This document shows, one piece after another, positions 1 to 35,184 of a stretch of DNA of 35,184 nucleotides. The stretch is from a virus. Within the stretch, counting starts at the first letter, position 1, and each line of letters starts with the position of its first letter. The stretch covers positions 1 through 35,184 of IMG/VR virus record IMGVR_UViG_3300021964_000229; one strand, 5' to 3'. The notes beneath the pieces were generated by a model. The model did no database searches. It was not told the DNA's origin and saw only the letters and a program-made list of their open reading frames with translations. The position numbers and the translations under genes are program-made.

Positions 1-104
1 GTAAATTTGGTTGGGGAAGTTCACAAGGGTCAAGTATTTATTTAAGAGGTAGTACCTCAGAATCTCAAACAAGTTTTCAATTTATGAAATTAGGTGACAC
101 ATGA
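1..104 (+). CDS. C1q-like fibre tip protein, 3' end (partial)
   Basis: This is the last 33 codons of a tail-fibre tip gene, open at its 5' end. It reads from base 3 and ends in MKLGDT and a TGA at 102-104. It is identical to the end of the complete 185-residue gene at 34516-35073, so it is the same gene re-entered across the contig join and not a second gene. The stop overlaps the ATG of the following cysteine-rich peptide as ATGA. The proposed role is the distal, receptor-facing part of the tail fibre. Confidence 0.85.
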   Translation, partial: KFGWGSSQGSSIYLRGSTSESQTSFQFMKLGDT

Positions 105-187
105 TTAATCCTTGTCCTGATTGTGGTGCTACAACAAAAGCAGATTGTAAGTGTCCTAATGATAACTGTGAGAGCTGTTCTTGTTAG
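101..187 (+). CDS. 28-residue cysteine-rich peptide
   Basis: This tiny gene encodes a 28-residue peptide with seven cysteines arranged as CPDC, DCKC and CESCSC. The spacing recalls zinc- or iron-binding knuckles. It has no signal peptide or membrane segment. The ATG overlaps the stop of the fibre tip gene, an AGGTG sequence precedes it by four bases, and its TAG is followed directly by the next ATG, so it sits tightly inside an operon. The function is unknown; a metal-binding accessory to fibre folding or a regulatory peptide are guesses. A second copy at 35070 is cut to nine residues because the sequence diverges there. Confidence 0.6.
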   Translation: MINPCPDCGATTKADCKCPNDNCESCSC

Positions 188-757
188 ATGAAAACATTAT
201 TTATTTTACTTATAGCAATAACATTTGTTGCTGTTTCAACTGATATTAAAAGTGCAGACAATACAGTATCGTCAACTGTTGTAACTAACTCTACACCACC
301 AACTGCTAACGCTCCAAGTGTTGTTGTAAACAATTCTAATATTTGTAAAACTGCTGTAGCTTCTGCTGTGCAGACACAAATACTCGGCATTAGTTCTGGC
401 ATTACAATAAGAGATGAAAATTGTGAATTAATATTGCTTTCAACTAAGCTCTGGCAATTTCAGATGAAAATCGGTGCGGTAACTTTATTATCAAGTGATC
501 CTAGAGTGTTTGATGCTCTTTGGCATTCTGGCACATATGCACCTGTAAATATAAATGGTGAGTCTAAGATTGGTAACGATGCAAGAGACGTATGGTTAGA
601 TAATGTTCATTTAATGCCAGAAGGTAGTTTGGTTAAGGCAAGACTTCAAGAAGAACAAATACAACAAACAGTAACAATTAGAGAAAACAATGATGATCTG
701 GAGAAATTTTTATTTATGGCTATGGCTATGTATATCGGTCTCCCTATCTTATTCTAG
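188..757 (+). CDS. Exported phage protein of unknown function (189 aa)
   Basis: The protein begins with a typical signal peptide (MKTLFILLIAITFVAVST, cleavage near residue 20-23), then a Ser/Thr/Val-rich linker. From about residue 52 a compact domain follows with two cysteines, ICKTAV and ENCELI. The central LWQFQMKIGAVTLLSSDPRVFDALW stretch resembles a small exported protein seen in marine phages, recalled and not searched, whose function I do not know. The C-terminus is hydrophobic (MAMAMYIGLPILF) and overlaps the next gene by 68 bases in another frame. It starts one base after the cysteine-rich peptide stops. Its place between fibre and lysis genes suggests a tail-associated or periplasmic role, but this is inference. 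Confidence 0.75.
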   Translation: MKTLFILLIAITFVAVSTDIKSADNTVSSTVVTNSTPPTANAPSVVVNNSNICKTAVASAVQTQILGISSGITIRDENCELILLSTKLWQFQMKIGAVTLLSSDPRVFDALWHSGTYAPVNINGESKIGNDARDVWLDNVHLMPEGSLVKARLQEEQIQQTVTIRENNDDLEKFLFMAMAMYIGLPILF

Positions 758-2180
758 CAAAGCTGTTGACTGTTCTACTGATACAATCGGTTTATGTACG
801 CCAACAATAGAAGAAATAATTGATGAAGTTATTACAGAAACTATTGAGTTTGAAAATGGCGGTATAAAAACAACAACTGTAACGGAAACAACAACAACTA
901 CAACGACTGTAACGAACGAAAGTTCTGGTAATATTTTAGACAGCAACAATGGTTACGTATCTCCTAGCAAAGATTCTAATATGAATTATGATTGGGGTGG
1001 GGAAGGATCTGCATCTATGCGATCTGGCTCTTATTGTAATCAATTAGGTACTGATACTTGTGCAGAAATAACAGATGCACGCAGTAGAGAGTCGGCAATG
1101 GGAGTTCCAAACATGGGAACAACCTTTATACAAACAGTCGATATTTCAGAGTTAAATATTAAATATGGTGGAGAAGCTAAATACTCTATTCATGTTGATA
1201 AACAAGATGCTCAAGACTCGGTGTATATGCATATTACAGGTCGTAATGGTAATACCGAAGTTTTTTCTGGCACAGATGTTTTAAGTGCAAGTGGCACAAG
1301 TAGTGGTTTTCAGATTTATGAAAACAGTTTTGATTTTGGTGGTAACTTAACAACAATAATTGTTGAAGTAGGTGGCAGAGATATTGGGGTATCAGTCGGA
1401 GTTTTATTTGACGATGTTTCAATTGATGTATTGTATAATGTGATTAGCACAATAGTAACACAGTCAATCACATCTGTTGAAATGTTTATTGCCTTAAATA
1501 TTGATGCACCAGAAGATATTATCGATGTTGTTGAAGATGTTTTTGAGTCTAATGATGTTGTAGAGACGAATGATGGTTTTGTCTTAGAGCCAATAGGAAC
1601 AGAAGAGCCAACGTACGAAACTGTAGAATTAGAAATAGAAGAAATAGAAATAGCAGAGATTGAGATTGCCGAACTAGAAATAGAAACAGAGATTAAAACA
1701 GAAATAGAAATTAATGAGGTTGAAGAAACAGTTGATGAAATAGAAACTGTAGAAGAGCCTGTTGAAGAAGTAGAAGAGGTAGTGGAAGCTCCAGTTGAAG
1801 AAACAACAGAGGATGTAGAAGAGGTTACAGAGGTAAAGGAAGAACAAAAAGAAGAGCCTAAACCAGAGCCTAAAGAAACTAAAAAAGAAACCTCCAAAGA
1901 AAAAGCTGTTAAAAAAATTATGAAAAAGATTGATGACAAGCAACGCTACGACTCAACCAACCAATTAAAAACATTAATTGTTATGCAGGTTTTAGGTAAC
2001 ACGAAAAATTTCTTTGACGGACAAAAACAATTAAATGAACGTCAAGGTTTTTTCTCCAACGCTACTTTGCCTAGCAGTGAATTAATAGAAAATACCATTG
2101 CAAGTTATTATTTATTTGCAGGAAGCGAAGGATTAATGAATGATTTAATAGATAGCCAATGGCAGATGGGTTTGGAGTAG
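690..2180 (+). CDS. Exported protein with beta-rich domain and Glu-rich repeat region
   Basis: A 496-residue protein starts with a probable signal peptide (WLWLCISVSLSYSSKA, cleavage near residue 25). A Thr-rich linker follows, then a beta-rich domain at about residues 90-250 containing YCNQLGTDTCAEITDARSR. A long acidic segment of EVEEV, EIEIAE and EEP repeats covers about residues 290-390. A basic KKETSKEKAVKKIMKKIDDK turn leads into a C-terminal helical domain. It overlaps the previous gene by 68 bases. ATG 690 and 693 are both possible starts and neither has a clear ribosome site. No enzyme motif is visible. It could be a virion-associated adhesin-like or periplasm-spanning protein; function unknown. 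Confidence 0.75.
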   Translation: MMIWRNFYLWLWLCISVSLSYSSKAVDCSTDTIGLCTPTIEEIIDEVITETIEFENGGIKTTTVTETTTTTTTVTNESSGNILDSNNGYVSPSKDSNMNYDWGGEGSASMRSGSYCNQLGTDTCAEITDARSRESAMGVPNMGTTFIQTVDISELNIKYGGEAKYSIHVDKQDAQDSVYMHITGRNGNTEVFSGTDVLSASGTSSGFQIYENSFDFGGNLTTIIVEVGGRDIGVSVGVLFDDVSIDVLYNVISTIVTQSITSVEMFIALNIDAPEDIIDVVEDVFESNDVVETNDGFVLEPIGTEEPTYETVELEIEEIEIAEIEIAELEIETEIKTEIEINEVEETVDEIETVEEPVEEVEEVVEAPVEETTEDVEEVTEVKEEQKEEPKPEPKETKKETSKEKAVKKIMKKIDDKQRYDSTNQLKTLIVMQVLGNTKNFFDGQKQLNERQGFFSNATLPSSELIENTIASYYLFAGSEGLMNDLIDSQWQMGLE

Positions 2181-2182
2181 CA

Positions 2183-2665
2183 ATGGCAGAACTTGAATTT
2201 GCAGGTGCTAAGTTTCGTGGTGGAAAAATATTTGTTATTCTCACAGCCTTAACTACTCTTGGTGGTAGTCTATGGGGTGGCTTTGAATTTTACAAAGATT
2301 ACCTAGACATGAAAGATCAAATACAAAACTACACAGCACCAGATCTTAGTGGTTTTGATAAACGATTAGATTTAATTCAACAAGAAACAGAAATGATTAC
2401 GCAAGAAATGAGTATGATTATTCAAGAGGTGCAATTAGTTTCTGATGTAGCAAATGAATTAAAGAATGATTTACGACAAGACATAAGACGCATTGAGAAG
2501 ATTGTTAATGATGTAGAGCAACAAGTTAAAGAAGATAGCAGAGATAATGCAAAAGATATTAAACAAGCAATTGATGAGATCAAAGACGATATGCAATCGT
2601 TGGAAGATAAAACAGAAAAGAGCATTAAGAGAGCATTAGATAATCCTTTATCTAAAATGAAATGA
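2183..2665 (+). CDS. Membrane-anchored coiled-coil protein
   Basis: I start this gene at ATG 2183 because TTGGAG lies just upstream; an in-frame ATG at 2159 would add eight residues and overlap the previous gene. The 160-residue product has one membrane segment near the N-terminus (KIFVILTALTTLGGSLWGGF, about residues 15-34). A long charged coiled coil follows (QQETEMITQEMSMIIQEVQL onward) to the end. One anchor plus a coiled coil before a lysis cluster is reminiscent of spanins or XhlA-type proteins, but no family is firmly recognised. It starts two bases after the previous stop, so it is probably co-translated. Confidence 0.75.
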   Translation: MAELEFAGAKFRGGKIFVILTALTTLGGSLWGGFEFYKDYLDMKDQIQNYTAPDLSGFDKRLDLIQQETEMITQEMSMIIQEVQLVSDVANELKNDLRQDIRRIEKIVNDVEQQVKEDSRDNAKDIKQAIDEIKDDMQSLEDKTEKSIKRALDNPLSKMK

Positions 2666-2672
2666 GGTAGAA

Positions 2673-2846
2673 ATGACTAAGACTAACCCAAGTACAAATA
2701 AAGATATGATTAATAAATTAGATAAAGAGATCGCATTAATTAAAAAAGATATAATGGTTATTAAAGAAAATCATCTTTATCACATAGAAAAATCTATGAA
2801 ATATTCAAATGATTATTTGGAGTGTTGGCTTTGCTGTATTTACTAA
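2673..2846 (+). CDS. XhlA-like small protein, N-terminal part before a frameshift
   Basis: A 57-codon frame opens at ATG 2673 with a good GAGGT site five bases upstream. It encodes a coiled coil (MINKLDKEIALIKKDIMVIK) ending in NHLYHIEKSM, as in the XhlA family, where a coil is followed by one membrane helix. The open frame then reads DYLECWLCCIY and stops with no membrane helix. The expected helix is intact in the +1 frame (2812-2880: IWSVGFAVFTNLILLIRNLL). The gene therefore appears frameshifted around 2808-2816, through a mutation, sequencing error or programmed slippage. XhlA works with holins and lysozyme in PBSX-type lysis, and a nuclease and lysozyme follow here. Confidence 0.6.
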   Translation: MTKTNPSTNKDMINKLDKEIALIKKDIMVIKENHLYHIEKSMKYSNDYLECWLCCIY

Positions 2847-2880
2847 TTTAATTTTATTAATAAGAAATTTATTGATTTGA
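2809..2880 (+). pseudogene. Out-of-frame membrane helix of the XhlA-like gene
   Basis: The +1 frame encodes MIIWSVGFAVFTNLILLIRN and a short tail, a clean single membrane helix, ending at TGA 2878-2880. That stop overlaps the TTG start of the next gene, the tight junction expected if the helix is the genuine C-terminus of the gene beginning at 2673. An ATG at 2809 could also let it be translated alone. Confidence 0.55.
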
Positions 2881-3167
2881 ATAAAAAGCACCAGAAGGGA
2901 TCTGCTTCTGAATTTGGTGCAATGAAATACTTAACCGAAAAAGGGTATTATATATTTATGCGAGGTAGTGTTACCTCACCCATAGATATTGTTGCAATCG
3001 ATCCAATCACAGCAGAAATTATTTTAATAGATGTTAAGACTGTTTCCTTGCGATTGACAGGCAGACAAAAAGGTCAACGCATTAATAGAAAGCTTAATGC
3101 AGAACAAAAAAAACTAGGCGTAAAAATATTATATCATTATGGCAATAACAAATTTAAATTTTATTGA
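2877..3167 (+). CDS. PD-(D/E)XK nuclease, small single-domain
   Basis: The 96-residue protein is little more than one restriction-endonuclease-like fold. E12 lies in the first helix (KGSASEFGAMKYL), D37 in SPIDIVAID, and D52-V-K54 in LIDVKTV, matching the E...D...(D/E)XK metal site. This arrangement resembles archaeal Holliday-junction resolvase-like nucleases. Substrates could be branched or packaged DNA; this is inferred from fold only. The start is a TTG overlapping the previous stop, and the gene runs 29 bases into the lysozyme gene. An in-frame ATG at codon 16 would remove the helix with E12 and is less likely. Confidence 0.75.
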   Translation: MNKKHQKGSASEFGAMKYLTEKGYYIFMRGSVTSPIDIVAIDPITAEIILIDVKTVSLRLTGRQKGQRINRKLNAEQKKLGVKILYHYGNNKFKFY

Positions 3168-3597
3168 TAATCTAAAAAAAAGAATAATGAATCACGAAGG
3201 GTTTCGATTAAAACCTTATCATCTTAGTTATGGTAATGTGACTGAGTCTTTTGCTACAGGCGGCTATGGACATCGCATTTTACCAGACGAAGAAATTCCA
3301 ACAACAGAAGAAGGTTGGAGAAAAGTATTTGATGCAGACTTTAATATTGCATTCGAGGGTGCAACTCGAATATGCCAAGATATGAATTTGCCAGATGAAA
3401 AGTTTGGCGTCTTTGTGGAACTGGCTTATCAAATTGGAGTCAATGGCTTATCAAAATTCCGTAAGACTTTGCAACACGCAAAAGATCAGAATTGGGATTT
3501 ATGTGCAAACGAGCTTTTAGACTCTAAGCTTCATAAACAAACTCCGCATCGATTAGAATATTTAGCGGATGTTATGAGAGGAAAAAACAATGAATAG
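3139..3597 (+). CDS. Endolysin, GH24 lysozyme family
   Basis: This 152-residue protein fits T4-type lysozymes, which cleave the glycan strands of peptidoglycan. The active-site region is NHEGFRLKPYHLSYGN with E20 as the probable acid, followed by FATGGYGHRI in place of the usual TIGxGH motif. The aspartate that T4 lysozyme has at position 20 is not obvious, as in several other phage muramidases. ELAYQIGVNGLSKFRKTL matches the C-terminal helical lobe. It has no signal peptide, so it needs a holin, and a candidate is at 4599. It overlaps the nuclease upstream by 29 bases and the small membrane gene downstream by 8. Confidence 0.85.
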   Translation: MAITNLNFIDNLKKRIMNHEGFRLKPYHLSYGNVTESFATGGYGHRILPDEEIPTTEEGWRKVFDADFNIAFEGATRICQDMNLPDEKFGVFVELAYQIGVNGLSKFRKTLQHAKDQNWDLCANELLDSKLHKQTPHRLEYLADVMRGKNNE

Positions 3598-3700
3598 AAT
3601 AATAGAATTTTGGAATGGCTTGAAAAGAACAGTTAAAATATTTTTATCTGGTGTAGCCATTATTTTAATTTTTGTCTTAGTTAATAATTTAATTAGCTAG
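3590..3700 (+). CDS. 36-residue single-pass membrane protein
   Basis: This small gene overlaps the end of the lysozyme gene by eight bases and has GAGAGG about nine bases before its ATG. It encodes an amphipathic basic start (MNRIIEFWNGLKRTVKIF) and then one hydrophobic helix (LSGVAIILIFVLVNNLI). Placement directly after the endolysin suggests a lysis accessory such as a pinholin-like or antiholin-like peptide. Size and position are the only evidence. It is the last gene of the rightward late transcript before a hairpin. Confidence 0.6.
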   Translation: MNRIIEFWNGLKRTVKIFLSGVAIILIFVLVNNLIS

Positions 3701-3760
3701 ATATAAGAGATTGATAAAATAAAAATTTATCTTTAATACTTAATCGTTCTTTTTAGAATA

Positions 3761-3784
3761 AACAGGGGGATACTCCCCCCTGTT
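3761..3784. terminator. GC-rich hairpin between convergent genes
   Basis: AACAGGGGG and CCCCCTGTT form a nine-pair stem around a short loop, between the rightward lysis genes and the leftward gene at 3826-4281. On the minus strand the stem is followed by TTTATTCT, so it works best as a terminator for the leftward gene, and perhaps in both directions. Confidence 0.7.
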
Positions 3785-3825
3785 ATAATCAATAAAAGCA
3801 ATATGACTTTGGGTGAAGTAATCAG

Positions 3826-4281
3826 CTACTCTGATTTAATGTTTAGTTTTCTTTTTAATGCTCCGACATATTGTGCGGCTTGAGATCCTCGACCATGTTT
3901 TGTGTCATAATCGTTAGCACTTAATAAGCTACACAAATAATGAAGCATTGAAAGATTATTTATTCCGTACATATAATCAAGAATATGTCCATTATCGGCA
4001 TAAATTATTCCAGTATGACCTTCTGAATATCTTGATTTATGTTTAGTTATCATTGGAATTACAATATCTTCTGGTAATTCTAAATCAACTAGGTAATGTT
4101 TAGCATAGTAAATACCATGACCATCGCATTCTAGTTTAGAAAAGTTTTTCTTTAAAGATTTAAAAACAATTTCTTTCAACTCTTTGTTTCTTTCTTCTTC
4201 AAAGTATTTTCTATACTCTTTGACGTTCATAATTTTTTTCGTATCTCCAAATTTATTTGGATTATAAACAGTTATTTTCAT
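3826..4281 (-). CDS. Lone leftward gene of unknown function (151 aa)
   Basis: The gene stands alone on the minus strand between rightward blocks. It has a strong AGGAG site six bases before its ATG, a hairpin after its stop and an operator-like palindrome upstream, so it is its own transcription unit. The product has a charged helical first third (VKEYRKYFEEERNKELKEIV), then CDGHGIYYAKHYLVDLELP and GHTGIIYADNGHILDYMYG, with several His, Cys and Asp residues but no catalytic pattern I recognise. It is soluble with no signal peptide. Isolated, self-regulated genes like this in temperate phages are often morons expressed from the prophage; that is inference. Confidence 0.75.
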   Translation of the reverse strand: MKITVYNPNKFGDTKKIMNVKEYRKYFEEERNKELKEIVFKSLKKNFSKLECDGHGIYYAKHYLVDLELPEDIVIPMITKHKSRYSEGHTGIIYADNGHILDYMYGINNLSMLHYLCSLLSANDYDTKHGRGSQAAQYVGALKRKLNIKSE

Positions 4282-4598
4282 AACAACTCCTTTTTAGAAT
4301 TTATCAAAGTCATATTCACTTTTTAAAGAAGAGTATCTACTTATGACTTATGAAGTCATTTTTAATACAAAACCATTTTAACATTTTTTGAAAAAAATTT
4401 CTTACGACCAAAATTTTTGGGAATCAAAATCTGCGAAAAATTTTTTTTTATCGCAGAATAAAATGCGACATCATTGCAAAAAAAGATGAAATTAGTTTTT
4501 TTTTGCGTTTGTTTTTGTTGCTCGCAACACCGCAGTTTACTTAGGGTGATTTTTTTTGTCCACAGGATTTTCTGCGAAAAATTGAAAGGTAAAATTTT
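4282..4598. other. 317-base regulatory intergenic region with repeats
   Basis: No gene was found here. The stretch is very A/T-rich with homopolymer runs. TCTGCGAAAAATT occurs twice (4430-4442, 4571-4583). CTGCGA at 4431-4436 pairs with TCGCAG at 4451-4456 around an A/T loop. GTTGC-TC-GCAAC is a palindrome at 4517-4528. TTGTCCACA near 4554-4562 matches 8 of 9 positions of a DnaA box. TTATCGCAGAATA at 4448-4460 recurs exactly at 14563-14575. It separates divergent genes and probably carries promoters for both. Confidence 0.5.
4343..4359. promoter_or_regulatory. 17-bp operator-like palindrome
   Basis: ATGACTT-ATG-AAGTCAT is a perfect seven-base inverted repeat with a three-base centre, about 60 bases upstream of the leftward gene start. 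The related 10-mer ATATGACTTT lies at 3801-3810, and its reverse complement at 4306-4315. It is a likely binding site for a dimeric regulator of the leftward gene. Confidence 0.5.
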
Positions 4599-4997
4599 AT
4601 GATAACAAAACTTTTAGGACTCGGAGGAGGAGTAAAAGAGCCTGTTGAAGCTGTTGGATCTGTTCTCGACTCTTTGTTTACAAGTAAAGAAGAAGAATTA
4701 AATTTAGAGATTGTAAAAGAGAGATTGGCTCAAAAGCCTGCAATGATCCAAGCAGAGATAAGTAAGGTACAGGCGTCTCACAGATCAATGTTTGTTGCAG
4801 GTGCTAGACCATTTTTGCTTTGGGTATGTGGTCTTGGTTTTGCTTACTCTTTTTTGATAGCACCAACACTAGAATTTTTTTTACCAGATATGAGCAGAAT
4901 AAATATTCCAACTGACATTATGCTAGAGCTTACTCTTGCAATGCTCGGTTTGTCCAGTCTCCGCACAGTAGAAAAATTAGCTAATAAAAGTAAATGA
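4599..4997 (+). CDS. Holin, GTA-type 3TM family
   Basis: The 132-residue protein matches the layout of the holin family first described in gene transfer agents (GTA_holin_3TM). An N-terminal LGGGVKEPVEAVGSVLDSLF comes first, then a charged helix ending QAEISKVQASHRSMFVAGAR. A hydrophobic hairpin follows (PFLLWVCGLGFAYSFLIAPT, residues 71-90, and LELTLAMLGLSSLRT, about residues 109-123). Holins make the inner-membrane hole that lets the endolysin reach peptidoglycan, here presumably the lysozyme at 3139. GAAAGG precedes the ATG. It is the first gene of a short rightward run. Confidence 0.8.
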   Translation: MITKLLGLGGGVKEPVEAVGSVLDSLFTSKEEELNLEIVKERLAQKPAMIQAEISKVQASHRSMFVAGARPFLLWVCGLGFAYSFLIAPTLEFFLPDMSRINIPTDIMLELTLAMLGLSSLRTVEKLANKSK

Positions 4998-5284
4998 GAA
5001 AAGAACATAAAAGTAAGACTGGCGGACTAACTAAAGCAGGCAGAGATTACTTTAAAAAAAAAGAAGGCTTAAATCTTAAAGCACCTGTTAAGTCTGGTGA
5101 CAATCCAAGACGAGCAAGTTTCTTAGCAAGAATGGGAAACATGAGTGGTGCAGAATACAAAGACGGAAAACCAACACGCTTATTATTATCACTTAGAAAA
5201 TGGGGAGCAAGTTCAAAAGCAGATGCCAGAAAAAAATCAAAGGCTATCTCCAAGCGAAATAAAACAAAGAAAAAGAGCGGATAA
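4994..5284 (+). CDS. Small basic protein, DUF6321-like
   Basis: This 96-residue, strongly basic protein starts with KTGGLTKAGRDYFKKKEGLN and continues KAPVKSGDNPRRASFLARMG, a pattern recalled from small proteins of cyanophages and other marine phages (DUF6321-like). The last third is a lysine-rich tail. No enzyme motif is present. DNA association inside the capsid or a packaging role is possible from its charge alone. It overlaps the holin stop by four bases (ATGA) and the next gene by 62 bases, so translation is probably coupled. Confidence 0.75.
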   Translation: MRKEHKSKTGGLTKAGRDYFKKKEGLNLKAPVKSGDNPRRASFLARMGNMSGAEYKDGKPTRLLLSLRKWGASSKADARKKSKAISKRNKTKKKSG

Positions 5285-5483
5285 ATATTTTGATTTGTTT
5301 GGGATAGAAAAACCAAAAGATCTTTCACCTCCAGAGAAACTAATGGCTATTAAAAAGAAGAAGAGAATGTGCAAGGATTGTGATCCTGTTGATCTCATTC
5401 TTTGTATTAATGGTGATTGGATGTGTTGGGGATGCAAGCACAACACAATGAATTTAACTAAGCAAGAGGATGATTGGATATGA
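5223..5483 (+). CDS. Small CxxC protein, zinc-ribbon-like
   Basis: I place the start at ATG 5223 because the upstream part of the frame lies deep within the preceding gene and reads as low-quality sequence. The 86-residue product has a basic helical half (SPSEIKQRKRADKYFDLFGI) and a C-terminal four-cysteine module, CKDC...C...CWGC, within residues 55-75, likely a small zinc ribbon. It ends DDWI. Such modules bind DNA, RNA or proteins, and nothing here identifies the partner. The TGA overlaps the next ATG as ATGA. Confidence 0.65.
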   Translation: MPEKNQRLSPSEIKQRKRADKYFDLFGIEKPKDLSPPEKLMAIKKKKRMCKDCDPVDLILCINGDWMCWGCKHNTMNLTKQEDDWI

Positions 5484-5650
5484 GTAAACCTGTATGGGAG
5501 AAACCTAGACCGAAGAAGCTAGGTAAAAAAAAGAAATTAAAAGGTAAAAAGGGATACAGTTCTGCAAAGAAGAAGGCAGATAAACGCTTCGGAAAAAGCA
5601 CAAGTCTGGTGAAGAATATGTATATTTCAAAACAAATGAAGAAGGGATAA
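5480..5650 (+). CDS. 56-residue lysine-rich protein
   Basis: The gene starts inside the previous stop (ATGA) and encodes a very basic peptide, including PRPKKLGKKKKLKGKKGYSS and KKKADKRFGKSTSLVKNMYI. No fold or motif beyond the positive charge is visible. It belongs to a run of four consecutive tiny basic genes (4994-5760) with minimal spacing. Nucleic-acid binding is the obvious inference, for example DNA condensation or RNA binding, but it is not shown. Confidence 0.65.
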   Translation: MSKPVWEKPRPKKLGKKKKLKGKKGYSSAKKKADKRFGKSTSLVKNMYISKQMKKG

Positions 5651-5652
5651 AT

Positions 5653-5760
5653 ATGCCAAATTATAAAGGTAAGTCATATAGTTATGACAAAAAAGGAATG
5701 GCTAAACTTAAAGCCGATAAGAAAAAAGACAAAAAGAAGAAGTCTAAAAAGAAGAAATAA
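5653..5760 (+). CDS. 35-residue lysine-rich peptide
   Basis: This starts two bases after the previous stop and ends TAATG with the next gene. The product begins MPNYKGKSYSYDKKGMAKLK and finishes in an almost pure lysine tail. Basic peptides with a KGKSYSYDKKGMAKLKA-type start are recalled from other marine phage genomes, usually annotated hypothetical. The function is unknown. Its tight coupling on both sides makes a real gene more likely than a chance frame. Confidence 0.6.
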   Translation: MPNYKGKSYSYDKKGMAKLKADKKKDKKKKSKKKK

Positions 5761-5972
5761 TGTTTAAAATGATTGCTGTTTTATGCTTCTTGCACATCAA
5801 TCCTACACAACATTTTTGCCTAGCCAATGCAGATGTACGAGGTATTTATGATAGTTTTGAGGAGTGTAATACAGCAATTGATAAGTTGGTTTTATCAATA
5901 GACCAACCCATGAAACAACGTCTGGTAGCAATCCAATTCTCCTGCATTGAAAATACTTTAATTAATTTATAA
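5760..5972 (+). CDS. Small exported cysteine protein
   Basis: The 70-residue product starts with a short hydrophobic stretch (MFKMIAVLCFLHINP) that may be a weak signal peptide. A domain with cysteines follows at CLANADVRGIYDSFEECNTA and FSCIENT. The DVRGIYDSFEEC pattern recalls small exported proteins annotated hypothetical in marine phages. Its start overlaps the stop of the lysine-rich peptide (TAATG). It is the last protein gene before the tRNA. Periplasmic or envelope localisation is inferred from the leader only. Confidence 0.6.
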   Translation: MFKMIAVLCFLHINPTQHFCLANADVRGIYDSFEECNTAIDKLVLSIDQPMKQRLVAIQFSCIENTLINL

Positions 5973-5999
5973 TTTCATATAGTAGCTTTCCTGTATTAA

Positions 6000-6089
6000 G
6001 GAGAGTTGGCAGAGCGGTTGAATGCACCAGTCTTGAAAACTGGCATAGATGCAAGTCTATCGAGAGTTCGAATCTCTCACTCTCCGCCA
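6000..6089 (+). tRNA. tRNA-Ser (anticodon UGA)
   Basis: The sequence folds into a full class II tRNA. The acceptor arms GGAGAGT and ACTCTCC pair, with discriminator G at 6086 and an encoded CCA at 6087-6089. The anticodon stem CCAGT/ACTGG holds the loop CTTGAAA with anticodon TGA at 6034-6036. A long variable arm (CATAGATGCAAGTCTATC) marks serine, and GAGAG-TTCGAAT-CTCTC is the T arm. It lies 297 bases before the integrase. It could be a translated spare tRNA or the phage copy of the host attachment target; I favour it as part of the integration system. Confidence 0.93.
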
Positions 6090-6116
6090 TCAAAAAAAAA
6101 TTTTCCAAAAAAATAT

Positions 6117-6318
6117 TTTACACGACAATCGCTGAATTTACACGACACTTACACGACAGGGTTGTTTTTATTGGTATTCAAGGGATAAAATCGGTTTTCA
6201 AGACCGATTTCCACATAGTGTGGAAAACAAAAAATCAAGGAATACCGCCAAAAACATGGTTTCTACATAGTAACTAAAAGCAATAAATATGCAATTTTTA
6301 CACGACATTTACACGACA
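6117..6318. repeat. Five TTTACACGACA repeats flanking nested inverted repeats
   Basis: TTTACACGACA occurs at 6117-6127, 6137-6147, 6297-6307 and 6308-6318, plus TTACACGACA at 6149-6158: three on the left, two on the right. Between them an outer inverted repeat GGTATTC/GAATACC (6173-6179, 6240-6246) encloses AAATCGGT/ACCGATTT (6188-6195, 6203-6210) and TTTCCACA-TAG-TGTGGAAA (6208-6226). TGTGGAAAA at 6219-6227 is, reversed, a perfect DnaA-box consensus match. The layout suits integrase arm sites of attP, or an iteron-type origin. Confidence 0.7.
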
Positions 6319-6386
6319 AACTGATATAAATTCCGTCATAATACTTGGAATAAAAATTAATTTATTTCGTTTTCTTAGGAGTATAT

Positions 6387-7616
6387 ATGAAAACACATAG
6401 AGTAAATGTTCGAGGTGAAAAGAAGTATTGTGTTGTGATTAACACAGGTGAGTTTCACCCTAACGGAAGAGCTAAAGAAAAAAAGTTTTATCACACTAGA
6501 AAAAATGTAGCGATTGATAAAGCTAATGAATTTTTAATTAATTTACCAAATCATAAACAAACTGCTTCTACTGTTAAAAGCGGTTTGACTATTAATCATG
6601 TTTACCGCAAATTAGAGGATGACTGGGAAACGAGAATTGCTATGCGTCAAGCAGATCCTTTAGATAATGAAGGCATAGAGCAAAGTTCGGTTGATCGTTT
6701 AAAGGATAATAAAAAAGCTTTATTTACTATTCTTGGTAATGGTGATCATAAAGCAGGTGAAACATTTGTTTTAAAAAATATTACCCATGAATGGTATGAC
6801 CAATTTCTTAAAGATATGTTTAGAGTACATCATTACACTAAATCTAAAGCTAAAAGAGTTCGTGCCATTTTAAATAATCTTTTAGAAAAAGCAGAGGAGT
6901 TAAATTGGTTTGACTCTCCACATCATAAGTTTGCTAAAAAGGTTACTAAGTATAAACCTCGTAATCAAAAAAGAGCAATGACTGACAAAGAAGCTTTATC
7001 GCTTATTGAAGAATTACAATATAATTTTTTATATGGTCATCGTTCAAATCAACATGGTCGTAGCCATGCAGAAACAGGTGTTACAGAAAGTGCTTTCTTA
7101 ATGATGTTGCAATACCCAACAGGGATGCGATGGGGTGAGTCTGCGGCTTTAAATGTAGAGGATTTTGATTGGGATAATTATACCTTAACAATTAATAAAT
7201 CTCGTGATTACAGAACACGAGTTGTTTCTATGACAAAAGCAGGCAAGCTTCGTCAAGAAGATGCAGATGAAGGTGCAAGAATTGTACCTATTGCTCCAAA
7301 GGTAATGAAGGCTTTTACTAAATATATAAAAGCAAAAAATATTACGTCTGGTGAATTATTTACTGTATCGTATGAAAGCACATTAGAGTTATTACAAAAG
7401 ACTTGTGCTAAAGTTGGTATACCTGCCGAGATCGTAGATACAAAAATATTTAGACGTTACATTATTTCTAAGTGGCAGAAGCTAGGAGTTGACTCTAAAA
7501 CCATTGCATTGCGTGTTGGACACAATGATACAGTTACACAAAATGGATATGGTACTTTTGGAGATACTAATGCATTGAAAGATGTAAAAATGCTTCAAAC
7601 TGCAATCTACAATTAA
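6387..7616 (+). CDS. int: Tyrosine-recombinase integrase
   Basis: The 409-residue protein is a phage integrase that catalyses site-specific integration and excision. The catalytic domain contains R248 in PTGMRWGESAALNVEDF, a probable K271 in the beta-hairpin TINKSRDYRT, R356 in KIFRRYIISKW, H379 in LRVGHNDTVT and the nucleophile Y388 in NGYG. The usual His of the HxxR box is replaced by K353, a variation seen in some family members. The N-terminal half has an arm-binding-like start (MKTHRVNVRGEKKYCVVINT) and a core-binding helical domain at about residues 65-190. AGGAG lies just upstream of the ATG. The tRNA and repeat array upstream supply plausible attachment sites. Confidence 0.93.
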   Translation: MKTHRVNVRGEKKYCVVINTGEFHPNGRAKEKKFYHTRKNVAIDKANEFLINLPNHKQTASTVKSGLTINHVYRKLEDDWETRIAMRQADPLDNEGIEQSSVDRLKDNKKALFTILGNGDHKAGETFVLKNITHEWYDQFLKDMFRVHHYTKSKAKRVRAILNNLLEKAEELNWFDSPHHKFAKKVTKYKPRNQKRAMTDKEALSLIEELQYNFLYGHRSNQHGRSHAETGVTESAFLMMLQYPTGMRWGESAALNVEDFDWDNYTLTINKSRDYRTRVVSMTKAGKLRQEDADEGARIVPIAPKVMKAFTKYIKAKNITSGELFTVSYESTLELLQKTCAKVGIPAEIVDTKIFRRYIISKWQKLGVDSKTIALRVGHNDTVTQNGYGTFGDTNALKDVKMLQTAIYN

Positions 7617-7627
7617 CTTATCTTTAT

Positions 7628-7650
7628 GGGGGGTGTAATCACTCACCCCC
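7628..7650. terminator. Hairpin between convergent int and recombination operon
   Basis: GGGGGTG at 7629-7635 pairs with CACCCCC at 7644-7650 around an eight-base loop, in the 76-base gap where the rightward integrase and the leftward operon converge. There is no long T run on either side, so it may be a weak or bidirectional terminator. Confidence 0.6.
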
Positions 7651-7692
7651 TATGCTTAAACCCTCTCTAGACGCAAATTAGAGACAAAAAAT

Positions 7693-8052
7693 TCAATTAC
7701 ATTGATGTAAATTGTGTAATTTCTTAAAATATCTAATTAATGTATCTGCTTGCACAGTTCTTATCTCTTCTTCCACAGGTGCAAGTTTCTTCACCCTAAA
7801 AGTTTTCATTTCATTAGTATAAAAAATTAATATGGCAGGCAGGTTAGATCGTTTTGCTAATTTTTTTATTGCAGTACAATTTTTATACGTTTGACCTTTA
7901 TCGTAAGCGTGTTCAATTAATAACAAAGGCTCATAGCAACTACCTTTATTGCAAACCTCCATTAAATCAACGTCAACTGCTCCCAAGCCATCAATCGTTC
8001 GATGCCACTCGTTAAATGGTGATCCTTGTTGGTAGTAGGTGTATCTAGGCAT
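7693..8052 (-). CDS. Putative nuclease-fold protein (119 aa)
   Basis: The last gene of the leftward operon encodes a 119-residue protein. The pattern is WHRTIDGLGAVDVDLMEVC, a second cysteine in KGSCYEPLLLIEHAYDKGQ, then a helix and a strand (NLPAILIFYT). A DxD followed by a strand ending in IE resembles a group of small phage proteins thought to adopt a PD-(D/E)XK-like fold, although no clean (D/E)XK is present. I treat nuclease activity as a weak inference. The gene overlaps the start-proximal endonuclease VII gene by eight bases, so they are probably co-translated. Confidence 0.65.
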   Translation of the reverse strand: MPRYTYYQQGSPFNEWHRTIDGLGAVDVDLMEVCNKGSCYEPLLLIEHAYDKGQTYKNCTAIKKLAKRSNLPAILIFYTNEMKTFRVKKLAPVEEEIRTVQADTLIRYFKKLHNLHQCN

Positions 8053-8581
8053 TAAGATAACTTATTACTTTTTTTATAACAGTTAGATCGTCATTAAGTA
8101 GTCCAATTGCTGTATTACAATTTGGACAAAGAACACCTCTTACTTGACCAGATTTGTGACAGTGATCGATTGCTAATCCTTTAACAAAATCTTTTTCATT
8201 TCTTCCACAACATTGACAGTTTTTAATTGCGTTTAATTCATCATATTTTTCTGCTGTAATTTTATAAGTAGTCATCATTCTTCTTTTTCTGACTAATTCA
8301 GGAAACTTATGATAAAATTCTTTTCTTTCTTTACTTATCTTTTCTTTGTTTTGTTGATAACGAATACGATCTTTAATTTTTTTATCTTCAACATTTTTTA
8401 GTCTATATTCTTTTTGTTTTTTTAAGTATCTTTCATGCTTTTCTGGATGTTTTTTCCATAGTCTTTGTCTTGATAATTTTGTTTGTTTATTTTCACATAA
8501 ACGACAATCATTTCGTAAATATTCATGGAATCTAAATTCTGTATGAGGATATTCTTTCTTACAAGTTTTGCAAATTTTCAT
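8045..8581 (-). CDS. Recombination endonuclease VII-like HNH nuclease
   Basis: The 178-residue protein has an N-terminal zinc knuckle (C4, C7, C26, C29), a long basic helical region of KKQKEYR type, and a C-terminal HNH/His-Me domain. The C-terminal domain shows CQCCGRNEKDFVKGLAIDHCH, then VRGVLCPNCNTAIGLLNDD, the hallmark of T4 endonuclease VII relatives. These enzymes cut Holliday junctions and other branched DNA before packaging. The gene is in the recombination operon with an exonuclease and an annealing protein. A mobile HNH endonuclease is an alternative, but the lack of interruption of another gene argues for a resident phage function. Confidence 0.85.
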   Translation of the reverse strand: MKICKTCKKEYPHTEFRFHEYLRNDCRLCENKQTKLSRQRLWKKHPEKHERYLKKQKEYRLKNVEDKKIKDRIRYQQNKEKISKERKEFYHKFPELVRKRRMMTTYKITAEKYDELNAIKNCQCCGRNEKDFVKGLAIDHCHKSGQVRGVLCPNCNTAIGLLNDDLTVIKKVISYLNA

Positions 8582-8751
8582 TAATCATCTGAAATATCTC
8601 CATTAATAATGTGCATTCTTTTTTTTAAATTTGTATTTTCTTGTCGTAATTTAAAATTAGTTTCATAAGACTTCTCCAATCTTTCTATTGCAAAGTCTCT
8701 CTCCGTTTTTAATTTTTCTAATTCTTTTTCAAGATCCGTTTTCAGTACCAT
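8581..8751 (-). CDS. 56-residue coiled-coil protein
   Basis: The minus strand from 8751 down to 8581 encodes a highly charged coiled coil (DLEKELEKLKTERDFAIERL followed by EKSYETNFKLRQENTNLKKR). The stop overlaps the endonuclease VII start by one base (TAATG), and the start lies 23 bases inside the previous gene, so it fits the operon with no gap. There is no known family, and no membrane or catalytic feature. It may act as a dimerising adaptor, but the function is unknown. Confidence 0.6.
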   Translation of the reverse strand: MVLKTDLEKELEKLKTERDFAIERLEKSYETNFKLRQENTNLKKRMHIINGDISDD

Positions 8752-8926
8752 CTTTTTTTTGTATCATGTTAATTAACATTAAAATTATGTTGCGTAGTTC
8801 ACTAGACGTTAATAAATCTAGAGCTGCAAATTCATAAATTTTTTCTAAATCTTTTGAGTTAAATGTTTTACCTTCTATTATTTTATTTTTTAATTTGTTG
8901 TCCATAACAGTTAAGGTAGTTTTCAT
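8729..8926 (-). CDS. Small helical protein (65 aa)
   Basis: The ATG at 8926 overlaps the stop of the upstream LexA-like gene as ATGA. The product is helical and mildly acidic, with a leucine-rich middle (KIYEFAALDLLTSSELRNII). An internal ATG (codon 8) is another possible start. No family is recognised. Position and coupling support a real gene of the recombination operon. Confidence 0.6.
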   Translation of the reverse strand: MKTTLTVMDNKLKNKIIEGKTFNSKDLEKIYEFAALDLLTSSELRNIILMLINMIQKKDGTENGS

Positions 8927-9144
8927 TGATGCAGTTTACCTTCGTCAGTTGGTTTCATACTACGATGTGCATATTTAATTCTTTCAATGTATCCTCGTTT
9001 TACTAAGCTGTTACAAATTTGAGCAACACTTGTTTGAGAATTAATTTTTAAACCTTTTTGTATTTCATCATAAGAAGGAGCATAACTTTTATCACTCCAA
9101 AAATTATTTATAAATTTTAAAACTTGTGATTGTTTAGGAGTCAT
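8923..9144 (-). CDS. LexA-type winged-helix DNA-binding protein
   Basis: I start this gene at ATG 9144 because AAGGAGG lies six bases upstream. The 73-residue product begins MTPKQSQVLKFINNFW and continues SYAPSYDEIQKGLKINSQTSVAQICNSLVKRGYI, the wing-helix layout of the LexA N-terminal domain. It has no C-terminal peptidase, so it cannot self-cleave. It may repress or modulate phage or SOS promoters, or act as a stand-alone operator competitor. It lies mid-operon and overlaps a 35-residue gene upstream by 11 bases. Confidence 0.8.
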   Translation of the reverse strand: MTPKQSQVLKFINNFWSDKSYAPSYDEIQKGLKINSQTSVAQICNSLVKRGYIERIKYAHRSMKPTDEGKLHQ

Positions 9145-9241
9145 TCTTATCCTCCTTATTTTCAACTCTTTCAATATTTAATGGATATGTTTCCCATCCA
9201 TATTTTTCTCGCAGAATTTTTTCAATTAAATCCGTATTCAT
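9134..9241 (-). CDS. 35-residue peptide coupled to the LexA-like gene
   Basis: ATG 9241 overlaps the stop of the DUF6378-like gene as ATGA. The frame runs 35 codons (NTDLIEKILREKYGWETYPL and a charged tail) to a stop 11 bases inside the LexA-like gene. The ribosome site of the LexA-like gene lies within it. It could be a leader that couples translation through the operon, or a real helical micro-protein. No family is recognised. Confidence 0.5.
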   Translation of the reverse strand: MNTDLIEKILREKYGWETYPLNIERVENKEDKNDS

Positions 9242-9534
9242 AGATCGCCATTTTCTTTTTTTTGGAGTGCGTTTGTCATGCTTATATATGCGATTGCATC
9301 AACATAATTATCTCTTTTGTAATTTTTCTTTTGTGATGCACGAACAATTTTTACTGTTGCCATGCATAAAGTAACTTGATGTGCAGAAATGGGAGTGCCT
9401 AAAACAACACTCCACACCTTTGCAATATCTTGGTGATTACGAAGAAAATCTCCGTAGTCTAATTTTCTGTCACCGCTAATAAGATCGCTAGCTTCAACCA
9501 TTAAATCAGTAGTTTCTTCGTAATGTCCAGACAT
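9238..9534 (-). CDS. DUF6378-like phage protein
   Basis: The 98-residue protein has the pattern EASDLISGDRKLDYGDFLRN, then IAKVWSVVLGTPISAHQVTL and a C-terminal helix with RDNYVDAIAYISM. This resembles DUF6378, an all-alpha domain common in phage early regions beside recombination or nucleotide-metabolism genes. The conserved Asp and His could suit a MazG-like nucleotide pyrophosphatase fold, but the activity is unknown. Start and stop overlap neighbours (TAATG upstream, ATGA downstream), so it is translated as part of the operon. Confidence 0.75.
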   Translation of the reverse strand: MSGHYEETTDLMVEASDLISGDRKLDYGDFLRNHQDIAKVWSVVLGTPISAHQVTLCMATVKIVRASQKKNYKRDNYVDAIAYISMTNALQKKENGDL

Positions 9535-9749
9535 TAAAGAGCTTCCTCTCTTTTGTCTAAGATTTGCAAGCCAATATATTTATTGCCGTTTTGACTTTCA
9601 TTTTTATATCCTTGAAACTTTACAACTTCCCCTGCTTTTATATCTCGTGGAGAACAAAATGATCCATAGTAATCGTGCTTTTCATCTTCTTTTTTATTAG
9701 GCATAATATTTCCTTTACCTGCCTTTAATGTATAGTTGCTATCGCTCAT
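9534..9749 (-). CDS. Small early protein (71 aa), unknown
   Basis: The protein reads as a compact beta-rich domain after a polar start, with FCSPRDIKAGEVVKFQGYKN and NKYIGLQILD. It may be OB-fold-like, but I cannot assign a family. It lies between the annealing protein and the DUF6378-like gene with four- and one-base overlaps, which supports co-translation. Binding to single-stranded DNA or to the annealing protein is plausible from context only. Confidence 0.6.
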   Translation of the reverse strand: MSDSNYTLKAGKGNIMPNKKEDEKHDYYGSFCSPRDIKAGEVVKFQGYKNESQNGNKYIGLQILDKREEAL

Positions 9750-10492
9750 AACCAGTCATCATCCTTTTCAGTTGGTTTGTTTGTATTGAGTTGCTCTTCT
9801 TTTTTTTTATAAAGACTTTGCAATTCATTACTTGTTACAATTGTGTCTTTATTTTTTGTAAAGACTGCTTGTAATTGTCCTAAGTGCTTTGCTTGTTTAA
9901 TAGATACCTCAACAGAAGAACGATCGTCTTTTTCTGGAGAAAATATATGATTAAGAGGTTTGCTCCCCTGTTGAGTATCTTCACGCACATTATTTAAGCC
10001 ATCAACAGCTTTTCCGTTATGACTTGCGATTTGCATTTCTTCTGCGGATGCAAACTCTCCGCCTTCTAATCCTAATCTTGCAAGTGCTATTCCTAAACTA
10101 CTTGTCATAGCATTTTCTGTTGCACTTGTTTTGTTAACTAGGCTAGAATTCCTAAACTCCTCTGCAATACCAATGGATACCATATTTTTCTTTATCCATA
10201 TTTCAGTAGTAGCAGTAACAGAGGGTGGAAAATATTTTTCTTCCGTTACAATTTTTTCTTTTCCATCAATTATTTTTTTTACTTGTTGTTTATAAACAAT
10301 TTGATCTTTGTATTCGACTTTAGAAATATAACTTGCATCAGTACCAAACCATTTACGAAATATTCTATTACGATCTTTTACAGGTGCATACATCTTGCCA
10401 CCCATTACTTTAACTTTTGAACTATTATCTAATCCAGATAATTCGTTTGTTGCTTCACGCAATCGTTTATTATCTTCTGTTTCAACTGCCAT
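9746..10492 (-). CDS. Putative single-strand annealing recombinase, Erf/Rad52-like
   Basis: The 248-residue protein has a central region TATTEIWIKKNMVSIGIAEE followed by TSATENAMTSSLGIALARLG. This resembles the ATxxA(V/M)xSSLGRALA motif of Erf/Sak-type annealing proteins. The N-terminal half is beta-rich (SKVKVMGGKMYAPVKDRNRI). The tail is charged and ends DDDWL, like an SSB-interacting acidic tip. Such proteins anneal complementary strands resected by a partner exonuclease, and a RecB-like exonuclease gene lies directly upstream, overlapping by 11 bases. The pair is functionally equivalent to lambda Red. DUF1071-type alternatives cannot be excluded. Confidence 0.7.
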   Translation of the reverse strand: MAVETEDNKRLREATNELSGLDNSSKVKVMGGKMYAPVKDRNRIFRKWFGTDASYISKVEYKDQIVYKQQVKKIIDGKEKIVTEEKYFPPSVTATTEIWIKKNMVSIGIAEEFRNSSLVNKTSATENAMTSSLGIALARLGLEGGEFASAEEMQIASHNGKAVDGLNNVREDTQQGSKPLNHIFSPEKDDRSSVEVSIKQAKHLGQLQAVFTKNKDTIVTSNELQSLYKKKEEQLNTNKPTEKDDDWL

Positions 10493-11300
10493 AAAATAAA
10501 TCCTTTGCTCTTTTCAAATGTTCATCACCAATATCCCAAGCAAAATGTGACCAATCTACGTCAACGTATAAGTGTGGATCTTTTTGTGATGCTATGCGTG
10601 ATTTTATTAATAAGCTTCGCACCATTTCATCAAATGCATTTTTATAATTGTAATCTCTAATATCAATTATCTCTGCATCTTTTTCTGTTGCATACACAAT
10701 GTAAGTCGGCAGTTTAGTACACAAATGATAAAAGGAAGCTTGCTTTAAATGGTTACTGTCTGGAGTAGTAGGAGGTTTCATTGCACTATAACCTCTAGTG
10801 CCATCTTTTTTTAATGCTCCTCTACGTCTCCACTTAGTTTTTAATTCAATAACAATGTTATCGTTTTGTAAATCTGTTCTACCAATGATAGGTACTGCAA
10901 CACCTTCTGGTTGCAAATTAACATAATGCTCAAAAACATTTTTTCCGTTTTTTGTAATACCTAATTTTTCATATGCTCGAATAGTATTTTCTAATGTCGG
11001 CATATATGACTCTTTGTCTTGCTTTAATTGTTCTGCATCTTTTTCATCGTAAGGAGAATATAATTTTAATGATTTTGTTATCTCTCCTTTAGTAAAGTAA
11101 TGATCAACTGCATCACCTACAGAGACACCAGAATTCATTTTAGAATTACCTTTAAATTGCCTTCTTTGTTTTTGATCTGAATACCAGTATTTAAAAACCC
11201 ATTGGTCAATTGGCATTGTTCCTTGTGAGGGAGAAAAGTGATCTAATCCTTTTTCTAAAAAATGTGTAGGTATTTCCTTAGATACGTCATGTATGGACAT
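10482..11300 (-). CDS. RecB/lambda-exonuclease-like PD-(D/E)XK exonuclease
   Basis: The 272-residue protein shows the full RecB-type nuclease signature: H67 in VGDAVDHYF, D143 in IIGRTDL, E152-L-K154 in VIELKTKW, and Q187xxxY191 in NHLKQASFYHL. It should degrade one strand of duplex DNA to make 3' overhangs for the annealing protein encoded next. It is the first gene of the leftward operon, with a good promoter 27-54 bases upstream and almost no leader or ribosome site. A Cas4-like reading is less likely because the four cluster-binding cysteines are absent. Confidence 0.85.
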   Translation of the reverse strand: MSIHDVSKEIPTHFLEKGLDHFSPSQGTMPIDQWVFKYWYSDQKQRRQFKGNSKMNSGVSVGDAVDHYFTKGEITKSLKLYSPYDEKDAEQLKQDKESYMPTLENTIRAYEKLGITKNGKNVFEHYVNLQPEGVAVPIIGRTDLQNDNIVIELKTKWRRRGALKKDGTRGYSAMKPPTTPDSNHLKQASFYHLCTKLPTYIVYATEKDAEIIDIRDYNYKNAFDEMVRSLLIKSRIASQKDPHLYVDVDWSHFAWDIGDEHLKRAKDLFYGS

Positions 11301-11326
11301 GTAGTGTAGATAATATGACTAAAGCT

Positions 11327-11360
11327 ATTATAAAAGCATTAAATCTACTGTAAATGTAGA
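11327..11360 (-). promoter_or_regulatory. Leftward early promoter with overlapping operator
   Basis: On the minus strand TTTACA (11349-11354) and TATAAT (11327-11332) are separated by 16 bases. The -35 box is centred in the inverted repeat TCTAC-TGTAAAT-GTAGA (11344-11360). A repressor bound there would block RNA polymerase. The repressor candidate is the gene immediately upstream at 11404-12069. Confidence 0.65.
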
Positions 11361-11403
11361 ATAATAAAATAAGTTATGAATAAATTGTTAGTAATATTTA
11401 AGA

Positions 11404-12069
11404 TTATGAAAGAGAAAGAGGTAAATCGTTTAGATGATAAGAACTAATAAATCTTGCTACTTTAGATAATTCGAGTGTTTTGGAATATGTATCATAAAAA
11501 TTTCTACAAATAAAATGTTTCTCTGATTTTCTAATTACAAAACCTGCATTGTATTCCTCTACATCTTTTGGTTTATATAATCCAACTAATTGATCCTTAA
11601 TTCTAGTTGGATTATACCAAGCAGAATAAAAATTTAAAAAATTATAGTAAACACCTTTAGGATCGTTTTTATCTATAATAATAACTGTTTTTTTATCGTT
11701 CCACCACCAAGCGGCAGTAAAAAAACCGCTTAAAACAGGTCTCTCTTCATCATTTTTATAAAAATTGATTTTATTATCATACACATAACCATTTATTTGT
11801 CTTACAACTTCAACAGATATAAAATCTTCAACTTTGCATTCTAAATATTCTGCATACTTATACAAAACATCTAAACCTATACTTTTTTGTTTTAAATGCC
11901 TGCTTACAGATCGGTAGTCTATACCTAAATATTTTGCCGCATCTTTTTGCGACTTGCCATTAATTTTTTCTCTTTTAAAAATTTCTGCTAATTTGTGCAT
12001 AGGTTTATATTTACTGACAAGTCTCATATTAAAATTATGTTTTTTACACAATAGACATATAATGTTCAT
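11404..12069 (-). CDS. Helix-turn-helix regulator, probable lysogeny repressor
   Basis: The protein has a helix-turn-helix near residues 35-65 (GKSQKDAAKYLGIDYRSVSR, then KYAEYLECKVEDF), as in Cro/CI and XRE proteins. A C-terminal beta-rich domain of about 120 residues follows (VLSGFFTAAWWWNDKKTVII) that I do not recognise; no Ser-Lys peptidase motif is obvious. ATG 12069 gives 221 residues; 12027 and 12000 are alternative starts, none with a clear ribosome site. It is divergent from the early rightward genes and faces the leftward promoter/operator, the classic position of an immunity repressor. Confidence 0.75.
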   Translation of the reverse strand: MNIICLLCKKHNFNMRLVSKYKPMHKLAEIFKREKINGKSQKDAAKYLGIDYRSVSRHLKQKSIGLDVLYKYAEYLECKVEDFISVEVVRQINGYVYDNKINFYKNDEERPVLSGFFTAAWWWNDKKTVIIIDKNDPKGVYYNFLNFYSAWYNPTRIKDQLVGLYKPKDVEEYNAGFVIRKSEKHFICRNFYDTYSKTLELSKVARFISSYHLNDLPLSLS

Positions 12070-12127
12070 ATAATCAACATTAAACTTACATGGTTTTAAA
12101 AATACACACTTATGGTAGAAAATACCT

Positions 12128-12508
12128 GTGGATTATGCAGAGTTAATCAAAAAACACAGTAATAATTGCTATTTTGTGCTTTGGAAAGATCCGCAAGAAG
12201 GTGATGGTCTGTGGAAGTCTAAGTTTGATAGTAAGGCATCAATTAACATTAATGTTGGTTGGATGGAGCGTAATCCTAACGATCCGACAGAATGGGTGCT
12301 GTATTCTAGCAAAGACTCCGATCAAGAAATTCACGAATTTGGGAGTGAAATTTATATCCCAGAAGGGTGCATTATTTACCGAAACCTTATCATACCAAGT
12401 GAGAGAGGAGAACACTTTGAAACCAACACAATTATCAAAACCGAGAAAGATAACCGCACAGGAATTAGCGAAGAAAATTATACAAAACAGGGGAGACCAC
12501 TACGTTAA
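12128..12508 (+). CDS. Early protein of unknown function, GTG start (126 aa)
   Basis: First gene of the rightward early block, 58 bases from the divergent repressor. It begins at GTG 12128 with no strong ribosome site. The first 95 residues read as a normal compact domain (NCYFVLWKDPQEGDGLWKSK, NVGWMERNPNDPTEWVLYSS). The last 30 residues lie over the next gene in another frame and look less protein-like. The real ending may therefore involve a frameshift near 12416, or simply a long overlap. No family is recognised. Confidence 0.6.
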   Translation: MDYAELIKKHSNNCYFVLWKDPQEGDGLWKSKFDSKASININVGWMERNPNDPTEWVLYSSKDSDQEIHEFGSEIYIPEGCIIYRNLIIPSERGEHFETNTIIKTEKDNRTGISEENYTKQGRPLR

Positions 12509-12617
12509 AATTTGCCAAGAGACTAAACACTTTTGGGGTGGTTATTTAAATGATTGTTATGAGTCTGCGGAGATAGAATGCTTGAAAAGTGGAAACTTCT
12601 TAAAAAAATCACATTAA
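12417..12617 (+). CDS. 66-residue early protein, TTG start
   Basis: GAGAGGAG lies six bases before a TTG at 12417, which I take as the start because the earlier part of this frame overlaps a better frame. The product contains SKPRKITAQELAKKIIQNRG and FWGGYLNDCYESAEI, a basic alpha-beta pattern with a plausible fold but no known family. It overlaps the gene before it by 92 bases and the winged-helix gene after it by 40, which is unusually heavy even for this genome. Confidence 0.5.
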   Translation: MKPTQLSKPRKITAQELAKKIIQNRGDHYVKICQETKHFWGGYLNDCYESAEIECLKSGNFLKKSH

Positions 12618-13138
12618 ACGATCTTTTTAGTAAAGCTGACATCAGAGTTGCTTTAATACTATTAGACCACTACAACGATAAAATACAAAAGATTTATCCG
12701 TCAAATAGACGTTTAGTTAAGCTAACAGGCTTATCACTACGCCAAGTACAACTCTCCACCGCTAAATTAGATAGTCACAACTTAATCACAAAGTTTTCCA
12801 AGAATGGTAAAAATCATTATAAAATTACACCAGAGGGTTATCAAAACTATGAACAACCTTACACCTCAACTACGAACAAACCTGCACCTCCTACTAAACC
12901 TATCTCTTTAACTATTAATATAAAGGATACTATTTCTAAGATAGCAAAAAGAAGTAATCCTAATTACCGAGCAGTTATTAGTAATGGATTGACGTACCAT
13001 GAGAATATGGAAAATAAGTTAGTGAAACAAATGCGGTCACGATTATCTATTGATCGTTATAATTCTTGGTTGCTTGTTTATGACAATAAAGAAACAAAAC
13101 AAAAAGCTATCTCCTATGCAAAGGAACTATGCGGATAA
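12578..13138 (+). CDS. Winged-helix protein, putative replication initiator
   Basis: The 186-residue protein has an N-terminal winged-helix domain: KADIRVALILLDHYNDKIQK, then PSNRRLVKLTGLSLRQVQLS and LDSHNLITKFSKNGKNHYKI. The layout is that of HTH_36 / phage replication O-like proteins. A Pro/Thr-rich linker (about residues 95-112) joins a C-terminal helical part rich in NPNYRA and RLSIDRYNSW. GGAGAT precedes the ATG. As the genome has no helicase, primase or polymerase, this is the best candidate to recognise an origin and load host enzymes. A transcription regulator is the alternative. Confidence 0.65.
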   Translation: MLEKWKLLKKITLNDLFSKADIRVALILLDHYNDKIQKIYPSNRRLVKLTGLSLRQVQLSTAKLDSHNLITKFSKNGKNHYKITPEGYQNYEQPYTSTTNKPAPPTKPISLTINIKDTISKIAKRSNPNYRAVISNGLTYHENMENKLVKQMRSRLSIDRYNSWLLVYDNKETKQKAISYAKELCG

Positions 13139-13557
13139 TTACACCAGAAGATTTAGATACATTGTTTTATGATGCATTTTTAACGGATCAAAGACTTCCT
13201 GCACCATATCGTAAACAAAAATTAACCATGCAATTAGATATGAATAGAATAGATTGGATGAACTATGTTGATGATAATCCCAATTCTTTACCGCCTACTG
13301 CTCGTAGCATTTCACGATGGGAATTAGCTTTAGAGTTAGTACAGTTAATTAAAAAGGAAGAGGATAGGCAATTGATCTGGCTTCGTGGTAAACGTCTCTC
13401 GTGGTCTAAAATGGGAAGATTAATTGGTATTGATAGACGTAAGGTAAAACTTAAACATAGTGAATTAATGATGACAATATTAATATTAATTAAGTTAATG
13501 AAAGATTTACATCGCAAAGATAAGATTTATAGATTGATTGCTCCAAAGTATGAATAA
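13129..13557 (+). CDS. DUF6362-like helix-turn-helix protein
   Basis: The 142-residue protein shows PTARSISRWELALELVQLIK and DRQLIWLRGKRLSWSKMGRL followed by IGIDRRKVKLKHSELM. The pattern is a helical domain and then a sigma-70-region-4-like helix-turn-helix. This resembles DUF6362, found just before terminase genes in other phages. A role as late-gene activator or packaging cofactor is inferred from the location. It overlaps the initiator-like gene by ten bases. The next gene, terS, follows after a 122-base gap with a promoter and repeats. Confidence 0.7.
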   Translation: MRIITPEDLDTLFYDAFLTDQRLPAPYRKQKLTMQLDMNRIDWMNYVDDNPNSLPPTARSISRWELALELVQLIKKEEDRQLIWLRGKRLSWSKMGRLIGIDRRKVKLKHSELMMTILILIKLMKDLHRKDKIYRLIAPKYE

Positions 13558-13575
13558 CGATTTATTTTTTTTTGT

Positions 13576-13603
13576 TTGACAACTTTGACAATTTTATTGT
13601 AAT
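13576..13603 (+). promoter_or_regulatory. Candidate late promoter upstream of terS
   Basis: TTGACA at 13576-13581 and TGTAAT at 13598-13603 are separated by 16 bases, a near-consensus sigma-70 promoter. A second TTGACA sits at 13585-13590. TTCTTC/GAAGAA (13603-13608, 13618-13623) forms an inverted repeat just downstream. It is the only obvious strong promoter before the packaging and structural genes. Confidence 0.6.
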
Positions 13604-13634
13604 TCTTCCATAGACTCGAAGAAGTTTATCTTTC

Positions 13635-13681
13635 CAACATATAGTATCTCCTAGAAGCTTCTCAACAGCAACATATAGTAT
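13635..13681. repeat. Direct repeats centred on a palindrome at the terS start
   Basis: CAACATATAGTAT is present at 13635-13647 and 13669-13681. The perfect palindrome AGAAGCTTCT (13653-13662) lies exactly midway. The second repeat includes the first two bases of the terS ATG. This could be a packaging-initiation site recognised by TerS, or an autoregulatory operator. Confidence 0.6.
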
Positions 13682-14111
13682 GAATGAAATTACCAAAGTT
13701 AAAGGCAGACCGCCTAAGTTTAACGCATCTCGTAATGCGGTTAAGAGAATTTTAGAAGCTCTTGCTAAAGGTCAAAGTATCAGAAGAGCGATTAAAGAAG
13801 AGGACATCAGTTGGAATACATTTCGTAAGTGGATGTTTGAAAAGCCAGAACTACGAGAACAATATGAACAAGCTAAGTCTGATGGTATCTTATATACGTT
13901 AGATCAAGTAGAAGAAGAGATACGAGAGTTAGTTATTAAAGCTAATGATAAGACTGCTAATTTAAATTCCATCAAAGCGATGGACATCCTCGTTAAGCAT
14001 AAACAGTTTCTTGCAAGCAAGCTCAGTCCAAAAACGTTTGGCACGGATAAACAACAAATCTCCATGTCGAATGCTAAGGGTGAGAAGTTTTCAATTGAAT
14101 GGAGTAAGTAA
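13680..14111 (+). CDS. terS: Terminase small subunit (TerS)
   Basis: The 143-residue protein begins TKVKGRPPKFNASRNAVKRI and continues with ALAKGQSIRRAIKEEDISWN then TFRKWMFEKPELREQYEQAK. This helix-turn-helix pattern is typical of small terminase subunits that recognise packaging sites. A C-terminal helical region and a basic end (KGEKFSIEWSK) should mediate oligomerisation and TerL contact. No Shine-Dalgarno is visible at the start, which lies inside a direct repeat. TerL follows at 15409 with three or four small genes in between. Confidence 0.8.
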   Translation: MNEITKVKGRPPKFNASRNAVKRILEALAKGQSIRRAIKEEDISWNTFRKWMFEKPELREQYEQAKSDGILYTLDQVEEEIRELVIKANDKTANLNSIKAMDILVKHKQFLASKLSPKTFGTDKQQISMSNAKGEKFSIEWSK

Positions 14112-14305
14112 TGTTTGATGATGATGAAATGATTGCAACAGTCATTAGTCCTTATGTTACGTTTTACATGGTGGTTAATCAAGTAACGAAGAAGCCAGAG
14201 CTACTGGCACACTTCTCTTCGTTTAAGAATGAGAGAGAGATTAAAGAGTTTGTTAAACAGTTTGAAGGTGAAGGAGTTATCGCAGGATCTCCAACAATCC
14301 ATTAA
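14111..14305 (+). CDS. Small protein downstream of TerS (64 aa)
   Basis: ATG 14111 overlaps the TerS stop (TAATG) and has GGAG six bases upstream, a strong sign of a real gene. The product begins with an acidic start (MFDDDEMIATVISPYVTFYM) and continues with a charged second half (HFSSFKNEREIKEFVKQFEG). It has no recognised family. The 3' end overlaps the following frame by 77 bases. Confidence 0.6.
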   Translation: MFDDDEMIATVISPYVTFYMVVNQVTKKPELLAHFSSFKNEREIKEFVKQFEGEGVIAGSPTIH

Positions 14306-14423
14306 AGGTATAGAAGAACAACTGATTGATGTTGTTAACGCAATGTCGAATGGGTTTCGTATTGGTATTGATAAGGACACATACGTTATCAAGAAAAGAA
14401 TAAATGGGAAGAGGGAGAAGTAA
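14229..14423 (+). CDS. Small coiled-coil protein (64 aa)
   Basis: The frame is helical and charged (SLKVKELSQDLQQSIKGIEE), then ends in a beta-like GFRIGIDKDTYVIKKRINGK. The upstream half overlaps the previous gene in another frame, so the true start may be later, such as the TTG or GTG near 14262-14268. A 15-codon frame with a good ribosome site starts inside its stop at 14423. Coiled-coil adaptor is all that can be said. Confidence 0.5.
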   Translation: MRERLKSLLNSLKVKELSQDLQQSIKGIEEQLIDVVNAMSNGFRIGIDKDTYVIKKRINGKREK

Positions 14424-14490
14424 TGAAACCTCTGTGGTATTTGTTGAGTTATAAGGATAATTGTTTGTGATGATCGCAAAAAGATCTTTT

Positions 14491-14520
14491 TTGACACAGA
14501 CTCTCACGAATTTTTTATAT
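14491..14520 (+). promoter_or_regulatory. Candidate promoter before the methyltransferase block
   Basis: TTGACA at 14491-14496 and TTATAT at 14515-14520 have an 18-base spacer. It lies just after the palindrome AAAAAGATCTTTTT and before the non-coding stretch that leads to the gene at 14715. It would drive the methyltransferase, TerL and the head genes. Confidence 0.45.
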
Positions 14521-14540
14521 TTTTTATAATAATTTATACA

Positions 14541-14602
14541 AATCGGTTACTGAAACCGATTATTATCGCAGAATACAGCCATTATTTGCTATGTCGTGTA
14601 AA
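14541..14602. promoter_or_regulatory. Palindrome plus inverted copy of the attP-region repeat
   Basis: AATCGGTT-ACTGA-AACCGATT (14541-14561) shares its arms with the hairpin at 6188-6210. TTATCGCAGAATA (14563-14575) repeats 4448-4460. TGTCGTGTAAA (14592-14602) is the exact reverse complement of the TTTACACGACA repeats beside the integrase. Three elements from two other non-coding regions are gathered in 62 bases. A bulged stem (GGGGTGGT/ACCAACCCC, about 14624-14652) follows. The rest of 14603-14714 holds nothing I can identify. Confidence 0.6.
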
Positions 14603-14714
14603 TGTAGTGTATTTTTATGACAAGGGGTGGTCAATAATTTTACCAACCCCACGAGGTCTTGGCAATAGCTATGGGAACTCACTTCTACTCGGCACAATTT
14701 AACTTACGAATTTT

Positions 14715-14879
14715 ATGACAACAAAAAAACCAACTAAAAATAAACCGAAGATAATTTCGTTTACGGACTTAGTAAAAGAGTTAGACAAGAAATCTAACTT
14801 TACCGACAGTTCTGGTAAAGGTGTTGTTAAAGGCAAAGATGTTTCACGCATGAAAGACTTTTTAAATGAAAAATCGTGA
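14715..14879 (+). CDS. 54-residue basic protein upstream of the methyltransferase
   Basis: The ATG at 14715 opens a 54-codon frame with a basic start (TTKKPTKNKPKIISFTDLVK) and a soluble C-terminal half. Its TGA overlaps the GTG start of the methyltransferase gene, so translation is probably coupled. No Shine-Dalgarno is clear. There is no recognised family. Confidence 0.6.
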   Translation: MTTKKPTKNKPKIISFTDLVKELDKKSNFTDSSGKGVVKGKDVSRMKDFLNEKS

Positions 14880-15412
14880 TCCCTTTACCAGACAAAAAAT
14901 ATAACATTATTTATTCTGATCCTGCTTGGCATTATCAAACTTGGGGAGAAGGTGAAAAAAGAAATGTTACATCAAAATATAATACAATGTCTATGGATGA
15001 AATATGGAAACTTCCAATTAAAGACATAGCAGATGAAAATTGTATTTTATTTTTATGGGTTACTTATCCAAAATTAATTGATTGTATTAAAACAATAGAA
15101 GAATGGGGATTTACATATAAAACTTGTGGCTTTAGTTGGATTAAAAAAAACAAGAAGTCAGATAGTCTATTTTGGGGTTTAGGATATTGGACAAGAGCCA
15201 ATAATGAAATTTGTTTATTAGCAACAAAAGGAAAACCACAAAGAGTTTCTAAAGCAGTTCATCAAGTAGTTTATGAGCCAATTAGAGAACACTCACGAAA
15301 ACCAGATTGTGTAAGAGATCGCATTGTAGAACTATGTGGTGATCTTCCACGCATTGAACTTTTTGCAAGACAAAAAACTGATGGTTGGGATGCTTGGGGA
15401 AATGAAGTATGA
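14876..15412 (+). CDS. MT-A70-type adenine N6-methyltransferase
   Basis: The 178-residue protein has DPAW at residues 15-18 (YNIIYSDPAWHYQTWGEGEK), the catalytic DPPW-type motif of the MT-A70 family. It continues FLWVTYPKLIDCIKTIEEWG and ANNEICLLATKGKPQRVSKA, then REHSRKPDCVRDRIVELCGD, which is conserved in phage members. It should transfer a methyl group from S-adenosylmethionine to N6 of adenine in DNA. Protection of phage DNA from host restriction, or marking of packaging/replication sites, are the likely uses. No cognate nuclease is encoded next to it. The stop overlaps the TerL start (ATGA). Confidence 0.9.
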   Translation: MIPLPDKKYNIIYSDPAWHYQTWGEGEKRNVTSKYNTMSMDEIWKLPIKDIADENCILFLWVTYPKLIDCIKTIEEWGFTYKTCGFSWIKKNKKSDSLFWGLGYWTRANNEICLLATKGKPQRVSKAVHQVVYEPIREHSRKPDCVRDRIVELCGDLPRIELFARQKTDGWDAWGNEV

Positions 15413-16662
15413 AAAAAATTACTATTCCCTATAAGCCAAGAGAGTTACAAAAAGAAATACACAACTCCCTAAAAAGATTTAACGTATTAGTTTGTCATCG
15501 TAGGTTTGGGAAAACTGTACTCTGCATCAATGAGATGATTAAAAAATGTTTGCAGAACGAGTTACCTAACCCACGATACTACTATATTTCTCCAACGTAC
15601 TCTATCTCCAAGAGAAACTGTTGGGATTATTTAAAACAGTACACAGCTGTCCTCCCAGATGTGCAGTACAACGAGACAGAGTTGCGATGCGATTTACCGA
15701 ATGGTGGTCGTATCCAACTTCTCGGCTGTGAGCGACCAGACACTTTGCGTGGTTTATATATGGATGGTTGCGTTTTAGATGAAGTAGCACAAATGCCACC
15801 TCGTTTATGGACAGAGATTGTTCGACCTGCTCTAGCAGATAGAAAAGGTTGGATGATTAGTATAGGCACACCGACTGGCAGAAACAACTTCTGGCATATG
15901 TTTGATTATGCACAACACAACGAGTCGTGGTTTGCAAAATCTTTTAAAGCTAGTGAAACAGGAATAGTTGACGAAGAAGAATTGGTGGAAGCAAAACGCA
16001 TGATGCCACCAGAGATCTATGAAGCAGAGTTTGAATGTTCTTTTGATAGTGCAGGAATAGGATCTATTTATTCTAAAAGCTTAGAGTTAGCCGAAGAACA
16101 AAATAGAATAACAAAAGTACCTTATCAATCAAATGTTAAAGTTTCTACATTTTGGGATCTAGGCATGGCAGATAAAACCGCTATTTGGTTTGTTCAACAA
16201 GTTGGATCGGCAATACATTTAATAGATTACGAAGAGGAAAGCGGAGAAGGTTTAGAATACTACGCAGGAATGTTGCAGGATAAAGGCTATCTTTACGATA
16301 CGCATTATTTTCCGCATGATGCTAATGTACGAGAAATCGGAACAGGCGTTTCAAGAATTGAGACAGCACAAAGTTTAGGATTAGTAACATCAATTGTACC
16401 GAAGCTCTCGATAGATGATGGCATAAATGCGGTACGAATGATTTTAAGTCGCTGTTGGTTTGATCACGAAAAAACAAAATACGGATTAGATTGTTTACGA
16501 CAATACCGATGGGAAACAACCGACAAAGGGGAAGTTAAAAACAGACCAAGACACGACTTTACGAGTCATAGTGCAGATGCTTTTAGGTATCTTGCAGTAG
16601 GATTAAACACTTCGTCATCTTGGGGAAGTGAAATAAATTATCCGAATTTAGGAATTATGTAA
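15409..16662 (+). CDS. terL: Terminase large subunit (TerL)
   Basis: The 417-residue protein is the packaging motor. The ATPase part has a Walker A variant at residues 29-36 (CHRRFGKT) and Walker B with D124-E125 (CVLDEVAQM), then a coupling motif around SIGTPTGRNNFW. The RNase H-like nuclease contains D250 in STFWDLGMADKTA and D390 in FTSHSADAFRYL, two of the expected acidic metal ligands. It cuts concatemers and pumps DNA through the portal encoded next. It overlaps the methyltransferase by four bases, and its stop shares a base with the portal ATG (TAATG). Confidence 0.96.
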   Translation: MKKITIPYKPRELQKEIHNSLKRFNVLVCHRRFGKTVLCINEMIKKCLQNELPNPRYYYISPTYSISKRNCWDYLKQYTAVLPDVQYNETELRCDLPNGGRIQLLGCERPDTLRGLYMDGCVLDEVAQMPPRLWTEIVRPALADRKGWMISIGTPTGRNNFWHMFDYAQHNESWFAKSFKASETGIVDEEELVEAKRMMPPEIYEAEFECSFDSAGIGSIYSKSLELAEEQNRITKVPYQSNVKVSTFWDLGMADKTAIWFVQQVGSAIHLIDYEEESGEGLEYYAGMLQDKGYLYDTHYFPHDANVREIGTGVSRIETAQSLGLVTSIVPKLSIDDGINAVRMILSRCWFDHEKTKYGLDCLRQYRWETTDKGEVKNRPRHDFTSHSADAFRYLAVGLNTSSSWGSEINYPNLGIM

Positions 16663-18665
16663 TGGCAAAAATAACAAAAAGTAAATTATTGCAGGTAATA
16701 TCACAGGAGGTACAAAACTCTTTGGGGTATTATTCTTCTGATTTAAGTGAGCAGAGAAGAAATGCACTTAAATATTATTTAGGAGAGCCATATGGCAATG
16801 AACAAGAAGGTAGAAGTGCTGTTGTTACACAAGAATTATTAGAAACAGTAGAGTCCGTATTACCAAGTTTAATGCGTATGTTCACCCAGAGTGATCGCAT
16901 GGTACGATTTGATCCTACAGAGCCAGAAGATACACAATATGCAGAAGCTATTTCGCAATATTGTAACCACATTTTTAACAAAGATAACGATGGTTTTAGT
17001 ATTTTATATGATTTATTTAAAACTGCTCTGTTACAGAAGAATGGCTTTTGTAAAATCTATTGGAGTACATCACAAGAACAGAGAAAAGAGAGTTATAAAG
17101 ACTTAACCGAAGAAGAATACCAAATATTACTCCTTGATACAGAGGTTGAGATCGATGATGTGGAAGAAATTCTATCAGATGACACTCTTTTCCCTGTCAA
17201 ATATAATGTTTCAGTTAGAAGAGTAAAAGATTTAGGCAGAGTTAAAGTAGAAAGCGTGCCACCAGAAGATATTTTGGTCTCTAAGAGAGCAACATCAATG
17301 AAAGATTGTAATTTTATTGCTCATAGAGTGTATAAAACAAGATCAGAATTAATAGATATGGGTTATGATGCAAAGATTGTTAATAATCTGCCTGTATCAG
17401 ATGAAGAAGTTTTTAATACCGAAGCTGTTACAAGAAGAAGTTATGATGATGCATCAACAGATCTTAATGTTAGCACATTAGATCCTTCCCAATCAGTCGT
17501 AAATGTAACAGAGTGTTACTTAAAAGTTGATTTTGATGGTGATGGTATAGCAGAGCTTAGAAAAGTTACTGTTGGAGGTAATGGCTATAATAATTATGAA
17601 TTATTAGAGAACGAAGAAATCCCTTTTATGCCTTTAACAATGGTGAGAGCAATACCAATGCCTTATCGTTTCTTTGGTTTAAGTTTTTATGATTTGATTG
17701 CCGATATTCAAGCAGTTAGTTCTACAATACTAAGAAATACGCTTGATAATATGTATTTCCAAAATCACGCAAGAACATTGGTTGTTGAAAATCAAGCAAA
17801 CTTAGATGATTTATTACAAAGTAGAGCAGGGGGAATAGTAAGAGTTAAAAGTCCTAATGCTGTAACACCAATGCAAACACCAAACTTTCTTAATGAAGGT
17901 CTGGCAATGCTAAATAAAATAGATGAAATAAAAGAACAACGCACAGGTGTTGCCAAGCAACAAATGGGTTTAAATCCAGATACAATAAACAAGTCGCATA
18001 CAACCGCAACGTCAACTAACCAAATGATGATGGCTCAAACACAACGTATTGAGTTGATTGCAAGAAACTTTGCCGAAGGGGTAAAAGATATTTTTAAAAC
18101 AATGTTAGCTATTGTTTGTGAGTATCAAGATGCGGAAAGAATGATTAAAATTAATAATGATTTTGTGCCAATGAATCCTCGTCAATGGGTAAATCGTTAT
18201 GATGTAAGTGTGCAAGTAGGTTTAGGAACAGGTAACGTAGATCAACGAACAGAAATTTTACAACGAGTTCTCGCTGTGCAAGAAAAAATGATTATGCAAG
18301 GCGGAATGAATATGGTGATGCCGCAAAATATATACAATACTCTTGAACAATATTTACAAAACTCAGGTTATAAAGACGCATCACCATTTTTTAACAACCC
18401 TAACAATCAACCTCCACAGCCAAAGGAACAAAAACCAGATCCTGCTCTGCAACTAGCACAACAAGACATCGAGTTACGCAGACAAAAGGCAATGGCGGAT
18501 CTTGAGCTGCAACAAAAAAAATTACAAATAGACTCTAATTTAAAAGCAAAGAAATTAGATCTTGATGAGCAAAAATTAGCAACACAGGTTATAAAAGATA
18601 ACGATAACTTAGATTTGGAAAAAGAAAAACTAGCAACAAAAATAGTACAGCAAGGATTGAACTAA
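16662..18665 (+). CDS. Portal protein, P22-like
   Basis: The 667-residue protein begins with a helical domain (LLETVESVLPSLMRMFTQSD), followed by RMVRFDPTEPEDTQYAEAIS and FKTALLQKNGFCKIYW, typical of P22-type portals. A central region (RFFGLSFYDLIADIQAVSST) carries the wing/stem elements. The C-terminal 90 residues are Gln/Lys-rich and coiled coil, like the P22 portal barrel. Twelve copies form the DNA entry channel at the capsid vertex. It lies directly between TerL and the assembly genes, with single-base overlaps on both sides. Confidence 0.93.
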   Translation: MAKITKSKLLQVISQEVQNSLGYYSSDLSEQRRNALKYYLGEPYGNEQEGRSAVVTQELLETVESVLPSLMRMFTQSDRMVRFDPTEPEDTQYAEAISQYCNHIFNKDNDGFSILYDLFKTALLQKNGFCKIYWSTSQEQRKESYKDLTEEEYQILLLDTEVEIDDVEEILSDDTLFPVKYNVSVRRVKDLGRVKVESVPPEDILVSKRATSMKDCNFIAHRVYKTRSELIDMGYDAKIVNNLPVSDEEVFNTEAVTRRSYDDASTDLNVSTLDPSQSVVNVTECYLKVDFDGDGIAELRKVTVGGNGYNNYELLENEEIPFMPLTMVRAIPMPYRFFGLSFYDLIADIQAVSSTILRNTLDNMYFQNHARTLVVENQANLDDLLQSRAGGIVRVKSPNAVTPMQTPNFLNEGLAMLNKIDEIKEQRTGVAKQQMGLNPDTINKSHTTATSTNQMMMAQTQRIELIARNFAEGVKDIFKTMLAIVCEYQDAERMIKINNDFVPMNPRQWVNRYDVSVQVGLGTGNVDQRTEILQRVLAVQEKMIMQGGMNMVMPQNIYNTLEQYLQNSGYKDASPFFNNPNNQPPQPKEQKPDPALQLAQQDIELRRQKAMADLELQQKKLQIDSNLKAKKLDLDEQKLATQVIKDNDNLDLEKEKLATKIVQQGLN

Positions 18666-19483
18666 TGCAATTTATGAATTCAAAAAAGGCACAACAAATT
18701 ATTAATGATAATTTGGATAAGCCTTATGCACCACCTCCTAGTCGTAATCCTGTTTATGATTTACGAGAAGAAGGACAGGATTTTTATCCATTAAATCCTC
18801 CTGTAACGCCTGTTGTAGATGATCCTTGTCCAGAAGGATACCAATTAATAGATGGGGTGTGTCAACCAATAGAACAATTTAATCCAGAGATTAATTACGC
18901 AGATCAAAATGATGATGGTAAATCTTTTTTAGAGGAGAGAGCAGAAGAAAGACCATATTTTGATATTGAAGGTATGGCAGAATTATCTGATGATGAATTA
19001 ATTAATTATTTAAAACAAGGTTATTTAACAAATAGTGCTTTAGGGTATTTGCCAAGCAAAGGAAGTTTAGTATCAGTCAAAGGTACACCGCCTTCACAAT
19101 TAGGTTTTGCATTAGGTTTATTAGGATTGAACGATAGTGCAATGCGTGAGCAAGCAATGAATAACGAATTAAGAAAAAGAGGATTATTTTCTGGTCAGTT
19201 TACTGATAGCGGTGATCCTTTATATGATCTAAATCAAACACCAATAGAAAATCCTTTATTTGTTACACCTGCTACGACAAACGAAGCTAATGTACCTTAT
19301 GGTGGTAATACACCTGTCGGTGATGCAGGCGGTAGCTACGGAGGAGGAGAAGATTTTGGTGGTGGTAATTATCAAGGCAATGTTGTGATGAACAACCAAC
19401 AGATACAACAAGAAACAGATCGTATTAATCAAGTTGTTAAAGACATTGAGTCTGGCAGACGCACAGTCTTTGGAGGATTATAA
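18665..19483 (+). CDS. Virion-region protein of unknown function (272 aa)
   Basis: The gene lies between portal and scaffold genes and overlaps the portal stop. The protein has a Pro-rich start (LDKPYAPPPSRNPVYDLREE) and a short cysteine segment, DDPCPEGYQLIDGVCQP, recalled as recurring in marine phage structural regions. A middle helical part (LSDDELINYLKQGYLTNSAL) and a Gly-rich stretch near residues 213-235 (GGSYGGGEDFGGGNY) follow. It has no enzyme motif. It is probably a minor head or ejection component, judged from location. Confidence 0.75.
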   Translation: MQFMNSKKAQQIINDNLDKPYAPPPSRNPVYDLREEGQDFYPLNPPVTPVVDDPCPEGYQLIDGVCQPIEQFNPEINYADQNDDGKSFLEERAEERPYFDIEGMAELSDDELINYLKQGYLTNSALGYLPSKGSLVSVKGTPPSQLGFALGLLGLNDSAMREQAMNNELRKRGLFSGQFTDSGDPLYDLNQTPIENPLFVTPATTNEANVPYGGNTPVGDAGGSYGGGEDFGGGNYQGNVVMNNQQIQQETDRINQVVKDIESGRRTVFGGL

Positions 19484-19717
19484 GTGACACCAGAACAAGA
19501 AAAACAACGATCAGAATTAGCAAAAAATGTTTTAGAAAATCCAGTTTTTGTTGATGCCTGCAAACAAATACAAAATGATTTATATGGTGAGTTTGTAAAC
19601 TCACCTGCACGAGATTCCGAAGGTAGAGAAAAAATATATCTTATGAATAAGATGTTAAATGTACTCTTAGGGAATATTAAGTCCGTTATGGAAACGGATA
19701 AATTAAATAAACAATAA
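19484..19717 (+). CDS. Small head-assembly protein, GTG start (77 aa)
   Basis: GTG 19484 follows the previous stop directly, with GGAGG seven bases before it. The helical product has an NPVFVDACKQIQNDLYGEFV stretch and SPARDSEGREKIYLMNKMLN. I recall this pattern in small conserved proteins encoded before scaffold genes in several podophages. The function is unknown. An assembly cofactor is inferred from its conserved position. The short gap to the scaffold gene contains its own AAGGAG. Confidence 0.7.
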   Translation: MTPEQEKQRSELAKNVLENPVFVDACKQIQNDLYGEFVNSPARDSEGREKIYLMNKMLNVLLGNIKSVMETDKLNKQ

Positions 19718-19734
19718 AAATTTAAGGAGTTTTT

Positions 19735-20739
19735 ATGGCAGACAATCCAGAAATGGAATCTGTATCGAAACCAACCAATTCTATACAGGAAACACAACAG
19801 GCTTTCGCCAACCTTATTAATACTGCAAGGAGCGAAGAGCCAAAACCAGAAGTAAAAGAAGCAACTCAAGACAACCTAGAAATAGATAATGAATTGACTG
19901 CGGAAGATATTTCTGATGACGAATTAGTAATCAACGAAGAAACCAACGATCAAAAGAACGAGGAACTTTTTGATGTCAAAATAAATGGACAAGTGCAAAA
20001 AGTCAGTCTTGAGGACTTGATGTCTGGTTACTCTAAAGGAGAAAACTATACCAAAAAGTCAATGGAACTTAGTGAAAAACGAAGATCATTAGATACGGAG
20101 TATGACACAGTTTCCAAAGACAAAGAAGCAGTAAAAAAAATGCGAGAAGAATACGCAGAAAAACTTAAAATCGTAGAAAGAAATCTACAAACAGATGATG
20201 ACATTGATTGGGTACAACTTGCTCAAGATGATCCTTCTGATTATGCAGTTAAAAAAGCCGAATATGATCGGAAAAAAGAATTGCAAAATCAAGTGGCTAT
20301 CGAAAGACAGAAACTAAATGAAGAGAAAAAGAAAGAGCAAGAACAAGTCTATAATAATTTTATTCAACAAGAACAAGTAAAGCTTGTTGAGAAAATTCCT
20401 GCATTCGGTGATGAAAAAAAAGCACCTGTAATAATGGAAGAGTTAAGAAGATTTGCGAATAGTCAAGGTTATACAGATCAAGAAATAAACATGATTGTCG
20501 ATCACCGAGCGGTGATTACATTGTATAATGCTTATCGGTATAACAAAGCACTAGAGCGTAAAGGACTTGTTGACAAAAAAGTTAAACCATCAAATCGAGT
20601 GTTATCGTCAGATGCGAAGAATAGTATTTCTACAGACGATAAGAAGTTGCGTGTTGATAGTCGTATGAAAAAATTACAAAAATCAGGTAGTGTGAAAGAC
20701 GCACAGAAGGTGTTGTCTGCCATGTTATCTAATAATTAA
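19735..20739 (+). CDS. Scaffolding protein
   Basis: The 334-residue protein is acidic in its first third (NLEIDNELTAEDISDDELVI). A short globular segment follows (LFDVKINGQVQKVSLEDLMS, then GYSKGENYTKKS). A long coiled coil lies in the middle, and a basic C-terminal helix (SRMKKLQKSGSVKDAQKVLS) resembles coat-binding tails of scaffolds. It directly precedes the capsid gene. Scaffolds template procapsid assembly and leave or are degraded before DNA filling. AAGGAG precedes the ATG. Confidence 0.85.
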   Translation: MADNPEMESVSKPTNSIQETQQAFANLINTARSEEPKPEVKEATQDNLEIDNELTAEDISDDELVINEETNDQKNEELFDVKINGQVQKVSLEDLMSGYSKGENYTKKSMELSEKRRSLDTEYDTVSKDKEAVKKMREEYAEKLKIVERNLQTDDDIDWVQLAQDDPSDYAVKKAEYDRKKELQNQVAIERQKLNEEKKKEQEQVYNNFIQQEQVKLVEKIPAFGDEKKAPVIMEELRRFANSQGYTDQEINMIVDHRAVITLYNAYRYNKALERKGLVDKKVKPSNRVLSSDAKNSISTDDKKLRVDSRMKKLQKSGSVKDAQKVLSAMLSNN

Positions 20740-20753
20740 TCGGAGATTAAAAT

Positions 20754-21737
20754 ATGGCACAGCCAAGTGGAACTTTTGATACTTACGATGCAATTGGTAT
20801 AAAAGAAGATCTAGCGGATGTAATCTATAACATAAGTCCAACAGAAACACCTTTTATGACAAATGCCGCAAAAGGTACAGCAACAAACACTCTTCACGAG
20901 TGGCAAACAGATGGGTTAAGAGCGGCGGCTAATAACCATCAAATTGAAGGAGACGATTACGCAGGAACAACTCAAATTCCAACAGATCGTTTAAACAACA
21001 GAACACAAATTTCAGCAGAAGCAGTTATCATATCTGGTACAGATAGATCAGTTGACAATGCAGGAAGAGGTGATGAACTGGCATATGCTCTCGCTAAAAT
21101 TGGAAAAAGCATTAAGAGAGATATGGAAGTAGGAATGGTAGGAGTCGAGCAGGCTAAAGTAACAGGCTCTTCTTCTGCGGCTAGAAAATCAGCATCCGTT
21201 GGAACATGGTATGGCGGTAAAATCGCAGGCACAGGATCTGGCGGTACTGACGCATTGAACTTTTCTACAAACGGATCACCTTCGGCAAGTCCTGTAGGAA
21301 CAGGTGCTACTGCAATTGCAGGTGGTACAAATCGTGCTTATACAGAAACTTTGCTTAAAAATGGTTTGAAAAAAGCATACGAACTAGGTGGAACACCAGA
21401 TACAGTTCTTATGTCACCATCAAATAAAGTATTAGCTTCTGCTTTTTCTGGCGTAGCAACACAATACAAAAACGCAGATGATATGACTGTCATAGGTGCT
21501 GTTGATGTGTATGTAAGTGATTTCGGAGAAGTCAGTTTTATTCCAGACAGACACGCTATGGACACTAGAGTGGACATTTTACAAATGGATACTTGGGAAG
21601 TTGCATTCCTAAGACCTTTTGAAACGCAAGAACTAGCGAAAACAGGTGATAGTGATAAAAGATTACTATTGAGTGAATGGACTCTAGTTTGTCGTTCACC
21701 AAATGCCAACTATGGTATTTTCAACTTAAACAGCTAA
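20754..21737 (+). CDS. Major capsid protein, SU10/DUF5309-type HK97 fold
   Basis: The 327-residue protein begins with the family's characteristic DLADVIYNISPTETPFMTNA, then TLHEWQTDGLRAAANN and the E-loop region. Near the end it has FISDFGEVSF-like strands (VYVSDFGEVSFIPDRHAMDT). The C-terminus LLLSEWTLVCRSPNANYGIF also fits. It forms the icosahedral shell. A terminator-like hairpin directly follows the gene, as is common for highly expressed coat genes. CGGAG lies upstream of the ATG. Confidence 0.93.
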   Translation: MAQPSGTFDTYDAIGIKEDLADVIYNISPTETPFMTNAAKGTATNTLHEWQTDGLRAAANNHQIEGDDYAGTTQIPTDRLNNRTQISAEAVIISGTDRSVDNAGRGDELAYALAKIGKSIKRDMEVGMVGVEQAKVTGSSSAARKSASVGTWYGGKIAGTGSGGTDALNFSTNGSPSASPVGTGATAIAGGTNRAYTETLLKNGLKKAYELGGTPDTVLMSPSNKVLASAFSGVATQYKNADDMTVIGAVDVYVSDFGEVSFIPDRHAMDTRVDILQMDTWEVAFLRPFETQELAKTGDSDKRLLLSEWTLVCRSPNANYGIFNLNS

Positions 21738-21750
21738 CATTAATTTATAT

Positions 21751-21770
21751 GGAGGGGGTTTTCCCCCTCC
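21751..21770 (+). terminator. Terminator-like hairpin after the capsid gene
   Basis: GGAGGGGG-TTTT-CCCCCTCC forms a perfect eight-pair stem 13 bases after the capsid stop, followed by TTAACTAAT. Transcription would partly stop here, giving more capsid mRNA than tail mRNA. Confidence 0.8.
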
Positions 21771-21795
21771 TTAACTAATAAACAGAGGAACAAAA

Positions 21796-22032
21796 ATGTC
21801 AGAAGTTTTTAAAGAAGGTGTTAAAAAATATTCTATGCCAAAAACTTTAAAGATGCACAACAGAAGTCAAAACAATATGGATATTTCACGAGGTGGTGGA
21901 AAGAAACAAAGTAAGACAACTTCTGGTGGTGATCGTAAAATGAAGATTGGCTATAGACCAGATGGAGATCAAGGTTTAGCGATGCAAGACTCCGTAGATA
22001 AAATGATTGCAAAAGCAATCAAGAATGTATGA
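21796..22032 (+). CDS. Small basic protein after the capsid gene (78 aa)
   Basis: AGAGGA lies about six bases before the ATG. The product is basic and mostly disordered, with SMPKTLKMHNRSQNNMDISR and KIGYRPDGDQGLAMQDSVDK. There is no recognised domain. Its place between coat and connector genes suggests a minor head protein. The stop overlaps the next ATG by four bases. Confidence 0.65.
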   Translation: MSEVFKEGVKKYSMPKTLKMHNRSQNNMDISRGGGKKQSKTTSGGDRKMKIGYRPDGDQGLAMQDSVDKMIAKAIKNV

Positions 22033-22370
22033 CCAAAAAAATTAATTTTACAGGGAATGAATTTTCTCCTGTCAAAACAAGAATGCACATTGACTCTAGC
22101 GAAGGCAAGTATCATGTGGAGAATACACAAGATGTATCACGCATTCTTGAACGTAATAAGATTGAGCGAAATGCAGGACTATATAAAGTTAACGGAATGC
22201 AAGATGCAAAGATGTATAAGATTGCATCACTTCCATTAATTACAGTTCAACAATTAGCAAAAAAAGGGATTATGACAATGAGCGGTCAGTTAAGAGATCG
22301 TAAAAAATTTTTTCAATGGTTAAATGATCCAGAAAATGAAAAATTTAAAATTTATCCAAAGAAAGTTTAA
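22029..22370 (+). CDS. Conserved virion-region protein (113 aa)
   Basis: The 113-residue protein contains FHVENTQDV-type strands (SSEGKYHVENTQDVSRILER), then YKIASLPLITVQQLAKKGIM and a C-terminal FFQWLNDPENEKFKIYP. The LNDPEN...F ending resembles small proteins encoded between capsid and connector genes in many podophages, recalled without a search. The role is unknown, possibly head completion. It overlaps the previous gene by four bases, and the next ATG follows its stop immediately. Confidence 0.75.
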   Translation: MTKKINFTGNEFSPVKTRMHIDSSEGKYHVENTQDVSRILERNKIERNAGLYKVNGMQDAKMYKIASLPLITVQQLAKKGIMTMSGQLRDRKKFFQWLNDPENEKFKIYPKKV

Positions 22371-23000
22371 ATGGCACTAGATACCTACAATGAATTAAAA
22401 CTAGAGATAGCAAGTTTTTTAAATCGTGATGATTTAACAAGTCAACTTGATACCTTTATTGATTTAGCGGAAACACGCCACGCCAGAGATTTGCGTATTC
22501 GTGAAATGGAAGCTGTTGATACATCAATAACAACTGTTGCAGGTACACAGGAATATAATTTGCCAGATGGATATTTAGAATTGCGATATGTAATGTTACA
22601 AACATCACCATACACAACGCTACAATATATGTCTCCGACAGATTTCTTTCGTATATATAATGCAGGTGCAGGAAATGGGTTGCCTGTGTATTATACAATT
22701 ATAGGTAAAAAAATTTATTTAGGTCATGTTCCAGATGATGCTAATGTTTTAGAATTAGGATTTTTTAAAAGAGCAACAGCTCTATCAACAACAAATACAA
22801 CAAACGATATATTAACAAATTTTCCAGATTTATATTTATATGGTGCTTTAGCAGAAACGTCTCCGTTCTTAATGCAAGATGAACGATTAGCAGTATGGTC
22901 ATCATTATATAAAGAAGGAGTTAGAACAGCAAACGAGTCAGCACAAAGAGGTCGAGTATCTTCTGCTCCTTTGCAAATGTCAGCTAGAAGAGTTGTATGA
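22371..23000 (+). CDS. Head-tail connector/adaptor protein
   Basis: The 209-residue protein starts with helices (NELKLEIASFLNRDDLTSQL, then DLAETRHARDLRIREMEAVD). A beta-hairpin follows (TVAGTQEYNLPDGYLELRYV), and then LYLYGALAETSPFLMQDERL near the end. This is the layout of gp4/gp6-type adaptors that attach below the portal. It would form a ring that links portal to the stopper encoded next. The four-base overlap (ATGA) with that gene supports joint translation. Confidence 0.85.
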   Translation: MALDTYNELKLEIASFLNRDDLTSQLDTFIDLAETRHARDLRIREMEAVDTSITTVAGTQEYNLPDGYLELRYVMLQTSPYTTLQYMSPTDFFRIYNAGAGNGLPVYYTIIGKKIYLGHVPDDANVLELGFFKRATALSTTNTTNDILTNFPDLYLYGALAETSPFLMQDERLAVWSSLYKEGVRTANESAQRGRVSSAPLQMSARRVV

Positions 23001-24484
23001 TCGAGTTTGGACAACTGTTAGCAGATTTGCCTACACTAAAAAATGGTGGTGCAACAAAAGTTGATAATGTTATACCTTTAGCAAAAGGATACAAAAGCAT
23101 TCCTAGTTTTACTGCATTGAGTGGAACAGGATTAACGAATACACCTTGTGGTTTATTTACAAGCTTGTCAGCAGGTGGAACAACAAACTATGCAGGCGAT
23201 AGTGGTAAGTTGTATCAAATGGACAGTAGTTTTGTCTTTCAAGATAAATCTAAGCCATCTGGTTACAACGGATCAACAACAGCAGGTAGTAGAGACTTTT
23301 GGAGTATAACGCAATTTGGAGCAAACATTATTGCAACAAATGGTGCAGATAATATTCAAAAATTTGAAGAAGGTGTTGATACAGCATTTTCAGATCTTGT
23401 AAGTATAAAAGCAAAATACCTTGCTATTATAAGAGACTTTGTTTTTGCAGGTTATACAACAGAGTCTAGCACAGTTTACAACCAACGAGTTAAGTGGTCT
23501 GGATTAAATGACAGTTCAACTTGGACACCTAGTCAAACAACACAATCTGGATTTCAAGATATAGTTGGAAGTCATGGATCAATTCAATCAATTGTAGGTG
23601 GTGAGAGTTTTGGTATTATCTTTTTAGAAAGAGCAATTTATAGAGCCGATTATATTGGTACTCCATTAATATTTTCGTTCTCAAAGATAGCAGATTCAGT
23701 TGGTGCTTTTAGTCCACGATCAGTTGCATCTTTTGGTAACATGATATTCTTTCTTGCACAGGATGGTTTTTATAAACTAGAAGGCGGACAGAAGCTAACA
23801 CCAATAGGTAATGGTAAAATAGATGAGTTTTTCTTTCGTGATATTACAAGTAACTTTGAAGGTGTAACTTGTTCAATAGATCCAAACAATAGTATTGTTG
23901 TCTGGTCTTATCGAGGTGATGGTGCAACAGGTACAGGTTTTGTTAATAATAAATTATTAATTTATAATTTTGCTACCGATAAATGGTCAACAGGTAGTGG
24001 ACAGGATTTAACTTTTATTGCAAGTGCATCACAAGAAGCTTTTAATACATTAGAGAGTTTAGATGTTTTAGGATCATTAGATGGCTTGCCTAGATCATTG
24101 GATAGTTTCTTTTATGATGAAGGAGTTATTGGTCTTGCAGGTTTTAATGCCGACAAAAAATTTGGAAAATTCTTAGGTGCATCATTATCCGCAACTGTTG
24201 ATACAGCAGAGTTTGAGGGTGTAGACGGAAAAAGAAGTACATTAATAAATGCTATACCCATTGTTGATGCAAACGGAGAAAACACAACGATAACAGTAAC
24301 CCCACTTCATCGTTCTTCACAAGCAAATCAAGTTTCAGTTGGAACAGCAGTTACACAAAATACTTCTGGTAATTGTCCTCTACGAACAACAGATCGTTAT
24401 CATCGCTTGCGGATAAGTGTTAATGGTAATTTTACCAATATGCTAGGTGTTGATATAGATGCAAGACCAGAAGGTAGAAGGTAA
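22997..24484 (+). CDS. Stopper / DNA-stabilisation protein, beta-propeller-like
   Basis: The 495-residue protein begins LLADLPTLKNGGATKVDNVI and then alternates short strands and turns with repeated GNMIFFLAQDGFYKLEGGQK and WSTGSG-type blades, as in P22 gp10-like stabilisation proteins. They seal the connector after packaging and later carry the tail. The C-terminus has a beta domain (PEGRR end). It lies between the connector and a small tail protein with single-base overlaps. Interestingly, the fragment at 35104 resembles the start of the same functional class from another phage type. Confidence 0.8.
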   Translation: MIEFGQLLADLPTLKNGGATKVDNVIPLAKGYKSIPSFTALSGTGLTNTPCGLFTSLSAGGTTNYAGDSGKLYQMDSSFVFQDKSKPSGYNGSTTAGSRDFWSITQFGANIIATNGADNIQKFEEGVDTAFSDLVSIKAKYLAIIRDFVFAGYTTESSTVYNQRVKWSGLNDSSTWTPSQTTQSGFQDIVGSHGSIQSIVGGESFGIIFLERAIYRADYIGTPLIFSFSKIADSVGAFSPRSVASFGNMIFFLAQDGFYKLEGGQKLTPIGNGKIDEFFFRDITSNFEGVTCSIDPNNSIVVWSYRGDGATGTGFVNNKLLIYNFATDKWSTGSGQDLTFIASASQEAFNTLESLDVLGSLDGLPRSLDSFFYDEGVIGLAGFNADKKFGKFLGASLSATVDTAEFEGVDGKRSTLINAIPIVDANGENTTITVTPLHRSSQANQVSVGTAVTQNTSGNCPLRTTDRYHRLRISVNGNFTNMLGVDIDARPEGRR

Positions 24485-24810
24485 TGGCTAATCAATTTCT
24501 TAATGTGCCATTATCAATGCCAGACCAAGCACAGCACTTACGATTAGTCAGTACGACTTTGAATAATGTGATGGATGGTAAAATAAATAGTACAGGAAGT
24601 GTAACACTAACTGCTTCTAATACGACAACTACATTAACAGATGCTCGTATTGGTGGTGATAGTGTTATTGTATTTATGCCTATTACTTCTAATGGTGCAA
24701 CAGCATTTCAAAATCTGTTTGTATCAGCACGCACAAGTGGATCAGCAACTTTAACTCATGCGAGTTCTAGTAATGCCGATCAAAACTTTGCGTACGCTGT
24801 TATTGGATGA
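24484..24810 (+). CDS. Small beta-rich tail protein (108 aa)
   Basis: The 108-residue protein starts ANQFLNVPLSMPDQAQHLRL, then has Thr/Ser-rich strands (GSVTLTASNTTTTLTDARIG) ending in FAYAVIG. This resembles short beta-sandwich tail-spike or fibre-head domains. Its ATG overlaps the stopper stop and its TGA overlaps the next gene. It is probably a minor tail component. Confidence 0.75.
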   Translation: MANQFLNVPLSMPDQAQHLRLVSTTLNNVMDGKINSTGSVTLTASNTTTTLTDARIGGDSVIVFMPITSNGATAFQNLFVSARTSGSATLTHASSSNADQNFAYAVIG

Positions 24811-25196
24811 TTTGTCATATACCAAAAAAAGATATTGATTTTGTCTGGAAGGATTGCAAACCTTTTTTAGAAAAAGCTTTGGATGATACATACAGTATTG
24901 ATGATGTTTACACGAATTTACAAAAAGATTTATTCCAACTTTGGATAAGTTGGCAAGGTGGTGTGGAGTGTGCTGTCATAACAGAAATGGCACAGTATCC
25001 ACAAAAGAAAATACTAAGATACTTTCTCGCAGGAGGAAAAAATTTAGGTCAATGGTTGACCGAGATACAAGAGCGAATAGAAAAATTTGCAAAACGTAAT
25101 GGTTGTGATGCTGTGGAAGTTGCAGGTCGCAAAGGGTGGATTAAAAAACTAAAGGGTTACAGTTCACCTGTTTTTATAATTAGAAAAGAAATATGA
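24807..25196 (+). CDS. GNAT-fold-like phage protein (129 aa)
   Basis: The protein has DFVWKDCKPFLEKALDDTYS, QLWISWQGGVECAVITEMAQ and KKILRYFLAGGKNLGQWLTE, then RNGCDAVEVAGRKGWIKKLK and GYSSPVFIIRKE. This alternating strand/helix pattern is the GNAT-type acetyltransferase-like fold of small proteins found in many podophage tail regions. The acetyl-CoA loop is not clearly conserved, so enzymatic activity is doubtful. It may be a structural or assembly factor. Four-base overlap with the gene before. Confidence 0.75.
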   Translation: MICHIPKKDIDFVWKDCKPFLEKALDDTYSIDDVYTNLQKDLFQLWISWQGGVECAVITEMAQYPQKKILRYFLAGGKNLGQWLTEIQERIEKFAKRNGCDAVEVAGRKGWIKKLKGYSSPVFIIRKEI

Positions 25197-25203
25197 GAAT
25201 ATA

Positions 25204-26022
25204 ATGTCAAAAGGATCTTCACCAACAAATGTAACAACGACTACTTCGGCAGAGCCAAGTGAGTTTATTAAACCATACTATCAACAAGCAATAGATTATG
25301 GACAGGATTTGTTTGAGTCACAAACACCTCAATATTTTCCAGAAGCAACTTATACAAACTTTGCACCACAAACGGAAACTGCTCTACAGCTTGCACAAGC
25401 AAGAGCGATAGGTGGTAATCCATTATTAGGATCAGCACAAAATGAAATAAATAGTATCTTACAAGGCAACTATTTAAATCCATCAAGTAATCCTTTTTTA
25501 CAAGGTGTAGCAAATCAAGTTTCGGATGATGTAACAAGCAGAGTTAATTCACAATTTACAAAAGCAGGAAGATTAGGCTCTGGTGCAAATCAAGAAATAT
25601 TAACAAGAGAATTAGCAGACGCACAAAATAGATTATATGCCGATAACTTTGCACAGGAACGTAATAGACAATTCCAAGCAACGCAATTAGCACCACAACT
25701 CGCACAAGCCGATTATGATGATATTAATGCGTTATCTAATGTAGGACAAACACGAGAAAGTTTAGAAATGGCTAAACTACAAGATGCGATTGGTAGATTT
25801 GATTTTGAACAACAAAGACCCTTTCTTAAACTTAGAGAATATCTTGGTACTCTTGGTGCAAACGTACCAACAACTACTGCAAGTACACAACCAGTCTTTA
25901 GAAACACAGGTGCAGGATTACTTGGTGGAGCAATGACAGGTGCAAAACTTGGTGGTCAAATATCTGGTCTTAGTCCGATGATGGGTGCAATTGGTGGTGG
26001 ATTACTTGGAGGATTTTTCTAA
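25204..26022 (+). CDS. Internal virion / ejection protein (272 aa)
   Basis: The protein is Gln/Ala/Asn-rich and helical (ALQLAQARAIGGNPLLGSAQ, then FAQERNRQFQATQLAPQLAQ). It ends in a Gly-rich hydrophobic tail (GAIGGGLLGGFF) resembling membrane-inserting glycine zippers. Similar proteins in P22- and T7-like phages are ejected with DNA and help form the channel through the cell envelope. It starts seven bases after the GNAT-like gene and shares a base with the next start (TAATG). Confidence 0.75.
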   Translation: MSKGSSPTNVTTTTSAEPSEFIKPYYQQAIDYGQDLFESQTPQYFPEATYTNFAPQTETALQLAQARAIGGNPLLGSAQNEINSILQGNYLNPSSNPFLQGVANQVSDDVTSRVNSQFTKAGRLGSGANQEILTRELADAQNRLYADNFAQERNRQFQATQLAPQLAQADYDDINALSNVGQTRESLEMAKLQDAIGRFDFEQQRPFLKLREYLGTLGANVPTTTASTQPVFRNTGAGLLGGAMTGAKLGGQISGLSPMMGAIGGGLLGGFF

Positions 26023-27512
26023 TGGTAAGTTATATTGACAACAGTAGTGGATTTAGAGGTTATCAATTTGATCCGAGTAAAGGTATTTTTTCATCACCTA
26101 CTTACACAGGTAACACAAGAATTCCATTGCAAAATAATGCAACAATGAGCGTAGGTATAGGTAATAACAGAGGAACAGGTAGATCTTATTTAGACAATGT
26201 TTACGGATTAAGTACAAATCCTAATATTCAAGCTAATCCCCCAAGTAATTTTAGAACGAAAAACGCAATAGCAAGAGGATTGTTTGATAATAGGTTTTCA
26301 GCTTTGCCAAAACAACAAGCAGGATTTTCCTCTTTAGGACAGCAACAAAATGCAATGGGTTTAGTTCCTAAACCTGTAAATCAATCTGCAAATGTACCAT
26401 CAAATAGACAACCGCCTTTAGCAGTTGCCAATAATATGATGAATAATCAAAAACCTTCTACAGTCAAAAAAGTAGGACAAGGTTTATTAGATTTTGCTTC
26501 ATCACCTTATGGATCTGGATTTGCACAAGGCTTGTTAAATGCAAGTGCTTACTCTCCTATGCCTGTTAGTTTTGGACAAGCTCTAGGTCAAGCAATGGCA
26601 GAAGCAGATAAAAGTGTTGATAGAGATTACCAAAAAGAACAAGACAAATTTCTTAACGAATTAAAATCAAGAGAAGATAGCAGAACGCAAGAAAAATTTG
26701 ATAAAGAAATGTCATTATTAGATCAATCAATATTAGATAATGAACAAGTAAAAGGTATTTTAAAAGATACAAGAATGTCTGATTTTGACTCTGACAGAGA
26801 TTATTATAGATCAGTAGGTAATGAATTATTAAAATTAGGTAAAATAAACGAAGCAAAAGAATTTATGGCTTTGGCACAACCTAAAGATCAAATTGAATTA
26901 CGAAGAGATATTATAAGTGCAAACAAAGAAGAGCAAAAGGTATTTAAAGATGTCAAAAAAGCAATAGATAATTATCGTGGCTTACAAGCCGCACTTCGTG
27001 GAAGTGATGGATCGTCAGCATACGCAACAATGATTAAGTTTATTAAAGGCTTAGATGACTCTGTTGTTCGTGAGGGTGAAGTAAGAAGTTTTGAAAACTT
27101 TCAAGGTGTTTACAATAAATTAAAAATTGAAATTGATAAGGCACAAGGTTTAGGATTTCCACCAGAAACTAAATCAACTATTGCTAATTTATCTAATGAA
27201 ACTTTTACAGCCTTAATTGAAGATTATAATAATTACAAACAACAAAAATCAGAAGGCATTTATGGACAATTAGGATTGTCACCAGAATTAATTTTTTCTG
27301 GGTTTAATACATCTTATATTGATGGTGAATTAAACAAAAGTTACACCGCAGAAGATTTTTCTACACAAGCAATGTACGATGAATTTGGACAACTTGGTGA
27401 TGTAAAAAGAAGATTTAAAGATAAATCCGATGAAGAAATAGAAGAATATATAAAGACAGCCGATCCGTTAGAAGTTCAGCACTTTATTAATCTAGGTTTT
27501 GTTGATCAATAA
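26022..27512 (+). CDS. Internal virion / ejection protein (496 aa)
   Basis: The first third is low-complexity, rich in Gly, Asn and Pro. A helical segment follows with SPYGSGFAQGLLNASAYSPM and FGQALGQAMAEADKSVDRDY. A long helical half comes next (QKEQDKFLNELKSREDSRTQ onward) that reads as coiled coil. It has no enzyme motif. Together with the genes before and after it fits the set of three ejection proteins of short-tailed phages. The gap to the next gene is 13 bases with an AAGGAAT site. Confidence 0.75.
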   Translation: MVSYIDNSSGFRGYQFDPSKGIFSSPTYTGNTRIPLQNNATMSVGIGNNRGTGRSYLDNVYGLSTNPNIQANPPSNFRTKNAIARGLFDNRFSALPKQQAGFSSLGQQQNAMGLVPKPVNQSANVPSNRQPPLAVANNMMNNQKPSTVKKVGQGLLDFASSPYGSGFAQGLLNASAYSPMPVSFGQALGQAMAEADKSVDRDYQKEQDKFLNELKSREDSRTQEKFDKEMSLLDQSILDNEQVKGILKDTRMSDFDSDRDYYRSVGNELLKLGKINEAKEFMALAQPKDQIELRRDIISANKEEQKVFKDVKKAIDNYRGLQAALRGSDGSSAYATMIKFIKGLDDSVVREGEVRSFENFQGVYNKLKIEIDKAQGLGFPPETKSTIANLSNETFTALIEDYNNYKQQKSEGIYGQLGLSPELIFSGFNTSYIDGELNKSYTAEDFSTQAMYDEFGQLGDVKRRFKDKSDEEIEEYIKTADPLEVQHFINLGFVDQ

Positions 27513-27525
27513 GGAATAAAAAAAT

Positions 27526-29046
27526 ATGGCTACAAAAAATATAAGTGTTTCTCAAATAAGGGATGATATTAATCCTTCTACAGTACAACAAAATATACCA
27601 AGAAAAAATAGTGATATTACAAATTTTGCTAGAACTATTCTTGGTCAAGGAACTCTACTTGGTTTTGGTGATGAGTTAGAAGCAGGTGTAAGAAATATTT
27701 TTGATAAAAGAGGATACGGAGAAATTTTAGATGAAGTGCAAGGAGAACTTAAACAATTTAAAAAAGATCGACCTGTAGCTTCTGTTGTATCCGAAATTGC
27801 AGGATCACTTCCTAGTGGTGCATTAGGGATTGGTAAAACACTTGTAAAAACCGCAGTTAAATCTGGTGGACTTGGTGCAATTTATGGAGCAGGTGCAACG
27901 GATACATCTGATACAGAAACATTAGGAGAAGAAGCAACAAAAAGAATTCAAAATGCTGTGAACTCTGCTGTGTTTAGTGCAGGTGTTGGTGCAGGAGCTC
28001 AAAAATTATTTAAGACAAGTAAAGAAGCAAAAAAATTATTAGATAAAGGTGTTAAACTTTCTCCTGCACAAACAATAGATGGAGTTGTTGGATCTGGGTT
28101 ACGAAAAATAGAAGAAGCTTTAACAAGTATTCCTGTTTTAGGCACATCCAGTATGATGCAAAATGTAAAAAGAACTTTTAATATTGCTGTAGCAAATGAA
28201 ATAGGAAAACCAATTGGTGTTGTTATTCCAAAAAATACACCTTTAAAAGATGTGTCCAAAATTTTAACACAAAAAATAAAAACAGCTATTGATGATTCTG
28301 CGGAAAATTTAATTTTAAAATCACCAGATGAGTTACTTGATAATATTATTGTAGGAATTAAAAACTCTAAAGCCGATCCAAAAATTATAAATAGAGAAAT
28401 AAAAAAATTTAATGATGTCTTTATGCGAGACATAAAAATTACTCCAGAAGGTTTTATTAAAGGTGGTAGTATTCAAAAACTAGATGAGTATTTACGAGCA
28501 TTAGGTAAAGATTTTGCAGATGCCGATAATTATGATTTACGATTAATTTCAGATGTATTTAATAAAAGTGCAGATGATTTAGCAAATGCATTAAAAAAAG
28601 ATAGTGGTGAAAGTGTTTACAATACTTATAAAGCATCTAAAAATGCATATAAAAATTTAAACATTTTTAATAAAGCAACACTTAGCTCAACAACTAAAGA
28701 AGGGTTTGAGCCTAGTCAACTTATAAAATCAAACATGATAAATGATCCAACAAAAGGTAAAGTTGGAACAATTTTAGGTAAAGGTGAATTACAAGACATA
28801 GCACAAACAGGTCAAACTGTTATTGGAAAAACTGTACCAGATAGTGGTACAGTAACACGAGGGATTGTAGGTGGCGGTTTGTTAGGTGCTTCATCGTTTG
28901 ATCCAATTACAGGTGGAATAGGTGCAATGGGTTTACTTGCATATAAAAATCCATTTTTAAGAAATGCATTAATTGGTGGAAAAGGAATAACAAAAGCTTC
29001 TCCATATTTAGGATCAACATTAGGTGAAAGGATTGGTTTAAAATGA
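27526..29046 (+). CDS. Internal virion / ejection protein with Gly-rich membrane segments (506 aa)
   Basis: The 506-residue protein has an early ILGQGTLLGFGDELEAGVRN. It then has alternating hydrophobic Gly/Ala stretches (EIAGSLPSGALGIGKTLVKT, SGGLGAIYGAGATD) and a long charged helical middle. A second Gly-rich end (GIVGGGLLGASSFDPITGGI) follows. This is usual for the largest ejection protein, which spans the envelope during DNA entry. No lytic transglycosylase motif is evident. The last four bases overlap the fibre gene. Confidence 0.75.
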   Translation: MATKNISVSQIRDDINPSTVQQNIPRKNSDITNFARTILGQGTLLGFGDELEAGVRNIFDKRGYGEILDEVQGELKQFKKDRPVASVVSEIAGSLPSGALGIGKTLVKTAVKSGGLGAIYGAGATDTSDTETLGEEATKRIQNAVNSAVFSAGVGAGAQKLFKTSKEAKKLLDKGVKLSPAQTIDGVVGSGLRKIEEALTSIPVLGTSSMMQNVKRTFNIAVANEIGKPIGVVIPKNTPLKDVSKILTQKIKTAIDDSAENLILKSPDELLDNIIVGIKNSKADPKIINREIKKFNDVFMRDIKITPEGFIKGGSIQKLDEYLRALGKDFADADNYDLRLISDVFNKSADDLANALKKDSGESVYNTYKASKNAYKNLNIFNKATLSSTTKEGFEPSQLIKSNMINDPTKGKVGTILGKGELQDIAQTGQTVIGKTVPDSGTVTRGIVGGGLLGASSFDPITGGIGAMGLLAYKNPFLRNALIGGKGITKASPYLGSTLGERIGLK

Positions 29047-31088
29047 CAGTTAGTAATTATTCAACAACATCATCAAATAATACTTCTATTAATAGTGTTA
29101 GTATTGCAGAAGGAATGCCACCTTCTAACGTCAACAATGCTATTAGAAATGAATTATCTGATTTAAGAACATATTTAAATGACAGCCAATGGTTTATAGT
29201 CGGAGATCGAGATGGTGCTTGTACCTTTACTAGAGCTTCGGCAACCTCTGTAACTGTTGCATCAACGAATGTAATTACAGATTATCATCAACACCGAAGA
29301 GTAAAAGTTGTAGGAAGTAACTCTGGCACTTTGTATGGTAAGATTGCATCATCTTCCTTTAGTACAAATAGTACAATTAATTTTACTTTTGATAGCGGAA
29401 CAATTTCATCAAGTGACTCTACAGTCGATGTATATGTTGGATCACCTTATGTAAATCCTGCTGTTCCTGTTGTTGATGAAGATGATATGGCAAGTAATAG
29501 TTCTATTTTAGCACCTTCACAACAATCAGTAAAAGCTTACTCTGATAGTGCAACACAAACTTTAACAAACAAAACTTTAACAAGTCCAACTTTAACAAGT
29601 CCAGTTCTTAATACTTCATTATCTGGAACAGCTTTTAAAGATGAAGATGATATGTCAAGTGATAGTGCGACTGCTGTTGCATCACAACAAAGTATTAAAG
29701 CATTTGTTGAAAGCCAAATTACTGCACAAGATTTAGATGTTAGCGATGGCTCTTCGACAATAGCTATTGATCTTGATAGTGAGACTTTAGGCATACTTGG
29801 TGGCACAGGGTTAACGTCAAGTGCATCTGGTAATAATGTTACTCTTGCTATTGACGGAACAGTAGTTACCGAAAGCTCTACTGACACTCTAACAAACAAA
29901 ACTATTTCTGGTAGCTCTAACACATTATCTAACATTGCTAATTCAAGTCTTACTAATTCATCTATAACTGTAACTGACGGATCATCTTCAACTGCAACTG
30001 CTCTTGGTGGTACAATTACTTATGCGGCAGGAGAAGGTTTAGATGTAGCAGAGTCTAGTGGTACAATTACTTATTCTGGAGAAGATGCAACAGTATCAAA
30101 TAAAGGTATCGCATCTTTTGATACAAATAACTTTAGTGTTTCTAGTGGAGCAGTAAGTATTAAAACAGCAGGTGTTGGCAACACACAAGTTGCAACAGGA
30201 ATTGATGCTACTAAAATTGCAGATGGAAGTGTAACAAACACAGAGTTTCAATACATTGGTGGATTAACAAGTGATGCACAAACACAATTAACTGGTAAAC
30301 TAACTGCAAGTAATAACCTTAGTGATGTTTCCTCTGCTTCTACTTCAAGAACAAATCTTGGTCTTGGCACAATATCAACACAGGCTAGTAATTCAGTTTC
30401 TATAACTGGTGGCTCTATAAGTGGTTTATCTTTGCCAACAGCAGACACCGAAGCAAGTTCAAAACTGTATGTTGATAATGCAATCGCAGGAATGAGAACA
30501 AGAATTATTACTAAGGTTGCTACAACAGGTAATGTTAATTTAACAAATGGTTTAGAAAATGGAGATTCTATTGATGGTATAACTCTTTCTACTGGCGATA
30601 AAATTTTAGTTAAATCACAAACAGACGCAACAGAGAATGGTGTTTATATTTCTCCTAGCTCTGGTACTGCATCAAGAGATACAAATTATGACACAGTAGA
30701 AGAACTTGCAGGTCAAATGATTGTTGTCCAACAAGGCTCAACAAATGCAGATAAAATATTTTTATGTACTACTGATAATTCTGGCTCAATAGGAAGTGTA
30801 GATATTGTGTTCTCACAAGTTACACCTGCAAATCAAGGTACTGTCCAAAGCGTAGCTGTGGCAGACGCAGGATCAAGTGAATTTACAGTTACAGGAAGTC
30901 CAATTACATCATCTGGCACAATTAACTTGGCAGTTAATTCTATTAACGCAACTAAAATTGGTAGTGGGAATGTTGATAATACAGAACTAGGTTACTTAAA
31001 CGGAGTGACCTCAAATATACAAACGCAACTAGACAATTCAGCATCATTGGGTGATGCCATTAGTTTTGCAGTTGCATTAGGTAGTTAA
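29043..31088 (+). CDS. Main tail fibre / tailspike (681 aa)
   Basis: The 681-residue protein starts with SIAEGMPPSNVNNAIRNELS and a first beta domain, the conserved virion-attachment end of marine phage fibres. DEDDMASNSSILAPSQQSVK and TLTNKTLTSPTLTSPVL repeat-like segments follow, and then similar motifs again (DEDDMSSDSATAVASQQSIK). The C-terminal part has another attachment-like module (SLPTADTEASSKLYVDNAIA) and NLTNGLENGDSIDGITLSTG. The long Ser/Thr/Asn-rich shaft probably trimerises. It overlaps the ejection gene by four bases. Confidence 0.85.
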   Translation: MTVSNYSTTSSNNTSINSVSIAEGMPPSNVNNAIRNELSDLRTYLNDSQWFIVGDRDGACTFTRASATSVTVASTNVITDYHQHRRVKVVGSNSGTLYGKIASSSFSTNSTINFTFDSGTISSSDSTVDVYVGSPYVNPAVPVVDEDDMASNSSILAPSQQSVKAYSDSATQTLTNKTLTSPTLTSPVLNTSLSGTAFKDEDDMSSDSATAVASQQSIKAFVESQITAQDLDVSDGSSTIAIDLDSETLGILGGTGLTSSASGNNVTLAIDGTVVTESSTDTLTNKTISGSSNTLSNIANSSLTNSSITVTDGSSSTATALGGTITYAAGEGLDVAESSGTITYSGEDATVSNKGIASFDTNNFSVSSGAVSIKTAGVGNTQVATGIDATKIADGSVTNTEFQYIGGLTSDAQTQLTGKLTASNNLSDVSSASTSRTNLGLGTISTQASNSVSITGGSISGLSLPTADTEASSKLYVDNAIAGMRTRIITKVATTGNVNLTNGLENGDSIDGITLSTGDKILVKSQTDATENGVYISPSSGTASRDTNYDTVEELAGQMIVVQQGSTNADKIFLCTTDNSGSIGSVDIVFSQVTPANQGTVQSVAVADAGSSEFTVTGSPITSSGTINLAVNSINATKIGSGNVDNTELGYLNGVTSNIQTQLDNSASLGDAISFAVALGS

Positions 31089-31100
31089 GGAGAGAAATAC

Positions 31101-31421
31101 ATGGCTAATAATTTTTCTGATGCTAGTGCTACAATTTCAAATTCTTCTTTAACCGATATATTTACTGCATCTAATAAGTCTATGGTAATAGCAGGGGTTG
31201 TTTCTAATACAGGAACATCAGCCGTAAATATTTCAATTAAGAAGTATGACAATTCAGCAACAGCAACTTTTACAATAATCAAAGATGCACCTTTACCTGT
31301 TGGAAGTAGTTTAGAAGTTCCTAAGATCGTTCTAAATACATCTGATAAGGTACAGGCACAATCAGACAACGCAAGTGGTAATATTGATGTTGTATTACAA
31401 CTTTTAACAGACGTAGCATAA
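31101..31421 (+). CDS. Small beta-sandwich tail protein (106 aa)
   Basis: AAGGAGAG precedes the ATG. The 106-residue protein is all beta (SMVIAGVVSNTGTSAVNISI, then SLEVPKIVLNTSDKVQAQSD), like the small accessory beta domains encoded beside fibre genes in marine phages. It probably decorates the tail or fibre base. The next gene starts one base after its stop. Confidence 0.7.
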   Translation: MANNFSDASATISNSSLTDIFTASNKSMVIAGVVSNTGTSAVNISIKKYDNSATATFTIIKDAPLPVGSSLEVPKIVLNTSDKVQAQSDNASGNIDVVLQLLTDVA

Positions 31422-31422
31422 T

Positions 31423-32235
31423 ATGGGATATATTGGATCAAAACCTGCAACTAACTTTGAAACAGTTAGAAAACAGGTATCGACAACGAATAGTGGAACA
31501 ACTATTACGTTAGATTATTCTGTTTCTAGTGTTCAAGATATATTGGTAACAGTAAATGCTGTTGTTCAAAGTTATGATAACTATAGTGTAAGTGGTACAA
31601 CACTTACTCTTGGTGGTACTTTAAATAATGATAGAGTAGAGATTCTATATGTAGGAAGAACATTCCAAACTGTTACTCCAGCAGTCGGAACAGTGACAAA
31701 TGATATGCTCTCAGGAAGTATAGCAAACTCTAAACTTGCTAACTCTAGTATTACATTAAATGGCTCGGCAGTTTCTTTAGGTGGTAGTGCTACTACTAAC
31801 TTTTTTGCTTCAACAGGTTTTTCAGCTTATATTGGGTCAACACAAACTCTTACTTCAGGAGCACAAGTTACTCTTACTTTTGATACTGAAAGATATGATT
31901 TAGGAAATAATTTTAATACAAGCACTTACGCATATACTCCTCCAAGTACAGGATATTATATGTTTAATTTTGCAGTTTCTTTTAGAGGTGGAGCAAATAC
32001 TAATTTAGCAAGATGTAATGTTGGTATGCAAAAAGCTAGTTCTACATATCAAGATTGGGAAAAGAATTTTTCAGCAAGTTATGTTTTAAATGCGGGAACT
32101 TCGGCTACTGTATTTGCAAATGTTACTGATACAGATGCTTATAAACTATTTGTTAATGTTACAGACCAAAGTGGTAATCCCTCTGTTTTAGGGACTATAA
32201 CAAATTCCTATTTTGAAGGGTATAGGATAGCATGA
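31423..32235 (+). CDS. Tail fibre, cassette A, with C1q-like C-terminal domain
   Basis: The N-terminal domain begins GYIGSKPATNFETVRKQVST and has QDILVTVNAVVQSYDNYSVS, then GTTLTLGGTLNNDRVEILYV, a module shared with the fibre at 33123. A short linker (NDMLSGSIANSKLANSSI) leads to a C-terminal domain of about 120 residues with PPSTGYYMFNFAVSFRGGAN, which looks like a C1q/TNF-type jelly roll. Such tips bind host surface molecules. The stop overlaps the next ATG by four bases. Confidence 0.8.
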   Translation: MGYIGSKPATNFETVRKQVSTTNSGTTITLDYSVSSVQDILVTVNAVVQSYDNYSVSGTTLTLGGTLNNDRVEILYVGRTFQTVTPAVGTVTNDMLSGSIANSKLANSSITLNGSAVSLGGSATTNFFASTGFSAYIGSTQTLTSGAQVTLTFDTERYDLGNNFNTSTYAYTPPSTGYYMFNFAVSFRGGANTNLARCNVGMQKASSTYQDWEKNFSASYVLNAGTSATVFANVTDTDAYKLFVNVTDQSGNPSVLGTITNSYFEGYRIA

Positions 32236-32567
32236 ATAATATAATTAATAAAATAAAAGCATACTTAGATAGAACACCAGATTTTATAGAAGAAGTAAAA
32301 CTTCAAGACGATATGGTAGATGGCGTTTCTAACCCATACATCAAAGAGTGGAATGTAGATGGTGTAGCTAAACCTACAGACGCACAACTAGACGCATTAT
32401 CTTCCCAAGCAGAAACTTTAGAAAAAAATGCAATCGCTGTAGCGAACAGACAAAAAGAATATGGAAGCATAGCTTCGCAAATAGAATTTATTACAGAAAA
32501 AGGATTAGAAGCATGGAAAACAAATGTGCAAGCAATCAAAACAAAATATCCAAAGGAGAGTGAATAA
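32232..32567 (+). CDS. Fibre-associated assembly protein, cassette A (111 aa)
   Basis: The 111-residue protein has an N-terminal LDRTPDFIEEVKLQDDMVDG followed by YIKEWNVDGVAKPTDAQLDA and a helical C-terminal half. The DGVYIKEWNVxGxxPTxAQLDA pattern matches small phage tail-assembly or fibre-chaperone proteins of XkdW type. It overlaps the fibre before it and the C1q-type gene after it (TAATG). It probably helps fold or attach cassette A. Confidence 0.75.
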   Translation: MNNIINKIKAYLDRTPDFIEEVKLQDDMVDGVSNPYIKEWNVDGVAKPTDAQLDALSSQAETLEKNAIAVANRQKEYGSIASQIEFITEKGLEAWKTNVQAIKTKYPKESE

Positions 32568-33121
32568 TGCCTTTTACTTTATTAAAACCGACAGGTATTG
32601 ATTTAAGTCAAACCTTTGCTTTTACTGGTAGTGTTACAGGTGTTGGTGGTTTATCAGAGGTAGATACTTGGAGATTAACTACAACTTTTTCTGGAGAACA
32701 AAATTGGGGAAGTATGGAAAGAGTTGATACTGACGCAAGTGGTCATATAGGAACAGGTTTAACTTATTCATCCCCTTATTTTTCATTTCCAAGTACAGGG
32801 TATTACCTTTTACAAGCAACTGCTAATTTTCATAAAGCAAGTAGTGGTCAAAGAGTAATAACATTAAGAATACATTTTACCACTAATAATAGTGATTATA
32901 ATGTTGTTGCATTATCAAACACGTTAATAGCTGATGAAACGGCTGGTAGTGAAAATCTTTATGCAAATGCATTTACCTCAAAACTATTTGATATAACAGA
33001 TATTAGTAATCAAAAATTTCATTTATCTACTCTTACTAACAATGATGGAAATGTAAAAACTCGTGGAGATACAAATGATACTATTTCACATTTTACAATA
33101 ATGAAATTAGGAGATACATAA
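32567..33121 (+). CDS. C1q-like fibre tip protein, cassette A (184 aa)
   Basis: The 184-residue protein is related to the tip at 34516. Both have a WRLT-type strand early, a TFPSTG/SFPSTG turn (SSPYFSFPSTGYYLLQATAN), a second strand block beginning with FTTNNSDYNV, and end in (I)MKLGDT. The fold is predicted to be a C1q-type jelly roll that trimerises and contacts the host receptor. It is separated from the next fibre by a single base after its stop. Confidence 0.8.
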   Translation: MPFTLLKPTGIDLSQTFAFTGSVTGVGGLSEVDTWRLTTTFSGEQNWGSMERVDTDASGHIGTGLTYSSPYFSFPSTGYYLLQATANFHKASSGQRVITLRIHFTTNNSDYNVVALSNTLIADETAGSENLYANAFTSKLFDITDISNQKFHLSTLTNNDGNVKTRGDTNDTISHFTIMKLGDT

Positions 33122-33122
33122 A

Positions 33123-34175
33123 ATGTATATTGGACGCGGAATAGATTCTATAGACAACATTTCCACCCTTGATAATTTAACATTCAATGGAAGTGACGCA
33201 ACATTTAACCTAACACAAAACTCAGTAGCTTTTGTACCAGTAAGTGCCGACGCATTACAAATTCAAATTGATGGTGTTATACAATCTGGCAACTATACTG
33301 TTAGTGGCTCTACTGTTACTTTTGATTTTACTCCTAGTGGTAGTTCAGTATGTAATGGTATTCGCCATTTTGGGGTTGGACTACTAACGACAGTTTCAGA
33401 TGGTGCAGTTACAGAAGCAAAGATTGGTACTGGTGCAGTTACTAATGCTAAACTTGGTGCAGATAGTGTCAATGGAAGTAAGATAGCAGACGATAGTATC
33501 TCTGATGAACATTTAGATATAACAGCAATCACAGGTCAAACAGCAATTACTTCTTTAGCCGATACAGATAAGTTTTTAGTATCTGATGCAAGTGATAGTG
33601 GTAATCTTAAATATGTAGAAAACCAATATTTAGGTGGTGGTGCATGGACTTTATTAAGCACAACTGATTTATCATCTGGTGTAGCAGAATTTTTAGATAG
33701 AGATTTTTTTACAACTTATTCATCTTACAAACATTTTAAAATTGATTTACAATTTATAGCACCAAATTCAACTGCTGATGTAAGGTTTGTATGGCAAGAT
33801 GCAAGTGGAGATGTAACTGGAGATATTAATGCGGCTTGGAAAGCTAATAGAAATAATGCTTCAGATGAAGATGGTGGTCAAAATGCTACCTCAAATTCAA
33901 ATGGTGTTACGTTATTTCAAGGCTCTAATTCAACTGGTCAAGGTGTAAATATGATTTTAGAATTATGGCAACCTGTAGGTAATGCTTCAGGAAATATAAA
34001 TATGATGTGGAGAGCACAGGGTTGGCAAGTTGGTTATCACTTATTTGTAACAGGTGGTGGTACTTCTATGAGTGGGAGTAACGCTACAGGATTTGTTATT
34101 AAAAGAGCAAGTGGAGACTTAACTCAATCATCTAATTATTCTTACATAAAAATATATGGAGTAAAATCAACATGA
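33123..34175 (+). CDS. Tail fibre, cassette B (350 aa)
   Basis: The N-terminal domain (YIGRGIDSIDNISTLDNLTF, then DGVIQSGNYTVSGSTVTFDF) parallels the fibre at 31423. A shaft of SDGAVTEAKIGTGAVTNAKL repeats follows, then SISDEHLDITAITGQT and a new C-terminal domain (GGAWTLLSTTDLSSGVAEFL, ending GYHLFVTGGGTSMSGSNATG) unlike cassette A. The shared base plus a different tip is the typical result of recombination between host-specificity modules. It overlaps the next gene by four bases. Confidence 0.8.
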   Translation: MYIGRGIDSIDNISTLDNLTFNGSDATFNLTQNSVAFVPVSADALQIQIDGVIQSGNYTVSGSTVTFDFTPSGSSVCNGIRHFGVGLLTTVSDGAVTEAKIGTGAVTNAKLGADSVNGSKIADDSISDEHLDITAITGQTAITSLADTDKFLVSDASDSGNLKYVENQYLGGGAWTLLSTTDLSSGVAEFLDRDFFTTYSSYKHFKIDLQFIAPNSTADVRFVWQDASGDVTGDINAAWKANRNNASDEDGGQNATSNSNGVTLFQGSNSTGQGVNMILELWQPVGNASGNINMMWRAQGWQVGYHLFVTGGGTSMSGSNATGFVIKRASGDLTQSSNYSYIKIYGVKST

Positions 34176-34516
34176 CAACTTGGACTATTGATGATGTATC
34201 TAATAAAAGAGCAACTTCTGGAGGATTAGTAGATTTAACTAATGAAGAAAAACAAGCTATAGTAGATAAATGGAACGCATGGGAAAGTAAATCTGGCGAA
34301 AGAAAATTAGAACAGATTAAAGAAATCAGATTACAAAAACTAATTGAAACAGATTATCTTGCTAACTCTGATGTAACAATGCCAGACAATATAAAAACTT
34401 GGCGACAAAGTCTTAGAGATATACCACAAGATTTTAGCACGGAAGAACAATACGATTTACTCTTGGCTCGTAATGAGCAAGGAAACTTAACACATTCAGT
34501 TTGGAGTAAACTATAA
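34172..34516 (+). CDS. Tail-fibre assembly chaperone, cassette B (114 aa)
   Basis: The 114-residue protein has LQKLIETDYLANSDVTMPDN followed by IKTWRQSLRDIPQDFS. This is the signature of the phage tail-assembly chaperone family in which R..LL..TDW...WR.YRQ.LRDIP is conserved. It is not a sequence relative of its counterpart at 32232. It probably folds the cassette B fibre. It overlaps both neighbours (ATGA before, TAATG after). Confidence 0.85.
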   Translation: MTTWTIDDVSNKRATSGGLVDLTNEEKQAIVDKWNAWESKSGERKLEQIKEIRLQKLIETDYLANSDVTMPDNIKTWRQSLRDIPQDFSTEEQYDLLLARNEQGNLTHSVWSKL

Positions 34517-35073
34517 TGGCACAGACATTTTTAAATTTAGCACAAGGAGTTACAGGTACTTTGCCTACTAGTAATTATACAAGTGGTATTTCACAATACC
34601 AACAATGGAGATTAACTGTTAATACCCTTAATACTAATCAACCTAACGCATTTATAACTTCTAATTTAGAAATTGTTGATACAAACGCACCTCAAACTTT
34701 AGGTAGTAATATGACTCAATCTAGTGGTGTTTTTACTTTTCCAAGTACAGGTGTTTATCAAATAACTTATACAGGTAATGCTTATGGCCCATCTGATGAA
34801 GATGATAGAGGAGTTAATTTTAGTATTTATACAACAACTGATAATTCTAACTATTCAATATCTTCAACAGTTAAGCAAGTAATGTTATGGACACCTAATA
34901 GTAATGCTTTCTATTGTACTGCAAGTATATATGCAGTTTTTGATGTTACTGATACATCTACTCATAAATGTAAATTTGGTTGGGGAAGTTCACAAGGGTC
35001 AAGTATTTATTTAAGAGGTAGTACCTCAGAATCTCAAACAAGTTTTCAATTTATGAAATTAGGTGACACATGA
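34516..35073 (+). CDS. C1q-like fibre tip protein, cassette B (185 aa)
   Basis: The 185-residue protein starts NLAQGVTGTLPTSNYTSGIS, then QYQQWRLTVNTLNTNQPNAF, the FTFPSTGVYQITYTGNAYGP turn and a second strand block. It ends FQFMKLGDT, matching the general layout of the tip at 32567. It is predicted to be a C1q-type receptor-binding domain. Its last 104 bases are the first 104 bases of the window. The stop overlaps the ATG of a cysteine-rich peptide. Confidence 0.85.
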   Translation: MAQTFLNLAQGVTGTLPTSNYTSGISQYQQWRLTVNTLNTNQPNAFITSNLEIVDTNAPQTLGSNMTQSSGVFTFPSTGVYQITYTGNAYGPSDEDDRGVNFSIYTTTDNSNYSISSTVKQVMLWTPNSNAFYCTASIYAVFDVTDTSTHKCKFGWGSSQGSSIYLRGSTSESQTSFQFMKLGDT

Positions 35074-35096
35074 TTAATCCTTGTCCTGATTGTGGT
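34970..35096 (+). repeat. 127-base exact terminal direct repeat
   Basis: Bases 34970-35096 are identical to 1-127. The length equals a common maximum assembly k-mer, which suggests a circular contig overlap. The two copies diverge right after this point (position 128 versus 35097), so the 88 bases that follow are not the continuation of the circle. Confidence 0.92.
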
Positions 35097-35099
35097 TAG
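35070..35099 (+). pseudogene. Truncated copy of the cysteine-rich peptide
   Basis: The frame reads MINPCPDCG and stops, nine residues against 28 at 101-187. The first 27 bases are within the exact repeat; the next codon is a stop because the sequence has switched to another context. Confidence 0.6.
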
Positions 35100-35103
35100 A
35101 TGA

Positions 35104-35184
35104 ATGCCATTAGTACAACTTACACCCCCACCCGGAGTCATTACTGAGATAACGGATTATCAAGCGGGTATGCGATATACCTCT
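35104..35184 (+). CDS. 5' fragment of a tail gene from a different context (partial)
   Basis: An ATG at 35104 opens a frame that runs off the window end: MPLVQLTPPPGVITEITDYQ, then AGMRYTS. The PPGVITEITDYQAG start resembles N-termini of podophage packaged-DNA-stabilisation or tail proteins (PPGV...TDYxAxxRW type), recalled without a search. The local sequence is visibly richer in C and G than its neighbours. The genome already has a protein of that class at 22997. It is therefore either a branch from a related phage joined at the repeat or the edge of a real rearrangement. Confidence 0.5.
   Translation, partial: MPLVQLTPPPGVITEITDYQAGMRYTS

Follow-up and report, generated by a model that had tools for sequence, protein, structure and literature searches.

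The stretch of DNA analysed here, which we call the window, is a virus record of 35,184 bases with a G+C content of 33.6%. Its terL shares about 50% identity with terL of Pelagibacter and Methylophilales phages. A GenBank search for close phage relatives returned distant terL matches only, and HTVC010P, HTVC204P and Venkman are without cores of the attP type described below. The contig G001 continues from the end of the window into its start, and the resulting circular genome map is compatible with either cos or headful packaging.

The tRNA gene, the repeat array and the integrase

Three elements follow one another in the window: a tRNA-Ser(TGA) gene (6000-6089), a repeat array (6116-6318) and a tyrosine integrase gene (6387-7616). 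The tRNA gene is complete, lies on the plus strand with an encoded CCA, scores 59.5 bits against Rfam family RF00005 and has the anticodon stem-loop CCAGT-CTTGAAA-ACTGG.

An earlier note on this DNA described three plus two copies of a direct repeat around nested inverted repeats, and both descriptions hold. The sequence TTACACGACA starts at 6118, 6138, 6149, 6298 and 6309 on the plus strand, four of the five copies reading TTTACACGACA and one CTTACACGACA. Five or more copies of any 10-mer were seen in 5 of 5000 first-order shuffles of the repeat region. Numbered from the centre of the core, the plus-strand copies form two left sites at -59 (6137-6147, TTTACACGACA) and -48 (6148-6158, CTTACACGACA), and two right sites at +101 (6297-6307) and +112 (6308-6318). 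The extra left copy (6116-6127, plus strand) reads TTCACACGACA in all three close relatives and is absent in others; it is specific to the window as a repeat, and the conserved layout is therefore two plus two.

All three pairs of inverted repeats are present. The central hairpin (6188-6210) is formed by AAATCGGT (6188-6195) and ACCGATTT (6203-6210), the putative core half-sites, and on the minus strand it reads AAATCGGT-CTTGAAA-ACCGATTT. The 7 bp in its middle (6196-6202, minus strand) are the proposed overlap region, where crossover would occur, and equal the anticodon loop of tRNA-Ser(UGA). A repeat search shows this relationship within the window itself: the 11-bp sequence GTCTTGAAAAC, part of the anticodon stem-loop of the tRNA (6030-6040), has an inverted copy at 6194-6204, at the centre of the hairpin. 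The outer pair, GGTATTC (6173-6179) and GAATACC (6240-6246), spans 6173-6246. The third hairpin (6208-6226) consists of TTTCCACA (6208-6215) and TGTGGAAA (6219-6226) and carries a DnaA-like box. These last two structures are not conserved: in L003 and L004, whose integrases are 98-99% identical to that of the window, TGTGGAAA and GAATACC are lost, and the arm repeats and the central hairpin are kept.

The integrase (409 amino acids, plus strand) has profile matches to tyrosine recombinases, with R248, K284, K353, R356, H379 and Y388 as the catalytic-type residues. In an alignment of 16 family members, with residues assigned by eye, R248, K284, R356, H379 and Y388 are invariant and the histidine of the HxxR box is replaced by K353 in all 16. 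A structure model (mean pLDDT 78) has three N-terminal strands and a helix, which we take to resemble the arm-binding domains of lambda and Tn916 integrases. Foldseek matches for the model include Tn1549 Int, Xer, Cre and full-length lambda Int (5j0n).

Related loci and their proposed tRNA targets

Searching with the integrase gave three near-identical loci, a profile search added about 20 at 30-58% identity, and a search with the neighbouring gene 13129-13557 gave 34 loci. The repeat-flanked core always lies between the tRNA and the integrase gene, except in L054 and L058, where it lies beside the integrase gene and the tRNA-Ser is on the opposite side of that gene. A tRNA-Ser is present in 23 of 23 integrase loci with intact surroundings.

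The spacing of the arms, at -59/-48 and +101/+112, is kept within 1-3 bp in at least 15 related phages, although their integrases are only 30-58% identical and the arm sequence itself varies (TTACACGACA, TTACACAACA, TTACTCAACA, TTACATGACA, TTTACACACTT, TTTCACTCTA and ACCATAGCA). One right arm was missed by the search pattern in each of L054, L058 and L071. Conservation among 14 aligned attPs is concentrated in the arms and the core. Given this layout, the TTACACGACA repeats are best read as putative arm-type integrase sites. An AATCAA-like stretch lies to the right of the core in several phages of the window class and is absent in others, and no IHF site could be assigned with confidence.

The cores fall into three classes. 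In class A (the window, L052, L053, L054, L025/L055/L057, L058, L059 and L068-L070) the overlap TTTCAAG is that of the anticodon loop. The 15-bp window core CGGTCTTGAAAACCG is intact (15/15) in bacterial tRNA-Ser(tga) and reaches at best 13/15 in any other isotype; many of the Ser(tga) sequences compared were fetched by a pattern holding most of the core, and are nonetheless natural tRNAs. Class B (L035, L049, L063, L066, L067 and L071) has the overlap TGAAAGC, which together with CGGT/ACCG matches the D-loop region of tRNA-Ser(UGA) at 15 of 15 positions; the right half-site of L035 has T in place of A. Class C (L061, L062 and L065) has the core CGGCTTAAACCTCCG and carries tRNA-Ser(GCT). No match to this core was found in the tRNA panel compared, and we infer the class C target from the carried isotype alone. 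Two changes suffice to place the three class labels on the integrase tree, fewer than in any of 200 shuffles, and class A is split over two well-separated clades. Outside CGGT/ACCG, the attP flanks are not tRNA-like in any class.

The carried tRNAs differ from these cores. Where the window attP has CGGT/ACCG, the phage's own tRNA has CAGT/ACTG, and throughout class A the stem of the tRNA reads AGT-CTTGAAA-ACT, with both half-sites broken and pairing kept. In class B tRNAs TGAATGC replaces TGAAAGC and is not followed by ACCG; GGT/ACC around the anticodon loop is kept in three of these six loci and the stem is changed in the other three. The class A tRNA of L058 retains TGAAAGC. Each phage's tRNA thus deviates from its own core at the expected integrase site, in small numbers of loci. 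The compensatory stem changes may keep the carried tRNA from becoming a target of the integrase, which would be a form of self-protection. This is suggestive only, given that half of the D-loop-targeting loci also have changed stems. A literature search for autointegration together with attP and tRNA genes gave no paper, which falls short of showing that self-protection is a new idea.

An integrated copy, from which the earlier note proposed to locate the crossover, was not found in contig scans: integrase and terL searches of genome contigs gave no integrated relative and no host, and a stricter attL-type pattern had no match. An attR-type pattern had four matches, none of them with genes of the window phage family; two (L197 and L200) resemble displaced tRNA 3' fragments at the junctions of other elements. 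The 5' halves of tRNA-Ser in L078, L154 and L192 were considered as junctions and rejected, as the open reading frames around them are those of another marine phage with a different integrase.

That other phage is of interest in itself. In L078, L154 (3308-3365) and L192 its attP holds the 5' half of tRNA-Ser(UGA), its integrase has 425 amino acids, and TGAAAGC and CGGT-CTTGAAA-ACCG occur together in one tRNA there. An unrelated element (L144, 2822-3090, minus strand) has a tRNA-Ser 5' fragment that is broken after the anticodon loop beside another integrase, with a complete tRNA-Ser(TGA) of changed anticodon stem about 130 bp away. This is possibly a further case of a rescue tRNA.

A second core between terS and terL

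A sixth exact copy of TTACACGACA at 14592 led us to a second integrase-type core, AAATCGGT-TACTGAA-ACCGATT (14540-14561, plus strand), between terS and terL. We refer to it as site 2. It is one-armed: that copy (14592-14601, minus strand) and a second arm-type repeat, ATACACTACA (14603-14612, minus strand), lie on the same side of the core. Site 2 occurs in all examined relatives in which the terS-terL interval is covered, and in L025, L023, L028, L034 and L044 it lies further downstream. Measured from the centre of its core, the arms begin at 41-43 and 52-54 bp, the left arm of attP in mirror image; the spacing is irregular in L046, and L043 was left unscored by the pattern used. The overlap varies among phages as T-R-N-N-N-M-A.

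Motifs of the form CGGW-N7-ACCG are scarce. There are exactly two each in the window-like genome G004 and in G001, and G002 has a third, which is its own tRNA. A count over 183.5 kb of sequence from the family gave 15 occurrences of CGGW-N7-WCCG and none of the control GGCW-N7-WGCC.

Two possible roles for site 2 were tried and rejected. It is not a second tRNA attP, as its cores match no tRNA above noise, and it is not a packaging site bound by TerS, given that the TerS proteins of L030 and L037 are 99% identical, yet the arms differ. The arms of site 2 equal those of attP in the window, L035 and G002 (L031/L066). That they always do so is false in G001 and L025, where the site 2 arms are TTACCCAACA / TCACCCAACA and the attP arms TTTCACTCTA. 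These two phages have an almost identical attP-integrase module in common, and it may have been swapped recently.

A CAGAAWACAGCC motif is also found beside site 2 and, in some relatives, beside attP (window 14569, L201 6752, L204 267, L035 2543). It may be bound by some protein.

Candidate roles for site 2 are self-recombination, for circularisation or multimer resolution, and a regulatory or structural binding site. We tentatively raise the possibility, and hold it to be rather less than an even prospect, that one integrase serves two sites: attP for insertion into tRNA-Ser, and site 2 for circularisation or multimer resolution by phage-phage recombination, with a rescue tRNA that the integrase would not recognise. 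From the conservation of this one-armed site, a phage integrase would seem to have a further task that has gone unrecognised.

Probable integration and tRNA rescue, and known systems

We consider it very probable that 6116-6318 is an attP of the lambda type, belonging to a temperate marine phage whose insertion breaks a host tRNA-Ser(UGA) gene, and that the carried tRNA makes up for the loss. An attP with arm sites was among the readings offered by the earlier note, and it is strengthened by the fixed geometry of the arms, the adjoining tyrosine integrase with an N-terminal domain of arm-binding type, and the identity of the core with an anticodon loop. The integrase would bind the CGGT/ACCG half-sites of the core, with its N-terminal domain on the TTACACGACA arms on both sides, and would recombine CTTGAAA with its identical counterpart in the host tRNA-Ser(UGA), the 7-bp anticodon loop. 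The core and the tRNA have no more than about 15 bp in common, so that neither of the expected junctions (GCACCGGT-CTTGAAA-ACCGATTTTATCCC and GTGGAAATCGGT-CTTGAAA-ACCGG) would rebuild a tRNA and integration would destroy the host gene. The phage tRNA-Ser(UGA) would then replace the lost tRNA, i.e. tRNA-dependent lysogeny, and it could also be used for translation. Its stem has CAGT/ACTG in place of CGGT/ACCG, which would probably prevent the integrase from taking this phage-encoded tRNA as a target.

There is more than one reason for a phage to carry a tRNA, and the one beside this attP could be a translation helper or an anti-defence tRNA that is independent of integration. We think this unlikely. 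These phages are small and mostly have a single tRNA, which is always Ser and close to the integrase gene. Furthermore, the class whose core differs has switched to the GCT isotype, and the target tRNA would stay broken after recombination at the core.

The earlier note also offered an iteron-type replication origin, here one bound by DnaA and by the replication-like protein encoded at 12578-13138, and this reading is not supported; we regard it as very improbable. Direct repeats and one DnaA-like box are present, and the protein is an HTH_36 protein with weak O-like and DnaD-like matches. Its gene is 6.3 kb from the array, the gene adjoining the repeats is the integrase rather than an initiator, and the layout of the repeats suits integrase arms. 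The box described in the earlier note, TTTTCCACA at 6219-6227 on the minus strand, does fit TTWTNCACA, but this pattern is rarer in the window than expected (3 against 7.4 in shuffles) and the box is lost, together with the outer hairpins, in the relatives L003 and L004 despite their 98-99% identical integrases. GC skew along the window tracks gene orientation and shows no replication signal beyond that. The arms of site 2 differ between L030 and L037 though their O-like proteins are 87% identical (TerS 99%). A weak hint toward an origin comes from the strict box TTATNCACA, which is found 60 bp or less from the attP core at 9 of 19 family loci in about five lineages (L052, L059, L035, L063, L066, L061, L062, L065 and L054) against 0.04 per kb elsewhere; the window itself is without the strict form beside its core.

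Least probable of all, and hardly credible, is an operator function, with a phage repressor or regulator binding the repeats and cores in place of recombination: a regulator could explain why CGGW-N7-ACCG occurs at two places only in window-like genomes, but the 7-bp centre is an anticodon-loop or D-loop stretch of a tRNA, arms flank it on either side at fixed distances like those in lambda, and the repressor gene region at 12 kb is without any copy.

For lambda-type attP and tRNA rescue, the preferred reading, there is a precedent. The earlier note knew of no described example of the arrangement, a claim that does not hold for the combination of attP and tRNA: Guerrero-Bustamante and Hatfull (2024, PMC10865867) describe integration of actinobacteriophages, e.g. 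Fionnbharth, LeBron and Gaia, at a tRNA core of 8-17 bp, where the tRNA is not rebuilt and a phage tRNA rescues the host. The authors ask how common tRNA-dependent lysogeny is beyond actinobacteriophages, and speculate that a plasmid-borne tRNA may serve as a second attB. They also cite the Lj965 prophage of Lactobacillus johnsonii, in which the tRNA is reported not to be rebuilt and a cognate tRNA is encoded; Lj965 belongs to another host group and is likened to our phages by description only.

With lambda attP and Int the window phage shares a 7-bp overlap core, arms on both sides and an N-terminal arm-binding domain. Unlike lambda, which carries no tRNA, its target is a tRNA gene, and an IHF site is not confidently assigned. 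Purely by analogy, Cre/lox of phage P1 may be a parallel to site 2, as a recombinase site that is close to the packaging genes and would have only itself as a partner; site 2 differs in having arm repeats.

The closest likeness in design is to the phages of tRNA-dependent lysogeny, which have a tyrosine integrase, arm sites around a short tRNA core and a carried cognate tRNA, and whose host tRNA is not rebuilt, as would be the case here. The window family differs from the actinobacteriophages in being marine and AT-rich, in its use of tRNA-Ser instead of Lys, Ile2 or Leu, and in having two inferred crossover places in one tRNA. It also differs from them in its conserved second core and arm site, and in a carried tRNA that is altered at the target. 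Dependence on a carried tRNA is apparently the rule in this marine phage family related to pelagiphages, which provides natural switches of target site and isotype. Because the changes in the tRNAs coincide with the expected binding sites of the integrase from the same phage, the family allows a direct test of whether a rescue tRNA has to escape its own integrase.
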